A stretch of DNA of 64,000 nucleotides from Anaerolineales bacterium (GTDB lineage: Bacteria; Chloroflexota; Anaerolineae; Anaerolineales; UBA11579), in NCBI GenBank assembly GCA_026129335.1, contig JAHCIH010000003.1, positions 84,534 through 148,533 of the forward strand. The letters are read 5' to 3'. Position numbers and translations under genes: made by a program. A model generated the notes under the pieces. That model saw only the letters and a program-made list of their open reading frames with translations, searched no databases and was not told where the DNA came from. Each line of letters opens with the position of its first letter. Position 1 is the stretch's first letter. This document shows positions 1 through 64,000 of the stretch, piece by piece.

Positions 1-1
1 C

Positions 2-3000
2 TACCTGGCGGCGCGCGGCATGCAGGACCGCGACAGCGAGCTGGACAAGCATTCCAGCCATCTGCTGCTGCTGGCTGAGACGCAGGAGGGCTACCAGAAC
101 CTGCTGAAGATCGCCTCCAGGGCACAGCTGGACGGCTTCTACTATTACCCGCGCATTGACCACGAATTTTTGGCACAGCATGCCAAAGGGCTGATCGCCA
201 CCACGGGATGCCTTTCGGCGGAGATCCCCCGCGCCATCCTGCGCGAAAAAATCGACGAAGCCCGCCAAAAACTGGATTGGTACTACGAAGTTTTTGGGCC
301 GAACAATTTCTATTTCGAATTGCAAGACCATCCCATCGAGGAACTGGGGCCGGTCAACCGTGTTTTGAAGGACCTCGGCGGGCGCTACCAGGCCAATTTC
401 GTGGCCACCAACGATGTGCATTACATCCGCCCCGAAGACGCCCGCTTGCAAGACATCCTCCTCTGCGTGCAGACAGGCAGCCGCTACGGCGAAACCAAGC
501 GCATGCGCATGTCTGGCACGGACTATTACCTGCGCAGCGAGGAGGAGATGCAGACCCTCTTCGCCGGGCAGGAGGATGCGCTGCGCAACACGGTGCTGAT
601 CGCCGAGCGCTGCCAGGTGGACCTGAGCACGCAGGGCTACCACCTGCCCGAGTTCGAAGTGCCCGAGGGCTACGACGAGCAAAGCTACATGCGCATGCTT
701 TGCGAAGAAGGGCTGCGCCGCCGCTACCCCGGCCGCGAAGACGATGCCGTGATCCGCGAACGCATGGAGTATGAGCTCAGCACGATCAACGAAATGAACT
801 TCAATGCCTATTTCCTGATTGTTTGGGATTTGTGCCGCTTCGCTAAAGAAAAGAACATTTGGTACAACGCGCGCGGCTCGGCGGCCGGCTCCATCGTGGC
901 CTATGCGCTGGACATTACCCTGGTGGACCCGTTGGAGCACAACCTGATCTTCGAGCGCTTCCTGAACCGCGACCGGGTCAGCATGCCGGACATCGACCTG
1001 GACTTCCAGGACGACAAGCGCTACCTGATGCTGGAGTACTGCCGCCAGCGCTACGGCGAAGACAAGGTAGCGGCGATCATCACCTTCAACAAACTCAAGG
1101 CGCGCGCCGCGGTGCGCGATGTGGGCCGCGTGCTGGATGTGCCGCTGCCTGAAGTAGACCGCATCGCCAAGCTGATCCCCAACATCCCCGGTAAGCCGGT
1201 GACCATCGCCGAGGCGCTGGAAACCGTGCCCGACTTCGCCCGCGAGTACAACTCCAACTCGCAGGCCAAGGAACTGATCGACACCGCCCAGCAGGTGGAG
1301 GGTGTCATCCGCGGCGCGGGCACCCATGCGGCGGGCGTGGTGATCTCCGACGAGCGGCCGATCATGGATTACGTGCCGCTCAACCGCCCGACGGGCAACA
1401 ACGCCGAAGAGACGCCGATCAAGCAGCTCACCCAGTTCGAGATGACCACGTTGGATTCGCTGGGGCTGCTCAAGGTGGACTTCCTCGGGCTGACCACGCT
1501 GACCATCATGCAGCGCGCCTGCGACCTGATCGCCCAGCGGCATGGCACGCAGTACGACCTGGACAACATCCCGCTGGACGACGCGGCCACCTTTGAACTG
1601 CTGGGGCGCGGCGAGACCGCCGGCGTCTTCCAGTTTGAAGGCGCGGGGATGCGCCGCTGGATGGTGGCGATGAAGCCGCATTTGCTGGAGAACGCCGTGG
1701 CCATGGTGGCCCTCTTCCGCCCCGGCCCGATGGATTTCATCCCCACGTACATCAACCGCATGCACGGCAAAGAGCCGGTGAGCTACGCTCACCCGGCGCT
1801 GGAGAGCATCTTTGCCGAGACCTACGGCATCCCGGTGTACCAGGAGCAGCTCATGTCAGCAGTGATGCAGGTGGCCGGTTACACCGCCTCCGAAGCCGAC
1901 GACCTGCGCAAGGCCATCGCCAAGAAGATCGAAGAGAAGCTGCGCAAGCACCGCAAGAAGTTCGTCGATGGTGCCACCAAGCAGGGCATCGAGAGCAAGA
2001 CCGCCGAGCAGATCTTCTCTGATTGGGAGAACTTCGCCCGCTACGGCTTCAACAAGGCGCATGCCGCCGATTACGGCGTGTTGGCCGTGCAGACCGCCTA
2101 CCTGAAGACGCACTACCCCGTGGAGTACATGACCGCGCTGCTCTCGGTGACCCTCACCGATACGGACAAGGTGGCCTATTACATTCAAGACTGCCGCCGC
2201 ATGGAGATCGATGTGCTGCCGCCGGATGTCAACGTGAGCGGCTGGGACTTTTCCATTCGGGACGGTGAGGACAAACCGGCGATCCGCTTCGGCCTGGGCG
2301 CGATCAAGAACGTGGGCCACGGCCCGGTGATGGCCATCCTGGCCGGCCGCGGCGACAAGCCGTTCGCCGACCTGGTTGACTTCGGCCAGCGCGTCGATTT
2401 GCGCCAGGTGGGCAAGCGCGCCCTGGAGTGCCTGGTGAAGAGCGGCGCGATGGACACCTTCGGCAGCCGCCACGCCATGCTCGACGTCATCGACCAGCTG
2501 GTCGCGATGAGCGCCGAGCTGTTCCACGCCAAGGAGGTGGGCCAGCTGACCCTGTTTGGCGGCGACGCCGGCGGGCCGCAGGTGGTGCTGCCGCGCATCG
2601 CCCAGGGCGATGAAGAAGCCACCCGCCGCGAGCGGCTCAACTGGGAGCGCGAGCTGATCGGCCTGTACCTCTCCGACCACCCGCTGACCCCGCTGCTTGG
2701 CCAACTGAAAGAAGTGGTCACCCACTTCTCCAGCGACCTGGTGGTGCTGGGTGGCGAGGAGCGCGTACGTGTGGCCGGTATGGTCAAGAACTGGCGCAGC
2801 TTCCCCACCAAGCGCGGCCAGATGATGGCTTTTGTGACCATCGAGGACCCTTATGGCGTGATCGACACGGTGGTCTTCCCCTCGGTGTGGGAGCGCTCCG
2901 GTAGCTTGGTGGGCACCGACAAGCTGGTGATCATGGAAGGCAAGCTGGACCCGCAAAACGGCGAGACCAAGGTGCTGGTGGACAAGATTGAGAACAACTT

Positions 3001-4039
3001 GAACATCGTGGGGCCGATGGGCAATCAAACCGGGGCGGCGCCTGCCCCGCCCGCCGCGCCTGCGCCTGGCCCAGAGGCGAAGCAGGCTTCGCCCACTATG
3101 CCCCCGCCGCCTTCGCCCGCCTCGGGGGCCGTCGCCGAACCCCCGGATGACTTCGATTTGGGCGACCTGCCCGAACCGCCGGAGGCCTTCCCGCCCGGCT
3201 GGGAACTGGCCGCCGACGACCATTACCCGCTGACCGGCCACACCTCGCCGCCCCAGGTGGACGAGCGCCAGCCCGAACTGCCCGTCGAACCGCCCGCAAC
3301 GCCCGCCGGGGCGCAGCATTCCTTCGGCAATGCTCAGGACAAGGCTGCGCCCGCAGCCGCCGCCGATCCGCCGGCGCCATCCGTAGGGGCGAAGCATGCT
3401 TCGCCCGATTCGACCACCGTTACCGAAGACGCCTTCCCCGCCTTCATTGAACCCGCGCCCGCCATGGCGCGGCCAACGCAGCCAGCGGCAGACCCTTCTG
3501 TCCCAGTTGAACCCGCCGCAAACGCACCCACTCTGCAGGAACAGGAAGCAGAACCCGCCGACACACCCGCACCCGTTCCGCAGGAACGGGAAACAGCACC
3601 CGCCGTGGACGCGCCCGTTCCGCAGGAACGGGAAGCGGCAACGCAGTTGCCGCAGGGGAGCGCCGCCCAGGTGGCGGGCAGCGCAGTGGGCGCGGTGGTC
3701 TATCCGACGGCTGACAGTGCGGCTCCGCCCTCGGCGCGGGCCGCCGAAGGCGCGGCGCCTGCTGAGGGCGGCGCGGCCAAGGCGCCGCGTATGCTCACCG
3801 TCTACCTGCGCGGCAGCGGCGACAAGCAGCGCGACATCCTGGCCATCCGCCGGGTGCACGGCGCGATCATCAGCTTCCCCGGCGAAGACCGCTTCGCCTT
3901 CCAGGTCTTCGAGGGGCGCAGCAGCTATCTGCTCGACTTCCCCAACGACACCACCGGGCTGAACGAAGAATTGCTCGCCCGCCTGGAGGGCATGGTGGGC
4001 GCCAACAACTTCCGTGTCGAACAGATCACCTTGCAGTAA
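2..4039 (+). CDS. dnaE: DNA polymerase III alpha subunit, 5' end outside window
   Basis: Replicative polymerase catalytic subunit. The reading frame is open from base 2 (YLAARG precedes the first ATG at 20), so the gene starts upstream and most of the N-terminal PHP domain is missing. The C-family active site is visible: PDIDLDF near nt 990 and KVDFLGL near nt 1480 hold the catalytic aspartates. The finger and helix-hairpin-helix parts follow, then an OB fold (RVRVAGMVKNWRS, nt 2763-2880). From about nt 3030 to 3790 comes a roughly 250-residue Pro/Ala/Glu-rich linker, then a conserved-looking C-terminal domain from KAPRMLTVYL to the stop. The linker carries several palindromic repeats in frame. 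pfkA follows 12 bases downstream. Identity is certain; linker function is unknown. Confidence 0.97.
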   Translation, partial: YLAARGMQDRDSELDKHSSHLLLLAETQEGYQNLLKIASRAQLDGFYYYPRIDHEFLAQHAKGLIATTGCLSAEIPRAILREKIDEARQKLDWYYEVFGPNNFYFELQDHPIEELGPVNRVLKDLGGRYQANFVATNDVHYIRPEDARLQDILLCVQTGSRYGETKRMRMSGTDYYLRSEEEMQTLFAGQEDALRNTVLIAERCQVDLSTQGYHLPEFEVPEGYDEQSYMRMLCEEGLRRRYPGREDDAVIRERMEYELSTINEMNFNAYFLIVWDLCRFAKEKNIWYNARGSAAGSIVAYALDITLVDPLEHNLIFERFLNRDRVSMPDIDLDFQDDKRYLMLEYCRQRYGEDKVAAIITFNKLKARAAVRDVGRVLDVPLPEVDRIAKLIPNIPGKPVTIAEALETVPDFAREYNSNSQAKELIDTAQQVEGVIRGAGTHAAGVVISDERPIMDYVPLNRPTGNNAEETPIKQLTQFEMTTLDSLGLLKVDFLGLTTLTIMQRACDLIAQRHGTQYDLDNIPLDDAATFELLGRGETAGVFQFEGAGMRRWMVAMKPHLLENAVAMVALFRPGPMDFIPTYINRMHGKEPVSYAHPALESIFAETYGIPVYQEQLMSAVMQVAGYTASEADDLRKAIAKKIEEKLRKHRKKFVDGATKQGIESKTAEQIFSDWENFARYGFNKAHAADYGVLAVQTAYLKTHYPVEYMTALLSVTLTDTDKVAYYIQDCRRMEIDVLPPDVNVSGWDFSIRDGEDKPAIRFGLGAIKNVGHGPVMAILAGRGDKPFADLVDFGQRVDLRQVGKRALECLVKSGAMDTFGSRHAMLDVIDQLVAMSAELFHAKEVGQLTLFGGDAGGPQVVLPRIAQGDEEATRRERLNWERELIGLYLSDHPLTPLLGQLKEVVTHFSSDLVVLGGEERVRVAGMVKNWRSFPTKRGQMMAFVTIEDPYGVIDTVVFPSVWERSGSLVGTDKLVIMEGKLDPQNGETKVLVDKIENNLNIVGPMGNQTGAAPAPPAAPAPGPEAKQASPTMPPPPSPASGAVAEPPDDFDLGDLPEPPEAFPPGWELAADDHYPLTGHTSPPQVDERQPELPVEPPATPAGAQHSFGNAQDKAAPAAAADPPAPSVGAKHASPDSTTVTEDAFPAFIEPAPAMARPTQPAADPSVPVEPAANAPTLQEQEAEPADTPAPVPQERETAPAVDAPVPQEREAATQLPQGSAAQVAGSAVGAVVYPTADSAAPPSARAAEGAAPAEGGAAKAPRMLTVYLRGSGDKQRDILAIRRVHGAIISFPGEDRFAFQVFEGRSSYLLDFPNDTTGLNEELLARLEGMVGANNFRVEQITLQ
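3076..3093. repeat. Palindrome inside dnaE linker (GGCGAAGC-ag-GCTTCGCC)
   Basis: An 8-bp perfect inverted repeat, read in frame as part of EAKQASPT. Its arms match those of the GTAGGGGCG...CGCCCC palindrome family found elsewhere in the window. Confidence 0.6.
3308..3352. repeat. REP-like palindrome inside dnaE, long form
   Basis: A 45-base element with arms GGGCGCAGC and GCTGCGCCC around a core containing CCTTCG...CTCAGGACA. It is the reverse complement of the intergenic elements at 40879-40926 and 56092-56139 with a few substitutions. In dnaE it is translated in frame (AQHSFGNAQDKAA). Confidence 0.75.
3383..3406. repeat. REP-like palindrome inside dnaE, short form
   Basis: Contains a 20-base perfect palindrome, GGGCGAAGCATGCTTCGCCC, preceded by GTAG as in the intergenic copies. 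It is translated in frame as VGAKHASP. Confidence 0.7.
3572..3632 (+). repeat. Two copies of a CCCGTTCC-gca-GGAACGGG palindrome in dnaE
   Basis: Two identical 19-base palindromes at 3572-3590 and 3614-3632, 23 bases apart, each encoding PVPQERE. A weaker related copy lies just upstream (GCAGGAACAGGAAG). They are part of the dnaE linker. Confidence 0.7.
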
Positions 4040-4051
4040 ACTTTCCCCAAC

Positions 4052-5029
4052 ATGAACGACAAGATCAAGCGCATCGGCGTGCTCACCTCCGGCGGGGATG
4101 CGCCGGGCATGAACCCCTGCATCCGCGCCGTGGTGCGCACCGGGCTGTTCAACGGCTGCGAAGTCATCGGCATTCGTGACGGCTACGCCGGCATCTACAC
4201 CGGCGAGTTTGCGCCGCTGGAGGCCCGCCATGTCGGCGGCATTATCCAAAGGGGCGGCACCGTGCTGGGCACGGCGCGCTGCCCTGAGATGTTCGAGGAA
4301 GCCGGCCAGCAGAAGGCTGCCGCCATCCTGCGCGGGGAGGGCATCGATGCCCTGGTGGTCATCGGCGGCGACGGCTCGATGCGCGGCGCGCTGGCCCTGG
4401 CCGCCCAGGGTGTACGCGTGCTGGGCATCCCCGGCAGCATCGACAACGACATGTGGGGCACCAACATGGCCATCGGCGTGGACACCGCGCTGAACACCCT
4501 CTGCGACGCCATCGACAAACTGCGCGACACGGCCTCTTCGCACCGCCGTGCCTTCCTGGTCGAGACGATGGGGCGCAACTGCGGCTACCTGGCCCTGATG
4601 GCTGGCGTCATCGGCGGGGCCGAGGTCATCCTCATCCCCGAGGCGCCCAGCAGCGTCGAGGCGGTGGCCGAGTCCCTCGTGGAAGCCTACCAGCGCGGCA
4701 AGACGCACTCCATCGTGGTCGTCTCAGAGGGCGCCAACGTCAAGGTCGCCGAGCTGGCCGCCCGCCTGGACGAGCTGGACGTGGGCTTCAGCACGCGTAT
4801 GAGCATTTTGGGACATATCCAGCGGGGTGGGCGGCCCAGCGCCTTCGACCGCCTGCTGGCCACCCGCCTGGGCGTCAAAGCTGTGGACGCCCTGCTGGCC
4901 GGCGGCAGCGAGGTGATGGTCGGCCTGCGCGGCCGCGACATCGAGCTGGTCCCCCTGGCCGACGTGGTTAGCAAGCCGCGTGAGGCGAACTTGGAATACT
5001 ACGAGATGGCTAAGATGCTGGCGTTCTAA
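4052..5029 (+). CDS. pfkA: ATP-dependent 6-phosphofructokinase
   Basis: Phosphorylates fructose 6-phosphate to the 1,6-bisphosphate in glycolysis. At 325 aa it has the standard PfkA length. Visible motifs are GGDAPGMN (nucleotide loop), GGDGSMRGA, the catalytic PGSIDND loop, MGRNCGYLA and HIQRGGRPSAFDR (effector/substrate arginine region). Gly at the residue after GGD and Gly before SIDND favour ATP over pyrophosphate as phosphoryl donor, by analogy with E. coli Gly104/Gly124. The ATG lies 12 bases after the dnaE stop, suggesting co-transcription. The last 30 codons have a decayed homologue at 6186-6273. Confidence 0.96.
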   Translation: MNDKIKRIGVLTSGGDAPGMNPCIRAVVRTGLFNGCEVIGIRDGYAGIYTGEFAPLEARHVGGIIQRGGTVLGTARCPEMFEEAGQQKAAAILRGEGIDALVVIGGDGSMRGALALAAQGVRVLGIPGSIDNDMWGTNMAIGVDTALNTLCDAIDKLRDTASSHRRAFLVETMGRNCGYLALMAGVIGGAEVILIPEAPSSVEAVAESLVEAYQRGKTHSIVVVSEGANVKVAELAARLDELDVGFSTRMSILGHIQRGGRPSAFDRLLATRLGVKAVDALLAGGSEVMVGLRGRDIELVPLADVVSKPREANLEYYEMAKMLAF

Positions 5030-5062
5030 AACAAAAAAGTCCACTGCACCTTTTGTTTAGAA
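5024..5062. repeat. AT-rich imperfect inverted repeat at the pfkA 3' end
   Basis: TTCTAAAACAAAA (5024-5036) pairs with TTTTGTTTAGAA (5051-5062) with one bulged A and a 14-base loop, overlapping the pfkA stop codon. It could be a weak terminator. It also marks the junction between GC-rich core and the accessory island. Confidence 0.4.
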
Positions 5063-5136
5063 CGTAGGGGTTGCAAAGGCGGCGAACTCCAAGTGGGTTA
5101 TTGCCTTTGTATGCTATGCTTTTCTTAGGAGATGAG

Positions 5137-6147
5137 ATGAAAAGCATTACTGTGGCCAAAGCGCAGGAACGACTTTTGGATTTGCTCAAGGAATTGAGCA
5201 ATGAACCCATCACCCTAACTCAGGATGGAAAGCCTCTCGCTGTGCTACTTTCTCCTGGTGGCTACGAACGTTTGCTACGAGCCTACGACCAGGTAAGGCG
5301 GATATCACAAACTTTGAAGGAAAGTGGTCTCGCCGCGGCTGATCTGTATGAAGTATCACGTGAGCTCGAAGACAGTGTAACTTTGAGACAAGATCTGCCC
5401 TTTATTCCTGGCGAGGTTTATATACGCAGGGTTATCCATGAGCAGTATGGCGGCCAGAGACAGGGTGGGATCAGTACGCCAAAGAATTTCCCGTACATAT
5501 TCCTGTTTTCTGCAAAGAAGGGTGAGGACTTTGGTTACCACGATGAAGAGCAAGAAGATGGTTTATACAAATATTTTGGCGAGGGCGTATTTGGTGACAT
5601 GCAGTTTGTTCGTGGCAATAGAGCCATAAGAGATCACGTTGGGGATTCGAAAAAGTTGTTGCTATTTCGTGGCTTACCTGGGGGCAAGTGCGAATTCGTT
5701 AGTGAAATGGAGCTTGTTGATTATCACAAGGAGCCAGCCCAAGATTTCTCGGGAAGGCAGCGCAGCGCGATTTGCTTTAGGCTGAGATATGTCGCCCCAA
5801 GAAGATTGGGGGCGGAAACCACACAGTTTCAAGAAACGGAGGCCGAACAGCTAGTGAAAACACCGCGGGAAGCCTTTTGGAAACCTGTACTTTCAGCGTT
5901 GGTCGACCTTGGTGGTTCCGGCACCCTAGACCAGGTGAAACAACTTGTCGAGGGAAAGATGGCATCAATACTCAATGAGTACGATTACGAGCAACTTCCA
6001 CAAAGTCATCGACTTCGATGGGAAAACGATGTTGAGTGGGCGCGTTTTGACCTAGTCGCTGAAGGGTTTATTGCTGACAACTCTGCTAGGGGGATTTGGA
6101 AAGTTACTGAAGCTGGGAGAGATTGGCTGGCCGGCAAGAGCGGTTAG
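5137..6147 (+). CDS. Phd/YefM antitoxin-like + SRA-like + Mrr_N winged-helix fusion protein
   Basis: 336 aa if the start is the ATG at 5137, which has AGGAG five bases upstream; an upstream TTG at 5071 is less likely. Residues 1-50 resemble a Phd/YefM antitoxin (MKSITVAKAQERL, ITLTQDGKPLAVLLS). Residues 90-195 look like an SRA/YDG-type modified-DNA reader of the kind seen in HNH restriction enzymes: GEVYIRR, GGQRQGGIS, a GY-D-DG-KYFGEG stretch, then GDMQFVRGNRAIRDH. Residues 245-332 match the Mrr N-terminal winged helix (FWKPVLSALVDLGG, WARFDLVAEG, GIWKVTEAGR). I see no nuclease motif (no HNH, no PD-ExK). Role inferred: sensing or binding modified DNA in a defence or restriction context. Codon use and base composition differ from the flanking core genes. 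Confidence 0.65.
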   Translation: MKSITVAKAQERLLDLLKELSNEPITLTQDGKPLAVLLSPGGYERLLRAYDQVRRISQTLKESGLAAADLYEVSRELEDSVTLRQDLPFIPGEVYIRRVIHEQYGGQRQGGISTPKNFPYIFLFSAKKGEDFGYHDEEQEDGLYKYFGEGVFGDMQFVRGNRAIRDHVGDSKKLLLFRGLPGGKCEFVSEMELVDYHKEPAQDFSGRQRSAICFRLRYVAPRRLGAETTQFQETEAEQLVKTPREAFWKPVLSALVDLGGSGTLDQVKQLVEGKMASILNEYDYEQLPQSHRLRWENDVEWARFDLVAEGFIADNSARGIWKVTEAGRDWLAGKSG

Positions 6148-6185
6148 CCGGTCTCTCCTTACGAGGTTAATCTGGTAACACGTCA

Positions 6186-6273
6186 CTGACGTTGGTGCCG
6201 CAGGGCTATGTGATCACCCACCAGCGTAAGGTGAGCATAGAATATTATGAGATGGCCAGATGCTGGTTTTTAA
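6186..6273 (+). pseudogene. Decayed 3' end of a second pfkA
   Basis: Reading from CTG at 6186, the sequence aligns without gaps to the last codons of pfkA (4941-5029): LVPQGYVITHQRK-VSIEYYEMA versus LVPLADVVSKPRE-ANLEYYEMA. A single missing base after GCC shifts the frame; restoring it gives the ending AKMLVF-stop, against AKMLAF-stop in the intact gene. The protein-level divergence suggests a paralogue rather than a recent duplicate. It may reach back to about 6171; a stop codon lies in frame at 6168. Confidence 0.75.
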
Positions 6274-6309
6274 CAGAGATTGCTTGAGAACTTACCAAAA
6301 CTTAAATTA

Positions 6310-6338
6310 TTGCTTCCTCTCGAGAATAGTTATATACT
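6310..6338 (+). promoter_or_regulatory. Sigma70-type promoter for the methyltransferase gene
   Basis: TTGCTT (6310-6315), 17-base spacer, TATACT (6333-6338). Transcription would begin close to the ATG at 6360, leaving a very short leader with no obvious Shine-Dalgarno sequence. Confidence 0.55.
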
Positions 6339-6359
6339 ATAAAATGGGATTTTATTGAA

Positions 6360-7541
6360 ATGACCGATGCTGATCGAATAATTGAGAGCTTGCGCTCTCA
6401 TAGGTTAGTCGACGGTCTGACACACAATCTTTATAGTTATCCCGCAAGATTTTCTCCCGAACTCACCAAAGAAATAATAGCCAACTTTAGTGAACCAGGG
6501 GATTGGATTTTTGACCCATACATGGGCGGGGGTACTAGTGTAGTCCAGGCGCTGGCGATGGGAAGAAATGCACTGGGTGTAGACATTAATGCGCTTGCAC
6601 ATTTCGTTGCAACGAATAAAATATCTCGCTTATCTTCGAATGAGTTACTTGAGGTAGAGAACTGGATAAAAGGGATCCGCATTATTGGCGCGATTGATTA
6701 TCCGAGTTTGGAGAATCCAGAACTAGGGCGATTGTTTCCAAGACGTTTCCTTAAATTGATTGATAGTGCTCTATACGGAGCATCAAGCTTAAAAACAAAA
6801 AAGGCAAGAAAGCTTGCTAAATTTATACTTCTAAAGGCATACCATGGCCTGCTCTCTGATTCAGAGCGTTTTCCAAATGCAAGCGAAGCAAAAAACAAAA
6901 TTTCCATAGAATTCGAGAGAACGAAATTGGGCCTGGAAAGATTTGAAGCGGCTTTCGCTGAAATCGCAAAGACCATAAATTTCCAGCCAATAGCAAAGTT
7001 GCTAAATCGCAATGTCATCGGTTTAGAAGGTGACAGGCGGATATCTAAACTAGTTGGCCTTCCCAAATTGGTCTTTACTTCCCCCCCTTACCCTGGAGTC
7101 CATGTGCTTTACAATAAATGGCAAATTGCTAGCAGGAAAGAAACCGATCTCCCTTATTACATTAGTAACACTAAAAATTCGTTTTCGCCTTCGTTTTACA
7201 CATTGGGTGGCAGATCAAAATCAGGCATTGATACTTATTTTGATCTTATTACTGATTGTTTCGTGTCTGTTGCCAAGGTTGTAGATAAAGCTGCTCTTGT
7301 TGTTCAATTAGTTGGCTTTTCAAATGCGGAAGCTCAATTGCCCAGATACCTGAAGTCAATGGAGCTTGCGGGTTATGGCGAAGTCTTTCCGCTAACAACC
7401 CATGGAAAGAGATTGTGGCGTAATGTACCAAACCGAAAATGGTATAGCGCAGGACGAAACTGGGATTCCTCACGCGAAGTGCTACTGTTTCACCAATTGG
7501 CTGATGATCAAATATCTGCTGAATCCTTATTGCTCAGATGA
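6360..7541 (+). CDS. DNA methyltransferase, N6_N4_Mtase type
   Basis: 393 aa. Predicted S-adenosylmethionine-dependent N4-cytosine or N6-adenine DNA methyltransferase. Residues 21-40 (THNLYSYPARFSPELTKEII) resemble motif X. FDPYMGGGTS at 51-60 is the AdoMet-binding motif I, with GVDI at 73-76 the acidic end of the next strand. TSPPY at 240-244 is the catalytic motif IV. The ~165 residues between I and IV may hold target recognition, giving order X-I-TRD-IV. No restriction-enzyme gene lies beside it. Its 3' end overlaps the convergent GHKL ATPase gene by 34 bases. AT-rich composition suggests horizontal acquisition. Target sequence cannot be predicted. Confidence 0.88.
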   Translation: MTDADRIIESLRSHRLVDGLTHNLYSYPARFSPELTKEIIANFSEPGDWIFDPYMGGGTSVVQALAMGRNALGVDINALAHFVATNKISRLSSNELLEVENWIKGIRIIGAIDYPSLENPELGRLFPRRFLKLIDSALYGASSLKTKKARKLAKFILLKAYHGLLSDSERFPNASEAKNKISIEFERTKLGLERFEAAFAEIAKTINFQPIAKLLNRNVIGLEGDRRISKLVGLPKLVFTSPPYPGVHVLYNKWQIASRKETDLPYYISNTKNSFSPSFYTLGGRSKSGIDTYFDLITDCFVSVAKVVDKAALVVQLVGFSNAEAQLPRYLKSMELAGYGEVFPLTTHGKRLWRNVPNRKWYSAGRNWDSSREVLLFHQLADDQISAESLLLR

Positions 7542-9820
7542 ATTAGGACTGGTATCAGAGTAATTGCAAGGCCTTCACTCGCTCTACTAACTCGTTCAAA
7601 GATAGTTTCCTCCGAGTGCTCCCGCTCGTCTGCGTTCTCCTCCCTTCTTTTCAGTTCTGAATTTATTATTCCCAGAACAAGTAGCACAAGGCCTATTTCA
7701 AACCAATAACTCATCAGCTTGGCATCATATTGCTTTCTTTTGACTATTTCATTGTGTAGATATATATTGTCCATATTGATGGCTATATCAAAAGTATCAT
7801 CGTCTTCGCCGCTATTATTTATCCTGAGAGCAGATATTTCGTTAAAGTCATGTATTGCCCATTCGTTCCTATAGACCCTTGTTATTTTTGGTATTCCCGC
7901 AAATTTTGCTCCTTTTGGAGACGGCGGTGTCGCTGGCGGGTCGATTTCTTTACTCTCTGGCTGTACTCTGATTCGAAATTCGGCTACAAAAGGCTCTGCT
8001 CTAGAGACATCACTTACGGTTACTCTGACTTTAAATTCGTCGCCAACGCTGGAATTTGCTGGTAGGCCGAACTTTAGTATTGCTTTCCCGTCTCCTAAAG
8101 ATTGCGAAAGCTTTTGTGGCAAACCCTGGCACGCTATATGCCCAGGATCTTCCAGCCTATCAAAGTAGCCGTTTTCCGCATCTGTTTCAAACTCAATTCT
8201 GCAATTCTGGTTGATTGAACAATCCTTTACTAGACCCCCTTTGGGCTCCTTGCGGATGCGGAAATACGTTGGGAATTTCTTCCCTTCAAAAGGTTCCGTG
8301 GGAGCGATACCCTTACCCGGCACGCGGATTAAGGAACCTTTGCCGAATAAATTTGCTAGGCTTGGGTCTGAGCGAACGAGATTTTGAAAAATTTTAGCTG
8401 TTTCTTCTTGGGATATGGCAGATTCTTGCCTTCGCTGCCTTCGAATTGCGTTGAGCTGCCTAATCATAGGGTGATCTTTCAGATGTTCAATTATTGCATC
8501 TTCTATTAGTGACTTCTCGTCAATAGCTCTCATTCTATCTCTAGAGGCCATAAAGAGATCTTCGCGGATCATAGGAGGCAGATTTGTACAATCGGCAAGA
8601 ATGAAGAGGGAAGACGCCAAATAATCAAACTTGGTTTTTCTAGCGACAAAATTCTTATCTTCTGAGCCTTGAAGTTGTCCGTTAACCGAATAGTAAATGC
8701 CTGCTGGGTATCTTTTTCGAGAATCACTATCTTCGATTTCTTGAATTACCACAGTTCTGATTGTGATTTCTCCAACTTGATTGATTATCAAAGGAGTTGT
8801 GTCAGAAAATTCAATAATTTTGTTCTCGTCGGCCAATACGGCGCTAATGCCAGACATGGTCGTCTCATAAGAGTTAGCCTTATATTGCTGCCTGCGTTCA
8901 CATATTCTGATTGGCAATACAGGCTCGGGCAAAAATTGTTCCAAGGCATATCTTAAATCCAGGGTGGCAATTGTTTTCAGCCCCTTCCTAAGCTTGTAAT
9001 TCCAGACTTTAATGCAGCTTCCGTATTCAAGATCTCCTTCGTATGGTTGAGGGTATTTGCCAGGTTTCAGGGGAAGTGACGCAGCTGTAAATCTAAGAAT
9101 TTTTTCGTCAGGAGCTAAAAAGACGTACATTGAATGAGGGTGTTCTTTGTCCGGATGAATTCTGCGTATTAGCGTGAAACCCCATTTATCTTTATCGCTC
9201 GAATTTGTTGGGGCGCCCGGGTTACGTCTAGAGATTACCAACTGGAAACTATGCTGACCTGAAAACTGCAAAACGCCTGTCCCTCCCATGTTGAATTTGC
9301 CTTGCACGAAAGGAATACGTGATTTGTTTTCTTTGACTAATGACAGGAAAGTATTTGGAAATTGATCTGGCTCTTGTCCTTCTCCATCATCGACAATCAT
9401 GTAAGCGGGACTCTCTTTGGTGCCGCACACTACGAGTTGAACCCGTTCAGCAATACTGGTTCTCTCCTTTGGGCTTAAGGTTTGTATCTTCCCTCCTTGT
9501 ATCTTAAAGAACCGTTCTGCTGCTTCTTTCATGGTTTGTGGCGCCGCGGCTGACTTGGGATCTGCCCCCGACCGATAACATTCAAGTGTCAGTACAGCGT
9601 CAATTGAATTTACTAATTTTTCAACCAGTGCTGCTACTGGTTCGCTTTGTTGATTGCTGACAATTCCTCGGTTGTTGGCAATATCCCCATAGGGTTTCCA
9701 TACAGACCTGTCTTCCCATAAATTGAATTTCTTTAGGATATCAACAACTTCTTCCTCAAGCTCGGCCTTTAAAAGCCTTATGCAAAGTTCTTTTGCTCTT
9801 GCTTCCGTGAGATTAACCAT
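7508..9820 (-). CDS. GHKL (MutL/MORC/Hsp90-like) ATPase
   Basis: 770 aa. The N-terminal ATPase shows the Bergerat-fold boxes: E67/N71 in LVEKLVNSID (N-box), VDDGEG at 143-148 (G1), and GKFNMGGTGVL at 174-184 (G2/lid). The following region (about 200-450) would hold the transducer-type domain. Beta-rich, Ig-like sequence (EFKVRVTVSD...FRIRVQ) follows the ATPase half, and near the C-terminus there is one hydrophobic segment (FEIGLVLLVLGII). No nuclease motif is evident. The ATG overlaps the end of vapC (AAAATGGTTAA contains both this start and the vapC stop), so the two are translationally coupled. Prokaryotic GHKL proteins of this broad kind occur in restriction-modification and defence loci; the specific role here is unknown. 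Confidence 0.8.
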   Translation of the reverse strand: MVNLTEARAKELCIRLLKAELEEEVVDILKKFNLWEDRSVWKPYGDIANNRGIVSNQQSEPVAALVEKLVNSIDAVLTLECYRSGADPKSAAAPQTMKEAAERFFKIQGGKIQTLSPKERTSIAERVQLVVCGTKESPAYMIVDDGEGQEPDQFPNTFLSLVKENKSRIPFVQGKFNMGGTGVLQFSGQHSFQLVISRRNPGAPTNSSDKDKWGFTLIRRIHPDKEHPHSMYVFLAPDEKILRFTAASLPLKPGKYPQPYEGDLEYGSCIKVWNYKLRKGLKTIATLDLRYALEQFLPEPVLPIRICERRQQYKANSYETTMSGISAVLADENKIIEFSDTTPLIINQVGEITIRTVVIQEIEDSDSRKRYPAGIYYSVNGQLQGSEDKNFVARKTKFDYLASSLFILADCTNLPPMIREDLFMASRDRMRAIDEKSLIEDAIIEHLKDHPMIRQLNAIRRQRRQESAISQEETAKIFQNLVRSDPSLANLFGKGSLIRVPGKGIAPTEPFEGKKFPTYFRIRKEPKGGLVKDCSINQNCRIEFETDAENGYFDRLEDPGHIACQGLPQKLSQSLGDGKAILKFGLPANSSVGDEFKVRVTVSDVSRAEPFVAEFRIRVQPESKEIDPPATPPSPKGAKFAGIPKITRVYRNEWAIHDFNEISALRINNSGEDDDTFDIAINMDNIYLHNEIVKRKQYDAKLMSYWFEIGLVLLVLGIINSELKRREENADEREHSEETIFERVSRASEGLAITLIPVLIHLSNKDSADI

Positions 9821-10232
9821 TTTCCTTTCCTTTCCCTAGCCAAAAGATTTTAATCTGGTCTTCCAGTAACAGGAACTCCATGTCTCCTGTTACTAATTCC
9901 GCCTTCCGGCTTTTTGCCAAGGCTGCCGCAAAACAATCTGCGTAAGCTAAGCCGCCATTTTGCTTGTATTGTGCGGCTTGGAGGGTCTGCTGCCAGTCTG
10001 CGTTAACGATTTCAATCGCCATTCCCTCAATTTCTTGAATACAGGTGTCTGCGGTGCCTGGCGAATATGACCGGGCTACTGAGTACCAGACTTCCCCTAA
10101 GTTTACAACGCTCATTAGGAGCTTCAGCTTCTTTTCTTCAGCCTTTATGATCAGATTTCGAACATAGTCAGCCCCCGGCTCGTTTTCAAAGAAAGCCATG
10201 ATCGCGTAAGCGTCAAGGATCTTTGTCGCCAT
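9813..10232 (-). CDS. vapC: PIN-domain ribonuclease toxin (VapC family)
   Basis: 139 aa. PIN-fold acidic residues are in place: D8 (ILDAYA), E47 (VNLGEVWY), and D98 and D116 (LAYADCFAAALA, VTGDMEF). Predicted Mg-dependent RNase, inhibited by the product of the gene just upstream. Starts 2 bases after the antitoxin stop; its own stop overlaps the start of the GHKL ATPase gene. Classed as VapC by partner and motif; substrate unknown. Confidence 0.9.
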   Translation of the reverse strand: MATKILDAYAIMAFFENEPGADYVRNLIIKAEEKKLKLLMSVVNLGEVWYSVARSYSPGTADTCIQEIEGMAIEIVNADWQQTLQAAQYKQNGGLAYADCFAAALAKSRKAELVTGDMEFLLLEDQIKIFWLGKGKENG

Positions 10233-10234
10233 TG

Positions 10235-10477
10235 TTAACTGATCCCCTTGTCTTCCCGCTCTTTATCCTTTCGGCGTTCTTCCAGTAGAGTGCCAAGAGC
10301 ATTGCCGCCCTTAAGAGAGCCTTGAAGCTTCTTCAAGTATTGCTCGGTGATAGGCTTCAACTCAATGCATTCTCCGGTGTCGTTGATGATGATTTTCGTG
10401 CCATCCTTGATCCCGTATTTCCTTCTCAGTTTAGCGGGGATGACTATTTGGCCTTTTGTTGTGGCGTAAGTTTCCAT
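10235..10477 (-). CDS. vapB: AbrB/MazE-type antitoxin (VapB)
   Basis: 80 aa from the ATG at 10477, chosen because AAGGAG sits 7 bases upstream and the SpoVT/AbrB fold begins directly (METYATTKGQIVIPAKLRRKYGI). The N-terminal ~45 residues are the swapped-hairpin DNA-binding domain. The charged C-terminal tail (LLEERRKDKERED) would bind the PIN toxin. Probably represses its own promoter at 10503-10530, as is usual for such modules. Confidence 0.9.
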   Translation of the reverse strand: METYATTKGQIVIPAKLRRKYGIKDGTKIIINDTGECIELKPITEQYLKKLQGSLKGGNALGTLLEERRKDKEREDKGIS

Positions 10478-10502
10478 GATAAAACTCCTTCTTTCTGTGA
10501 TA

Positions 10503-10530
10503 ATCATACCTTGTTCTATAAGTAAGTCAA
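10503..10530 (-). promoter_or_regulatory. Sigma70-type promoter for vapB-vapC-GHKL
   Basis: On the minus strand: TTGACT (10530-10525), 16-base spacer, TATGAT (10508-10503), then the vapB Shine-Dalgarno sequence and ATG. It is the only good promoter seen for the three-gene operon. Confidence 0.65.
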
Positions 10531-10906
10531 GATATAAAAAGTAAGTCGTTTGTGGCGTGGGCGTCCGGCGACAGCGGCTTGACTTTTATCCCGCCTCTGG
10601 CGTCAGTATGCCAGCATATGCTTTAATCCTACTGGGGGCAAATCTGTGAGCCATATCTGCATCGAGGGCTTACCCTGTCAGATGTAATACCTTGCCTGAC
10701 AAGCCCGCTCCCCAAAATATTATTATTACAACTTGCACGGCCTTGCAGCACGCCGCATGCAAGAAATGTAGAGGGTGCGTGTCAAACCGAGAGGGGATAA
10801 ATGCCGTCTAAGTCAATAGCCGTCAAGCCATTGCCGGCCCAAAGTTGTATTAAAACCCTTGCCCCCCATCGCGTTAATATATCTTTTTCAAGCTGTTGGA
10901 CAGAAA
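10531..10906. other. Intergenic stretch at the right edge of the accessory island
   Basis: No credible gene on either strand. It contains a weak hairpin (CTTGCA 10732-10737 with TGCAAG 10758-10763) and the motif TTAATATATCTTTTTC (10874-10889), which recurs in the inverted repeat at 41025-41081. Composition changes from AT-rich to mixed here. Confidence 0.5.
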
Positions 10907-10970
10907 TTGCCTGCAGTTCACGTGGCGAAGCGAAGCTTAGCAGTGAACTGCAAAATCTGCCGTTAGGCAA
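10907..10970. repeat. Long bulged hairpin directly downstream of the mutase gene
   Basis: TTGCCT (10907-10912) pairs with AGGCAA (10965-10970), and GCAGTTCAC (10913-10921) pairs with GTGAACTGC (10943-10951). This gives a perfect 15-bp stem interrupted on one side by a 13-base bulge. It ends 1 base from the mutase stop codon. There is no T-run, so it is not a classical terminator. Confidence 0.6.
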
Positions 10971-10971
10971 A

Positions 10972-12651
<1,680 letters not shown>

Positions 12652-12726
12652 GCGGGCATGTCCTCCGGGGTGAGGGCGGATGGTCGCATTATAGCTGATT
12701 GGCGCGCTGCCCTTGCGCTGAGCCTT

Positions 12727-12761
12727 AAAAAGCCAAACGCCCGCTATTCAGCGAGGCGTTT
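12727..12761 (-). terminator. Intrinsic terminator downstream of tRNA-Glu
   Basis: AAACGCC (12735-12741) pairs with GGCGTTT (12755-12761), extended by CGCT/AGCG. On the minus strand the stem is followed by GGCTTTTTA. It probably ends the tRNA transcript. Confidence 0.65.
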
Positions 12762-12781
12762 TGCGTGTGTCAAGCCAGTGT

Positions 12782-12818
12782 GGAGTTGCGTTACCCAGCG
12801 TAGCTGGGTAGCAACTCC
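12782..12818. repeat. Palindrome GGAGTTGC...GCAACTCC, copy 1
   Basis: 37 bases with outer arms GGAGTTGC/GCAACTCC and inner arms ACCCAGC/GCTGGGT around a GTA loop. Copy 2 lies on the other side of the tRNA gene at 12939-12975. Confidence 0.7.
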
Positions 12819-12822
12819 CTAA

Positions 12823-12841
12823 GCAGCGCCGCAGGCGCTGC
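12823..12841. repeat. GCAGCGCC-gca-GGCGCTGC hairpin next to the tRNA 3' end
   Basis: An 8-bp perfect stem 3 bases beyond the tRNA discriminator position on the minus strand. May help 3' processing or termination. Confidence 0.5.
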
Positions 12842-12844
12842 GTA

Positions 12845-12917
12845 TGCCCCCACGGGGACTCGAACCCCGGTTTTGGCCTTGAGAGGGCCACGTCCTAGGC
12901 CACTAGACGATGAGGGC
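12845..12917 (-). tRNA. tRNA-Glu (anticodon CTC)
   Basis: 73 bases fold as a tRNA: acceptor GCCCTCA/TGGGGGC with one G-U pair, D-arm around CGTCTAGTGGCCTAGGA, anticodon stem GGCC/GGCC with loop CTCTCAA giving anticodon CTC, and T-arm CCGGGGTTCGAGTCCCCG. The discriminator is A and CCA is not encoded. Both flanks are palindromic; the terminator at 12727-12761 lies downstream. Confidence 0.95.
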
Positions 12918-12938
12918 TTGCGGCGCAAGCGCCGCGTT

Positions 12939-12975
12939 GGAGTTGCTACTCGGCTTCGCCGAGTGACACAACTCC
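12939..12975. repeat. Palindrome GGAGTTG...CAACTCC, copy 2
   Basis: 37 bases sharing the outer arm of the element at 12782-12818; the inner arms are ACTCGGC/GCCGAGT. Relative to copy 1 both inner arms differ by two compensating changes, so pairing is kept. Confidence 0.7.
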
Positions 12976-13043
12976 CAGTATGTTTGCTTGCCGTTCGCAA
13001 CGGCAGCTAAGCTTCTGCAGCGGCGAGTATTTTACCATGTGCA

Positions 13044-13085
13044 GCTTACGGCTTACAGCTTACGGCTGACCGCTAATCGCTAAAT
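13044..13085. repeat. Heptanucleotide array GCTTACG/GCTGACC/GCTAATC
   Basis: Six consecutive 7-base units (GCTTACG, GCTTACA, GCTTACG, GCTGACC, GCTAATC, GCTAAAT). The array overlaps the 3' end of the membrane-protein gene, so the last residues LAISGQP and the stop are encoded by repeat sequence. Confidence 0.8.
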
Positions 13086-13425
13086 ACGCCTGGTAATCCG
13101 AATAAGTCATCATCACGATGATGGGGATGAAGACCAGCGCCAGCAGCAGGTAACGGGTCCGCCAGTTGGTGTTCCACAGCGTCTTTACATTGAAAAGGAT
13201 CACGCCGATGCTCAGCACCCCGGCGCCCACATTGATCAGCGGAGAAAAGGTATTGGTCACGCCCATCATCGGCAGCACGAACGGCACCACGATGTACTGC
13301 AGCGTGCAGCGCACCGCGGTGAGCAGCAGGGGCACGCCGATGACCAGAGTGCCGAATTGCACAACCGGCGGCATGTCCTTGTCGTCTTCTTCAATGTGCG
13401 TGTGTTGGGCGCTGACCTGGCTCAT
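13060..13425 (-). CDS. Small membrane protein, function unknown
   Basis: 121 aa from the ATG at 13425 (GAGG six bases upstream); a longer upstream reading frame has no support. After a short acidic, soluble N-terminus (THIEEDDKDMP) there are about three to four hydrophobic segments: FGTLVIGVPLLLTAV, INVGAGVLSIGVILF and YLLLALVFIPIIVMM. I do not recognise a family. The C-terminus runs into a heptanucleotide repeat. Divergently oriented from the SET-domain gene. Confidence 0.7.
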   Translation of the reverse strand: MSQVSAQHTHIEEDDKDMPPVVQFGTLVIGVPLLLTAVRCTLQYIVVPFVLPMMGVTNTFSPLINVGAGVLSIGVILFNVKTLWNTNWRTRYLLLALVFIPIIVMMTYSDYQAYLAISGQP

Positions 13426-13514
13426 GCTTGCCTCGCTGGGTGGGATGGAACGATTATAGCCCCTCTTACCCGCCGCGCCGTCTATGTTATAACCAGCCAA
13501 TTGGCGGCAGCGAG

Positions 13515-14036
13515 ATGACCTCAGAAAATAACGGGCCGAATTCCTGGCACTCTCCCAAGCTGGAGATTCGCAGCGATGGCACCATCGAAGGCCGCGGCAT
13601 GTTCGCCCGCCAGGCCGTCGCCCGCGGCGAGCGGGTGGCGGTGTGGGGCGGCGACGTCATCGAGCGCGCCGCCTGGGAGCAGCTTGCCCCGGCACAGCAG
13701 GCGCAGACCGCCCAGGTGGAGGAGGGGCTCTACCTGGTCTCCAGCAAGCCTGGGCCGGGCGACTTCGTCAACCATTCCTGTGACCCGAACGCCGGGCTGG
13801 AGGGCCAGATTGTCATCGTGGCGCTGCGCGACATCGCCCCCGGCGAGGAAGTGACCATCGACTACGCCATGTGCGACGGCGATCCGCAGGACTGGTTCGA
13901 CTGCCTGTGCGGCTCGGCCAAATGCCGCGGCCGGGTCACCGGCGACGACTGGAAGCTGCCCGAGTTACAGGCCCGCTACGCCGGCCACTTCTCGCCATTT
14001 TTGGAGAAACGCATCCGCAAGATGAACAAGGAATAG
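13515..14036 (+). CDS. SET-domain protein (putative protein-lysine methyltransferase)
   Basis: 173 aa from ATG 13515. SET motifs in order: GRGMFARQAV (N-terminal SET), GDFVNHSCDPNAGL (AdoMet/pseudoknot), and EEVTIDYAM (catalytic Tyr region), then a post-SET-like cysteine cluster CLCGSAKCRG. Likely transfers methyl groups from AdoMet to a lysine in a protein substrate that cannot be named from sequence. mscL begins 8 bases after its stop. Confidence 0.88.
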   Translation: MTSENNGPNSWHSPKLEIRSDGTIEGRGMFARQAVARGERVAVWGGDVIERAAWEQLAPAQQAQTAQVEEGLYLVSSKPGPGDFVNHSCDPNAGLEGQIVIVALRDIAPGEEVTIDYAMCDGDPQDWFDCLCGSAKCRGRVTGDDWKLPELQARYAGHFSPFLEKRIRKMNKE

Positions 14037-14044
14037 GAGAAAGC

Positions 14045-14410
14045 ATGCTCAAAGAATTCCGTGAATTTGCCGTGCGCGGCAACGCCATCGACCTGGCCAT
14101 CGGTCTGGTGATCGGCTCTTCGTTCACCTCCATCGTGAACACGCTGGTCAACGGCGTCCTCATGCCGCCCATCGGCCTGCTGCTGGGCGGCGCCGATTTC
14201 AAGGACCTGTTCCTGGTGCTCAAACCCGGCGAAGACGCCGGCCCTTACGTCACGCTGGAGGCCGCCCAGCAGGCCGGCGCGGTAACCCTGAACTACGGTG
14301 AACTGGTCACCGCCATCATCCAGTTCCTCATCGTGGCCTTTGCCCTATTTATGGTGGTCAAGGCGCTCAACCGCCTGCATGCGGGCAGCGCCACGGGTAA
14401 AAACAGTTAG
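14045..14410 (+). CDS. mscL: Large-conductance mechanosensitive channel
   Basis: 121 aa from ATG 14045 with AGGAG upstream. Classic MscL: MLKEFREFAVRGNAIDLAIGLVIG (N-terminal helix and TM1), SIVNTLVNGVLMPPIGLLLGG, periplasmic loop, then TM2 (IIQFLIVAFALFMVVKALN). A homopentameric emergency valve releasing solutes under hypo-osmotic stress. Probably co-transcribed with the SET-domain gene. Confidence 0.96.
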   Translation: MLKEFREFAVRGNAIDLAIGLVIGSSFTSIVNTLVNGVLMPPIGLLLGGADFKDLFLVLKPGEDAGPYVTLEAAQQAGAVTLNYGELVTAIIQFLIVAFALFMVVKALNRLHAGSATGKNS

Positions 14411-14472
14411 TACCCTTGGGGGAACACCCCCGGAGCGTCCATCCGCTATAATGCCAAAACGGGTTAGCGGAT

Positions 14473-15012
14473 ATGAACCTGCATACCAGAAACTCTCAGC
14501 GCGGCCAGGGCACGCTCGAATTCGCCTTGATCATCCCCATTGTGCTGCTGGTCGTCTTCGCCGTCTTCGAAGGGGCGCGGGCGATCTTCGTCTACCAGTC
14601 GGTGATCACGGCCAGCCGCGAAGCGGCCCGCTTTGGCTCCTCTGTGCAAAATTACCTGAACTGCACCGCCATCCGCAACGAGGCGCTCAGGTTTTCCCGG
14701 CCGGCGCAAACCACGGCCAGCGATATTCGCATCTACTATTTGATTAGCGGGGATTCTCTAGCCAGCGTGGATAATGCCTATAAGAATGCCAAAGCCTGCG
14801 GCGTGTGGAGTGGGCCGGTGGAAACCGAAGACCGCATTGTGGTGGAAGTGACCGGGTACTTCGACCCGGCGCGGGCCATGCCGCTGATGAGCTTCCCCCA
14901 GATGACTTTCAGCTCCACCACCCGGCGCACCATCCTGAAAGAGATTGAATTGGGCTGGGAACTGCAACCGGGCACGAATCTTGCTTCGATATTCGAGGCA
15001 TGGCTACCATAA
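14473..15012 (+). CDS. TadE-like pilus assembly protein (first)
   Basis: 179 aa. The N-terminus RGQGTLEFALIIPIVLLVVF is the TadE/TadG motif with Glu at the +5-like position after Gly, followed by one membrane helix. The remainder is an extracytoplasmic domain. Acts as a minor pseudopilin in Tad/Flp pilus assembly in studied systems; no other tad genes are in the window. TATAAT at 14448-14453 lies just upstream, suggesting a short leader. The next TadE gene follows after 3 bases. Confidence 0.88.
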   Translation: MNLHTRNSQRGQGTLEFALIIPIVLLVVFAVFEGARAIFVYQSVITASREAARFGSSVQNYLNCTAIRNEALRFSRPAQTTASDIRIYYLISGDSLASVDNAYKNAKACGVWSGPVETEDRIVVEVTGYFDPARAMPLMSFPQMTFSSTTRRTILKEIELGWELQPGTNLASIFEAWLP

Positions 15013-15015
15013 GAG

Positions 15016-15456
15016 ATGACCAAACAGTTTTCACCCAAACGACGCCGCAGCGAGCGCGGCCAAAGCGTGGTCGAATTCACGATCACGTTCCTGGTGCTTG
15101 TGCTGCTCCTGTCTGTCGTGTTGGATTTCGGCCGCATGTATTTTGCCTCCATCGCGGTACGCGAAGCCGCCGAAGAGGGCGCTTTGTACGGCTCTCTGGG
15201 CAACTTGACCACCTCGGCCATCGAGACGCGGGTGGAGGAATCCTCCACCAACCCGGTCAATTTGAACACGGCTACAGTGACAAGCCAAATTTCCCCCAGC
15301 GGCGCCTGCGCGACGGGGAAAACACTGATCGTGACTGTGACCTACAATTTCGAGTTCCTGATGCCCTTGATACAGCCATTGGTAAGGGCTGTGACCGGCA
15401 GCAATTTCCTGCCCATCACGGGCCGGGCGGCGAGCACGATTTTGCAATGCCCCTGA
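15016..15456 (+). CDS. TadE-like pilus assembly protein (second)
   Basis: 146 aa. SERGQSVVEFTITFLVLVLLLSVVL is again the prepilin-like segment, followed by DFGRMYFASIAVREAAEEGALYG, typical of TadE helix continuation. Forms an operon with the genes on either side (spacings 3 and 7 bases). Confidence 0.88.
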   Translation: MTKQFSPKRRRSERGQSVVEFTITFLVLVLLLSVVLDFGRMYFASIAVREAAEEGALYGSLGNLTTSAIETRVEESSTNPVNLNTATVTSQISPSGACATGKTLIVTVTYNFEFLMPLIQPLVRAVTGSNFLPITGRAASTILQCP

Positions 15457-15463
15457 GGACGCC

Positions 15464-16072
15464 ATGCTGAAACCAAAAACTATCTTTCGCCTTGCCCTCT
15501 TCGCCCTGCCAGTGTTCATCTTCCTGGCCAACGTGATGCCGGTTTTCGCCTTTCAGCAAACCCTGCGGGAAGAGGTGACGCTGGATTTTGGCAAGAACTA
15601 CGACGTCTCCATCGGCAATGGCGGCGTCTTCATCGATGATTCAAAGTACCGCGGCACCCTGGTGCTCAAAGCCGAAACCTGGCCCGAAGACCGAATGATG
15701 GCCTGGCACATGTTCACCCAGCGCATCATTGATTTCCAGGTCTTCAGGGAAGATGGCCAGCCGTTCCTGTGGGTCTATGGCCTGGTGCGCGTCTATTTCA
15801 ACTTGGACAAATTCCAATATGACAAGTGGGCGGACGAGGAAGCCAATATGAGCATCTGGTACTTCGACCCGCTGGGCGGCGGCTGGAAGAAGTGCCTCAC
15901 CCGCTGGCTGCCCATGGCTGGCAACCCCTACGGCCGCCTGTGGTGCGAAGTGCGCCACTACACCCGCTACGGCCTCGCCTACACGCAGCCGACCATGCTG
16001 ATGAAGATGATCAAGGCCGGTACGATCACGGTGACGCCCACCCCCAGCGAAACCCCAACCCCCACGCCTTAA
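15464..16072 (+). CDS. Exported protein with Thr/Pro-rich tail, function unknown
   Basis: 202 aa. Begins with a signal peptide (KTIFRLALFALPVFIFLANVMPVFAF). The mature part is rich in Trp, Tyr and Phe (YDKWADEEANMSIWYFDPLGGGWKK) and ends in a TPTPSETPTPTP tail. No recognised domain. As the last gene of the TadE operon it may be a surface component linked to the pilus. A strong terminator follows. Confidence 0.75.
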   Translation: MLKPKTIFRLALFALPVFIFLANVMPVFAFQQTLREEVTLDFGKNYDVSIGNGGVFIDDSKYRGTLVLKAETWPEDRMMAWHMFTQRIIDFQVFREDGQPFLWVYGLVRVYFNLDKFQYDKWADEEANMSIWYFDPLGGGWKKCLTRWLPMAGNPYGRLWCEVRHYTRYGLAYTQPTMLMKMIKAGTITVTPTPSETPTPTP

Positions 16073-16073
16073 C

Positions 16074-16104
16074 AAAAAGCCCCGGCAGTTGCCGGGGCTT
16101 TTTT
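16074..16104. terminator. Bidirectional intrinsic terminator
   Basis: AAAAAGCCCCGGC (16074-16086) pairs with GCCGGGGCTTTTT (16091-16103). T-runs on both strands serve the TadE operon and the convergent M3 peptidase gene. Confidence 0.9.
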
Positions 16105-16118
16105 GTAGGCGTTTGTGG

Positions 16119-18029
16119 TTACAGTTTTTCGTAGCGGTCCACGCTCTGGCCGATGACCTTGAGGCTGTCTTCCCAGAACTTCTTCTCACGGATGTTGATG
16201 CCGAAGCGGGCCGCCAGGGTGGCCGCGTCGCCCTCGCCGGTGCTGGCCAGCAGCTCGCGGTAATCGGCCACGAAGGCCTCGCCGCGTTGCTGGTAGATGG
16301 CGTACAGGCCGGTGCCGAACAGCAGCCCGAAGGCGTAAGGGTAGTTGTAGAACGAGAAGCCGGCAAAGTAGTAGTGCGGCTTCCAGGTCCACATGAACTT
16401 GTGCAGGTATTCGGGGTCCAGGCCATCTCCGTAGGTTTGCAGCTGGGCGTCTTCCATGATCGCCGAGATCTCGTCGGCGGAGAGCTCGGCTTTGGCGCGA
16501 CGCTCGAAGACTTCTTTCTCGAAGATAAAGCGCGAGCAAATGTCCACCACCACCTGGGCGGCGCCCTGCAGGTATTGCTCCAGGATGGCCAGCTCTTCGT
16601 TCTTGTTCTTGGCCAGCTTCAGCGAAGCCTCGGTGACGATGGTCTCGCACATGATCGAGGCTGTCTCGGCCAGGGTCATCGGGGTCAGCGTGCGCAGGTA
16701 CGGTTTGCCCACCAGGCACTCGTTGTGATAGGCGTGGCCCAACTCGTGGGCCAGGGTGCTCAGCTGGTCCATGGAGCCGTCGAAGTTGACCAGGATGCGC
16801 GATTCGTCCACGCCGGGCACATCCATGCAGAAGCCGCCGCCGCTCTTGCCCTCGCGCATCTCGGCGTCGATCCAATTGTTGTCGTAAGCGCGCTTGGCCA
16901 GGTCGTACATATGGTCCGAGAAGGTGGCGAACTGCTCGAGGATGAAATCGCGCGCCTGCTCGTAGGTGTACACCGTATCGGTCTTGCCGATGGGCGCGAA
17001 GATGTCGTACCAGGGCAGCTGTTTCTTGCCCAGCTTCTTGGCCTTGGCCTTGAAATAGCGCCGAAAGGTTGGGAAGGAGTCGTGCATCGCTTCCATCATG
17101 GCGTCCAGCGTCTGCCGGTCGATGCGCGCCGTATCCAGCGAGGCATGCAATGCATCGCTGCGCCCGCGGCGCTTGTCCAGGGTGTTCACTTCACCCTTCA
17201 CGCCGTTCAGCGCTGCGGCGTAAGGCTCCTTGTTCTTCTCCCAGGCGTCCATCTCGGCTTCGTAGCCGCGCTTGCGCGTCTCGCCATCCGGGTGGTTGCG
17301 CAGGTTGATCAGCGCCGGCATGGGCAGCTTCTGCTTCTTGCCGTCCAGGGTGATCTCCACGCTGAGCTGCGAGGTGGTCGTGTTGTGCAGCTTGCCCCAG
17401 GCATTCGCGCCGCTGAGGGTCAGCTCGGCGGCCAGGTCTTCTTCCGCCGGGCTCATCAGGTAGCGGCTCTGCTCGTAGACCTCGTTCAGGTAGAAGGCAT
17501 GCTCGGCCAGCGTGCCGGGGCGGCTCAGCAGCTCGGGCAGCTGTTCGCCCATGCCGCTCAGCCAGCCGCGGAAGCCGACCTCCTGCTTGCGCAGGCGCAC
17601 GCCCTGCATCTCCAGTTCGGACTCGGCGCGGCGGGCATCCTGGTTGAAGGAGTCCGTGGTGGTGTACGAGGCGATGAAGGCGCCGAGCGTGCCGTAGAGG
17701 CGCGAGATACGGTTGCGCTTGTCCACTGTGTCGCTGAGCACGCGGGCCAGGTCTTCGATGTCAGTCTGCGCCGGGCCAGTCTCGCTCTTCTCGATGCGAT
17801 GCGAGCGCATAAAAGCATCCAGCTCATCGAGCTGGTCTTTCAAGTCCTGGAAAGCGGCCTGGAACTGGTCGCTGTCCAGGCTGGGGTAAACGTTGGTCAA
17901 GTCCCAGCGCGGCACATTGCCCAGGTCCTTGGGTTGCGCTTTGGCGGGCTTGCTGGCTTTGCTGGTCTTTGCGGCGGGTTTGGCTGCTTTGGCCGCGGGT
18001 TTGCTGGGTTTTTTGCTCTTGGTAGCCAT
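16119..18029 (-). CDS. pepF: M3-family oligoendopeptidase (PepF-like)
   Basis: 636 aa cytosolic zinc metallopeptidase. The HELGHAYHNE motif gives the zinc histidines and catalytic Glu; the third ligand Glu lies in LAETASIMCETI downstream. DLTNVYPSLDSDQF near the N-terminus is typical of oligoendopeptidase F. Unusual is a 34-residue Lys/Ala/Pro-rich N-terminal tail (ATKSKKPSKPAAKAAKPAAK...) resembling histone H1 tails; it is not part of the catalytic fold. AAGGAAG lies before the ATG, and TACAAT at 18077-18072 is a likely -10 element. Confidence 0.93.
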   Translation of the reverse strand: MATKSKKPSKPAAKAAKPAAKTSKASKPAKAQPKDLGNVPRWDLTNVYPSLDSDQFQAAFQDLKDQLDELDAFMRSHRIEKSETGPAQTDIEDLARVLSDTVDKRNRISRLYGTLGAFIASYTTTDSFNQDARRAESELEMQGVRLRKQEVGFRGWLSGMGEQLPELLSRPGTLAEHAFYLNEVYEQSRYLMSPAEEDLAAELTLSGANAWGKLHNTTTSQLSVEITLDGKKQKLPMPALINLRNHPDGETRKRGYEAEMDAWEKNKEPYAAALNGVKGEVNTLDKRRGRSDALHASLDTARIDRQTLDAMMEAMHDSFPTFRRYFKAKAKKLGKKQLPWYDIFAPIGKTDTVYTYEQARDFILEQFATFSDHMYDLAKRAYDNNWIDAEMREGKSGGGFCMDVPGVDESRILVNFDGSMDQLSTLAHELGHAYHNECLVGKPYLRTLTPMTLAETASIMCETIVTEASLKLAKNKNEELAILEQYLQGAAQVVVDICSRFIFEKEVFERRAKAELSADEISAIMEDAQLQTYGDGLDPEYLHKFMWTWKPHYYFAGFSFYNYPYAFGLLFGTGLYAIYQQRGEAFVADYRELLASTGEGDAATLAARFGINIREKKFWEDSLKVIGQSVDRYEKL

Positions 18030-18152
18030 GGCACTTCCTTTGCGACTGGCGATATGGGGATGGTGCGACTTATTGTAACAGTGGCGTGCGAATGACTATA
18101 TAAGACAGGTGCTCAGTAAGTAGTAATCAGTAATTGGGTGTTGCCATGATTA

Positions 18153-18181
18153 CTTTGTGCCCTTTGTGACTTTGTGGTTAG
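18153..18181. repeat. CTTTGTG repeat cluster
   Basis: Three CTTTGTG units with 1-2 base spacers, followed by GTTAGG, in the gap between the M3 peptidase and MscS genes. The same motif forms an inverted pair at 52303-52358. Confidence 0.6.
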
Positions 18182-18207
18182 GAATCACAATGAAAGAGGC
18201 AGGGTGG

Positions 18208-19434
18208 TTATTTAACCGGCCCCTGGCTTTGCTGACTGAGCAGCGCCGGGTCCAGGCTGTAGGTGAGCGAAGTCGGCTGCTGGAAGACGCGCAACCCGAA
18301 CTCGGGCGCGATGGCCAGCAAATGGTCGAAGATGCTGGCCTGGATGTTTTCGTACTGCTCCCAGGCGATGGTGCCGCTAAAGGCGTAGATTTCCAGCGGC
18401 AGGCCCGTGGGGCCGGGGTCCAGCTGGCGCACCAGCATGGTCATGTCCTGGCGCAGGTCGGGCCGGCTCTTCAGGTAGGCCGTGATGTAGGCGGTGAAAG
18501 CGCTCACGTTGGTCAGCCGCGGCTTGGCCGGCGCCTGGCTCACCGGCTGCTCGCCGGTCGGCTCCCATTCGCGGTTCCCGATGAAATCCGCCATCAAGGG
18601 GTTGTTCTTGAGCGTCTCCATCTCTTCCGGGCGGATGAAATGGATGGTCTGGATATCCACATGAATGGAGCGCTTGATGCGCCGCCCGCCGGCCTGGTTC
18701 ATACCGCGCCAGTTCTTGAAGGCCACATCCATCAGCTTGTGGGTGGGGATCACGCTGAAGGTCATGTCGAAGTTCTGGATCTTGATCGAGTGCAGCGACA
18801 TGTTGGTCACGTCGCCGTCCGCGTTGAAGGCCGGCACCTCGATCCAGTCGCCTTCGCGCACCAGGTCGTTGGCGGCGATCTGCATGCTGGCCACCAGCGA
18901 GAGGATCGTATCCTGGAAGATGAGCAGCAGCACCGCAGTGAGTGCGCCCAGGCCGCTGAGCAGCAGCACCGGCGACTGTTCGGTGAACAGCGAGATGGTC
19001 AGGATGATGCCGACGGCCACGAAGACGATCTTGATCACATCCAAATAGCCCTGGATGGCCACCCCGGTGTAGTTGGCCCGGCTTTCGTAGATGATGTTGA
19101 CCGCAGTGAGCAAAGAATTGATCGTGAGGATGCCCAGCCAGAGCATCAGGAACACGGCGCCCTTTTCCAGAGCGAGCTGGGAATCCGGCCAGAAGTAGGC
19201 GAAGTAATAGACCACCAGCAGCGGGGCCACCAGCGAGAGCCGGTAGGGATGCAGGTGCTTGACCAGCACGTCGTCCCATTGGTTGTGGGTGCGCTCGGTG
19301 AGGCGGATGAGGCCGCGGGCGATCAAAAAGCGGGCGATGACGAACGCCAGCAGCGCGGCCACACTGACCGCAATGGCGGCCTGGTTGGGGTTGGCCTGGA
19401 ACCAGGCCAGCCAGCCTTCAACGAATTCGATCAT
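18208..19434 (-). CDS. MscS-family mechanosensitive ion channel
   Basis: 408 aa. About five membrane helices lie in the first 200 residues (AAIAVSVAALLAFVIARFLI; LSLVAPLLVVYYFAYF; LMLWLGILTINSLL; VIKIVFVAVGIILTISLF; LLLSGLGALTAVLLLI), then the pore-lining and beta domain (DTILSLVASMQIAANDLVREGDWIEVP). Resembles the YbdG-like branch rather than short MscS. Its ATG overlaps the stop of the flavin reductase gene (ATGA). Confidence 0.9.
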   Translation of the reverse strand: MIEFVEGWLAWFQANPNQAAIAVSVAALLAFVIARFLIARGLIRLTERTHNQWDDVLVKHLHPYRLSLVAPLLVVYYFAYFWPDSQLALEKGAVFLMLWLGILTINSLLTAVNIIYESRANYTGVAIQGYLDVIKIVFVAVGIILTISLFTEQSPVLLLSGLGALTAVLLLIFQDTILSLVASMQIAANDLVREGDWIEVPAFNADGDVTNMSLHSIKIQNFDMTFSVIPTHKLMDVAFKNWRGMNQAGGRRIKRSIHVDIQTIHFIRPEEMETLKNNPLMADFIGNREWEPTGEQPVSQAPAKPRLTNVSAFTAYITAYLKSRPDLRQDMTMLVRQLDPGPTGLPLEIYAFSGTIAWEQYENIQASIFDHLLAIAPEFGLRVFQQPTSLTYSLDPALLSQQSQGPVK

Positions 19435-20072
19435 GATTTCTGCTCCACATGGATCTGGCTGGGCGGACGCCTCATTTCAAACGTATCGCCCACCCGAGTA
19501 TAGCTGTAACCGCTCAAGCGTCCAATAGGCTTGTAGGTCTCCATGTTGATCTTGTACTCGGGCAGCAGGATCTCGTCAGCCAGGTGCATGTGGACGACTT
19601 CGCCGATGACGATGGAGCCGGAGCCGCGTTCACCGCTGCCGATGTCCACGACCTGGACCAGCTTGCACTCAAAGCTCACCGGGCTTTCGGCAACCCGCGG
19701 CGGCTTCACCCGCTGCGAGGGCGCCGGGGTCAGCCCGGCGAACTCAAACTCGTTGACCTCGGGCGGCAGCTCGGCGGCGGTCTGGTTCATCAGCTCGGCG
19801 GTGGCCTCGGTCACCAGGTTGACCACGAACTCGCCGGTGGCGCGCACGTTGTTCAGCGTGTCTTTGACCCCGCCATCCGTGCCGCGGATTTCGGGGCAGA
19901 ACAGCAGGGTGGGGGGCGTGTAGCAGACAAGGTTGAAGAACGAGAAAGGCGCCAGGTTGAGGACGCCTTGCTCGTCGGCGGTAGAGACCCAGGCGATGGG
20001 GCGCGGCACGACCGTGCTGACCATCAGGCGGGTGAACATGTTGGGGGCGATGTCGCCTGGGCTGATTTCCAT
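19431..20072 (-). CDS. Flavin reductase-like FMN-binding protein
   Basis: 213 aa. FMN-binding split-barrel of the flavin reductase/flavoredoxin type: RPIAWVSTADEQGVLNLAPFSFFN, then PPTLLFCPE and GEFVVNLV. Likely uses FMN in an oxidoreductase reaction; the partner is unknown. Lies 18 bases after the homogentisate dioxygenase gene, so probably in the tyrosine-catabolism transcript. Confidence 0.88.
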   Translation of the reverse strand: MEISPGDIAPNMFTRLMVSTVVPRPIAWVSTADEQGVLNLAPFSFFNLVCYTPPTLLFCPEIRGTDGGVKDTLNNVRATGEFVVNLVTEATAELMNQTAAELPPEVNEFEFAGLTPAPSQRVKPPRVAESPVSFECKLVQVVDIGSGERGSGSIVIGEVVHMHLADEILLPEYKINMETYKPIGRLSGYSYTRVGDTFEMRRPPSQIHVEQKS

Positions 20073-20090
20073 ATCCGTGTAGTGTCGCGT

Positions 20091-21278
20091 TTACCCGGCG
20101 GTGAAGAAGGCGCCTTCGCCGTCGTCCGCCAGCCAGCTGTCCTGGTATTCGGTTTTTTCCATTTCCAGCGCGTCGGTGGTCAGGTGCAGCGGATTGAAGG
20201 TATCCACCATTACAGCCAGTTCGTCGGTGCTCTTCTTGCCGATCGAAGCCTCGGTGGCGCCGGGCTGCGGGCCATGCGGCAGGCCGAAGGGGTGCAGGGT
20301 GATGTCGCAGCGGTCGATGCCCTTGCGGGACATGAAGTTGCCCTCGGCGTAGTAGATCATCTCGTCTGACTGGACATTGGAGTGGTTGTAGGGCGCCGGG
20401 ATGGCGTCTGGGTGGTAGTCGTACAAACGCGGCACGAAGGAGCACAGCACAAAGCCGCGCCCCTGGAAGGTCTGGTGGGTAGGCGGGGGCAGGTGCAGCG
20501 CGCCGGTGCTCGGCTCGAAGTCGTGGATGCTGAAAATCCAGGGATATAAATAGCCGTCCCAGCCGACCACATCGTGCGGGTGGTGGTCGAGGATGTGGCG
20601 GCTGATCGTGTCACGCACTTTGACGCGCACTTCGAAGTCGCCCTGGTCGGTGTGGGTCTCAAGCTGCTGGGGCACCTGGTAATCGCGCTCGCTGAACGGC
20701 GCATGCTCGCCCAACTGGCCGTATTCGTTGCGATAGCGCCGGGGCGGCTCGATGTGTGAGGGGGTCTCAACGACCAGGAAGCGCGCCTCGGGGCCGGAGA
20801 GCTCCATCTTCCAGGTGGTGCCGAAGGGGATGACCACGTAGTCGCCCGGCTCGAAATCGAGCACGCCGAACTGGGTGCGCAGCACGCCGCTGCCTTCGTG
20901 GACGTACCAGCACTCGTAGGCCTGCGCGTTGCGATAGTAGTAGTCCATGCTCTTGGCCGGCCGGCTGAGTCCGATGGTCACATCGTTGTTGCCCATCAGC
21001 ACCCGGCGGGCCTCCACCGGGTCGCCGCCCGCCGGCATGTCGGCCGACTTGAAAGCGCGGTGGCGGATGGCGCCAAAGTCCACATAGCTCGGCTTGGCCG
21101 GGCCGAGCAGCTCCGCCTTTTTGACCCGTGGCGGCAGGAAGTGATGGTAGAGCAGCGACTGGATGCCCGAGAAGCCCTCCAGGCCCATGACCTCTTCGCG
21201 GTACAGGCCGCCGTTGGGCTTGCGGAACTGGGTATGACGCTTCTTGGGGATTTCACCGAGGGAGTGGTAAAAGGGCAT
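20091..21278 (-). CDS. hmgA: Homogentisate 1,2-dioxygenase
   Basis: 395 aa. Opens the homogentisate ring to maleylacetoacetate using Fe(II) and O2. The cupin metal site is visible: His in PYNHSNVQSDE, Glu in that same stretch, and His in GLPHGPQPG. Other conserved segments are NDVTIGL and GDYVVIPFGTTW. AAGGAG precedes the ATG. Belongs with HPPD and the fumarylacetoacetase-family gene upstream; an S23 gene separates it from the latter. No maleylacetoacetate isomerase gene is nearby. Confidence 0.93.
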   Translation of the reverse strand: MPFYHSLGEIPKKRHTQFRKPNGGLYREEVMGLEGFSGIQSLLYHHFLPPRVKKAELLGPAKPSYVDFGAIRHRAFKSADMPAGGDPVEARRVLMGNNDVTIGLSRPAKSMDYYYRNAQAYECWYVHEGSGVLRTQFGVLDFEPGDYVVIPFGTTWKMELSGPEARFLVVETPSHIEPPRRYRNEYGQLGEHAPFSERDYQVPQQLETHTDQGDFEVRVKVRDTISRHILDHHPHDVVGWDGYLYPWIFSIHDFEPSTGALHLPPPTHQTFQGRGFVLCSFVPRLYDYHPDAIPAPYNHSNVQSDEMIYYAEGNFMSRKGIDRCDITLHPFGLPHGPQPGATEASIGKKSTDELAVMVDTFNPLHLTTDALEMEKTEYQDSWLADDGEGAFFTAG

Positions 21279-21305
21279 GGGAACTCCTTAATTGGCGGTC
21301 AGCTA

Positions 21306-21665
21306 TCAGCGGTCAGCATTCAGCTTTTTCATGAAAGAGCTGAGCATCTTTTTGATCTCAACAACCTGTTGGCTGAGACTTGCATGAATTTCTTTGCTGA
21401 TGAATTTTAGCTCAAATGCCAAAAGGAGTTGGTATTCCAGTTCACTGGCCGAGCCGAAAGCGATCTGCAGCATTCTACGCATATCCGCATCACTGCCACG
21501 CCCTGCGCCTTCTGCGATGTTCGAAGGAATCGAGACTGCCGATCTTCGGATTTGACTGGTTAGACCGTAGAGTTCCGAACTGGGGAAGCTTGTAGTGGCC
21601 TTGTAGATCTCAAGGACCAGCTTATGCGACTTTTCCCAGACCTGTAGTTTTCGGAAATCTTTCAT
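21306..21665 (-). CDS. Four-helix-bundle protein, S23/IVP family
   Basis: 119 aa from ATG 21665 (MKDFRKLQVWEKSHKLVLEIYK). Conserved family features: LTSQIRRSAVSIPSNIAEGAGR and FGSASELEYQL. The family, first seen encoded in 23S rRNA intervening sequences, is widespread and of unknown function. Here it sits between two tyrosine-degradation genes, and both its flanks are heptanucleotide repeats; its C-terminal residues LNADR and stop are repeat-encoded. This suggests insertion into a pre-existing operon. Confidence 0.9.
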   Translation of the reverse strand: MKDFRKLQVWEKSHKLVLEIYKATTSFPSSELYGLTSQIRRSAVSIPSNIAEGAGRGSDADMRRMLQIAFGSASELEYQLLLAFELKFISKEIHASLSQQVVEIKKMLSSFMKKLNADR

Positions 21666-21677
21666 CGCCCTTGGTCG

Positions 21678-21712
21678 GCTGACTGCTGACTGCTGACCGC
21701 TGAGTGCTAGGT
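21678..21712. repeat. Heptanucleotide array GCTGACT x2, GCTGACC, GCTGAGT, GCTAGGT
   Basis: Five 7-base units between the S23 gene and the fumarylacetoacetase-family gene, overlapping the stop codon of the latter. A related array (GCTGAAT, GCTGACC, GCTGATA, GCTGACC on the minus strand) lies at the other end of the S23 gene around 21296-21323. Confidence 0.8.
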
Positions 21713-22624
21713 TGCTAGAACTACTCTGTTTTGCAAGACTCCAATACCATCGATTGCCAATTCTACGAGGTCCCCCCCCTGCAACCACGGCCCTTCGCCT
21801 TTAGTCAGCTCCAGCAGGCAGCCGGTGCCCACGGTGCCCGAGCCGATCACGTCGCCGGGCTGCAGTTCGACGCCCTGCGAGGCGCGGGCGATGATTTCGC
21901 CGAAAGAGTAATGGATGTCACTCCAGTTGCCCCGCGAGCGCTCTTCGCCGTTCACCCGGGCGACCATGCTGGCGTTATACACGCCGGGGCGGCCGGCGTT
22001 GGCCTTTTCCAGTTCGCCTGGGGTCACGATCCAGGGGCCAAGGCTGGTGGCGAAGTCCTTGCCCTTGGCTGGGCCGAGGCCCACTTTCATTTCTTTGCGC
22101 TGCACATCCCGCGCCGACCAGTCGTTCATGATGGTGAAGCCGAAGACGTGCTCCATGGCCTCATCCGGGGCGATGTCCTTGCCCGGGCGGCCGATGACCG
22201 CGGCCACCTCCAACTCGTAATCCAACGCCTGGGTGTAGGCCGGCATTTTCACACCTTCGCCGGGGCCGTGGATGGTGTGCGGGTTGGTGAAGTAGAAGAC
22301 GGGGAACTCGTACCATTCGGCGGGCACTTCGCGACCGCGGTTCTGGCTGGCGGTGCGCACATGCGTCTCGAAGGCGTAGAAGTCGCGCAGCGTGGGCGGG
22401 CGGCGCAGCGGTGCGCCCAGGGCCACCTCGGCTAGCGGCCAGACGGATTGCGTTTGGCGGGCGACCAGTTCGGCTAGCGCCCACATCTCCGGCCCGGCCT
22501 GGATCAGCGCCAGCATGTCCTGCGGCAGGTCGCCGCGGGCCAGCGAAACCACCCGGTCTTCGGCAATCACCGCGCCGAGGCGCGGCCGCTCTTCACCGGG
22601 CGGAGTGAAACTCAGATAGCGCAT
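21707..22624 (-). CDS. Fumarylacetoacetate hydrolase family protein
   Basis: 305 aa. The catalytic fold begins near LRDFYAFETHVRTASQNRG; metal-binding acids are in DYELEVAAVIGRPGKDI and FGFTIMNDWSARDVQ. The pathway context (next to HPPD and homogentisate dioxygenase) makes fumarylacetoacetase the likely activity, giving fumarate and acetoacetate. FAH-family members can also be hydratases or decarboxylases. Starts 6 bases after the HPPD stop. Confidence 0.87.
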   Translation of the reverse strand: MRYLSFTPPGEERPRLGAVIAEDRVVSLARGDLPQDMLALIQAGPEMWALAELVARQTQSVWPLAEVALGAPLRRPPTLRDFYAFETHVRTASQNRGREVPAEWYEFPVFYFTNPHTIHGPGEGVKMPAYTQALDYELEVAAVIGRPGKDIAPDEAMEHVFGFTIMNDWSARDVQRKEMKVGLGPAKGKDFATSLGPWIVTPGELEKANAGRPGVYNASMVARVNGEERSRGNWSDIHYSFGEIIARASQGVELQPGDVIGSGTVGTGCLLELTKGEGPWLQGGDLVELAIDGIGVLQNRVVLAT

Positions 22625-22630
22625 GGGCCG

Positions 22631-23764
22631 CTAGTTGTCCAGGTTGCCCCGGCGTTCCTGCTCCAGCTCCAGGGCTTCAAAGAGCGCCTTGAAGTTGCCC
22701 TTGCCGAAGCCGCGGCTGCCGTGACGTTGGATGACCTCGATAAAAGAAGTCGGCCGGTCTTGCACCGGGCGGGAGAAGATCTGCAGCAGGTAGCCTTCGT
22801 CGTCGCGGTCGACCAGAATGCCCAGCTCATTGATCTCGTCCAGCGGTTCCTTGATGATGTCGCCGACGCGCTCGGGCAGCAGGTCGTAGTAGGCATCCGG
22901 CACGCGCAGGAACTCGATGCCGTTGGCTTTCAGTTGGCGCACGGTGCTGAGGATATCGCCGGTGGCGATGGCGATGTGCTGCACCCCGGGGCCCAGGTAA
23001 TAGTCCAGGTATTCTTCGATTTGGCTCTTCTTCTTGCCCTCGGCGGGCTCATTGATCGGGAACTTGACCCGCCCGTTGCCATTCTCCATCACCTTGGACA
23101 TCAGCGCCGAGTACTCGGTGCTGATGTCTTTGTCGTCGAAGTGCAGCAGCTGGCGGAAGCCCATCACGCGATGGTAGAAGTTGACCCAATAGTCCATCTT
23201 GCCCAACTGCACATTGCCCACTACGTGGTCAATGGCGGCCAGGCCGGTCGACTCGGCCTCGTAGTCCAGCGGCTGGTAGCCGGGAGCGAAAGGCCCCTTG
23301 TAGTCGCTGCGGTCCACGAAGACGTGCAGCACCTCGCCGTAGGTGTGGATGGCCGAGGTGCGGTAGACACCGAATTCGTCCTTCTCCTCCCGCGGCGCCC
23401 AGGCGCTCTGCCCGCCGCGGGAAGTGGTCGCCTTCCAGGCGTCCTCCACGTCTTTGACCTGAATGGCGATGACCTTGACGCCATCGCCATGGGTCATGTG
23501 GTGGCCGGCCATCTCCTGCGAGGGGCCATAGGGTGCGGAGACCACAAAGCGTACTTTGCCGGATTCGAGCACGTACGAGGCAAACTGGCGGTTGCCGGTT
23601 TCCAGGCCGGAATAGGCCACCGGCTTGAAGCCGAAGCCCTTCCACCACCAGTACATGGATTGTTTGGCATTGCCCACGTAGAAATGCAGGTGGTCAATCG
23701 CTTGAATTTGAAGATGGTCGCCCTCTTCGGTCATCGGGCGGGTTTCGGTAGTCGCTTGCGCCAT
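22631..23764 (-). CDS. hppD: 4-hydroxyphenylpyruvate dioxygenase
   Basis: 377 aa. Converts 4-hydroxyphenylpyruvate to homogentisate. Two VOC-fold halves are present; Fe(II) ligands are His in AAIDHVVGNV, His in GVQHIAIAT, and Glu in SFIEVIQR. The C-terminal GFGKGNFKALFEALELEQERRG is a family hallmark. First gene of the tyrosine operon. TATAAT on the minus strand at 23803-23798 is a likely -10 element, and GGAG lies 8 bases before the ATG. Confidence 0.95.
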   Translation of the reverse strand: MAQATTETRPMTEEGDHLQIQAIDHLHFYVGNAKQSMYWWWKGFGFKPVAYSGLETGNRQFASYVLESGKVRFVVSAPYGPSQEMAGHHMTHGDGVKVIAIQVKDVEDAWKATTSRGGQSAWAPREEKDEFGVYRTSAIHTYGEVLHVFVDRSDYKGPFAPGYQPLDYEAESTGLAAIDHVVGNVQLGKMDYWVNFYHRVMGFRQLLHFDDKDISTEYSALMSKVMENGNGRVKFPINEPAEGKKKSQIEEYLDYYLGPGVQHIAIATGDILSTVRQLKANGIEFLRVPDAYYDLLPERVGDIIKEPLDEINELGILVDRDDEGYLLQIFSRPVQDRPTSFIEVIQRHGSRGFGKGNFKALFEALELEQERRGNLDN

Positions 23765-23970
23765 AGAAGAGTCTCCATTTAGTCGGGGAGTGCTTACATT
23801 ATAGTCCTCTGGGGGGCGAATAGTTCACAGTCGACGGTCAACAATTACAGATAAAAGCAAGTGCGAGTTGTGAGGTCAGAAGTCAGAATTTAGCTGATTG
23901 CTGACCGCTGAAAGCTGAACGCTATTCGCCATGTTAAAATCACTCCCCACTTCGTTTGGGTCTTACGCAC

Positions 23971-25374
23971 ATGCACTCGTTGACCCACCTACCTCGATAT
24001 CTGCTCTGCGCGCTGGCGCTGCTCTTGGCTGCCTGCGCCCCGGGGGCCGCGCCCGAATCCACCATCCCCAGCCCCTATCTGATAGAGCCCGTCTTCGCCG
24101 AATTCTACGACTTCCTCGGCGGCCCGGCGCGGCTGGGCCCGGCGCTGACGCCCGTCCTCGTCGAGGGCATCGTCCAGAAGCAATATCTCGAAAATGCGCT
24201 GATGGTCTACAACCCCGAGCTGCCGCCCAGCGAGCAGTATTCGCTGGCTCCACTGGGCGAGCAAATGGGCGTCTGGGACGCGCCGGTGGCCGACGGCAGC
24301 CTGCAAGGCGCGCTGGTGGTGGATGGCTACATCGTTTACGAGGGCTTTGCCCCGCTGTACCAGCAGTTGGGCGGCCGCTACGTGGGCCGCCCGCTGACCG
24401 GCGTGCGCTTCGTGGCCGAGCACAACCGGGTGGAGCAATACTTCCAGAACTTGGGTTTCTACATGAACCTGGAACAGCCCGGCGCGGTGCAGCTGATGGC
24501 CTACGGCCGCCTGGCCTGCGGCGAGGCCTGCAGCCAGCCGCAGGCCGGCCCGGCGGCCATCATCCAGATCGATTTGCCCTACGGCGAGCCGTTCACCAGT
24601 ACCATCGCCCGCCTGGGTGACGGCTTTGTCGGCCCGCGGTTGGCCGGCCCCTACCAGACTGCCGACGGCAGTCTGGAGGTCATCTACCAGAACTTGGTGC
24701 TCTTCGCCCATCCGGATGCTTCGCAGACCGCCGCGGCCCGGCCGCTGCCGGGGCTGCTGGGCATCACCCCCGAGCCGCTGGTCGCCCAGCTGGACAGCCC
24801 GGTGATCATGTTCTACAGCATCGAGGGCCAGTACGGCTACAACATCCCGCTGTTCTTCACTGAATACATCGCCCGCCACGGCGGCTATGAAGTGGTGGGC
24901 GTGCCCATCTCAGAGATCAAAATGCAGCCAGACGGCAGCGCCTCGCAGTGCTTCACCAACGCCTGCCTGCGCTACGCCGGCGGCAGCGTGACCCCGCTGC
25001 CACTGGGCGTCGAGTACAAGGCCCGCGTCTACGACCAGCCGGCGGCACAGCCGCAGTCGCCGGGGGCGGTGCGCATCCAGGTCTGGGAGCAGTACTCGCA
25101 AATCAACTCGCAGGAGCAGCAGGTCATCTTCGCCAACCTGTACGCCGGCAACCAACTGCTCACCGGCTTGCAGCCTTATCTCGAGGTCAGCCTGCCGTCT
25201 GGCGGGGTGAGCATCCACCAGTTCCCACCCAGCGATGAGGGCGGCCAGACCCAGCTGACCCTGCCGCCCATCGCCGCCCCCAACGGGACGCTAGTGGCCT
25301 ACCGCGTCTGCCTCTCCGCCTTCGGCGCCGCGGAGGTCTGCGTCAGCGAATCCTTCATGATCTGGGGCAATTAG
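23971..25374 (+). CDS. Lipoprotein of unknown function
   Basis: 467 aa from ATG 23971 (an in-frame TTG at 23956 is less likely). Signal peptide with lipobox LLLAAC, so anchored outside the cytoplasmic membrane. The N-terminal half (FYDFLGGPARLGPALTPVLVEG...QYLENALMVYNPE...) reads as repeated 'LGGxxxLGxPLT' plus aromatic YxQNL segments that recur at GGRYVGRPLTGVRFVAEHN and LGDGFVGPRLAG, suggesting three internal repeats. I do not recognise the family. Confidence 0.75.
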   Translation: MHSLTHLPRYLLCALALLLAACAPGAAPESTIPSPYLIEPVFAEFYDFLGGPARLGPALTPVLVEGIVQKQYLENALMVYNPELPPSEQYSLAPLGEQMGVWDAPVADGSLQGALVVDGYIVYEGFAPLYQQLGGRYVGRPLTGVRFVAEHNRVEQYFQNLGFYMNLEQPGAVQLMAYGRLACGEACSQPQAGPAAIIQIDLPYGEPFTSTIARLGDGFVGPRLAGPYQTADGSLEVIYQNLVLFAHPDASQTAAARPLPGLLGITPEPLVAQLDSPVIMFYSIEGQYGYNIPLFFTEYIARHGGYEVVGVPISEIKMQPDGSASQCFTNACLRYAGGSVTPLPLGVEYKARVYDQPAAQPQSPGAVRIQVWEQYSQINSQEQQVIFANLYAGNQLLTGLQPYLEVSLPSGGVSIHQFPPSDEGGQTQLTLPPIAAPNGTLVAYRVCLSAFGAAEVCVSESFMIWGN

Positions 25375-25436
25375 CACTTTCACCAGATCGTATAACTTGG
25401 CGAGCATTGAAGCTCTCGCTTTGCTAACAGCTAATA

Positions 25437-25471
25437 GCTATTAGCTATCCTGATAGTTCCTGATAGTTGCC
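25437..25471. repeat. GCTATTAGCTAT-TGATAGTT repeat, copy 1
   Basis: Lies just upstream of the HMG-CoA reductase gene. A near-identical copy is at 29536-29571, upstream of the DUF35 gene. It contains the palindrome AGCTAATAGCTATTAGCT with its left flank. Confidence 0.6.
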
Positions 25472-25489
25472 CCATAGCTTAATAACAGT

Positions 25490-26767
25490 GTGACCAGCAG
25501 TTCCCGCTTGCCCGGTTTTTACGACCTGCCCCTGGCCGAACGCCAGGCGCGTTTGCGCGCCTTGGCTGTGCTCAGCGAGACCGAGCTGGCTGCCCTGGCC
25601 AATGGCGGCCTGACCCCGGAAGCCGCCGACCCCATGATCGAGAACGTGGTCGGCACCTTCAACCTTCCGCTAGGTATCGCGCTGAACTTCATGGTCAATG
25701 ATCGTGAAGTGCTGGTGCCCATGGCCGTCGAGGAACCCTCCGTGGTCGCCGGCGCGTCGTTCATGGCCAAGCTGGCCCGGCCCGCCGGCGGCTTCCGCAC
25801 GAGCGCCGACGAGCCGCTGATGATTGGCCAGATGCAATTGTTGGCCGCGCCGGACCTGGACGCGGCCGCCGCGGCCATCGCCGCCGCCGAAGGCGAACTG
25901 CTCCCCGAGGCGGCGGGCATTGACCCTGTGCTGCAAAAGCTGGGCGGCGGGCCGCGCGGCCTGGAAATCCGCCGTATCGACAACTCGCCCATCGGGCCCT
26001 TCCTGGTCATCCACCTCATCTACGACGTGCGCGACGCGATGGGCGCCAACGCGGTCAACACCGCTTGCGAGCGCCTGGCGCCGCGCATCGAAGCGCTGAC
26101 TGGCGGCCGGGTGCACCTGCGCATCCTCAGCAATCTGGCCGACCGCCGCCTGGCCCGCGCCGAGTGCACCATTCAGCTGGACCAGTTGGCCTTCGGTGAT
26201 TTCTCTGCCGAGCAGGTGCGTGACGGCATCATCGAAGCCTGGGCCTTCGCCGACGCCGACCCCTACCGAGCGGCCACGCACAACAAAGGCATCATGAACG
26301 GCATCGACGCGGTGGTCATCGCCACCGGCAACGACTGGCGCGCCGTGGAAGCCGGCGCACACGCCTACGCGGCCCGCTCTGGGCGCTACACCTCACTGAG
26401 CACCTGGGGCAAAGATGCTGATGGCAACCTTGTCGGATCGCTGGAGCTGCCCATGGCCGTCGGCATCGTCGGCGGGGCCACTAAGGTGCACCCCAGCGCC
26501 CAGGCGGCGCTCAAGCTGATGGGCGTGAGCACCGCCGCCGAGCTGGCCCAGATCATCACCGCCGTCGGCCTGGCGCAGAACTTGGCCGCCCTGCGCGCCC
26601 TGGCCACCGAGGGCATCCAGCGCGGCCACATGAGCCTGCATGCTCGCCAGGTGGCCATCGCCGCCGGCGCGACCGGCGAGCAGATCGAGCGCCTCGCTGC
26701 GCAGCTGGTCGCCGAGAAGACCGTGCGCGTGGACCGCGCCGAAGAGATATTGAAAGAATGGCAATAA
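25490..26767 (+). CDS. mvaA: Hydroxymethylglutaryl-CoA reductase, class II
   Basis: 425 aa from GTG 25490. Interconverts HMG-CoA and mevalonate. Class II motifs and catalytic residues are intact: Glu in [15 protein letters not shown], Lys in [10 protein letters not shown], Asp in [21 protein letters not shown], and His in [13 protein letters not shown]. There is no membrane anchor. Although class II enzymes were first known as degradative, the adjacent HMG-CoA synthase points to isoprenoid biosynthesis here. No strong Shine-Dalgarno is seen. mvaS follows after 1 base. Confidence 0.95.
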
Positions 26768-26768
26768 G

Positions 26769-27854
26769 ATGACCGAACAACCCCACACTCACGAACCCGT
26801 CCGCCTGCTCAAGCCGGAGCACCCCGTCGGCATCGTCGGCTACGGCGCCTATGTGCCACGCTACCGCCTGCCGGCCCGCGAGGTGGCCCGCGTCTGGACC
26901 GATGGCACGGCTGGCCTGCCCATCATCGAGAAGTCCGTGCCCGGCCTGGACGAAGACGTAGCCACCATGTCCATCGAGGCCGCCCGCAACGCCATGGCCC
27001 GCGCCCAGATCAGCCCGCAGGAACTGCGCGCTGTCTGGGTCGGCTCGGAGTCGCATCCCTACGCGGTCAAGCCCACCTCCACGCTGGTGGCCGAGGCCAT
27101 CGGCGCGGTGCCCAGCACCCAGGCCGCCGACTGGGAGTTCGCCTGCAAGGCGGGCACCGAAGCCATGGTGGCGGCGATGGGCTTCGTCGGCTCCGGCATG
27201 GCGCGCTACGCGCTGGCCATCGGCATGGACACCGCCCAGGGCCGCCCCGGCGACGCTCTGGAGTACACCGCCGGGGCGGGCGGGGCGGCTTTCGTCATCG
27301 GCCCGGCCGAAGAGTCGCTCGCCGAGATCGAAAGCTCATATTCCTTTGTCACCGACACGCCGGATTTCTGGCGGCGGCAGTATGCCAAGTATCCGGAGCA
27401 CGGCCAGCGCTTCACCGGCGAACCGGCCTATTTCAAGCACATCACCTCTGCCGGGCAGGCCATGCTCGAAGCGACAGGCACTACGCCGGAGGACTACGCC
27501 TACGTTGTCTTCCACCAGCCGAACACCAAATTCCCGCAACGCGCCGGGGCCATGCTGGGTTTCAAGCCCGAGCAGATCGAGACCGGCCTGCTGGTGCCGC
27601 GCATCGGCAATACCTACTCCGGCGCGGCGATCATCGGCCTCACCGCCATCTTCGACATCGCCAAGCCCGGCGAACGCATCCTGCTGGTCTCCTTCGGCTC
27701 CGGCGCCGGGTCGGACGCCATGGTGCTGCGCGTCACCGACAAGATCGCCGGCAAGCCGGGGTTGGCCGCCACCACCGAAGACTACATCGCCCGCCGCACC
27801 GAGATCGACTACGCCGCGTATGTGCGCATGCGTGGGAAGTTGGAGATGAAATAA
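26769..27854 (+). CDS. mvaS: Hydroxymethylglutaryl-CoA synthase, archaeal type
   Basis: 361 aa. Condenses acetyl-CoA with acetoacetyl-CoA. The archaeal-type signature is clear: [38 protein letters not shown] (catalytic Glu), [11 protein letters not shown] (catalytic Cys) and [14 protein letters not shown] (catalytic His). All catalytic residues are present, unlike the thiolase homologue that follows. In archaea this enzyme forms a complex with thiolase and a DUF35 protein; both partners are encoded next here. Confidence 0.94.
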
Positions 27855-27865
27855 AAATCGAGAGT

Positions 27866-27901
27866 AGAGATTGGAGATTCACTCTCTAATCTCCAATCTC
27901 T
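27866..27901. repeat. AGAGATTGGAGATT inverted repeat
   Basis: 14-bp perfect arms (27866-27879 and 27888-27901) with an 8-base loop, built from the heptamer AATCTCC. It lies between mvaS and the thiolase-like gene; no T-run. A tandem form of the same heptamer lies at 32979-33000. Confidence 0.7.
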
Positions 27902-27933
27902 GTTGCCAGACCTGATTATTGGAAGAGGAACGC

Positions 27934-29097
27934 ATGACCAACGTCATCATCGCCGGCATCGGCCAAACACCGGTCAACGAACAGTGGGACGTCTCGCTGC
28001 GCGAGCTGGCCTTCCAGGCCATGGAAGCCGCCATGCAGGACGCCGGCGGCCTGCGGCCCAACGCGCTCTACGTGGGCAACATGCTCGCCGCGGCGCTCTC
28101 GCGCCAGGCGCAGCTCGGCGTCCTGCTGGCCGACTTCGCCGGCCTGCACGGCATCGAGGCCGCCACCATCGAGGCCGCCGGCGCATCGGCGGCCATGGCG
28201 CTGCGCGTCGGCTACCTGGCCGTCTCCTCCGGCCAGGTGGACGCCGCGCTGGTGCTGGGCGTCGAGAAACTCAGCGATCAGGTGCCTGCCGAGGTGGAGC
28301 ACGCCATGGCCATGGCCAGCGACGCCGACTACGAAGCCGAGCAGGGCCTCACGCTCACCGCGCAGGCCGCCTTGCTGGCCCAGCGCTACTTCCACGAATT
28401 CGACGTACCTCAATATGCCCTGGCCGGCTTCCCGCTCACCGCCCACGCCAACGGCGCGCACAACCCCAACGCCATGTTCCGCAAGGCGGTCAAGCCCGAA
28501 ACGTATGCCAAAGCCGGCATCGTCAGCGCGCCGCTCAACATGTTCGACGTGGCGCCGCATGCCGACGGGGCCGCCGCCCTGCTGCTGACCCGCGCCGAAC
28601 TGCTGCCGTCCAAGTTCGCCCACCCGCTGGTGGAGATCACCGGCTCCAGCGCGGTCAGCGACACCCTGGCCCTGCACGACCGGCCCGACCCGCTGGCATT
28701 CAACGCCGCCCGGCTCTCCGTGGAACGCGCCTGCAAACAAGCCGGCATCCAGCCCGGCGATGCGGACTTCTTCGAGTTGTTCGACGCCTTTTCTATATAC
28801 AGCGCCCTCTCGCTTGAGGCCGCCGGCTTCTCCGAACGCGGCGAGGGCTGGAAGTGGGCACAGAACGGCGCGTTGGCGCCGGACGGCGAGCTGCCCATCG
28901 CCACCCTGGGCGGGCTGAAAGCGCGCGGCTTCCCCGGCGGGGCCACGGGCGCGTACCAGGTCGCCGAGGCCGCCCTACAGCTGCGCGGACAGGCGGGTGG
29001 GGCGCAGGTGAACGGGGCCAAAATCGGCCTGGTCCAAAGCCTGGGCGGCCCGGCCGCCACGGCGGTGACGCATGTATTACGGACTGTAGAGGATTGA
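27934..29097 (+). CDS. Thiolase-family protein lacking the catalytic residues
   Basis: 387 aa from ATG 27934 (purine-rich GGAAGAGGAA upstream; a TTG at 27919 is the alternative). Overall it aligns with archaeal acetyl-CoA acetyltransferases (NVIIAGIGQTPV, SDTLALHDRPD, GGLKARGFPGGATGAYQ, GGPAATAVTHVL). However, the nucleophile Cys of the ACASG motif is Gly (EAAGASAAMA), the HDxF histidine is Phe (LFDAFSIY), and the GHPxGATG histidine is Phe (GFPGGATG). Predicted to be inactive as a thiolase and possibly a structural partner of HMG-CoA synthase and DUF35. The frame is intact over its whole length, so this is not simple decay. Confidence 0.85.
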   Translation: MTNVIIAGIGQTPVNEQWDVSLRELAFQAMEAAMQDAGGLRPNALYVGNMLAAALSRQAQLGVLLADFAGLHGIEAATIEAAGASAAMALRVGYLAVSSGQVDAALVLGVEKLSDQVPAEVEHAMAMASDADYEAEQGLTLTAQAALLAQRYFHEFDVPQYALAGFPLTAHANGAHNPNAMFRKAVKPETYAKAGIVSAPLNMFDVAPHADGAAALLLTRAELLPSKFAHPLVEITGSSAVSDTLALHDRPDPLAFNAARLSVERACKQAGIQPGDADFFELFDAFSIYSALSLEAAGFSERGEGWKWAQNGALAPDGELPIATLGGLKARGFPGGATGAYQVAEAALQLRGQAGGAQVNGAKIGLVQSLGGPAATAVTHVLRTVED

Positions 29098-29098
29098 G

Positions 29099-29533
29099 AT
29101 GGAGACCTTGCGAACCCGCCTGTACCAAGCCGCCGAACTGACCAACTCGCTGGCCGCCCAGCTCTCGGCCGAACAGCTCCAAAGCCACAATGGTGAGGCG
29201 CCGTCCAACAGCATTGGCGGCCAATTCTGGTGTGTGGTCGGTGCGCGGGAGAGCTACGCCCGCGCCTTCACCGCCGGCGAGTGGCAAGGCTTCGCTTGCA
29301 GCCTGCAGGACATCAAGACGCCGGGCAGCGTTCAGGCCGCCCTGGCCGCTTCGCAGACCGAGCTGCTGGACGCCCTGGCCGCCGTCGGCCAGCCCTGGGA
29401 CGACGCCCGTCTGAAGATCCTCTTCGACCTGCTCGAGCACGAGGCCCAGCACCACGGCCAGCTGATCCGTTACTTCTACGCCAACGGCATCCCCTTCCCC
29501 GCCGACTTCGCCCATCGCTATGCTTTGAGCTAA
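29099..29533 (+). CDS. DinB-like four-helix protein
   Basis: 144 aa. The helical pattern and LLEHEAQHHGQLIRYFYANG near the C-terminus match the DinB/YfiT putative metalloenzyme superfamily, whose members bind a metal through three histidines. The first expected histidine region reads QFWCVVGARESYA, so the site may be incomplete. Starts 1 base after the thiolase-like gene. No evident link to mevalonate metabolism. Confidence 0.75.
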   Translation: METLRTRLYQAAELTNSLAAQLSAEQLQSHNGEAPSNSIGGQFWCVVGARESYARAFTAGEWQGFACSLQDIKTPGSVQAALAASQTELLDALAAVGQPWDDARLKILFDLLEHEAQHHGQLIRYFYANGIPFPADFAHRYALS

Positions 29534-29535
29534 AA

Positions 29536-29571
29536 GCTATTAGCTATTTGATAGTTTCTGATAGTCCTGCC
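29536..29571. repeat. GCTATTAGCTAT-TGATAGTT repeat, copy 2
   Basis: Near-identical to 25437-25471, in the gap before the DUF35 gene and directly after the DinB stop. Confidence 0.6.
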
Positions 29572-29600
29572 TCGCTACAGTAGGCTCAGGAGAAACGCAA

Positions 29601-30008
29601 ATGGATATCCCGCGCCATTGGAGATTGAAGAAGCAGCGCTACGCCCTGGTCGGCGAGGTCTGCGAGCATTGCGACGCCAAGCTCTTCCCGCCCCGCGACA
29701 TCTGCCCGGAATGCGGCGAAGAGGCCAAAACCCTCTTCCAATTCAGCGGCAAGGGCGAAGTCTATTCCTACACCACCGTTTACGACGCGCCCGAAGGCTA
29801 CGCCGAGCAGGCGCCCTACACCCTGGCGATGGTCAAGCTGGCCGAAGGCCCGCTGGTCACCGCCCAACTCACCGACCTCGGCGAGCAACAGCCCGCCATC
29901 GGTATGCCGGTGGAGATGGTCACCCGCCTGCTGCGCTCCGCCACCGACGAGCGCGGCATGCTCATCTACGGCTACAAGTTCCGCCCGGCAGTCGCTCAAG
30001 CCGGCTAA
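29601..30008 (+). CDS. DUF35 OB-fold/zinc-ribbon protein
   Basis: 135 aa. N-terminal rubredoxin-like zinc ribbon with two CxxC pairs (GEVCEHCDAKLFPPRDICPECGEE), then an OB fold (GEVYSYTTVYDAP, PYTLAMVKLAEGPLVTAQL). In archaea DUF35 bridges thiolase and HMG-CoA synthase and helps bind CoA. Its presence here argues that the thiolase homologue and synthase form an equivalent complex. AGGAG precedes the ATG. Confidence 0.9.
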   Translation: MDIPRHWRLKKQRYALVGEVCEHCDAKLFPPRDICPECGEEAKTLFQFSGKGEVYSYTTVYDAPEGYAEQAPYTLAMVKLAEGPLVTAQLTDLGEQQPAIGMPVEMVTRLLRSATDERGMLIYGYKFRPAVAQAG

Positions 30009-30013
30009 GCAGT

Positions 30014-30370
30014 ATGCTTCGCGTCGGCTCCATCGTCCTGCGCGTCAAGGATTTGGCGTTGATGGAGGCCTTTTGGAGCGCCGCGCTCGATTACGCGCCG
30101 CGGGAAGGCTCGCGCAGCCATGATTTCATTGTCTTGCATCCGCGCAACGGCAGCGGCCCCAATATTTCGCTCGACCAGCACTATTCTGCATACCAACTGC
30201 CGCCGCGCATCCACCTCGACCTGTATACCGAAGATCAACCCGGCGAAGTAGCCCGGCTCAAGTTGCTGGGGGCGACCGAGGTGCATTGGAGCAAACGACC
30301 GGAGAATGCGGACTACATCATCATGCAAGATCCGGAAGGCAATCGTTTTTGTGTGGTGGATATTGGCTAA
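30014..30370 (+). CDS. VOC-fold (glyoxalase-like) protein
   Basis: 118 aa from ATG 30014, 5 bases after the DUF35 stop. A single betaalphabetabetabeta VOC unit pair: GSIVLRVKDLALMEAFWSAAL at the start and DYIIMQDPEGNRFCVVDIG at the end, typical of the glyoxalase/bleomycin-resistance superfamily. Substrate unknown. Likely last gene of the mevalonate transcript. Confidence 0.85.
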   Translation: MLRVGSIVLRVKDLALMEAFWSAALDYAPREGSRSHDFIVLHPRNGSGPNISLDQHYSAYQLPPRIHLDLYTEDQPGEVARLKLLGATEVHWSKRPENADYIIMQDPEGNRFCVVDIG

Positions 30371-30488
30371 GAGCAGGCCGCCCGTGCCTGGTTCTTGTAT
30401 TAAACCCGCAACTATCCTATAATTTTTCTGCTGGTTTCCATCCTGTTGCCTTGCTAACAATCGAATAGCCTTTTCAAAAGGAGTAGTC

Positions 30489-31295
30489 ATGTCTCGCAAG
30501 GCATCCCTGGCGTGGATGGATTGGCTGACCGTCTTCGCCATAGCCGCGGTTGCAATCAGCCTGAACGTGTTTTTCCACGAAAGTGTGCATGCGGTCACCT
30601 GCGTCGCTCTGGGTGGCGACCTGCGCGAGTTGACCGCTTTGCATGTGGACTGTGACCCGGGCGGCGACTGGCAGACCCAGGTGGTCGCCGGCAGCGCGGC
30701 CATCGCCAACCTGGCCCTCGGCCTCGTCTGCTGGCGGTGGCTGCCGCGTGCGGCTGGGGCCGCGCAGCGCTTCTTCCTCTGGTTGTTCATGCTGATGAAC
30801 TGGCTCTACGGCGCCGGTTACCTGATGTTCTCCGGCGTCGCCAACATCGGCGACTGGGCGGTGGTCATCGCCGGATGGGAGCCGCACTGGTTGTGGCGGG
30901 TGCTCATGGCGCTGGTCGGCACCGGCTTGTTCATCTGGGCGGTTTGGACCGCGCTGCAAGAACTGGGCAAGTACATCGGCGGCCGCGAGCCGGAACTGAT
31001 TGGCCGCGCCGTCAAACTGGGCCTGGTCGCTTACCTGGCTTCGGCCGTGGTGGTGCTCCTCGCCGGCTGGTTCAACCCCTACGGCCTCTTGGGCCAGCCG
31101 GCGGTGGCCGGGTTCATCGCCGTGCTCGGCGCGCTTTCGCCCTTGCTGTGGATGATGCAGTGGTTCCGCTCCGGCGCCTTTGCCAAACTTGCCGGGCCTG
31201 CTTTGCAAATCCCGCGCAGTTGGGGGTGGATCGCCCTGGGCGGTCTGGCGATCGTGGTCTACGCTGTGGTCTTGGGCAGCGGCTTGCGCTTTTGA
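30489..31295 (+). CDS. Membrane protein with intramembrane HExxH motif
   Basis: 268 aa with about six hydrophobic segments. The first carries FFHESVHAV, an HExxH motif inside a membrane helix, followed by GSAAIANLALGLV, reminiscent of M50-type intramembrane metallopeptidases. The usual C-terminal Asp motif of M50 (NxxPxxxLDG) is not recognisable, so protease activity is uncertain. AAAAGGAG lies before the ATG. A terminator follows the gene. Confidence 0.75.
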   Translation: MSRKASLAWMDWLTVFAIAAVAISLNVFFHESVHAVTCVALGGDLRELTALHVDCDPGGDWQTQVVAGSAAIANLALGLVCWRWLPRAAGAAQRFFLWLFMLMNWLYGAGYLMFSGVANIGDWAVVIAGWEPHWLWRVLMALVGTGLFIWAVWTALQELGKYIGGREPELIGRAVKLGLVAYLASAVVVLLAGWFNPYGLLGQPAVAGFIAVLGALSPLLWMMQWFRSGAFAKLAGPALQIPRSWGWIALGGLAIVVYAVVLGSGLRF

Positions 31296-31310
31296 GCCGC
31301 TAACAATACG

Positions 31311-31339
31311 AAAACGCCTCCCGCACGGGAGGCGTTTTT
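31311..31339 (+). terminator. Intrinsic terminator
   Basis: AAAACGCCTCCC (31311-31322) pairs with GGGAGGCGTTTT (31327-31338) around a GCAC loop and ends in five T residues. Confidence 0.92.
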
Positions 31340-31360
31340 ATTCTGGTAGCATGGGCGCTT

Positions 31361-32347
31361 ATGGAAAAATTCATCAAAGATCGCTTCAACGATGCCATCC
31401 TCGCCGAAGCCGCCCGGCGCTACGGCGTCGCGCCTGAGGCAGTGCGTGTGCTGGACAGCTTCGAGAGCTTCATCTTCGAGTTCTCCCGACCCGACGGCGA
31501 CTTCATCCTGCGCATCGGCCACAGCTCCCGCCGCAACCAGACCCTCATCGAAGGCGAAACCGAGTGGATCAATTACCTGGTCGCCGGCGGGGTCTCGGCT
31601 GCGCAGGCCATCCAGTCCCAGGCTGGCAAGTTGGTCGAAGCCATCCCGGATGGCCACGGCGGCGATTTCCTCGCCGTGGCCTTCGTCAAGGCCCGCGGCG
31701 GCCCGCCGCGGGAGCGCTGGACCCCCGCGCTCTGTGAAACCTACGGCGAGACCATCGGGCGCATGCATGCGCTCAGCAAGCACTACACGGCCCCGCCCAA
31801 ACGTCCGCACTGGGACGACCCGGTCTTTGAATTTGTGAACAGCTACGCGCCGGCGGGCGAAGCCATCGCCCGCCAAAAATATCAGCAAGTCTGTGACCAT
31901 GTGCGCACATTGCCTAAAGACATCGAGTCCTACGGGCTGACCCATCAGGACGCCCACGGCGGCAATCTCTTCGTGGATGAGGCGGGCCGCATCACCCTCT
32001 TCGACTTCGACGACTGCGGCTACAACTGGTACATCAACGACATCGCCATGGTGCTCTTCTATCGCGTCGCCAACGAAGACGATCCCGAGGCGCTTGCCCG
32101 CGAATTTCTGGGCCACTTCCTGCGCGGCTACCAGCGTGCCTGTCCCTTGGACCCCAAATGGCTGCAAGAAATCCCGCATTTCCTCAAGATCCGCGAAATC
32201 GAGTTGTACGCGATCATCCATCGCGACTTTGATCTGGATAAAATTGACAACGACTGGGTCGCTGGCTTCATGCGCGGCCGCAAGGCTCGCATCGAAAACG
32301 ATCTTCCCTATCTGGATTTGGACTTCGCCAGCCTGTCTCTCCCCTAA
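31361..32347 (+). CDS. APH-family phosphotransferase
   Basis: 328 aa. Protein-kinase-like fold of the aminoglycoside phosphotransferase/homoserine kinase II type: SFIFEFSRPDGDFILRIGH (N-lobe), LTHQDAHGGNLFVD (catalytic loop, Asp) and ITLFDFDDCGYNWYINDIA (metal-binding loop). The substrate is a small molecule or a protein and cannot be assigned. PaiB follows after 8 bases. Confidence 0.87.
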   Translation: MEKFIKDRFNDAILAEAARRYGVAPEAVRVLDSFESFIFEFSRPDGDFILRIGHSSRRNQTLIEGETEWINYLVAGGVSAAQAIQSQAGKLVEAIPDGHGGDFLAVAFVKARGGPPRERWTPALCETYGETIGRMHALSKHYTAPPKRPHWDDPVFEFVNSYAPAGEAIARQKYQQVCDHVRTLPKDIESYGLTHQDAHGGNLFVDEAGRITLFDFDDCGYNWYINDIAMVLFYRVANEDDPEALAREFLGHFLRGYQRACPLDPKWLQEIPHFLKIREIELYAIIHRDFDLDKIDNDWVAGFMRGRKARIENDLPYLDLDFASLSLP

Positions 32348-32355
32348 GGATCGCC

Positions 32356-32973
32356 ATGTACATCCCCCGCCTGTACCGTCAGGAAGACCGCGCCGAGATC
32401 CTCGCCTTCTTGAAAACCAATGGCTTTCCCGCGCTGGTTTCCCACGACAGCGAAAAGCCCGTCGCCACCCATATCCCAGTCGAACTGCTGGAAGGCCCTG
32501 GCGAGCAACTCACCTTCTTGAGCCATATGGCCCGCGCCAACAAGCAATGGCGCAGTTTTCGCGATCAGGAAGTGCTGCTCATCTTCCAAGGGCCGCATAC
32601 TTACATTTCGCCCCGTTGGTACGACCACACCAATGTGCCCACCTGGAATTACATGATGGCCCACGTCTACGGTCGCGTCCGCCCGGTGGAAGGCGATGAA
32701 CTCTACAACCTGCTCAGCCGTCTGGTGCAGCGCTACGAAGCCGGCACAGACTACAGCCTGGAAGGTTTGCCGCAGGAGTATGTGCAGCGCGAAATGCAGG
32801 GGGTCTACGGCTTCGCCGTGGAGGTCACTCGTATCGACGCGGCTTTTAAACTCAGCCAGAACCGGGACGATGAGAATCACGCCAGCATCGTCGCCCAATT
32901 GGAACAGCGTTCCGACGAAAACTCGCACCAGGTGGCCGCGGCCATGCGCCGCGGACGGCACAGCGCTGGCTAG
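32356..32973 (+). CDS. PaiB-family FMN-binding protein
   Basis: 205 aa. MYIPRLYRQEDRAEILAFLKTNGFPALVS and GPHTYISPRWY are characteristic of PaiB (FMN-binding split barrel, described as a negative regulator of sporulation and protease genes in Bacillus). Here the physiological role is unknown. Followed by tandem AATCTCC heptamers. Confidence 0.9.
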   Translation: MYIPRLYRQEDRAEILAFLKTNGFPALVSHDSEKPVATHIPVELLEGPGEQLTFLSHMARANKQWRSFRDQEVLLIFQGPHTYISPRWYDHTNVPTWNYMMAHVYGRVRPVEGDELYNLLSRLVQRYEAGTDYSLEGLPQEYVQREMQGVYGFAVEVTRIDAAFKLSQNRDDENHASIVAQLEQRSDENSHQVAAAMRRGRHSAG

Positions 32974-32978
32974 CCGCA

Positions 32979-33000
32979 AATCTCCAATCTCCAATCTCCA
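32979..33000. repeat. AATCTCC tandem heptamers
   Basis: Three consecutive AATCTCC units right after the PaiB stop, followed by ATTTACC. The same unit forms the inverted repeat at 27866-27901. Confidence 0.75.
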
Positions 33001-33065
33001 TTTACCAATCCCCACCTCTCTCCGCTTGACGCTGATTCCCCGCGTATGCTAGTATCACCCACTGA

Positions 33066-33728
33066 ATGGATGTTCTGATAACCATGCCTCGTTCCCTGCA
33101 AATCGCCCTTGTCCTCACCGCCAGCCTGCTGCTCGCCGCCTGCACGCGCTCGGTGAGCAGCTCCTCGCTGCCCACGCCCACGCAAGATGCGCTCAGCTCC
33201 GTGTTCAGCGCCATCGCCACCCAGACCGCCCTGGCAGCCGGCGACAAAAGCCCCGACAGCCTGCTGACCCCGGATGCCGCGGCCAGCCCCACGGCGGTGT
33301 TCGGCGAGACCGCCACACTGGAGCCTACGCCCACGCTGGAAGCCACCGCCACCACCACGCCCGCGCCAATCAGCGAGCACCCCGTGCCGGGCAGCTACAC
33401 CCTGCGCCAGGGCGAGTGGCCCTATTGCCTGGCGCGGCGCTTCAACATCGACCCGGCGGCTATCCTCAGCGCCAACGGTCTCAGCGAGAGCCAGGCCAGC
33501 AATCTCAGCGTGGGCACTACGCTGAGCATCCCGGTGGCCCAGGTAGGCACCTTTGGCGCCAACCGCCAACTGCGCTCGCACCCTGCCACCTACGTGGCCA
33601 GCAGCACCGACACCCTCTTCAGCATCGCCTGTGCCTTTGGCGACGTCTGGCCCGAGCACATCGCTGAAGCCAACGGCCTCTCACTGGATGCCCAGCTACA
33701 GCCCGGGCTCAGCCTGCACATCCCCTAA
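33066..33728 (+). CDS. LysM lipoprotein
   Basis: 220 aa (214 if the second ATG at 33084 is used). Signal peptide with lipobox LLLAAC. A Thr/Pro/Ala-rich spacer (about 30-100) leads to two LysM modules: GSYTLRQGEWPYCLARRFN...LSIP and ATYVASSTDTLFSIACAFG...LHIP. Likely binds peptidoglycan or related glycans outside the membrane. The NUDIX gene begins 4 bases after the stop. Confidence 0.88.
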   Translation: MDVLITMPRSLQIALVLTASLLLAACTRSVSSSSLPTPTQDALSSVFSAIATQTALAAGDKSPDSLLTPDAAASPTAVFGETATLEPTPTLEATATTTPAPISEHPVPGSYTLRQGEWPYCLARRFNIDPAAILSANGLSESQASNLSVGTTLSIPVAQVGTFGANRQLRSHPATYVASSTDTLFSIACAFGDVWPEHIAEANGLSLDAQLQPGLSLHIP

Positions 33729-33732
33729 CCGC

Positions 33733-34272
33733 GTGGATTTCAAAGTCCTCCAAAGCGAGCTGGTCTACAAAGCGCACAAATTCGACGTGCGCCGCGACCA
33801 CATCCAGCTGCCCGACGGCCGCACCGGCGACTACGACATCGTGGTGCACAATGGCGCCGTGGCCATGCTGCCGCTGGATGCCGACGGCCGCATCCACTTC
33901 GTGCGCCAGTTCCGCCCCAGCACCGGCAAGCGCATCCTCGAAATCCCGGCCGGCACGCTGGAGCCGGGTGAGCCGCCCGAGGCTTGCGCCCAGCGCGAGC
34001 TGCGCGAGGAGATCGGCATGGCCCCGGGCCGCCTCACCCCGCTGAGCGATTTCTACCTGGCCCCCGGCTACTCCACCGAGCGGATGTACATCTTCCTCGC
34101 CGAGGAGCTGACCCCGGAGGAGCTGCCCGCCGATGAGGACGAGTTCCTGCAGGTGGAGAAGCTTTCGCTGGCCGAGGCTTTCGTCGCCATGCAGGGCGGT
34201 GAAATCGAAGAGGCCAAGACCATGCTGGCGCTGTACCTAACCCGCGAACTGTTGCAGAAAAGGGCCGGCTGA
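33733..34272 (+). CDS. NUDIX hydrolase, ADP-ribose pyrophosphatase type
   Basis: 179 aa from GTG 33733 (VDFKVLQSELVYKAHKFDV). The NUDIX box is complete: GTLEPGEPPEACAQRELREEIGM. The sequence before it (HFVRQFRP...ILEIPAG) and the C-terminal EEAKTMLALYL resemble NudF ADP-ribose pyrophosphatases, which cleave ADP-ribose to AMP and ribose 5-phosphate. Upstream starts lie within the LysM gene and are unlikely. Confidence 0.9.
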   Translation: MDFKVLQSELVYKAHKFDVRRDHIQLPDGRTGDYDIVVHNGAVAMLPLDADGRIHFVRQFRPSTGKRILEIPAGTLEPGEPPEACAQRELREEIGMAPGRLTPLSDFYLAPGYSTERMYIFLAEELTPEELPADEDEFLQVEKLSLAEAFVAMQGGEIEEAKTMLALYLTRELLQKRAG

Positions 34273-34275
34273 CGC

Positions 34276-34304
34276 TTGCCCCGCGGCGGGTTTTCCGCTA
34301 TAAT
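34276..34304 (+). promoter_or_regulatory. Sigma70-type promoter for rho
   Basis: TTGCCC (34276-34281), 17-base spacer, TATAAT (34299-34304). The leader to the ATG at 34448 is about 135 bases and clearly less GC-rich than its surroundings, leaving room for autoregulation, which is known for rho in other bacteria. Confidence 0.7.
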
Positions 34305-34447
34305 TTTTTCGTTCCCCCCGTACTTTTTTCAAATCCGAGTAACTCATATTCGCAAAAAACGTTCCATCTGTGGGATAGTCCTGCCTAATAGTGGGCAGTT
34401 GCACATAGCATTGCTTCACCCTATATACCTGTAGAAAGAAACGCCTC

Positions 34448-35725
34448 ATGACAATATCGAATCTCGAAGCCAGTTCACTGGCCGACCTGCGCAAGCAAGC
34501 CAAGGATTTGGGCGTAGACCGCCCCAACCGGCTCAAGAAAGAAGACTTGCTTGTGCACATCCGCCGCGCCGAAGCGGCCAAGCAGGGCCGCGAAGTGCGC
34601 GGCGGCATCCTCGAAATTATGAACGAGGGCGTAGGCTTCCTGCGCTCGGACCATTACCAGGGCGGCCCGGACGATGTGTACGTCTCACAGACCCAGGTGC
34701 GCCGTTACGGCCTGCGCAACGGCGACCTGATCATCGGCGAGGCCCGCCCGCCGCGCGAATCCGAGAAACACTTCGGCCTGGTCAAAGTCGAAACGGTCAA
34801 CGGTATGGACCCTGAAGCCGCCCGCAACCGGCCGCGCTTCGAAAACCTGACCCCTATCTTTCCCGACCAGCGCTTCGACCTGGAGACCGACAAACGCGGC
34901 CTGGCCATGCGCATGATCAACCTGGTGGCTCCGGTGGGCCGCGGCCAGCGCGGCCTGATCGTTTCGCCGCCCAAATCCGGCAAGACCACCATCCTCAAAG
35001 AGATGGCCAACTCCATCTCGACCAACTACAAAGACGTGCACCTGATGGTGGCGCTGATCGGTGAGCGCCCCGAAGAAGTGACCGACATGGATCGCTCGGT
35101 GGACGCTGAGGTGATCTCCTCCACTTTCGACGAGCCGGTCACCTCGCACGTGCGCGCCGCCGAAATGGTCATCGAGCGCGCCAAGCGCCTGGTGGAAATC
35201 GGCCAGGATGTGGTCATCCTGCTCGACTCGATCACCCGCCTGGCCCGCGCCTACAACCTGGTGGTCACGCCCTCCGGCCGCACGCTCTCCGGCGGTATCG
35301 ACCCTTCGGCGCTCTACCCGCCCAAGCGCTTCTTCGGCGCGGCGCGCAACATTGAAGAAGGCGGTTCGCTGACCATCATCGCCACCTGCCTGGTGGACAC
35401 CGGCTCGCGCATGGACGATGTGGTCTACGAAGAATTCAAGGGCACCGGCAACATGGAGCTGCACCTCTCGCGCAGGCTGCAAGAACGCCGCATCTTCCCC
35501 GCCATCGATATCGACCGCTCCTCCACCCGCCGCGAGGAACTGCTCCTCGGCCCGGACATCACCCAGTACGTCTGGCTGATGCGCCGCATGTACAGCACCA
35601 TGATCGCCGAGCCGCCGCACGGCGCCGGTATGGACGTGGGCGCCGCCGTGGAAGCGCTGCTGCAGCGCATGTCCAAGACCGACAGCAACCAGGAATTCCT
35701 GGAAGGCCTCAAGGACGAGGGCTAG
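34448..35725 (+). CDS. rho: Transcription termination factor Rho
   Basis: 425 aa hexameric RNA-dependent ATPase/translocase. N-terminal Rho_N helix bundle (LEASSLADLRKQAKDLGV), cold-shock-type RNA-binding domain (GGILEIMNEGVGFLRSDHYQGGPDDVYVS), Walker A (SPPKSGKTT), Walker B (VVILLDSITRLARAYN), the Q-loop area GGIDPSALYPPKRFFGAARN and the R-loop GTGNMELHLSRRL. Standard length. Its intrinsic terminator lies inside the start of the next gene (35763-35802). Confidence 0.97.
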   Translation: MTISNLEASSLADLRKQAKDLGVDRPNRLKKEDLLVHIRRAEAAKQGREVRGGILEIMNEGVGFLRSDHYQGGPDDVYVSQTQVRRYGLRNGDLIIGEARPPRESEKHFGLVKVETVNGMDPEAARNRPRFENLTPIFPDQRFDLETDKRGLAMRMINLVAPVGRGQRGLIVSPPKSGKTTILKEMANSISTNYKDVHLMVALIGERPEEVTDMDRSVDAEVISSTFDEPVTSHVRAAEMVIERAKRLVEIGQDVVILLDSITRLARAYNLVVTPSGRTLSGGIDPSALYPPKRFFGAARNIEEGGSLTIIATCLVDTGSRMDDVVYEEFKGTGNMELHLSRRLQERRIFPAIDIDRSSTRREELLLGPDITQYVWLMRRMYSTMIAEPPHGAGMDVGAAVEALLQRMSKTDSNQEFLEGLKDEG

Positions 35726-35742
35726 TCGTCGTCCTGCTCCCC

Positions 35743-36726
35743 ATGAGCAAGCAAGCTTTGCCAAAGCAGGCCGGGCGAATGGTTTTCGCCGGCCTGCTTT
35801 TTGTTTGCCTGGCGGCCTGCGCCGCCCAGCCCGAGCCGACCGCATTGCCCACGCCGGTGCTCGGCTCACCCAGCCCGGTGGCGGCCACCGCCACCGGGCT
35901 GCCCGCGCAGCCCACCCCGGCCACGGAGCCGTTTACCTACACCGTGCAGGCGGGCGACACGCTCAGCAGCATCGCCGCCCGCTTCGGCCTCCAGCCGGAG
36001 ACCGTCTTGTGGGCCAACCACGATGTGCTGCACGACATCCCCGACTTCCTCATGCAGGGCATGCAACTGCTCATCCTGCCGCGTGACGGTGTCTACCACC
36101 AGGCCGGCGGCGGCGATTCGGTGGCCAGCCTGGCCAATTTCTTCAACGCCAACGCCGAAGACATCATCGCCTGGCCGGGCAACGGCATCGATGCCCAAAA
36201 CCCGCAGCTCTTCATCGGCCAGTGGGTGCTGGTGCCGGATGGCCAGCGCGCCCTGCGCCGCCGGGTAATGCCCAACCTGCCCGCGGGCGCCATGGCCGTC
36301 TCCAGCGAGGAGTTCGGCAACGGCGCCTGCCCGCAGAACAGCGGCCTGCTGGGGCAGGGGGCTGGCGAGTACGCCTGGCCGGTCTCCAGCCGCCGCATCC
36401 TCGCCGAGGGCTACTGGAGCGGCCACCGCGCCGTCGATTTGGCGGTGGAGCTCGGCGAACCCGTGCTGGCCGCCGATGCAGGGGTGGTGGTCTATTCCGG
36501 CTGGTCGAACCTGGGGTATGGCCTGATGGTCATGCTCGACCATGGCAATGGCGATTTCACCCTCTACGGCGGGCTGGGTGCGGCCAGCGCGGTGTGCGGC
36601 AGCGCGCTGGCTCAGGGCCAGCCAATCGGCCTGGGCGGCATGATCGGCCATCCGGCCGGCGCCTTCGTGCACTTCGAAATCCGCCGCGGCGCGGAGTTCC
36701 TCAACCCGCTGGATGAGCTGCCCTGA
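35743..36726 (+). CDS. LysM and M23 peptidase-domain lipoprotein
   Basis: 327 aa. Signal peptide with lipobox CLAAC; a Pro/Thr spacer; LysM (FTYTVQAGDTLSSIAARFGL...LLILP); a second LysM-like region (YHQAGGGDSVASLANFFN...VLVP); then a LytM/M23 fold (SGHRAVDLAVELGEPVLAADAGVVVYSG...VHFEIRRGAEFLNP). The first M23 His-Asp pair is present (HRAVD), but HxH at the end reads FVH, so the zinc site lacks one histidine and catalysis is doubtful. Starting at ATG 35743 gives a charged n-region; ATG 35779 would leave almost none. Confidence 0.85.
   Translation: MSKQALPKQAGRMVFAGLLFVCLAACAAQPEPTALPTPVLGSPSPVAATATGLPAQPTPATEPFTYTVQAGDTLSSIAARFGLQPETVLWANHDVLHDIPDFLMQGMQLLILPRDGVYHQAGGGDSVASLANFFNANAEDIIAWPGNGIDAQNPQLFIGQWVLVPDGQRALRRRVMPNLPAGAMAVSSEEFGNGACPQNSGLLGQGAGEYAWPVSSRRILAEGYWSGHRAVDLAVELGEPVLAADAGVVVYSGWSNLGYGLMVMLDHGNGDFTLYGGLGAASAVCGSALAQGQPIGLGGMIGHPAGAFVHFEIRRGAEFLNPLDELP
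35763..35802 (+). terminator. Intrinsic terminator of rho, inside the next signal-peptide coding region
   Basis: AAAGCAGGCCGGGCGAA (35763-35779) pairs with TTCGCCGGCCTGCTTT (35785-35800), with one bulged G and a 5-base loop, then T residues to 35802. It overlaps codons 7-20 of the downstream lipoprotein gene. Confidence 0.8.
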
Positions 36727-36979
36727 GAGCTATAAACCGTAAGCTGTAAGCCCTAAGCCCTCGTGTCATCTGAGCGGGTACTGCCAACCTTTACCAGACC
36801 GCCGAACCCGGACCAGCGAAGGATCCCTAAAACCATCTCTTCGTAAAGTGCGATGAGCGCAAGTCGCTTGTCGGAATAACCATATTCACACTGTCAGTCG
36901 CCTACAAGAACTGACCGAAAATCGCTTTTGCTAACTGCTAACTGCTAACTGCTAATCGCTGAGTGCTGACCGCTGACAG
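36727..36979. other. Intergenic region with repeats, no gene seen
   Basis: Starts with degenerate heptamer-like units (CCGTAAGCTGTAAGCCCTAAGCC), a middle part without recognisable features, and ends with the heptamer array starting at 36930. No credible reading frame. Confidence 0.6.
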
Positions 36980-36985
36980 CTAGTT
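36930..36985. repeat. Eight-unit heptanucleotide array (GCTAACT family)
   Basis: GCTAACT x3, then GCTAATC, GCTGAGT, GCTGACC, GCTGACA and GCTAGTT, in perfect 7-base register. The last unit covers the stop codon of the minus-strand DinB gene. Confidence 0.9.
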
Positions 36986-37468
36986 ATGCACTTTAATCGG
37001 CATCCCGTTGGCGAAGAAGAAATAATCCTGCGCGAAAGTGGGCGCGCCGAGGGCGTGCAGCCCGGCCAGCATCTGGGCGCGGTGGTCGGTACCGTGGTTA
37101 AGCACGTGGAACAAAATCTGCCACACCTTCACATTCGGCATAAACTCTTCTTCCAGGGCGGCATCCTGCAATCCGGCCAGAGTTTCGCGCATCCCGGCTT
37201 CCACCTGGTCCCATTTGGTCCGCACGCTGTCAAAATCCGGATAATCCTGCGGGTCGGCGAAGTCGGGCACTTCCGCACCGCGCAGGCCGCTGAACCAGCG
37301 CTCGTCGATGTTCAGCAGATGCACGCACTGGTTGCGCATTGAGCCCATCGAATAGTCGATCTCCCAGGTGAACTGCTCCGGCGTCAGCGTGAGGATGCAA
37401 TGCTCCCATAGCTCGCGGTTGCGCGTGATGTGGTACTCGAACAAATGATTGAAGCCTTTAGCGTCCAT
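36980..37468 (-). CDS. DinB-family protein
   Basis: 162 aa from ATG 37468 (MDAKGFNHLFEYHITRNRELWEHC). The three DinB histidine regions look present: MRNQCVHLLNIDERWF and LFHVLNHGTDHRAQM. Putative metal-dependent enzyme, possibly thiol-linked; substrate unknown. Starts 2 bases after the stop of the AlkZ-like gene, so the two are likely co-expressed. Confidence 0.88.
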   Translation of the reverse strand: MDAKGFNHLFEYHITRNRELWEHCILTLTPEQFTWEIDYSMGSMRNQCVHLLNIDERWFSGLRGAEVPDFADPQDYPDFDSVRTKWDQVEAGMRETLAGLQDAALEEEFMPNVKVWQILFHVLNHGTDHRAQMLAGLHALGAPTFAQDYFFFANGMPIKVHN

Positions 37469-37470
37469 AA

Positions 37471-38583
37471 CTATTTGCCTTTCTGTGTCTCGAATTCCAA
37501 CTGGGCCGGCATGCCCAGGAACTGCGCATAGCGCTGCGCAGCCGCATCGACCAGCTTGCGCTCGGCGGCGCTGAGCGGCTGCACGGGCCGAATGGCGGCG
37601 ATGACGGCGTCCTTCTCGAGCAGCCGGCGCCAGCTGCCCGCCACCACGCCCTCGATGACCAGAGAGTGCATATAGGCATTGTCGAACAGCGCGCCCTCGT
37701 CCCCGTGCGGCAACGAGGCGGCGCGGTCTTTGTAGCCGCTGCCGTACTCGTCGTAGGCGGGCAGCAGCCAGGCCCGCTGCGCCGGCCCAGCGGGCGGCTC
37801 TGCCGGGCGGCGCCAGTAGTCCACGCCGCCCTGCGTCTCCATCACCAGCCCGTCTCGGGCGCCCTCCAGGCCGCGGCGCGCCTCGGCCAGCGTCAGCCCG
37901 GACCAATAGGCAAAGTCCTGCACGCTGGCCGGGCCGCGGGCGGCAAAGTAGCGCGCCGCAAAGCGGGCCAGTTCCTCTTCTCGTGAACCGTGGCCTGCCT
38001 CCGCAGGGACGCGCTCGTCGAACAGCGCGTAGCTGAACTGCTTGCCCTTGCGCGGCCCGCTGCACACCACCATCTCCAGCTCCGCCTGCATCATGATATA
38101 GGCCAGCCGGAAGCGTTTGGCGGCTATGCCGGCCTGCTCCAGGGCAGTCGCCAGCTCCTCGCGGGTGCGGTGCTGCCCGCCCTGCAGCGCGGCTTCCAGG
38201 GCGCGGTTGGCTTGGGCGAAAGTTGCCGCATCCAGCTTTTCCTGGCGGTACATGCTGCCATTCACGGTGTGCACCCTGCCCGCGGTGAGACGCAGCAGCA
38301 TGCGGATGTCTTCGGGCAGCACGAAGTGCCAGGTGGGCCGCAGGAGATGGGTGCGCAGAATGCGCCCATCGTTGAACGCCGCCTCGACCTCATCCTGGCT
38401 GCCCGCGACCATGCGCAGCCCCAGCGACCACATCGCGCCGCTGTGGTCCTGCGCCTGCACGGCCACCAGGTGGCGCACCACGCTGGCCGGCTCGGTGTGC
38501 TCCGGCTGGCTGAGGCTCTGGTTGTGCAGCCGCAGGCTGCGTATGCGTGCGGCGTCCATCAGCAAAGTATAGCCGTCCTGCAT
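37471..38583 (-). CDS. Winged-helix protein of the AlkZ/HTH_42 DNA-glycosylase family
   Basis: 370 aa. Tandem winged-helix architecture of the HTH_42 family (RSLRLHNQSLSQPE...ASVVRHLVAVQAQDHSGAMWSLGLR, THLLRPTWHFV, WLLPAYDEYGSGYKDR). The VQAQD stretch resembles the catalytic Q-x-Q motif of AlkZ, a glycosylase that unhooks interstrand cross-links; E. coli YcaQ has Q-x-D. Likely acts on alkylated or cross-linked DNA. A start at ATG 38559 is a possible alternative to 38583; neither has a Shine-Dalgarno sequence. Confidence 0.8.
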   Translation of the reverse strand: MQDGYTLLMDAARIRSLRLHNQSLSQPEHTEPASVVRHLVAVQAQDHSGAMWSLGLRMVAGSQDEVEAAFNDGRILRTHLLRPTWHFVLPEDIRMLLRLTAGRVHTVNGSMYRQEKLDAATFAQANRALEAALQGGQHRTREELATALEQAGIAAKRFRLAYIMMQAELEMVVCSGPRKGKQFSYALFDERVPAEAGHGSREEELARFAARYFAARGPASVQDFAYWSGLTLAEARRGLEGARDGLVMETQGGVDYWRRPAEPPAGPAQRAWLLPAYDEYGSGYKDRAASLPHGDEGALFDNAYMHSLVIEGVVAGSWRRLLEKDAVIAAIRPVQPLSAAERKLVDAAAQRYAQFLGMPAQLEFETQKGK

Positions 38584-38683
38584 GTTGGTGATTTCGTCCT
38601 AGGCAGTGGGAACCTTTGTGGGCGATAATTCGTTTGATGGTTGAGGCGGCCGAACCCGCCCAACTCAATCCTTACGGAGGAAT

Positions 38684-39418
38684 ATGATGAAAAAGCAGTT
38701 TGTGTATCTGGGGGTGCTGGCGCTGGTCGCGCTGCTGTTGGCCGCCTGCGCTCCGGCGACCACGGTGGTGCCTGTGCCCAGCGGCGACAACCCGGGCGGC
38801 CTGACCACCACCGGCATCGTCTATGTCTCGCTGCCGCCGGATGTCGCCTATGTGACCATTGGCGTGCACAGCCAGGGGCCTGATGTGACCGCTGCGGTGG
38901 CCGAGAACGAGGCCAAAATCGCCGCGGTGACCCGGGCGCTGACCGCCATGGGCGTGAACGCAGACGACGTCCAGACGTCCAACTTCAGCCTGTACTCCGG
39001 CGAAGACCTCGACTTCGTCACCGGCGAGTCGCGCGGCCTGATCTACAACGTGGACAACAACATGAGCGTGACCGTGCGCGATCTGGACGAGCTGGGCGCG
39101 TTGCTCGGTGCGGCCATCGATGCCGGGGCCAACTCCATCTGGGGCGTCACCTTCGATGTGAGCGACAGCTACGCGGCGGTCTCCCAGGCCAACGACCAGG
39201 CCTTCCAGCAGGCGCACTCCAAGGCCAGCGCGCTGGCCAACTATGCCGGCGTCACCCTGGGCGAGATCATCAGCATCAACTCGACCACCGGCGGCAACCA
39301 GTTCGGGCCCTACTTCGGTATGGGCGGGGGCGCCGCCGCGGAGAGCTCGGTGAGCATCTCGCCCGGCTCCGTCACCATCGCGGTGCAGGTCACTGTGACC
39401 TACGCCATCAGCCAGTAA
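38684..39418 (+). CDS. SIMPL-domain (DUF541) lipoprotein
   Basis: 244 aa. ACGGAGGAAT precedes the ATG. Lipobox LLLAAC; then the SIMPL fold: GIVYVSLPPDVAYVTIGVHSQGPDVTAAVAENEAKIAAV...DDVQTSNFSLYS and VTVRDLDELGALLGAAIDAGANSIWGVTFDVSD, typical of the BP26/OMP28 family. These assemble into ring-like oligomers in some bacteria; function unclear. A terminator follows. Confidence 0.92.
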   Translation: MMKKQFVYLGVLALVALLLAACAPATTVVPVPSGDNPGGLTTTGIVYVSLPPDVAYVTIGVHSQGPDVTAAVAENEAKIAAVTRALTAMGVNADDVQTSNFSLYSGEDLDFVTGESRGLIYNVDNNMSVTVRDLDELGALLGAAIDAGANSIWGVTFDVSDSYAAVSQANDQAFQQAHSKASALANYAGVTLGEIISINSTTGGNQFGPYFGMGGGAAAESSVSISPGSVTIAVQVTVTYAISQ

Positions 39419-39433
39419 GCTCAACCTTTGTAG

Positions 39434-39469
39434 AAAAAAACACGGCCCGGAAACGGGCCGTGTTTTTTT
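39434..39469 (+). terminator. Intrinsic terminator
   Basis: AAAAAAACACGGCCCG (39434-39449) pairs with CGGGCCGTGTTTTTTT (39454-39469) around a GAAA tetraloop. Confidence 0.95.
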
Positions 39470-39605
39470 GCTTTGCGGGTCTTGGTATCCACTTCGCTAT
39501 GCATGATATTATGATTTTTTATTTATATATTCAATAAATGTTGCTTAAATGGCAGCCAATCTCTAGTCTCTATTCTCTCACCCCTAACCCTGCTATGATG
39601 ACCCG

Positions 39606-40715
<1,110 letters not shown>

Positions 40716-40716
40716 T

Positions 40717-40740
40717 AGGGGCGGCTTGCAAGCCGCCCCT
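40717..40740. repeat. 24-base perfect palindrome after chrA
   Basis: AGGGGCGGCTTG and CAAGCCGCCCCT are exact inverse complements with no loop, starting 2 bases after the chrA stop. No T-run. Arms resemble the GGGGCG...CGCCCC repeat family. Confidence 0.6.
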
Positions 40741-40762
40741 GCCGCTCATGCCATGCTGAGCT

Positions 40763-40798
40763 ATTTGGGCATGTTGCGCAAACGCAACATGCCCAAAT
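40763..40798. repeat. 16-bp perfect hairpin
   Basis: ATTTGGGCATGTTGCG (40763-40778) pairs with CGCAACATGCCCAAAT (40783-40798) around a CAAA loop. Could act as a bidirectional transcription stop, but the T-run is only three bases. Confidence 0.65.
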
Positions 40799-40878
40799 TT
40801 AAGCGAAGCATCCACCCGTGACACAGGCAAATGACGAGGATGCGTAGGGCGAAAGCGAGCGAAGGATGGCTTGCTTGC

Positions 40879-40926
40879 GTAGGGGCGAAGCCCTGTCCTG
40901 AGCGAAGCGAAGGGATGCCTCGCCCC
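40879..40926. repeat. REP-like palindromic element, intergenic copy A
   Basis: 48 bases, beginning GTAGGGGCGA and ending TCGCCCC, with core TGTCCTGAGCGAAGCGAAGG. It differs from copy B (56092-56139) at three positions, two of which swap a base pair of the stem. Confidence 0.85.
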
Positions 40927-41024
40927 CTGCCACCGCCGCCAGCTTTTCCTTGACATCGCCACCTTATATCCCACCGCCCTGCAAATCTGCGCGATAACAG
41001 GGCGATGCTCGCCTGTGTGCGCGA

Positions 41025-41081
41025 AAAAGATATATTAATCGCCCAAAAAACCCCGCCCCCGCGGCGATTAATATATCTTTT
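41025..41081. repeat. 19-bp perfect inverted repeat around TTAATATATC
   Basis: AAAAGATATATTAATCGCC (41025-41043) and its exact complement at 41063-41081, with a 19-base C/A-rich loop. One arm recurs at 10872-10889 near the mutase gene. Confidence 0.8.
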
Positions 41082-41209
41082 GGCCAAAAACTTTCCGTCA
41101 AGCAGCTACACAAGCTACACAGTCAACACGATCGCCCCGACCAACACATCCTACAGCCCCAACACAGCCTGGGCGCCAATCAGCATTCAGCATTCAGCAA
41201 TCAGAAATC

Positions 41210-42595
41210 TCAGATTTCCTCGAACGCAATCACACTCCGCCCCGTGTCCACCTCGCCGCTCAGATCGTAGGGCATCGCCCCGGTGATCCGCACCGGCACG
41301 ATCTCGCCGAGCGGTGGCTGGCCTTCTACGAAGACCAGCCCGTCGATTTCCGGTGCGTCGCGGTAACTGCGCCCCACGGCGATCGGTTCGCCGCTGCCCT
41401 CCACCTCGCCGTGGCCCTCGATGAGCACGTCCAGCGTCTTGCCCACTTGGGCCTGGTTGTTCTCCAGCGAGATACGCTGCTGGGCCAGCATCAGGCGCTC
41501 CTTGCGCTCGTCCTTGACCTCCTGCGGCAGCGGGTCGCCCAGCGGCTCACTCGTCGTGCCCGGCTCGAACGAAAAGGTGAACACGCCCACGCGGTCGAAG
41601 CGGATCTCCTCAATGAAGTCCATCAGTGCCTGGAACTCTTCCTCGGTTTCGCCGGGGTAGCCCACAATAAAAGTGGAGCGCAGCGCCAGGCCGGGCAGGG
41701 CGGCGCGCATTTTCGCCAGCGTGCGGTGCACCCAGCCCATATTCGCCGGGCGGCGCATGCGCCTCAGCGTCTCCGGGTGGGCGTGCTGCAGCGGCATATC
41801 CAAATAGGGGATCAGCTGCTTGTGCTGCGCCATCACTTCGATCTGGCGATCAGTCACCGAGCCGGGGAAGTTGTACAGGATGCGGATCCAGTCCACGCCG
41901 GACGCGGCGTCCACCAGCGCTTCCAGCAGGGTCGCCAGGCCGTCTTTCATGCCCTGTTCGTGGCCGTAGTCCGTGCTGTCCTGGGCGATCAGGTTGATCT
42001 CGCGCACCCCGGCCGCTTGCAGGGCGCGCGCCTCAGCCAGGATGCTCTCCAGCGGCCGGCTGACCAGCGTGCCCTTGATCAGCGGGATGGCGCAGAACGC
42101 GCAGGGCCGCCGGCAGCCGTCGGAGATCTTCAAATAGGCGCTGTAGCCCTGTTGCGCCACGCGCAGCACATCGCCCTCGTCGCGGCCCACCGTGGCGGCG
42201 TCTTCCGGCAGGTGGTAGAGCGGTTCGGGGTGCGTCCGCCGGCGCAGCTTGCCCACCAGGTCGAGGATGTCCATCCAGCGCCGCGTGCCCAGCAGGGCGT
42301 CCACCCCCGGCACGCGCTCGATCACCTCGGCGCCGTAGCGCTGGCTGAGGCAGCCGGCGGCGATCAGCCACTGGTCGCCGCGCTTGCCGGCGGCCAGCTC
42401 GCTGAGCGCCTGGTACGACTCCTCTTTGGCCGGGCCGATGAAGCCGCAGGTGTTGACGATCAACACCTCGGCGTCCGCCGGGTCGGCGCTGGCCGCGTAG
42501 CCGTCGCCGGCCAACAACTGCGCCATCGACTCCGAGTCGACGGTGTTTTTGGCGCAGCCCAGCGAGACCAGGTGGAAAGCTTTCTGGTGGGACAT
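41210..42595 (-). CDS. rimO: Ribosomal protein S12 methylthiotransferase
   Basis: 461 aa radical-SAM enzyme that methylthiolates an Asp of ribosomal protein S12. N-terminal UPF0004 domain with three cysteines (VSLGCAKNTVDSE, VNTCGFIGPAKEES, AAGCLSQRYG), the radical-SAM cluster motif GCRRPCAFCAIPLIKG, and a C-terminal TRAM domain (QVGKTLDVLIEGHGE...). CAKNTVDSE favours RimO over MiaB. Starts 6 bases after the rodZ stop. Confidence 0.95.
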   Translation of the reverse strand: MSHQKAFHLVSLGCAKNTVDSESMAQLLAGDGYAASADPADAEVLIVNTCGFIGPAKEESYQALSELAAGKRGDQWLIAAGCLSQRYGAEVIERVPGVDALLGTRRWMDILDLVGKLRRRTHPEPLYHLPEDAATVGRDEGDVLRVAQQGYSAYLKISDGCRRPCAFCAIPLIKGTLVSRPLESILAEARALQAAGVREINLIAQDSTDYGHEQGMKDGLATLLEALVDAASGVDWIRILYNFPGSVTDRQIEVMAQHKQLIPYLDMPLQHAHPETLRRMRRPANMGWVHRTLAKMRAALPGLALRSTFIVGYPGETEEEFQALMDFIEEIRFDRVGVFTFSFEPGTTSEPLGDPLPQEVKDERKERLMLAQQRISLENNQAQVGKTLDVLIEGHGEVEGSGEPIAVGRSYRDAPEIDGLVFVEGQPPLGEIVPVRITGAMPYDLSGEVDTGRSVIAFEEI

Positions 42596-42601
42596 GCGCC
42601 G

Positions 42602-43891
42602 CTATTCTACTGTGGGCTGCGGCGTGGGAGTGGGCGTTTCGCTCGGCGTGGGGCTGGGCGTCAGCAGGAAGTCGGCCGTAGCGGTGAGGATGGCCGGATC
42701 CACCGTGGGTGTGGGCGAGAGGGTCGGCGTGGCCGCGCCCTGGTTGTTGAAGACCAGCTGCACCACCGAGCCGTAGGCGCCCAGCACGCCCAGGTCTTGC
42801 TCGTTGAGGAAGGCGCGCAGCGCCGCACCGTTGCCAGTGACCAGGAATATTTGATTGAGCCCATTGAAATTGTACGTGCGCCCCGGCACCGTGCGGCCCG
42901 CGAACTCCACTTCGCCGTCCACGGTTATCTGCATCCAGGTGCGCTGCAGCGAGAGCAGGCGGATGCTGAGGGGGCCGGAGCCGGCTTCGATGGTCGCCTC
43001 GCCGAACTGGCCGGGGGTGGGCGTGGCCTGGTCGCCCAGCAGGTTGATCGAGCCGGGCGTTTCGGCCGGGCCGGAGTCCGGCGATTGCGGCTGCGGCGTG
43101 CTCAGCAGCAAGCCGGTGAGCGGCGGCGCGGTGGGTTCCGGCTCCTGGTTGGCGCGCGCCGCGGCCACCCGGCCAATACTCCAGACCACGAAGGCCAGCA
43201 GCATCAGCCCCAGCAGGCCGCCCAGCAGCAGGTCGCGCGAGAACAGCGCGGTCAGCCACGGGGGCAGGCGGAAGACCATCTTCGGCAGCTTGAGAGCCGG
43301 GCGGGGCGGCTTGGGCCGGGCCGCCCGGCGGATGGCAAAGCGTTCCTGCAGGGCCTCGGCGTAGCGCAGCAGCAGGCCCTCGCTCTCCAGCCCGAGGAAA
43401 TCGGCATAGTTGCCCAGCATGCCGCGCGCCTGGGTGGGCGAGGGAAAGCTGTCGAAATCGCCGTTCTCCAGGCGCTGCAGGTGGTGCTCGGGGATGTGCG
43501 TGCTGGATTCGACCTCGAGCAGGCTCAGCTCCAGCGACTCGCGCCGCCCGCGCAGTTCGCCGCCGATGGCGGCGAACGCCGCCCGGGCGGCCTGCTCGCC
43601 GCTCGCCGAAGTTTCGGCGGCTGTGGCCTCGGCTTCAGGCGGGGCAGGCGCCTCGGTGGGCTTGGGCTGCAGTTGTGCGAACAGGGCTTGTGCGTCCAGC
43701 TCCAGGTATTGCGCATAGGCGCGCAGGAAGCCGCGCACCTGGGCCGCCGAGGGCAGCTGGCTGAAATCACCGGCCTCCAGCGCCGTCAGGTACTGGGCGC
43801 GGATGCGCGTGGCCCGGGCGGCCTCATTGATATCCACCCCGCGGGCTTCACGAGACTGGCGTAATTGCTGACCGACTTCGCTGGCGCTCAT
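42602..43891 (-). CDS. rodZ: RodZ-like protein with two helix-turn-helix domains
   Basis: 429 aa from ATG 43891 (a TTG at 43903 is unlikely). Two HTH_25 modules in series: VGQQLRQSREARGVDINEAARATRI...LRAYAQYLELD and IGGELRGRRESLELSLLEVESSTHI...LGNYADFLGLE; RodZ normally has one. Then a basic stretch, a membrane helix (LLLGGLLGLMLLAFVVWSIG), a Pro-rich spacer, the DUF4115-like domain (GPLSIRLLSLQRTWMQITVDGE) and a TPTPSETPTPTP tail. RodZ links MreB to the membrane in cell-shape control. The rplI terminator lies directly before this gene. Confidence 0.85.
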   Translation of the reverse strand: MSASEVGQQLRQSREARGVDINEAARATRIRAQYLTALEAGDFSQLPSAAQVRGFLRAYAQYLELDAQALFAQLQPKPTEAPAPPEAEATAAETSASGEQAARAAFAAIGGELRGRRESLELSLLEVESSTHIPEHHLQRLENGDFDSFPSPTQARGMLGNYADFLGLESEGLLLRYAEALQERFAIRRAARPKPPRPALKLPKMVFRLPPWLTALFSRDLLLGGLLGLMLLAFVVWSIGRVAAARANQEPEPTAPPLTGLLLSTPQPQSPDSGPAETPGSINLLGDQATPTPGQFGEATIEAGSGPLSIRLLSLQRTWMQITVDGEVEFAGRTVPGRTYNFNGLNQIFLVTGNGAALRAFLNEQDLGVLGAYGSVVQLVFNNQGAATPTLSPTPTVDPAILTATADFLLTPSPTPSETPTPTPQPTVE

Positions 43892-43900
43892 CGTGGGATA

Positions 43901-43938
43901 CAAAAATCAGCCTGCGGCAAAGGGACGCGCAGGCTGAT
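43901..43938 (-). terminator. Intrinsic terminator between rplI and rodZ
   Basis: On the minus strand ATCAGCCTGCG pairs with CGCAGGCTGAT (43938-43906) and is followed by TTTTTG. It ends about 10 bases before the rodZ start, so rodZ depends on read-through or on a promoter overlapping the hairpin. Confidence 0.85.
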
Positions 43939-43975
43939 GTGTGAAGATGGAAAGGCCTGCCCTGTGGGCAGCGGC

Positions 43976-44617
43976 TTAGTTCCCCTCGGCGTCGGCGTCC
44001 TCACCAGAGGCTTCGGCGTCCAGCTCCTCGCTGGCTTCAGGTTCCTGGGCGGCGTCCGCAGCGGCTTCTTCAGCAGCGGTTTCGGCGGGTTCCTCGGCCG
44101 CAGCGATCGGCTGCTGGCCTTCGCTGGCCGCGGCCAGTTCTTCGGCGGCCACCATGTAGTTCTCGGGGTTCTCGCCCTCGCGGTACACGACCACATCGAA
44201 TTCGGGGATGATGTCCACTGTCAGGCGTACGGAGGCCTTGTGCAGGCCCAGCAGGCGCAGCGGCTGGATGTTGATCTGGCGCTTGTCCAGCTGCAGGCCG
44301 AGCTTCTCATTCAATTGGTCGGCCATCATCTGGGTGGTCACCGAGCCGTACAGCTTGCCGGTTTCGCCGGCACGGGCGGGGAAGAACAACTGCAGCCCGC
44401 TGAAGCGCTCGGCGACCAGCTTCATCTCGGTGTTCATTTGCTCGCGGCGCTTGCCCGCTTCGGCGCTGATCCGCTCGGCTTGTTTCAGGGCGCCCTTGGT
44501 GGCGGGCACCGCCAGGCCTTGCGGGATCAGAAAATTGCGGCCAAACCCGTTGGCTACCTTCTTCACATCGCCGGCGCGGCCCAGTTTGTATACGTCTTCA
44601 AGCAGTAAAACATCCAT
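43976..44617 (-). CDS. rplI: Ribosomal protein L9 with acidic C-terminal extension
   Basis: 213 aa, against about 150 in most bacteria. The normal L9 part is clear (MDVLLLEDVYKLGRAGDVKKVANGFGRNFLIPQGLAV; C-domain LFGSVT-like KLYGSVTTQMMADQL...KASVRLTVDIIPEFDVVV). After residue ~150 comes an acidic Glu/Ala-rich tail of about 60 residues (EELAAASEGQQ...EEPAETAAEEAAADAAQEP). AAGGAA lies before the ATG. Followed by the terminator at 43901-43938. Confidence 0.95.
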   Translation of the reverse strand: MDVLLLEDVYKLGRAGDVKKVANGFGRNFLIPQGLAVPATKGALKQAERISAEAGKRREQMNTEMKLVAERFSGLQLFFPARAGETGKLYGSVTTQMMADQLNEKLGLQLDKRQINIQPLRLLGLHKASVRLTVDIIPEFDVVVYREGENPENYMVAAEELAAASEGQQPIAAAEEPAETAAEEAAADAAQEPEASEELDAEASGEDADAEGN

Positions 44618-44720
44618 AATTCAAGAGTTCCTTGGTCCTCTGGGGCATTTCCGAGCCGGTATGCCCGGCGCAGGACGGCTGACATTCTACCAGAGCGCCG
44701 TACAAGCGTCAAACGGAGCG

Positions 44721-45878
44721 CTACGGCCGCGGGGTGGCCGTGGCCAGCAGCCCGTCCAGTATCCAGCCGTGTTCGTCCCGGTCGGGCATGTAGATGCGCA
44801 GCCACAGCCGCCCGCCGGCGCTGGCCGGCGGCTCCGGCAGCAGGTGCACCACGCTGCCGTTGAGCAGCGAGCGGATGATTTGCCCGGCTGGCTCCTCGCG
44901 CACGAAGGCGCCGTTGCTGTCGGGCACCGCAATGATCGCAATAATCGGCGCCGGGGTGGGGCTGGGGGTTGGCGTCAGCGTCGGCGTTTGGGATGGCGTG
45001 CTGGTCTGGCTGGGGCTGGGCGTGGGTGTGTGGCTGGCTGTGGGCGTCTGCGTGGGCGTGGGCGTGATGCTCGGCGTCAGCGTGGGCAGGCCCAGTCGGG
45101 CCCCGAAGACCGCTCCGGCTCCGCTTAGCAGCACGAAAGACAGCCCGGCGGCCAGCAATACCGCCGCCCCGATGGAGTAGCCCAGGAAATCGGGCGGGCG
45201 GAAGCCGGCCAGCGCCAGCCCCAGCGCGCCAGCCAGCACGGCCGCCGCCAGATGCAGGGCGAAGATGATCAGCCCATCGGGCCAGAGGAAATCGCCCCCG
45301 CCGCCCAGGCCGAAGCCGGCGGCGGCCAGCGGGGCGAACAGGCCGTAGGCCAACAGGGCGCTGGCCAGCTCGGCGCGTTCCCCGCGGGCCACTGCCGCGG
45401 CGGTCAGCGCGCCTGCAATCAAGATCAGCAGCAGGGGCAGCCAGCCGAAGCGCGTATGGGTCAGCGCCTGGTCGGGTGTGGCCCCGGCGGCGGCCAACCC
45501 GGCCAGCCAGCCCGCGGCCAGCACCAGGCCGCAGCCCAACAGCAGGGCGGTCAGGCCGCGGGCGAACTGCCGCGGAGCGCCCAGGGCAATGCCCAGCGCC
45601 GCGCCGGCCGCCGGCGTCATCAGCGGGGCGATCAGCGCACCGAGCAGCAGCAGGTAGGGCGCGTCCAGCAAATAGGCCAGGCCCATCACCGCGCCGGCGA
45701 ACAGGCTGTAAAGGAAGAAGTCCAGGCTGGGCGCCGCGCGGCCGGCCACGCGCTCCAGCGCCTGGGTGCGTTCGTCGCTGTCCAACGGGCCGAACAGGCT
45801 GCGCGCGTTCTGCCGCCGGCGGGCGGCAGGCAGCTGCGGGTCGTTGTCTGGTTGGGTTTCGATGGGCGGCAGGTTCAT
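44721..45878 (-). CDS. DUF389-like membrane protein with SH3-like C-terminal domain
   Basis: 385 aa. About seven to eight membrane helices from residue 50 to 255, with the DUF389-like segment YLLLLGALIAPLMTPAAGAALGIALG. Then a ~45-residue Thr/Pro/Ser linker (TPTPTQTPTASHTPTPSPSQ...) and an extracytoplasmic domain resembling SH3b (GAFVREEPAGQIIRSLLNGSVVHLL...WLRIYMPDRDEHGWI). Role unknown; the C-terminal part may bind wall material. The -10-like TATAAT on the minus strand (45909-45904) overlaps a similar element facing the other way. Confidence 0.75.
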   Translation of the reverse strand: MNLPPIETQPDNDPQLPAARRRQNARSLFGPLDSDERTQALERVAGRAAPSLDFFLYSLFAGAVMGLAYLLDAPYLLLLGALIAPLMTPAAGAALGIALGAPRQFARGLTALLLGCGLVLAAGWLAGLAAAGATPDQALTHTRFGWLPLLLILIAGALTAAAVARGERAELASALLAYGLFAPLAAAGFGLGGGGDFLWPDGLIIFALHLAAAVLAGALGLALAGFRPPDFLGYSIGAAVLLAAGLSFVLLSGAGAVFGARLGLPTLTPSITPTPTQTPTASHTPTPSPSQTSTPSQTPTLTPTPSPTPAPIIAIIAVPDSNGAFVREEPAGQIIRSLLNGSVVHLLPEPPASAGGRLWLRIYMPDRDEHGWILDGLLATATPRP

Positions 45879-45929
45879 TATCTACGGGCCGGGCTTGCGC
45901 GGTATTATACAGGCCGCACTTCCCGTCCG

Positions 45930-46913
45930 ATGAGAAACGCCTTCTATTCCTTGCTGTTTGTCCTCATTCTGCTGCTCTCCGCTTGCAGCGGCGGAGCGGC
46001 GACCCCGCCGCCCACGCCGGAGGTGCAAGCGGCCAGCCCCACCAGCCCGCCTTCGCCCACTGTGCAGTCCCTGCTGCTCCTGGTGACCCCGCCGGACGCC
46101 GACGCGACCCTGGCGGCGGCCGTGGCCGAGGTGGCCGCTGGCTATGCCGCCGGGCGCGGTATGGCCTTTGAGCAGCGCCAAATGCTGGATGTTGCGGCGA
46201 TGCCCGCCGAACTGGATACCTTGGTGGTGCTGGCTCCCGACCCCGGCGCGGCGGCTTTCGCAGCCGCGGCACCGGGTGTGCGCGTGGTGGCCGTGGGCTT
46301 CTCGCCAGCGGAGGGCGCCGCCAACCTCAGCGCCCTGCCGCTTGGCGGGGGCGGTGACAGGGCGGCGGCCTTCCTCGCCGGATACGTGGCCGCCATCACC
46401 GCGCCGGACTGGCGCGCCGGCGTGCTCTATTCCGCTGCCAGCCAGCACCTGGCGGCCGGCTTCGTCATCGGCGCCGAATACTTCTGCGGCGCATGCAACC
46501 CGGCCGGCCCTCCGAATGTGGACCTGCCAATGCGCGCCCAGGCCGACCCGGGCAACTGGCAGCCCGCAGCCGACGAACTGCTCTTTGGCGGCGTCCGCGT
46601 GGTCTACCTCACGCCGGAACTGGAGAACAGCGGCGCCGGCCAATATCTGGCCGGTTTCGGCGTGCTGCTGGTGGGCAGCGGCCCGCCGCCCGGCGACCTG
46701 ACCGCCAACTGGCTGGCCAGCGTGGGCGCAGACCCGCTGGCCGCCCTGCACCAGCAGCTGCCCGCGGCCCTCGCCGGCCAGCCCCTGCCGGACGCTTCCG
46801 GTGCGCTGGGCCTCAGCCACGTCAACCCGCAGTGGCTCAGCCAGGGCCGCCTGGAGCACATCGCCCTGATTGTCGCCGAGTTGGAGGACGGGGCGATTTC
46901 TTTGACTGAATAA
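45930..46913 (+). CDS. Divergent BMP/PnrA-like lipoprotein
   Basis: 327 aa from ATG 45930. Lipobox LLLSAC after MRNAFYSLLFVLILL. The fold resembles periplasmic nucleoside-binding BMP proteins (VVLAPDPGAAAFAAAAPGVRVVAVGFSP; AAAFLAGYVAAITAPDWRAGVLYS; HVNPQWLSQGRLEHIALIVAEL), but the residues that form the nucleoside pocket in the next gene are not obvious. Possibly an accessory or relaxed-specificity binding protein for the importer that follows; TATTAT lies at the expected -10 position. Confidence 0.65.
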   Translation: MRNAFYSLLFVLILLLSACSGGAATPPPTPEVQAASPTSPPSPTVQSLLLLVTPPDADATLAAAVAEVAAGYAAGRGMAFEQRQMLDVAAMPAELDTLVVLAPDPGAAAFAAAAPGVRVVAVGFSPAEGAANLSALPLGGGGDRAAAFLAGYVAAITAPDWRAGVLYSAASQHLAAGFVIGAEYFCGACNPAGPPNVDLPMRAQADPGNWQPAADELLFGGVRVVYLTPELENSGAGQYLAGFGVLLVGSGPPPGDLTANWLASVGADPLAALHQQLPAALAGQPLPDASGALGLSHVNPQWLSQGRLEHIALIVAELEDGAISLTE

Positions 46914-46955
46914 AGGGCATTTGACACCAAAATCTCCCGGCTGCGCCCTATTTTC

Positions 46956-46984
46956 TTGATTTGCGCTTGCTCTCGTGCTACACT
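46956..46984 (+). promoter_or_regulatory. Sigma70-type promoter for the BMP importer operon
   Basis: TTGATT (46956-46961), 17-base spacer, TACACT (46979-46984). The leader of about 70 bases ends in AGGAGGAAG before ATG 47060. Confidence 0.65.
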
Positions 46985-47059
46985 GGAGCCATCTTGTGGC
47001 GACTTCAATCTACCAGTTTGGCGTTTGCCACCCATGACATCTTCTAGGAGGAAGACTGT

Positions 47060-48064
47060 ATGCATAAGAAATTCTCTACCCTGCTTGCCCTGACTGCGGG
47101 CCTGGCGCTGGTTCTGGCCGCCTGTAGCGGGGGAGCAGCCCCCGGTTCGGCCGATTTCCTGGCTTGCCAGGTAACCGACACCGGCGGCATCGACGATGCC
47201 TCTTTCAACCAGACCGCTTGGGCTGGTGTGGAAATGGCGGTCGCTCAGTTGGGCGTTGAAGGCTCGTTTGTTGAATCCAACGAACAGGCCGACTATGAAC
47301 CCAACATCAACGCAATGATCGAACAAGGCTGCGATCTGATCATCACCGTCGGCTTCCTGATGGGTGATGCCACCGCCGCCGCCGCCACGGCCAATCCGGA
47401 CCAGGCCTTCGGCATCATCGACTTTGCCTACGACCCGGCCTTCTCGAACGTCACCGGCCACGTCTTTGCGACTGACCAGGCTGCTTTCCTGGCTGGCTAC
47501 CACGCTGCAGCCAGCACGCAGACCGGCGCGGTGGGTACCTTCGGCGGTATCAACATTCCGCCCGTGACCGTGTTCATGGATGGCTTCTGGTACGGCGTGC
47601 AGTACTACAACAACGAGAACGGCACGAACGTGCAGGTGCTCGGTTGGGATCCTGCCGCCCAAGATGGCCTCTTCACCGGCAACTTCGACTCGCTGGATGA
47701 CGGCCGTGCCTTCGCTGAGAGCCTGATGGATGAAGGCGCCGACATCATCATGCCGGTGGCCGGCCCCGTTGGCCTCGGTTCCGCGGCTGCCATTCAGGAG
47801 CGCGGCAATGCCTGGCTGATCGGTGTGGACAGCGACTGGACCCAGACCGCTCCGGAATATGCCGGCATCATCCTCAACTCGGTGCTCAAGAACATGAACC
47901 AGACTGTGTTCCAGCATATCGAGAGCGCCCTTGGCGGCAGCAGCCCCGGCCCCCTGATGGTCGGTACGCTGGAGAATGACGGCGTTGGTGTGGCCACCAG
48001 CTTCGCCAACATGCAGGCCCTGATCGACGGCATTGTCGCCGGCGACATTCAGACTGCCCCCTAA
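47060..48064 (+). CDS. BMP-family nucleoside-binding lipoprotein
   Basis: 334 aa. Lipobox LVLAAC. PnrA/BmpA-type motifs: TDTGGIDDASFNQTAWAGVE, LIITVGFLMGDATAAAA, GIIDFAYD, HVFATDQAAFLAGYHAA, GTFGGINIPPVTVFMDGFWYGVQYYN and VGVDSDWTQ. Captures purine nucleosides outside the membrane for the ABC importer encoded downstream. A terminator separates it from the ATPase gene, a common way to make more binding protein than transporter. Confidence 0.93.
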   Translation: MHKKFSTLLALTAGLALVLAACSGGAAPGSADFLACQVTDTGGIDDASFNQTAWAGVEMAVAQLGVEGSFVESNEQADYEPNINAMIEQGCDLIITVGFLMGDATAAAATANPDQAFGIIDFAYDPAFSNVTGHVFATDQAAFLAGYHAAASTQTGAVGTFGGINIPPVTVFMDGFWYGVQYYNNENGTNVQVLGWDPAAQDGLFTGNFDSLDDGRAFAESLMDEGADIIMPVAGPVGLGSAAAIQERGNAWLIGVDSDWTQTAPEYAGIILNSVLKNMNQTVFQHIESALGGSSPGPLMVGTLENDGVGVATSFANMQALIDGIVAGDIQTAP

Positions 48065-48084
48065 GCTACAGTTTCACTCTGTTC

Positions 48085-48118
48085 AAAAAAGAGCCGGGCA
48101 TGCCCGGCTCTTTTTTTT
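48085..48118 (+). terminator. Intrinsic terminator after the binding-protein gene
   Basis: AAAAAAGAGCCGGGCA/TGCCCGGCTCTTTTTT, a 16-bp stem with no unpaired loop bases (48085-48116), followed by T residues. Partial read-through would set the ratio of binding protein to ATPase/permeases. Confidence 0.92.
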
Positions 48119-48208
48119 GCCGCATCCCTCGGCGCAACCCCGCCGGCAATATCGCCGCGGGGCTCATGGTAGAATGCCGGAGACGACCAGCCCCCACCGA
48201 GGTTGCCC

Positions 48209-49753
48209 ATGCCCCCAGTGCTTGAATTGCGAAACATCACCAAACGCTTCCCCGGTGTATTGGCCAACGACCGCATCAATTTAACTTTGAACCAAGGGGA
48301 AATCCACGCTCTGCTCGGCGAAAACGGGGCGGGCAAAACCACCTTAATGAATATTCTGTACGGCCTGTATCAGCCCGATGAAGGCGAGATCTTCATCAAC
48401 GGGCAGCAGGTCCAGGTGCATTCGCCCACCGACGCGATCAACGCCGGCGTCGGCATGGTGCACCAGCATTTCATGCTCATCCCCGTCTTCACCGTCACCG
48501 AGAACGTGATGCTGGGCGACGAGAGCGTCAAAGTCGCCGGCGTGTTGGACCGCCAGGCGGCTGCGGAGCGCATCCGTGAGATTTCCAGCGCCTATGGCCT
48601 GGCGGTCAACCCGGACGATTATGTGCGCGACCTGCCGGTGGGCGGCCAGCAGCGCGTCGAGATCATCAAGCTGCTCTATCGCGAGGCGGATATCCTCATT
48701 TTGGATGAGCCCACCGCGGTGCTCACTCCCCAGGAAGCCGACGACCTGTTCAAGATTATGCACTCGCTCACCGAGCGCGGCAAATCGATCATCTTCATCA
48801 CCCACAAACTGCGCGAGGTGCTGGATATTGCCGACCGCATCACTGTGATCCGCCGCGGCAAGATGGTCGGCTCCACCACGCCCAAGCAAGCCAACCAGAG
48901 CAAGCTGGCCGCCATGATGGTGGGCCGCGAAGTGGACCTTAGCGTGCACAAGAAGGCCGCCAAACCCGGTGAAGCCGTGTTGGCCGTACAGAATTTGCAA
49001 GTGGCCGATGACCGCGGCCAAGTCGCCGTGGACGGCGTCTCGTTTACCGTGCAAGCTGGAGAAGTGCTGGGCGTTGCCGGCGTGCAAGGCAACGGCCAGA
49101 CCGAACTGGTCGAGTCAATCACCGGGCTGCGCCCCGCGCAGGGCGGCAGCGTGCGCTTGTTGGGCGAAGAGATCACCCACGCCGACCCACGGCGGATCAC
49201 CGAGTTGGGCAGCGCCCACATCCCCGAAGACCGCCAGCGTGATGGCTTGGTGCTCAACTTCCCCGTGGCGGACAATCTGGTGCTCAACACCTATTACCAG
49301 GAGCCCTTCTCCAAGGGCGCTGTTTTGCAGCAAGAGGCTATTTTGGAAACTGCTCGCCAGCGCGTGACCAATTTCGATATCCGCACCCCCAGCGCCGAGA
49401 CTCGCGCCGGTTCGCTCTCCGGCGGCAACCAGCAAAAAGTGATTGTGGCCCGCGAGCTGTCCCGCCCGGTCAAGCTGGTGGTCGCATCTCAGCCCACCCG
49501 CGGCCTGGATGTCGGCTCCATCGAATACATCCACGGCCGCCTGATTGAGAGCCGCGACCAGGGCGTGGCCGTGCTGCTGGTCTCCTCCGAACTGGACGAG
49601 ATCATGCAGCTTTCCGACCGGATTGCGGTGATGTATCGCGGCAAGATCGTCGACGTGCTGCCGGCCAAGGGCGCCAGCAAGGAAAAGATCGGCCTGTTGA
49701 TGGCCGGCGTGCTGGACAAAGCCAAGGGTGGCAAAACCCGCAAGGATGCCTGA
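48209..49753 (+). CDS. Nucleoside ABC importer, double ATPase subunit
   Basis: 514 aa from ATG 48209 (a TTG two codons earlier is less likely). Two ABC domains: the first with GENGAGKTT, LPVGGQQRVEI and ILILDEPTAVLTPQE; the second with the altered Walker A GVQGNGQTE, SLSGGNQQKV and VASQPTRGLDVGS, as usual in ribose/nucleoside-type importers. Pairs with the two permeases that follow (spacings 2 and 2 bases). Confidence 0.94.
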   Translation: MPPVLELRNITKRFPGVLANDRINLTLNQGEIHALLGENGAGKTTLMNILYGLYQPDEGEIFINGQQVQVHSPTDAINAGVGMVHQHFMLIPVFTVTENVMLGDESVKVAGVLDRQAAAERIREISSAYGLAVNPDDYVRDLPVGGQQRVEIIKLLYREADILILDEPTAVLTPQEADDLFKIMHSLTERGKSIIFITHKLREVLDIADRITVIRRGKMVGSTTPKQANQSKLAAMMVGREVDLSVHKKAAKPGEAVLAVQNLQVADDRGQVAVDGVSFTVQAGEVLGVAGVQGNGQTELVESITGLRPAQGGSVRLLGEEITHADPRRITELGSAHIPEDRQRDGLVLNFPVADNLVLNTYYQEPFSKGAVLQQEAILETARQRVTNFDIRTPSAETRAGSLSGGNQQKVIVARELSRPVKLVVASQPTRGLDVGSIEYIHGRLIESRDQGVAVLLVSSELDEIMQLSDRIAVMYRGKIVDVLPAKGASKEKIGLLMAGVLDKAKGGKTRKDA

Positions 49754-49755
49754 GG

Positions 49756-51012
49756 ATGGCGAAAAAAGAGACCAAGACCAAAGCACCCGCTGACAAGAAG
49801 AAAAACGCCTTCGGCATCTTCCTCGAGGAGTTGACCCGCGGTTCGCTGCTGATCCCCGTGCTGGCGATCGTCTCCGGTCTGCTGCTCGGCGGCCTGATCG
49901 TCGCCGTGACCACCGAGAGTGTTTACACGGCCTGGTCGCGCTCTCCGCTGGAAGCGATTGGCACGGGGATCGATGCCGCGCTGCGTTCTTATCGCGCGCT
50001 GTTCAATGGCTCCATCGGCAACCCCGAACGGATTGTCGATGCTCTGGCCAGCGGCGAGGCGGCCGCCATCCGGCGGGCTTTCAATCCCTTTTTGGAGAGC
50101 CTGACCAAGTCGGTGCCTTATATCTTCGCCGGCTTGGCGGTGGCGCTCGGCTTCCGCGCTGGCCTGTTCAACATTGGCGCCGAGGGCCAGCTTTTTATCG
50201 GCGCGATCACATCGGTCTATGTCGGCTTTGCCTTCACCGGCCTGCCGGCCATCATCCATGTTCCCCTGGCTTTGGGGGCGGGGGCGCTGGGCGGGGCGTT
50301 GTGGGGCTTCATTCCCGGGTTGCTTAAAGCCAAAACCGGCGGCCACGAAGTGATCAACACGATCATGATGAACTATATTGCTTTCCGCCTCAGTGAGTAC
50401 CTGCTGCGCGGCCCGCTGCAGCGCCCGGACACCACCAACCCGATCAGCCCGTTTATCGAAGCCAGCGCTCAGCTGCCCCGTTTTTTCGATAGCCCCATTC
50501 GTTTCCATCTCGGCTTTTTTATCGCCCTGGCCGCCGCCTATGGCGTCTATTGGCTGCTGTTCAAAACCCGCCTCGGCTTCGAACTGCGCACGGTGGGCGC
50601 CAACCCCAACGCAGCGCGCTACGCCGGCATGAACATCGTGCTGGTCACCGTGCTGGCGATGAGCCTCTCCGGCGCGCTGGCCGGCCTGGCCGGCGCCAAC
50701 GAGGTGCTCGGCGTCAACTACACCCTGGCCCCCGCGTTCTCCTCCGGCTACGGCTTCGACAGCATTGCCCTGGCCCTGATTGGCAAGAGCCACCCGGTAG
50801 GGGTGGTGTTGGCCGCGCTGCTCTTCGGCACGCTGCGCAATGGCGCGCTGCAGATGCAGATCGCCGCCAATGTGCCGGTGGACATCATTTCGGTGATGCA
50901 GGCGCTGATCCTGGCCTTCATCGCCGCCCCGGCGATCATTCGCACTATTTACCGGCTGCGCACCCCTGAGCACCAGGATGACGAGCTGCATGTGCGCGGC
51001 TGGGGAGGTTGA
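49756..51012 (+). CDS. Nucleoside ABC importer permease (first)
   Basis: 418 aa. A Lys-rich N-terminus (MAKKETKTKAPADKKKN), then about ten helices. Family segments: FAGLAVALGFRAGLFNIGAEGQLFIGAI, GGHEVINTIMMNYIAFRLSEYLL, FELRTVGANPNAARYAGMN and GVVLAALLFGTLRNG. This is the NupB/YufP-type permease. Confidence 0.93.
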   Translation: MAKKETKTKAPADKKKNAFGIFLEELTRGSLLIPVLAIVSGLLLGGLIVAVTTESVYTAWSRSPLEAIGTGIDAALRSYRALFNGSIGNPERIVDALASGEAAAIRRAFNPFLESLTKSVPYIFAGLAVALGFRAGLFNIGAEGQLFIGAITSVYVGFAFTGLPAIIHVPLALGAGALGGALWGFIPGLLKAKTGGHEVINTIMMNYIAFRLSEYLLRGPLQRPDTTNPISPFIEASAQLPRFFDSPIRFHLGFFIALAAAYGVYWLLFKTRLGFELRTVGANPNAARYAGMNIVLVTVLAMSLSGALAGLAGANEVLGVNYTLAPAFSSGYGFDSIALALIGKSHPVGVVLAALLFGTLRNGALQMQIAANVPVDIISVMQALILAFIAAPAIIRTIYRLRTPEHQDDELHVRGWGG

Positions 51013-51014
51013 GC

Positions 51015-52289
51015 ATGAGCAACCAGGCTGCCACACTGCAATCCGCCGCCGAGTACGGCACGCCCACCCGACGCCGGGTGATGGGGCTGGTTTTCCTGGC
51101 CCTGGCTGGGGCGATATGGTTCTTGTTTGCCAACACCACCCAAGCCGGGGTGGCCACCACCTTCACACTCAACCCCGGCGGCAGCCAGGCCAACTTCCCC
51201 AACCTGGTCTTCGACACGCTGCCGCTGCTGCACGCCCTGGCTTTCGCCTGCGCGCTGATCGGCGCTTTCCAGTTGGTGCGCGGCTTCGGCAAGCGCACCA
51301 ACGCCGTTCTCGGCCTGGTGGCGGCGCTGTTCATCTTCGCCTTCCTCTCGTGGGTGGCATCTGGCGCTTCATTGAACCTGGCCGGGCTACTGCGCGCCAC
51401 GCTGATCCGTGCCGTGCCGATCACCCTGGGCGCTCTCTCCGGCATCCTTTGCGAGCGCGCCGGCGTGGTCAACATCGCCATCGAGGGCATGATGCTCACC
51501 GGGGCGATGGTGGCGGCCATCTTCGGCAGCCTCTACGGCCTCTGGGTGGGCCTGCTGGCCGGCGTGCTGGCTGGCGGCTTGTTGGCGGCAGTGCACGCGG
51601 TGCTCTCGATCAAGTACAAGACCGACCAGATCGTTTCCGGCACGGTGATCAACATCTTCTCCATCGGCATCACCTCGTTCATCTCGGCCAAGTTCCTGGC
51701 CCGCTATCGCTTCCTGAACAACCCGGGCATCTTCCCCGATATCCAAATCCCCGGCCTGGTGGATATCCCCTTCATCGGCCCGATCGTTTTTTCGCACAAC
51801 ATTTTCTTCTTCGGTCTGATCATCTTCCTAACCCTGCTGCACTTCGGCCTGTTCTTCACCCGCTGGGGCTTGCGCCACCGCGCGGTGGGCGAGCACCCCA
51901 AGGCGGCGGACACGCTGGGCATCAACGTTTTTAAGACCCGCTACACGGCGGTGATCCTGGGCGGCATGATGGCCGGCTTCGGCGGCGCCTACTTCACCCT
52001 GGGCTCGGTGGGCCGCTTCGACGAAGTGATGACCGCTGGCCGCGGCTTCATCGGCCTGGCAGCGATGATCTTCGGCAACTGGAACCCCTTCGGCGCTTTC
52101 GGGGCTGGCCTGCTCTTCGGCTTCGCCGATATGCTCGCCGCCCGGCTGGCCATCCTCGGCGTACGTGTGCCCTCCGAGTTCCTATTGATGGCGCCCTACA
52201 TCGCCACCATGATCGTGTTGGCCGGCGTGGTCGGCCGCGGCCAAATGCCCGCCGCCGACGGCCAGCCCTACGAGAAGGAAGGCCACTAG
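51015..52289 (+). CDS. Nucleoside ABC importer permease (second)
   Basis: 424 aa from ATG 51015. About ten helices. ITLGALSGILCERAGVVNIAIEGMMLTGAM, TDQIVSGTVINIFSIGITSF, WGLRHRAVGEHPKAADTLGIN and GFIGLAAMIFGNWNPFGAF identify the NupC/YufQ-type permease. An extra N-terminal hydrophobic portion (GLVFLALAGAIWFLFA) precedes the core. Confidence 0.93.
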   Translation: MSNQAATLQSAAEYGTPTRRRVMGLVFLALAGAIWFLFANTTQAGVATTFTLNPGGSQANFPNLVFDTLPLLHALAFACALIGAFQLVRGFGKRTNAVLGLVAALFIFAFLSWVASGASLNLAGLLRATLIRAVPITLGALSGILCERAGVVNIAIEGMMLTGAMVAAIFGSLYGLWVGLLAGVLAGGLLAAVHAVLSIKYKTDQIVSGTVINIFSIGITSFISAKFLARYRFLNNPGIFPDIQIPGLVDIPFIGPIVFSHNIFFFGLIIFLTLLHFGLFFTRWGLRHRAVGEHPKAADTLGINVFKTRYTAVILGGMMAGFGGAYFTLGSVGRFDEVMTAGRGFIGLAAMIFGNWNPFGAFGAGLLFGFADMLAARLAILGVRVPSEFLLMAPYIATMIVLAGVVGRGQMPAADGQPYEKEGH

Positions 52290-52302
52290 CTACATACGCC
52301 CT

Positions 52303-52358
52303 CTAACCACAAGGCACAAAGGCCACAAAAGCAAAAAACTTTGTGTCTTTGTGGTTAG
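52303..52358. repeat. CTAACCACAA...TTGTGGTTAG inverted repeat
   Basis: CTAACCACAAGGCACAAAG (52303-52321) pairs, with small mismatches, with CTTTGTGTCTTTGTGGTTAG (52339-52358). The right arm resembles the cluster at 18153-18181. Located between the importer operon and the DUF4260 gene. Confidence 0.7.
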
Positions 52359-52382
52359 TTGACTCTTTTTCCGGGAGTTACC

Positions 52383-52754
52383 ATGAAGAACCTATTACGC
52401 CTTGAAGAATTGGCTCTCTTTGCTTTGGGATTGGCTGCCTATACTCAGACCGGCCTCGGCTGGGGCTGGTTCCTGCTGCTGCTCTTCGCGCCAGACCTGG
52501 GCGCGTTGGGCTACCTGCTTAACCCGCGCACCGGCGCATTTACCTACAACCTCACCCACCATCGCGGTCTGGCCGTGCTGCTCTACCTGGCCGGCCATTG
52601 GCTGGGCCAGCCGGTCCTCGTGCTGGCTGGCGTGATCATCTTCACCCACGCCGCGCTGGATCGCATGCTGGGCTATGGCCTCAAGTACCCGGATTCATTC
52701 CAAAATACGCACCTCGGCCCCATCGGGCGGGCGCGCCAGCAGCAGGAGTCCTGA
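52383..52754 (+). CDS. DUF4260 family membrane protein
   Basis: 123 aa from ATG 52383, GGGAG upstream. Three to four hydrophobic segments (LALFALGLAAYTQTG, WGWFLLLLFAPDLGALGYLL, GLAVLLYLAGHWLG, VLVLAGVIIFTHAALDRMLGYGLKY). FAPDLGALGYLLNPRTGA.TYN..HH and HAALDRMLGYGLKYPDSFQNTHLG are DUF4260 hallmarks. Function unknown. Its stop lies 3 bases before the probable ABC-F start. Confidence 0.9.
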   Translation: MKNLLRLEELALFALGLAAYTQTGLGWGWFLLLLFAPDLGALGYLLNPRTGAFTYNLTHHRGLAVLLYLAGHWLGQPVLVLAGVIIFTHAALDRMLGYGLKYPDSFQNTHLGPIGRARQQQES

Positions 52755-52757
52755 GCG

Positions 52758-54413
52758 ATCATCGCGTTCAGTCTGGACCGGGTGACGGTTTCCTATAATG
52801 CCACGCCGGTCTTTCAGAATCTTTCCTGGGAAATCCATAACGATCGCTGCGTGGGCCTGGTCGGCCCCAACGGCGCGGGCAAGAGCAGCCTGCTCAAGCT
52901 GATCAGCGGAGAGCTGACCACCGAGAGCGGCTTCGCCAACCCGCGCGGCGCGCCCAGCATCGGCTACCTGCACCAGGAGCCGCAGCTGGACCCCGGGCGC
53001 ACGGTGATCGCCGAGGCGCTGACCGCCTCGGCGCGCCTGCCGGAACTGCAGGCGCGCCTGGCCAAAGTTGAAGCTGAGATGGGCCAGCCGGAGGTCTATT
53101 CGAACGAGAACAAGCTGGCCCGCAAAATCGAGGAGCAGGCCCAGCTGTTGGACGAGTTCACCCGCATCGGCGGGCCGGGCTACGCCGGCCAGGTGCGCGC
53201 CACGCTGCTCAGCCTCGGCTTCGAGGAGCACGAGCTGGACCTGCCGGTCAGCGCGCTGAGCGGTGGGCAGAAGAAGCTGGTCGGCCTGGCCAAGCTGCTG
53301 GTCACCAAGCCTGACCTGCTGCTGCTCGACGAGCCGGACAACCACCTGGACATGGCCGGCAAAGAGTTCCTCGAGAAATACATCCGCAACTATCCGGGCG
53401 GGGTGGTCATCGTCTCGCACGACCGCTACCTGCTCGATCTGGTGGCCGACGAGATCGCCGATCTGGAAGAGGGTCGCATCACTGTCTATCCCGGCAACTA
53501 CTCGGAATACGCCGCCGAAAAAGAAACCCGCCGCATGCACCAACAGCATCATTTCGATGTGCAGCAGCGCGAAGTCCAGCGCTTGGAAATGTCCGCCAAA
53601 CGCATGCTGCACTGGGGACGCTCTCACGAGAACGAGAAGCTCATCCGCCGCGCCAAATCGATGATGAAGCGGATTGAAAAGATGGAGAAGGTTGAAAAGC
53701 CGACCGCCGAGCGGAAGGATATGGGCCTGCAGCTCAGCGGCTGGCGCGGCAGCAACAAAGTGCTGGAGATCAGCGGGCTGCGCAAGGCCTTCGATATCCC
53801 CGGCGAAGAAGTCCGCAATGAAGTGCTTGCCGGCATTGATTTGACCCTATGGCACGGTGAGCGCGTTGGCCTGGTGGGGCCCAACGGCGCGGGCAAGTCG
53901 CTGGTCTTCCGCCTGCTGCTCGGCCGCGAGCAGCCCGACGCGGGCGAGATCAAGCTGGGGCCAAGCATCCAGCACGCCTATTACTCGCAGGAGCACGAAA
54001 CGCTGGACGACTCCGCCTCGCTGCTGAGCACCGTGCGACGGGCCGGCAACCTCAACGAACCCAACGCAGTCAACCTGCTGGCCCGCTTCCTCTACGGCTA
54101 CCAGCAGCTACACAACCGCGTGGATACGCTCTCCGGCGGCGAGCGCAGCCGCCTGCAATTGCTGCTGATCATGCTCAGCGGAGCCAACTTCCTACTGCTC
54201 GACGAGCCAACCAACAACCTGGACATCCGCTCGGCGGAAGTGCTGGAAGACGTGCTGGCCGACTTCGAAGGCAGCGTGCTGATGATCTCGCACGACCGTT
54301 ACTTCCTCGACCGTGTCGCCGGCCGCATCGTCGAATTGCAGGATGGGAAGTTGGTGGAGTACCCGGGCGGCTACAGCGACTACCAGGCCGCCAAGGCCCG
54401 CCTGGCTGCTTAG
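52758..54413 (+). CDS. ABC-F family ATPase
   Basis: Two ABC domains with no membrane region: GPNGAGKSSL, SALSGGQKKL, LLLLDEPDNHLD; linker with charged coiled-coil (KKETRRMHQQHH...MMKRIEKMEKVEK); GPNGAGKSLV, DTLSGGERSRL, LLLDEPTNNLD. ABC-F proteins act on the ribosome. The first standard start is GTG 52782, but that cuts the first beta-strand. In frame upstream, ATC-ATC-GCG (52758) encodes IIAFSLDRVTVSY and has AGGAG nine bases before it, so an AUC start is proposed; the stop of the previous gene is directly upstream. Confidence 0.92.
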   Translation: MIAFSLDRVTVSYNATPVFQNLSWEIHNDRCVGLVGPNGAGKSSLLKLISGELTTESGFANPRGAPSIGYLHQEPQLDPGRTVIAEALTASARLPELQARLAKVEAEMGQPEVYSNENKLARKIEEQAQLLDEFTRIGGPGYAGQVRATLLSLGFEEHELDLPVSALSGGQKKLVGLAKLLVTKPDLLLLDEPDNHLDMAGKEFLEKYIRNYPGGVVIVSHDRYLLDLVADEIADLEEGRITVYPGNYSEYAAEKETRRMHQQHHFDVQQREVQRLEMSAKRMLHWGRSHENEKLIRRAKSMMKRIEKMEKVEKPTAERKDMGLQLSGWRGSNKVLEISGLRKAFDIPGEEVRNEVLAGIDLTLWHGERVGLVGPNGAGKSLVFRLLLGREQPDAGEIKLGPSIQHAYYSQEHETLDDSASLLSTVRRAGNLNEPNAVNLLARFLYGYQQLHNRVDTLSGGERSRLQLLLIMLSGANFLLLDEPTNNLDIRSAEVLEDVLADFEGSVLMISHDRYFLDRVAGRIVELQDGKLVEYPGGYSDYQAAKARLAA

Positions 54414-56218
54414 AGCTTTTCGGGGGAAGGGGTTCCGGCCGTCTGCCGGCCCATGTGGGCGAACGCCTTAATTTCAGGCCAGATGAAGGGCAGGGTGATG
54501 CCCAGGCCCAGCAGCATGCCAGCCAGCGCGATCAGCCAATCCGGGCCTGGCGCAAAGCGCATCAGAGCGAACAGGGCCAGCCCGCCCAGCGCGGTAGCCA
54601 GCGCTACACGCAGCAGCGTGTCTCGGCTGGCGAGCAGCCCCGGGTAGCCGCCCCGCGAAAGCAGCCACAGCAGCAGCAGCGCCTCTGAGGTGAAGGCCAG
54701 CGTGCCGGCGAGGGCGATGCCGCCGGCGCCCATTAGCCCGGTCAGCCACACGGCCAGCAGGATGAACACGACCGCGTTCAAGGCGGCCGCCCACATCGGC
54801 GTTTTGGCGTTCTGTGTGGCGTAGAAGGAGCGCGCCGCGATCTCAAGCAGCGAGTGCCCGGTGAGCCCGGCCAGGTACAGCCGGGTGACCCAAACTACCA
54901 GGTCCACCTCGGCGGGGCTGAACGCCGGGAAGGCGCGCGTCACCACCGGCGGCAGGCCGATGGCCAGCAGCACCGCGGCGGGCATGGTGAAGGCCAGCAA
55001 GGCGCGCACCGCGCCGTTGATCGTTTGGCTGAACTTTTCGCCCAGTCCCAGGCTGAAATATTCCGAGATGCTTGGCAGCAAAGCGATGGCCACCGCAGTG
55101 CCCAGCAGCGTTTCGGGCACCTGCATGATGAACCAGCCCAGGTTCAGCGCCGTGATCGAGCCCTCGGGTAGCGGGGATGCCAGGCTGTCGCGGGCCACGA
55201 AATAGATGTGGATGAACAGCATGGTCAGCACGCGCGGCCCCATCAGCCGCACCACTTTGCGCACGCCGGGGTCTCGCAGGCCCAGTATCGGTTGCCAGCG
55301 GAAGCCGTAGCGCAGCAGCCCGGGTACCTGGATGCCCAGGTGCAGCAGCGCGCCGAGGATCACGCCATAGACCAGGCCGTGGATGCCCATGTCGAAGTGC
55401 GGCAGGGTCAGCTCACCCAGCTGGTAGCCGCTGCTCGGCGAGAGGACCAGCGCGCCGAATATCTGGCCCACGTTGTACAGCGCCGGGGCCAGGGCGGGCA
55501 GCAGGAAGTGCTGGTTGGCCTGCAGCGCGGCCATTGCCAAACCGCTGATCGAGAAGATCAGGATGGCGACCAGGTCCAGGCGCATCAGGTCCACGGCCAA
55601 CGCCTGCTGCTCGGCGGGGAAGCCGGGAGCGATGACCACCTCGATCAACCAGGGAGCCAGGACGACGATGACGATGGAGAGCAGCGCGGTGACGATGAAG
55701 GCCAGGTTGAGCACGCGCACGAACAGGTCCCAGGTGTCCTTGCGGCCGCGTTTCTCCAGGTAGTCGGAGAGCACAGGGATCAGCGCCACGCCGAGCGCGC
55801 CGCCGGAGATCAGCGCCGAGAGCAGATCGGGGATGTTGTTGGCCACGTTGAACACGTCCAGCTCATAGCCCAGGCCGAACTGGTTGTTGACGATCAACTG
55901 GCGGGCAAAAGCGAGGATCTTGTCCACACCGAAGAAGAAAGCGATCAGCAGCGTGGAGCGGGCGAAATGCGAGAGGCGGGGGGGCTTTTGGGTAGCGATG
56001 GCCGATTTTATCAGGGGGATTGCTGATTTGTCGATTGCTACTTGAAAGCGTTTATGGTGCTCCGGGAAACCAGGAGCACCTGCCAGCAGGGGTAGGGGCG
56101 TAGCCCTGTCCTGAGCGAAGCGAAGGGATGCTACGCCCCTATGTGATCGTGGCAGAGCCCCGAGGCGCGATGTTGTAGCGCACGGTCGTGCGCCCCTTAC
56201 TTTGCAATCAATTGACAA
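54410..56218 (-). CDS. murJ: Lipid II flippase MurJ (start uncertain)
   Basis: MVF-type flippase for peptidoglycan precursors. About fourteen helices; conserved N-terminal part RSTLLIAFFFGVDKILAFARQLIVNNQFGLGYELDVFNVANNIPDLLSALISGGALGVALIPVLS. The conserved domain starts near 55990. The only ATG/GTG/TTG start in frame before it is TTG 56218, which would add about 68 residues that read through a REP-like element. CTG 56014 would give a typical 534 aa. The stop overlaps the last codon of the convergent ABC-F gene by 4 bases. Confidence 0.93.
   Translation of the reverse strand: MSIDCKVRGARPCATTSRLGALPRSHRGVASLRFAQDRATPLPLLAGAPGFPEHHKRFQVAIDKSAIPLIKSAIATQKPPRLSHFARSTLLIAFFFGVDKILAFARQLIVNNQFGLGYELDVFNVANNIPDLLSALISGGALGVALIPVLSDYLEKRGRKDTWDLFVRVLNLAFIVTALLSIVIVVLAPWLIEVVIAPGFPAEQQALAVDLMRLDLVAILIFSISGLAMAALQANQHFLLPALAPALYNVGQIFGALVLSPSSGYQLGELTLPHFDMGIHGLVYGVILGALLHLGIQVPGLLRYGFRWQPILGLRDPGVRKVVRLMGPRVLTMLFIHIYFVARDSLASPLPEGSITALNLGWFIMQVPETLLGTAVAIALLPSISEYFSLGLGEKFSQTINGAVRALLAFTMPAAVLLAIGLPPVVTRAFPAFSPAEVDLVVWVTRLYLAGLTGHSLLEIAARSFYATQNAKTPMWAAALNAVVFILLAVWLTGLMGAGGIALAGTLAFTSEALLLLWLLSRGGYPGLLASRDTLLRVALATALGGLALFALMRFAPGPDWLIALAGMLLGLGITLPFIWPEIKAFAHMGRQTAGTPSPEKL
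56092..56139. repeat. REP-like palindromic element, intergenic copy B
   Basis: 48 bases from GTAGGGGCGT to ACGCCCC, with the core TGTCCTGAGCGAAGCGAAGG identical to copy A at 40879-40926. The ten-base outer stem GGGGCGTAGC/GCTACGCCCC is perfect. A separate 8-bp hairpin (GGTGCTCC/GGAGCACC) lies just upstream. Confidence 0.85.
56178..56193. repeat. GCGCACG-gt-CGTGCGC palindrome
   Basis: 7-bp perfect arms, with outer sequence GTAG...CCCCTTAC related to the GTAGGGGCG family but degenerate. Confidence 0.5.
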
Positions 56219-56240
56219 CGCCCCTCACTTGCTATACACT
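56212..56240 (+). promoter_or_regulatory. Sigma70-type promoter for the ABC exporter operon
   Basis: TTGACA (56212-56217), 17-base spacer, TACACT (56235-56240). The roughly 130-base leader contains short hairpins (CTGCC/GGCAG, CCGCC/GGCG, TCACC/GGTGA) before the start codon. The -35 box coincides with the proposed TTG start of the divergent murJ. Confidence 0.7.
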
Positions 56241-56377
56241 AGCCAGCGTCGGTTCTGCCCTCGCTGGCAGTCTTTGCGTCTGGCCCTCTATCCCCCAATC
56301 TAATCCGCCTTACGGCGAGTTCTTGTCGTTCACCTGTGCGGTGAGTTGTTTTCTCTTGCTTCGTCAAGGAGTTATTT

Positions 56378-58201
56378 TTGTCTGTACAACCTGGTTCTGA
56401 ATTTATGTCCCTGAAGCACGTGGGGGCGGAGAACGTGTGGAAGGGTATGTGGCGCCTGCTGGAAGGCCGCCGCCTGGCTTTCGTCGCCTCTGCCCTGGGC
56501 CTGGGCATTGCCGCGCTCAGCCGCTCGGCGGTGTTCTTGCTGCTGGGCTACTTTGTGGACGATGTGCTCTCCAGCCAGGACTTTGCTGCCCAGGCCCCCT
56601 GGGTAGCCCTCGGCTTTATTGGCCTGGCCGTGGTACAGGGCTTCTTCACCTACCTCAGTGGCAGTTTTGCCGGGCGCACCGGCGAAGTCGTTGCCGAGCG
56701 CCTGCGCAATTACCTCTACGACCACATCCAGCGCCTCAGCTTCAGCTTCCACGATCGCACCAAGACGGGTGAACTGATCCAAAAGGTTACCTCAGACGTG
56801 GATGCCGTGCGCCGCTTTATCGCGCAGGAGGCCATCCAGTTCGGCCGCATCATCACCCTCTTCCTGGCCAACTTTGGTGTGCTCTTCCTCATCGACAGCG
56901 GGCTGGCCTGGCTCTCGATCATCTGTGTGCCGGTGACCGTGTTGATGTCCTACTGGTTCTTCAAGCGCATCTCGGATGCCTATGAGAGTTTCCAGAACCA
57001 GGATGGCGTACTCTCCGCCGTGCTGCAGGAGAACCTCTCCGGCGTGCGCGTGGTCAAGGCCTTCGCCCGCCAGGAATACGAGCGCGACAAGTTCGAGAAG
57101 GAAAACCTCGAGAAGTATGTGCGCGGGCGCAAGCTGCTCATCTGGCACTCGGCTTTCTGGCCGCTCTCCGACATCATCACCGGCGCGCAAATGCTCTTTG
57201 GCTACTACATCGCCGCCCGCATGACCATCGCCGGCCAGATCTCGTCCGGCGACTTCCTGGCCTACATCACCATCCTGGTTTGGCTGATCTGGCCCATCCG
57301 CAACCTGGGCCGTGTGATCGTGGAGATGTCCCGCGGCCTGGTGTCTTTCGACCGGGTCAGCCGCATCATCCGCGAGCAGCGCGAGCCGCTGGACGAGGGC
57401 GAAGCCGCCCGGCTGCCACGGCTGCGCGGCGAGCTGGTTTTCGAGAACGTCGGCTTCGAATATGAGCCGGATTTGCCCGTGCTGCACGGCATCAGCTTCC
57501 GCGCCGCGCCGGGCCAAACGGTGGCGCTGCTCGGCTCCACCGGCTCGGGCAAAACCAGCCTGGTCAGCCTGCTGCCGCGCTTCTACGACTACACCTCCGG
57601 CCGCATCTTGCTGGACGGCGTGGAGTTGAAGCAGTATCCGCGCCAATACCTGCGCGAGCAGATTGGCATCGTGCTGCAGGAGCCCTTCTTGTTCTCACGT
57701 ACCATCCGCGAGAACCTGCGCTACAGCGTGGGCCGCGAAGTGAGCGACGCCGAGACCGAAGCCGCGGCGGCTTCAGCCGCGGTGCACGACGTGGTGCTGG
57801 GTTTCCCCAAGGGTTACGACACCATCGTCGGCGAGAAAGGCGTCACGCTTTCCGGCGGGCAGAAGCAGCGCCTCACCCTGGCGCGCACGCTGCTCAAGGA
57901 TCCCAGCATCCTGATCCTGGATGACTCGACCTCTTCGGTGGATACCGAGACCGAGGCGGCCATCCGCAGCGCGCTGAAGCGCCAACTGGGCGGGCGCACC
58001 ACCTTCATCATCGCCCACCGCATCCAGAGTGTGATGTCCGCCGACCTGATCCTGGTCTTCGACCAGGGCCGCCTGGTGCAGCGGGGGACGCACGCCGAAC
58101 TGCTCGCCCAGGAAGGCATCTACCGCCAGGTCTTCGACATCCAGACCCAGATCGAGTACGAGGTGCAGCGCGAAGTGGCCTCGGCCGGCAATGGCAAATA
58201 G
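56378..58201 (+). CDS. Heterodimeric ABC exporter, half with degenerate ATPase site
   Basis: 607 aa from TTG 56378, supported by AAGGAG six bases upstream. Six-helix exporter domain, then an ATPase domain with GSTGSGKTS, VTLSGGQKQRL and ILILDDSTSSVD. The residue after Walker B is Asp instead of the catalytic Glu, as in the non-hydrolysing site of TM287/288- or BmrCD-type heterodimers. Partner follows after 8 bases. Substrate unknown; lipid or drug export is typical. Confidence 0.93.
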   Translation: MSVQPGSEFMSLKHVGAENVWKGMWRLLEGRRLAFVASALGLGIAALSRSAVFLLLGYFVDDVLSSQDFAAQAPWVALGFIGLAVVQGFFTYLSGSFAGRTGEVVAERLRNYLYDHIQRLSFSFHDRTKTGELIQKVTSDVDAVRRFIAQEAIQFGRIITLFLANFGVLFLIDSGLAWLSIICVPVTVLMSYWFFKRISDAYESFQNQDGVLSAVLQENLSGVRVVKAFARQEYERDKFEKENLEKYVRGRKLLIWHSAFWPLSDIITGAQMLFGYYIAARMTIAGQISSGDFLAYITILVWLIWPIRNLGRVIVEMSRGLVSFDRVSRIIREQREPLDEGEAARLPRLRGELVFENVGFEYEPDLPVLHGISFRAAPGQTVALLGSTGSGKTSLVSLLPRFYDYTSGRILLDGVELKQYPRQYLREQIGIVLQEPFLFSRTIRENLRYSVGREVSDAETEAAAASAAVHDVVLGFPKGYDTIVGEKGVTLSGGQKQRLTLARTLLKDPSILILDDSTSSVDTETEAAIRSALKRQLGGRTTFIIAHRIQSVMSADLILVFDQGRLVQRGTHAELLAQEGIYRQVFDIQTQIEYEVQREVASAGNGK

Positions 58202-58209
58202 GAACGAAT

Positions 58210-60045
58210 ATGGAAGACTTTACTGAATTTCAAGAAGAAGAATTTTCCGGCCAGCTGAACAGCCAGATCATTCGCCGCATCCTGGCTCAGTTGAAACCGC
58301 ACTGGGTCTGGGCGTTGGGCTTCCTGGTCATGATCAGCATCGTCTCCTTGTTGGATTCGTATTTCACCTATCTCAACAAGGAGATCATCGACCGCGGCGT
58401 GGCGGTGGGCGACCTGGCCGAGGTGGCCCGCATCATGGTGCCCTACGGGCTGCTCATGCTGCTGCAGGCTGCTGCGGTCTTCGGCTTCATCTACCTCACC
58501 GGCGTGCTGGGCGAAAAGGTGCGCTACGACCTGCGCAAGAAGATGTTCAACCACTTGCAGCGCCTTTCGCTCTCGTACTACAACCGCACGCCGGTGGGCT
58601 GGATCATCTCGCGGGTCAATTCCGATTCGGACCGCGTGGCCGAGCTGGTCACCTGGGGCTTGCTGGACGTGACCTGGGGCGTGACCAACATCCTCACCGC
58701 GGTGGTCTTCATGGCGCTGATCAACTGGCGTCTGACCATCCTGGTGGGCCTGACCGTGCCCATCCTCATCGTGGTCGCCTCCTGGTTCCAGAAGAAGATC
58801 ATCAAGGAATACCGCGAGGTGCGCAAAATCAATTCGCGCATCACCGGCGCCTACAACGAGAACATCACCGGCGTGCGCGTGACCAAGTCGCTGGGCCGCG
58901 AAGAGGCCAACCTGCGCGAGTTCGGCGGGCTGACCAGCGAGATGCACCGCGCCGGCTTCCGCGCCGCCTGGCTTTCGGCGCTGTTTTTGCCGGTGGTGCA
59001 GCTGATCAGCTCCTTCGGCCTGGGTGCGGTGATCTGGTTCGGCGGCCTGCAGGTGCAGATCGGCGGCATGACCATTGGTGGCATCTCCGCTTTCGTCACC
59101 TACATCACGCTGATGCTCTTCCCGGTGCAGGAGATGGCGCGCGTCTTCGCTGAGATGCAGCAGGCGGTCGCCTCTGCCGAGCGCATCTTCTCGCTGTTGG
59201 ATGCCAATCCCACGGTGGTTGACCGCCCGGGCGCACGCGACCCGGGCACGCTGGCGGGTGACATCCGCTTTGAGAACGTCACGTTTGCCTACGACGACGC
59301 GCCGGAAGAGGAAGTGCTGAGCGACTTCGACCTGCATGTCAAACAGGGTGAGACCATCGCCTTGGTCGGCCCCACCGGCGGCGGCAAGAGCACCATCGTC
59401 AACCTGGTGTGCCGTTTCTATGAGCCGACCCGCGGTCGGGTGCTCATCGGCGATGTGGACTACACCGAGTACACGCTGCACGGCATCCAGTCGCGCGTCG
59501 GCGTGGTGCTGCAGACGCCGCACCTCTTCTCCGGCAGCGTACGCGAGAACATCTGCTATGGCCGCCTGGACGCCAGCGACGCCGAGGTGGAGCAGGCTGC
59601 CAAACTGGCCGGGGCGCACGACTTCATCGCCAACCTGGACAAGGGCTACGAGGCCGAAGTGGGCGAAGGCGGCAACCTGCTTTCTCTGGGCCAGAAGCAG
59701 CTGATCAGCCTGGCCCGCGCCGTGCTGGCCGACCCGGAGATCTTCGTGATGGACGAAGCGACCAGCTCGGTGGACACACTGACCGAGGCGCTGATCCAGA
59801 AGGGCATGGAAACGATGATGAAAGGCCGCACCAGCTTCATCATCGCCCACCGCCTTTCGACCATCCGCCGCGCCGACCGCATCCTGGTTATCGAGAAGGG
59901 CCGCATCGCCGAGAGCGGCAGCCACGCCGAGCTGCTCCGCCAGCGCGGCCACTACTACAACTTGTACACGCAGCAGTTCCGCGAGGAGCTGACCCGCGAG
60001 CAGGATCCCTTCCTGGCTGGCAGGGTCGCCCCAGCAGAGGGGTAG
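58210..60045 (+). CDS. Heterodimeric ABC exporter, half with catalytic Glu
   Basis: 611 aa. Exporter membrane domain (VRYDLRKKMFNHLQRLSLSYYNRTPVGWIISRVNSDSDRVAEL), then GPTGGGKST (Walker A), IFVMDEATSSVD with the catalytic Glu, and an altered signature motif LLSLGQKQL. The altered signature here and the missing Glu in the partner belong to the same composite site, consistent with one active and one degenerate ATP site. Confidence 0.93.
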   Translation: MEDFTEFQEEEFSGQLNSQIIRRILAQLKPHWVWALGFLVMISIVSLLDSYFTYLNKEIIDRGVAVGDLAEVARIMVPYGLLMLLQAAAVFGFIYLTGVLGEKVRYDLRKKMFNHLQRLSLSYYNRTPVGWIISRVNSDSDRVAELVTWGLLDVTWGVTNILTAVVFMALINWRLTILVGLTVPILIVVASWFQKKIIKEYREVRKINSRITGAYNENITGVRVTKSLGREEANLREFGGLTSEMHRAGFRAAWLSALFLPVVQLISSFGLGAVIWFGGLQVQIGGMTIGGISAFVTYITLMLFPVQEMARVFAEMQQAVASAERIFSLLDANPTVVDRPGARDPGTLAGDIRFENVTFAYDDAPEEEVLSDFDLHVKQGETIALVGPTGGGKSTIVNLVCRFYEPTRGRVLIGDVDYTEYTLHGIQSRVGVVLQTPHLFSGSVRENICYGRLDASDAEVEQAAKLAGAHDFIANLDKGYEAEVGEGGNLLSLGQKQLISLARAVLADPEIFVMDEATSSVDTLTEALIQKGMETMMKGRTSFIIAHRLSTIRRADRILVIEKGRIAESGSHAELLRQRGHYYNLYTQQFREELTREQDPFLAGRVAPAEG

Positions 60046-60049
60046 TCTT

Positions 60050-60166
60050 CGTCATTGCGAGGAGTGGAGGCGGCGCAGCCGCTGAAACGACGAAGCAATC
60101 TACGGTAGCTGCGTTTTTCAGATTGCTTCGTCGGGCCTGGCTTCGCCGGCCCTCCTCGCAATGACG
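60050..60166. repeat. 117-bp nested inverted repeat (GTCATTGCGAGGAG family)
   Basis: Outer arms CGTCATTGCGAGGAG (60050-60064) and CTCCTCGCAATGACG (60152-60166); inner arms CGACGAAGCAATCT (60088-60101) and AGATTGCTTCGTCG (60120-60133). Perfect in both pairs. No coding sequence. Lies between the exporter operon and the LCP gene. Confidence 0.85.
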
Positions 60167-60192
60167 ATCGATGGGGCATAATCTCCCCGCTT

Positions 60193-61176
60193 ATGGATAA
60201 ATACGAAAGCTACATGGAGGACCCGCCGGAAGACACCCAGCCGGCGACGCCTCCGGAAGACCTCGCCGTCACCCAGCCGCGCCCTCCGGAGCTGGCGCCG
60301 GAGCCCGTGCCTCTGCCGCAGCCCCCGCTCGCCGCAGAACCGCAGCCGGCGCCGGTGGCCCAGCCGCCCCGGCGGCGCAAACGCGGCTGGGGCTGGCTGC
60401 TCTTGTTGGCTTTGCTGGTTTACCTGCTCTTCCCCATCCGCAGCAACGTGCTGCTGTTGGGCATCGACCGCACGCCCCAGGGCGCTGTGGGGCGCAGCGA
60501 CACGATCATGCTGCTCGGCATCCAGCCGCTTACCGGCCAGGTCAACATGCTTTCGATCCCCCGTGACCTGTGGGTGCCCATTCCAGGCCATGGCGAAAGC
60601 CGCATCAACTCGGCGCATGCCTGGGGCGAAACCGCCGCGCCTGGCGGCGGGCCGCGCCTGGCGGCGACCACGGTCAGCCGCAACCTGGGCGTGCATGTGG
60701 GCTACACGCTGCGCGTGCGCCTCGAAGGGTTCCCCGCGGTGATCGATGCGCTGGGCGGCGTGGAGATCGACCTCAGCCAGCCGACCGCCGGCTACCCATC
60801 GGGCCGCCACCAACTGAACGGCACACAGGCCCTGGCCTTTGTGCGCAACCGTGACGGCGACGATTTCTTCCGTCAGGCGCAGGGCCAGCTGTTCGTCGTC
60901 TCCCTGGCGAAGAAACTGCTCAATCCGCTCAGTTGGCCGCGTATCCCGGGCATGCTGCTGGCCCTCTCGCAAGCCGTGGACACCAACATCCCCTTCTGGG
61001 CCTGGCCGCGGCTGGGCTTTGCCATGGCACGGGCTGTGCTCTTCGACGGCATCCACGCCGTGGTGCTACCGCGCACCGCGGTCACTCCCTGGGTGACCGC
61101 GCAGGGCGCGCAGGTGCTGCTGCCCAATTGGGATGTGATCCTGCCTGTGGTGCGTGAGATGTATGGGATTTGGTAA
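60193..61176 (+). CDS. LytR-CpsA-Psr family protein
   Basis: 327 aa. A Pro/Glu-rich cytoplasmic N-terminus of about 60 residues ending in RRRKRGW, one membrane helix (WLLLLALLVYLLF), then the LCP domain: NVLLLGIDRTPQGAVGRSDTIMLLGI, NMLSIPRDLWVPIPGHGESRIN, ALGGVEIDL and ALAFVRNRDGDDFFRQ. The Arg and Asp residues that hold the polyprenyl pyrophosphate are present. Likely attaches glycopolymers to the cell wall or a related carrier. Confidence 0.92.
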   Translation: MDKYESYMEDPPEDTQPATPPEDLAVTQPRPPELAPEPVPLPQPPLAAEPQPAPVAQPPRRRKRGWGWLLLLALLVYLLFPIRSNVLLLGIDRTPQGAVGRSDTIMLLGIQPLTGQVNMLSIPRDLWVPIPGHGESRINSAHAWGETAAPGGGPRLAATTVSRNLGVHVGYTLRVRLEGFPAVIDALGGVEIDLSQPTAGYPSGRHQLNGTQALAFVRNRDGDDFFRQAQGQLFVVSLAKKLLNPLSWPRIPGMLLALSQAVDTNIPFWAWPRLGFAMARAVLFDGIHAVVLPRTAVTPWVTAQGAQVLLPNWDVILPVVREMYGIW

Positions 61177-61269
61177 TTAGTAAGCAAGCAATTGGAGTCG
61201 TTCTCTAATCGGGGATTACTATTTACCAGTTACCATAGTGGAAATCTTCACTATCTGCGGAGGGACTTT

Positions 61270-62190
61270 ATGCGCGTACTCATCACCGGGGGCAGCGGCT
61301 TGCTCGGCCGGGCGTTGGCGCAGGACCTGAGCGCCGGCTATGAAGTCGTCATCCTCAGCCGCAACCCAGACAAAGTCAAAGATTTACCCGCGGGCGTCCA
61401 GGCTGTGGCCTGGGACGGCCACAGCGCCGCCGGCTGGGGTTCGCTGGCCGATGGCGCCCAGGCCATCGTCAACCTGGCAGGCGAGAGCATCAAAGGCGAC
61501 GGCTTTTTGCCCAGCCGCTGGACTACGGGGCGCAAGCAGCGCATTCGCCAAAGCCGCCTGAACGTTGGCGCCGCCGTGGCTGAGGCGCTGCGCGAGGCCA
61601 AGCACAAGCCCAAGGTGCTGCTGCAGGCCTCGGCGGTGGGCTACTATGGTCCGCGCGGCGACGAACCGGTGACCGAGAGCGACCCGCCGGGGAACGATTT
61701 CCTGGCCCGGGTGTGCACCGCCTGGGAAGCTTCCACTGCCGAGGTGGACGGCATGGGCGTGCGCCGCGCCGTGCTGCGCACCGGCCTGCCGCTCACCATG
61801 CAGGGTGGGGCGATGCCCCTGCTGGTGCTGCCCTTCCGCCTGTTCGCCGGCAACATCTTCAGCTCCGGCCGCCAGTATTATCCGTGGATCCACATCCGCG
61901 ACTACATCGCCGCGCTGCGCTTCCTGATCGAAGATGGCAGAGCCCAGGGCGTCTTCAACGTCACCGCGCCGCACCCGGTCAGCAACCGGGATTTCGCCCG
62001 CACGCTGGGCCGGGTGATGCGCCGGCCAGTCTGGTTGCCGGCGCCCGCCTCCGCCGTGCGCCTGGCCATGGGCGAGGTCTCCACCGTGGTGCTGGACGGG
62101 CAGAATGCCGTGCCGCAGGGTCTGATGGAGCGCGGCTTCCAATTCCAGTTCCCCGAATTGCAGCCCGCACTCGAAAACCTGCTGCAATAA
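61270..62190 (+). CDS. TIGR01777-type SDR epimerase (YfcH-like)
   Basis: 306 aa from ATG 61270 with GGAGGG upstream. Rossmann NAD(P)-binding start MRVLITGGSGLLGRALAQDL, then NLAGESI, QASAVGYYGPRGDEPVTE and VLRTGLPL, and the C-terminal DUF1731-like part. Predicted nucleoside-sugar-epimerase-like oxidoreductase without a known substrate. Followed by a terminator. Confidence 0.9.
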   Translation: MRVLITGGSGLLGRALAQDLSAGYEVVILSRNPDKVKDLPAGVQAVAWDGHSAAGWGSLADGAQAIVNLAGESIKGDGFLPSRWTTGRKQRIRQSRLNVGAAVAEALREAKHKPKVLLQASAVGYYGPRGDEPVTESDPPGNDFLARVCTAWEASTAEVDGMGVRRAVLRTGLPLTMQGGAMPLLVLPFRLFAGNIFSSGRQYYPWIHIRDYIAALRFLIEDGRAQGVFNVTAPHPVSNRDFARTLGRVMRRPVWLPAPASAVRLAMGEVSTVVLDGQNAVPQGLMERGFQFQFPELQPALENLLQ

Positions 62191-62192
62191 AC

Positions 62193-62226
62193 AAAAAGAG
62201 CCGCTGCTCAGCAGCGGCTCTTTTAT
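62193..62226. terminator. Bidirectional intrinsic terminator
   Basis: AAAAGAGCCGCTGC (62194-62207) pairs with GCAGCGGCTCTTTT (62211-62224). Serves the epimerase gene and the convergent metallopeptidase gene. Confidence 0.93.
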
Positions 62227-62240
62227 TATGCAATCGTTTG

Positions 62241-62939
62241 TTAGCGCCTGCGGCCCATGCCCAGCACCAAAGACACAAAGTAGAGCAATTGCATGATCGC
62301 ACCGAACAACGCGGCCACATAGGTGAGCGCAGCGGCGTTCAGCACCGTGTTCACGCCGCTGCGCTCCTGCGCGTCCACGATGATGCCGCTGTTGTTCAGG
62401 ATTTCGCGCGCCCGGTTCGAAGCATCCAGTTCCACCGGAAGCGTGGCCAAAGCGAACACCGCCCCGCTGGCGAACAGGATCACGCCCAGCCAGGCAATGC
62501 CGCTCACTTGCAGGCCGATGCCGGCCAGCAGCAGGATCCAACCCAGGTTGGAGCCGATGTTCACCGCCGGCACCAGCGCCGAGCGTAGCTTCAGCGGGCC
62601 ATAGCCTTCGCGGTCCTGCATGGCGTGGCCCAGCTCGTGGGCGGCGATGGCCGCCGCAGCCACCGAGGCGGTTTGCGCCACCCCGGCGGAGAGGCGCAGC
62701 GCTTTGGCGCGCGGGTCGTAGTGGTCGGTCAAGTTGCCGCGCACCTGTTGCAGGCTGAGGTTCTGCAGCCCGTTGCGCTCCATCAGCCGTTGGGCCACCT
62801 GCGCACCGTTCAGGCCGCTGCGGTTCGGTACCCGGCTCCACTTGCCGTAGCTGGAGCTCACATAAAACTGAGCCAGCATGCTCAGCAGGAAGGCGGGCAG
62901 CATACACATTAAATAGGTCGGGTCCAAGCCAATTGGCAT
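62241..62939 (-). CDS. Membrane zinc metallopeptidase (YugP-like)
   Basis: 232 aa. N-terminal helix, then AIAAHELGHAMQDREGYGPLKLRS, with HELGH as zinc/catalytic site, and two to three further helices (NLGWILLLAGIGLQVSGIAWLGVILFASGAVFAL; TYVAALFGAIMQLLYFVSLVLG). VELDASNRAREILNNSGII is characteristic of the DUF-type neutral zinc metallopeptidase family 2. Substrate unknown; probably membrane protein turnover. Confidence 0.92.
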   Translation of the reverse strand: MPIGLDPTYLMCMLPAFLLSMLAQFYVSSSYGKWSRVPNRSGLNGAQVAQRLMERNGLQNLSLQQVRGNLTDHYDPRAKALRLSAGVAQTASVAAAAIAAHELGHAMQDREGYGPLKLRSALVPAVNIGSNLGWILLLAGIGLQVSGIAWLGVILFASGAVFALATLPVELDASNRAREILNNSGIIVDAQERSGVNTVLNAAALTYVAALFGAIMQLLYFVSLVLGMGRRR

Positions 62940-62964
62940 TTCTACTTCCTCCTCATATACGCGC

Positions 62965-63999
62965 TTATTGTGCGTTGATTAATTCTATGGCCTTGTCCAG
63001 TTGCGGGTCCAGCCCCTGGTCGAAGTCTTCGCTGGTCAGTTCCACCAGGTACTCCGGCGTGAGGCCAATCCCGTGGATCAGGCGCTCGTTGGGTGTGAGC
63101 CAGTGGGCGATGGTGATGCGCAGCGCTCCCTCGCCGTTGGAGAGCGTGGCCGGGCTTTGCACCGAACCCTTGCCGAACGTGACTTCGCCCACCAGCACTG
63201 AGCGGCCGTAGTCCTGCAGCGCTCCAGCGAGGATCTCGGCGGCTGAGGCGCTGCCGTTGTTCACCAGCGTCACCATCGGGATCTGGGTGGCCACGCCGCC
63301 GCTGACCACATTGTAGACATCCTGCTCGCCGTTGCCGAACTCCTCGATCAGGACGACGCCCTGGCTGAGGAACTCCGAGGTGATGTTAACCGCAGTGGTC
63401 AGGAAGCCGCCGCCGTTGTTGCGCAGGTCCAGGATCAGGCCGCGCGGGTTCTGCGCCAACAGGTTCTCGACGGCATTGCGCAGTTCGCGGTCGCTGCTGG
63501 CCCCGAAGGTGTTCAGCTTCACATAGGCAATGTTGCCCGGCAGCATTTCGCTCTCCACACTGGGGATGCTGATGTGGGCGCGCACAATGGTCACATCGAA
63601 GACCGGCGTATCCACCCGGCGGATGGTCAGCGTGACCGGAGTGCCCTCAGGGCCGAGGATGCGGCTGATCACCGCCTCACCGGGGATGCCGGTCATGTCC
63701 TCGCCGTCCACGGCCAGCACTTCGTCGCCCGGCCGCAGGCCGGCCGCCTCAGCCGGGGAGCCGGCGATCGGCGTCACGATGGTGACGTATTCGGTGGTCG
63801 TGTCCACAAAAGCGCCAATGCCTTCATACTCGCCTTCCAGCGAGATGTTGGCCTGGCGCAGTTGGTCCGGGTCCATGTAGGCGGTGTGCGGGTCGTCCAG
63901 CGCCGAGACCATCGAGCGCAGCGCGGCGCGCAGCAGGTCCTGGTAGGTGCCGGGGATGTCGGCCTGGCTGTACTGCACGTTGCGCCAGGCTTCCCAGAA
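62965..63999 (-). CDS. ctpA: S41-family C-terminal processing protease, 5' end outside window
   Basis: The frame is open to the window edge (FWEAWRN precedes the first internal start at 63978), so the N-terminus and any signal peptide are missing. SMVSALDDPHTAYMDP, a PDZ domain (IVTPIAGSPAEAAGLRPGDEVLAVDG), then the S41 core with NNGSASAAEILAGALQDYGRSVLVGEVTFGKGSVQ holding the Ser-Lys dyad. Degrades or trims proteins outside the cytoplasm. Lies 25 bases upstream of the metallopeptidase gene. Confidence 0.93.
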   Translation of the reverse strand, partial: FWEAWRNVQYSQADIPGTYQDLLRAALRSMVSALDDPHTAYMDPDQLRQANISLEGEYEGIGAFVDTTTEYVTIVTPIAGSPAEAAGLRPGDEVLAVDGEDMTGIPGEAVISRILGPEGTPVTLTIRRVDTPVFDVTIVRAHISIPSVESEMLPGNIAYVKLNTFGASSDRELRNAVENLLAQNPRGLILDLRNNGGGFLTTAVNITSEFLSQGVVLIEEFGNGEQDVYNVVSGGVATQIPMVTLVNNGSASAAEILAGALQDYGRSVLVGEVTFGKGSVQSPATLSNGEGALRITIAHWLTPNERLIHGIGLTPEYLVELTSEDFDQGLDPQLDKAIELINAQ

Positions 64000-64000
64000 G

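Follow-up and report, generated by a model that had tools for sequence, protein, structure and literature searches.

For substrate channelling into the mevalonate pathway, the archaeal thiolase/HMG-CoA synthase complex serves as the textbook case. In this assembly, a DUF35 protein joins the thiolase to the synthase, and the CoA interface is built from residues of all three proteins (PMC6392133; PMC12329534). In PhlACB of Pseudomonas protegens (PDB 5M3K), the PhlA subunit lacks the Cys (Gly115) and the Glu and is still required for the active assembly (PMC6392133). The steroid side-chain aldolases Ltp2 and Sal combine a thiolase fold and a DUF35 partner with a Tyr at the HDxF position (PMC12329534), and ST0096 of Sulfolobus tokodaii (PDB 4YZO) is an archaeal thiolase-like protein with Ser at the Cys position. 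No earlier description of a dead thiolase in an archaeal-type complex was found in the open literature searched.

Here, a stretch of 64,000 nucleotides from an Anaerolineales bacterium (the window) was analysed, whose source genome (G000) is a Chloroflexota MAG of 2.0 Mb and 72% completeness; below, G, L, f and g numbers denote our genomes, loci, families and genera. The window carries, on one strand and in this order, genes for HMG-CoA reductase (HMGR), HMG-CoA synthase (mvaS), a thiolase homologue, a DinB-like protein and a DUF35 protein (Table 1). The three protein families of the archaeal complex (Methanothermococcus thermolithotrophicus, PDB 6ESQ/6ET9) are likewise encoded together, the thiolase is similar over its full length (E 9e-57), the synthase has all of its catalytic Glu, Cys, His and Asn residues, and the four zinc-binding Cys of DUF35 are present. 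Unlike its archaeal counterpart, the thiolase homologue of the window lacks the nucleophilic Cys as well as the two catalytic His, and channelling from the thiolase subunit could not operate in the published way. By sequence and gene context, the protein is best placed as the thiolase-position subunit of an archaeal-type complex; we refer to it as a pseudothiolase. A diphosphomevalonate decarboxylase-like protein, recognised by motif only, is also encoded on the contig of the window. Only in close relatives (L039-L041, L043, L203, L205, L206) did the DinB-like gene accompany the operon.

Table 1. Positions of the mevalonate genes, the altered codons and the neighbouring genes in the window.
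Feature	Position	Strand	Evidence or remark
Homogentisate-type genes adjoining the mevalonate cluster: HgmA-like, fumarylacetoacetate hydrolase family, HPPD-like	20091-23764	-	
23S rRNA intervening-sequence-type protein, among the homogentisate-type genes	21306-21788		
Class II-type HMG-CoA reductase, opening the cluster	25490-26767	+	Pfam HMG-CoA_red E 1e-111; TIGR00532 above cut-off
mvaS, archaeal-type HMG-CoA synthase	26769-27854	+	TIGR00748 532.4 bits vs cut-off 353.35; Glu/Cys/His kept
Pseudothiolase (homologue of archaeal-type thiolases, catalytic residues absent)	27934-29097	+	Profile matches and alignment to solved thiolases
Codon 83, Gly for nucleophilic Cys	28180-28182	+	Alignment to 7yvy and 6esq
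Codon 283, Phe for HDxF His	28780-28782	+	Alignment to 7yvy and 6esq
Codon 333, Phe for GHP His	28930-28932	+	Alignment to 7yvy and 6esq
DinB-like protein between thiolase and DUF35	29099-29533	+	Pfam DinB E 2e-4, below cut-off
DUF35 (ChsH2-type zinc ribbon and OB fold), expected thiolase-synthase bridge	29601-30008	+	PF01796 E 2e-20; PF12172 E 1e-7

The pseudothiolase frame comprises 387 codons and a stop without interruption, as the original prediction had stated, and it matched full-length both an acetyl-CoA acetyltransferase (7yvy, E 4e-97) and the acetoacetyl-CoA thiolase of the archaeal complex (6esq), the two alignments covering 381-383 residues. Aligned to these solved thiolases, Gly83 lies opposite the nucleophilic Cys (IEAAGAS vs IEAACAS), Phe283 opposite the HDxF His (LFDAF vs VHDAF) and Phe333 opposite the GHP His (GFPGG vs GHPVG). 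The three substitutions originally read from the letters were thereby reproduced exactly, as was the intact Glu, Cys and His set of the adjacent synthase. The Pfam models PF22691 and PF00108 scored above their cut-offs; the scores for the NCBIfam models AcCoTHIOL_METTL (298.5 vs 600 bits) and PRK06064 (361.6 vs 420 bits) fell below the curated cut-offs. Regarding EC 2.3.1.9, the protein has the fold and the full-length similarity, but it lacks the Cys and both His and stays below the NCBIfam cut-offs. Judged by its residues, it is no acetoacetyl-CoA thiolase and would be inactive in this reaction. The thiolase fold was assigned by sequence similarity to solved structures; an AlphaFold2 monomer built from a shallow alignment of six sequences gave a pLDDT of 33. 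Reverse translation of the minus strand at the locus gave no sign of a gene.

Close relatives of the pseudothiolase gene were detected in 22 of the 24 genomes of the family, the genome of the window included. These orthologues share 61-95% identity with the pseudothiolase of the window, and all have Gly83, with Phe, Tyr or His at position 283 and Phe, Asn or Tyr at position 333; the complete Gly/Phe/Phe combination recurs in all nine other gene-carrying genomes of the genus. Because every gene-carrying member of the family shows the change, a local mutation or sequencing error was rejected, and the nine genus genomes together with the family-wide Gly83 exclude error or chance. Further relatives were collected from the order, the class and the phylum, and the following counts refer to loci with enough flanking sequence. 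Cys83 was absent from 69/69 mvaS-adjacent copies belonging to one thiolase clade, which extends beyond the order of the window to further orders and a second class of Chloroflexota, and the synthase kept Glu, Cys, His and Asn in all 69 of these operons. Among the 68 members analysed by column, position 83 is Gly in 51 and Asp in 11, the rest having Gln, Asn, Ser or Glu and none Cys; position 283 is His in 25 and Tyr in 7, otherwise Phe, Ser, Thr, Asp, Cys or Trp; and position 333 is Asn, Asp, Phe, Tyr or Glu in 66. As for the proposed check of Gly/Phe/Phe in Chloroflexi homologues, the loss of Cys83 held throughout the clade and that of the GHP His nearly so, but the two Phe are confined to near relatives. 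Sister species, in which an intact Cys/His/His set would have pointed to a local mutation, lack this set as well. The window and most clade members with full flanks have the thiolase homologue on the same strand and in the same order with HMG-CoA synthase and DUF35.

The origin of the clade was addressed with a thiolase tree from which columns 83, 283, 285 and 333 had been removed. All 45 sampled pseudothiolases formed one clade (94/94 support) apart from the intact copies, and this clade was placed among intact Cys/His/His copies with the same HMGR-mvaS-thiolase-DUF35 gene order; intact copies adjacent to mvaS numbered 25. At positions 83/283/333, early branches have Asp/His/Asn or Asp/His/His, middle branches Gly/His/Asp, and the genus of the window Gly/Phe/Phe. 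The series looks as though the nucleophile was lost once, long ago, with erosion proceeding step by step thereafter. The early branches retain the HDxF His together with Asp or Gln at position 83, and some thiolase activity is possible in them. In the mvaS tree, which is weakly resolved, three early pseudothiolase loci (L139, L163, L202) fell among lineages with intact operons, so between one and three losses may have occurred, the thiolase tree favouring one.

Strong purifying selection acts on the pseudothiolase gene: in comparisons of the window with its two closest relatives, this gene has a dN/dS of ~0.06, where mvaS has 0.05-0.09 and HMGR 0.08-0.12. A pseudogene was ruled out by the dN/dS values and the intact frames. 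Intact copies share 86 invariant positions, 44 of which remain at least 97% conserved in the pseudothiolase clade. Glu281 and Asp284 are retained; Phe141 and Asn145, both invariant in intact copies, are wholly replaced. Loss of conservation was concentrated near the catalytic loops (8/22 positions within 4 residues vs 6/64 elsewhere, p 0.006). Taken together, the dN/dS values, the retained invariant positions and the losses at the catalytic loops indicate that the fold is selected and thiolase chemistry is not. The earlier suggestion that the protein had become a pseudoenzyme gained strong support from the clade-wide residue loss, the purifying selection and the constant operon position, and we regard this status as very probable.

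Intact paralogues do exist in 28 genomes, and the operon copy is gone from genus g35, as would be expected of a duplicate being lost once an intact paralogue had taken over; however, such decay is hardly tenable for a gene with a dN/dS of ~0.06, intact frames throughout and a fixed operon position, which has been kept over many families and in a second class. Another reading is that the pocket catalyses a different CoA-thioester reaction, in the manner of Ltp2 and Sal, which also have a thiolase fold and a DUF35 partner and work without the usual nucleophilic Cys (PMC12329534). Several clade members have Tyr at position 283, and the retained Glu281 and Asp284 would be available to such chemistry. 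However, the catalytic Tyr of these aldolases (YDHF/YDCY) is missing from the protein of the window, steroid genes are absent nearby and the operon is purely mevalonate. Moreover, the genus of the window has Phe at both 283 and 333, neither an acid nor a base, and no new catalytic set is conserved in the clade, position 283 varying among His, Phe, Ser, Tyr, Thr, Asp, Cys and Trp and position 333 among Asn, Asp, Phe, Tyr, Glu and His. A repurposed enzyme is for these reasons improbable. ST0096 resembles the pseudothiolase in the substituted Cys, but its HD and GHP His are retained.

With regard to the first step of the pathway, a classical acetyl-CoA acetyltransferase scoring above the curated cut-off was present in 64/64 genomes searched (24 + 40). 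That of the source genome (L002, G000:C42:53524-54693) contains both catalytic Cys motifs and GHP (KVCGSG, CLGGA, GHPLGASG). With classical thiolases in all searched genomes, that of the window included, acetoacetyl-CoA can come from elsewhere, in agreement with the original prediction. In addition, an intact (Cys/His/His) archaeal-type paralogue, usually located away from mvaS, accompanies the pseudothiolase in 28 genomes, and at L154 both occur in one operon in the order mvaS, pseudothiolase, DUF35, intact thiolase. The presence of both copies might suggest that the pseudothiolase is still a thiolase, either by unusual residues or by forming a heterodimer in which the intact paralogue gives the active site. 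We consider this highly improbable: in the genus of the window, position 83 offers neither Cys nor Ser nor Thr as a nucleophile, and in the genus members whose chromosome is a single contig (L204, L207) the only archaeal-type paralogue is also without the Cys.

A stand-alone thiolase-like paralogue of this kind, in which Thr, Ser or Met takes the place of the Cys and the HDAF and GHP motifs are kept, was observed as a second copy at L204, L207, L213, L221, L222 and L141. It fell outside the pseudothiolase clade in our first tree and has apparently lost the nucleophile independently. At L204 it adjoins genes for XdhC/CoxI and a molybdenum-hydroxylase FAD subunit.

Overall, we assign a probability of roughly 0.68 to the reading that an archaeal-type thiolase/DUF35/HMG-CoA synthase complex contains the protein as a catalytically dead subunit of thiolase fold, kept for assembly and for the CoA site that the subunits share, while acetoacetyl-CoA comes from a source outside the complex; the physical complex, the contribution to the CoA site, the inactivity and the loss of channelling are what we infer. 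The pseudothiolase would still pair with DUF35 and HMG-CoA synthase, hold the assembly together and form its part of the common cleft for CoA. Condensation to acetoacetyl-CoA would be carried out by a separate active thiolase, and the synthase would take acetoacetyl-CoA from the bulk pool rather than as a channelled intermediate. If the synthase relies on the thiolase subunit for its CoA site and its assembly, the subunit would be indispensable despite the outside thiolase supply. PhlACB, a homologous complex of three parts with one dead subunit among its two from the thiolase superfamily, is the nearest functional parallel. There, however, the HMG-CoA-synthase-like PhlA is dead and the thiolase-like PhlC works; in Chloroflexota the roles would be reversed, and the pathway is that of mevalonate.

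The distribution of the genes is consistent with such dependence. It would follow from the need of the synthase for its subunit that the pseudothiolase is tied to mvaS and that stand-alone copies in the sister clade are intact. The operons of family f2 (L160, L161) contain HMGR, mvaS, DUF35 and an intact thiolase of the stand-alone clade, and the pseudothiolase is absent; here it has apparently been replaced by the stand-alone-clade copy. In genus g35, the operon copy was not found and an intact one was present in 4/6 genomes. Intact replacement in f2 and g35 would fit the dependence reading. In four genomes without the pseudothiolase (G055, G078, G094, G128), an intact paralogue lies outside the operon.

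Other observations argue against strict dependence. In G067 and G086 (genus g35, 88-90% complete) and G288 (96%), all of them drafts, mvaS had no detected close thiolase partner alongside, so dependence is common rather than proven obligate. Most other cases without the thiolase were contig ends or fragments, and of the 35 thiolase-less genomes in the set, 23 also had no mvaS match. DUF35 no longer has its zinc-binding Cys in 14 related genomes from another class and at L196 and L212 (L123-L135, L138, L196 and L212 altogether), all with pseudothiolases, while the DUF35 proteins beside intact thiolases keep them in 28/28 cases; the complex may thus be undergoing further changes. A search for candidate interface residues, common to operon copies and absent from stand-alone paralogues, yielded two weak positions only.

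The evolutionary pattern described above would be identical if, instead of serving as a scaffold, the pocket bound CoA, acetyl-CoA or acetoacetyl-CoA unreacted and gated HMG-CoA synthase, and in the archaeal complex CoA does lie at the three-subunit interface (PMC6392133). However, several residues near the catalytic loops that are invariant in intact copies have been lost, and a regulatory pseudoenzyme of this kind is clearly on the unlikely side. As a speculation with a minor yet appreciable chance, the dead pocket might be a non-catalytic CoA/acetoacetyl-CoA site gating the synthase, in which case a channelling complex would have turned into a bulk-fed one controlled by its former first enzyme.

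Genes of this type call for caution in annotation, since they are readily counted as acetyl-CoA acetyltransferase; where a reconstructed pathway or an operon built for engineering relies on them, the first step would be missing. Within Chloroflexota, a large clade of bacteria has retained the gene set of the complex although the catalytic residues of its channelling enzyme are lost, and living relatives show the intact stage as well as partial and full degradation. These stages make it testable whether the synthase needs the thiolase subunit for structure and CoA binding apart from catalysis, and by which route a bifunctional complex may come to depend on a dead partner.
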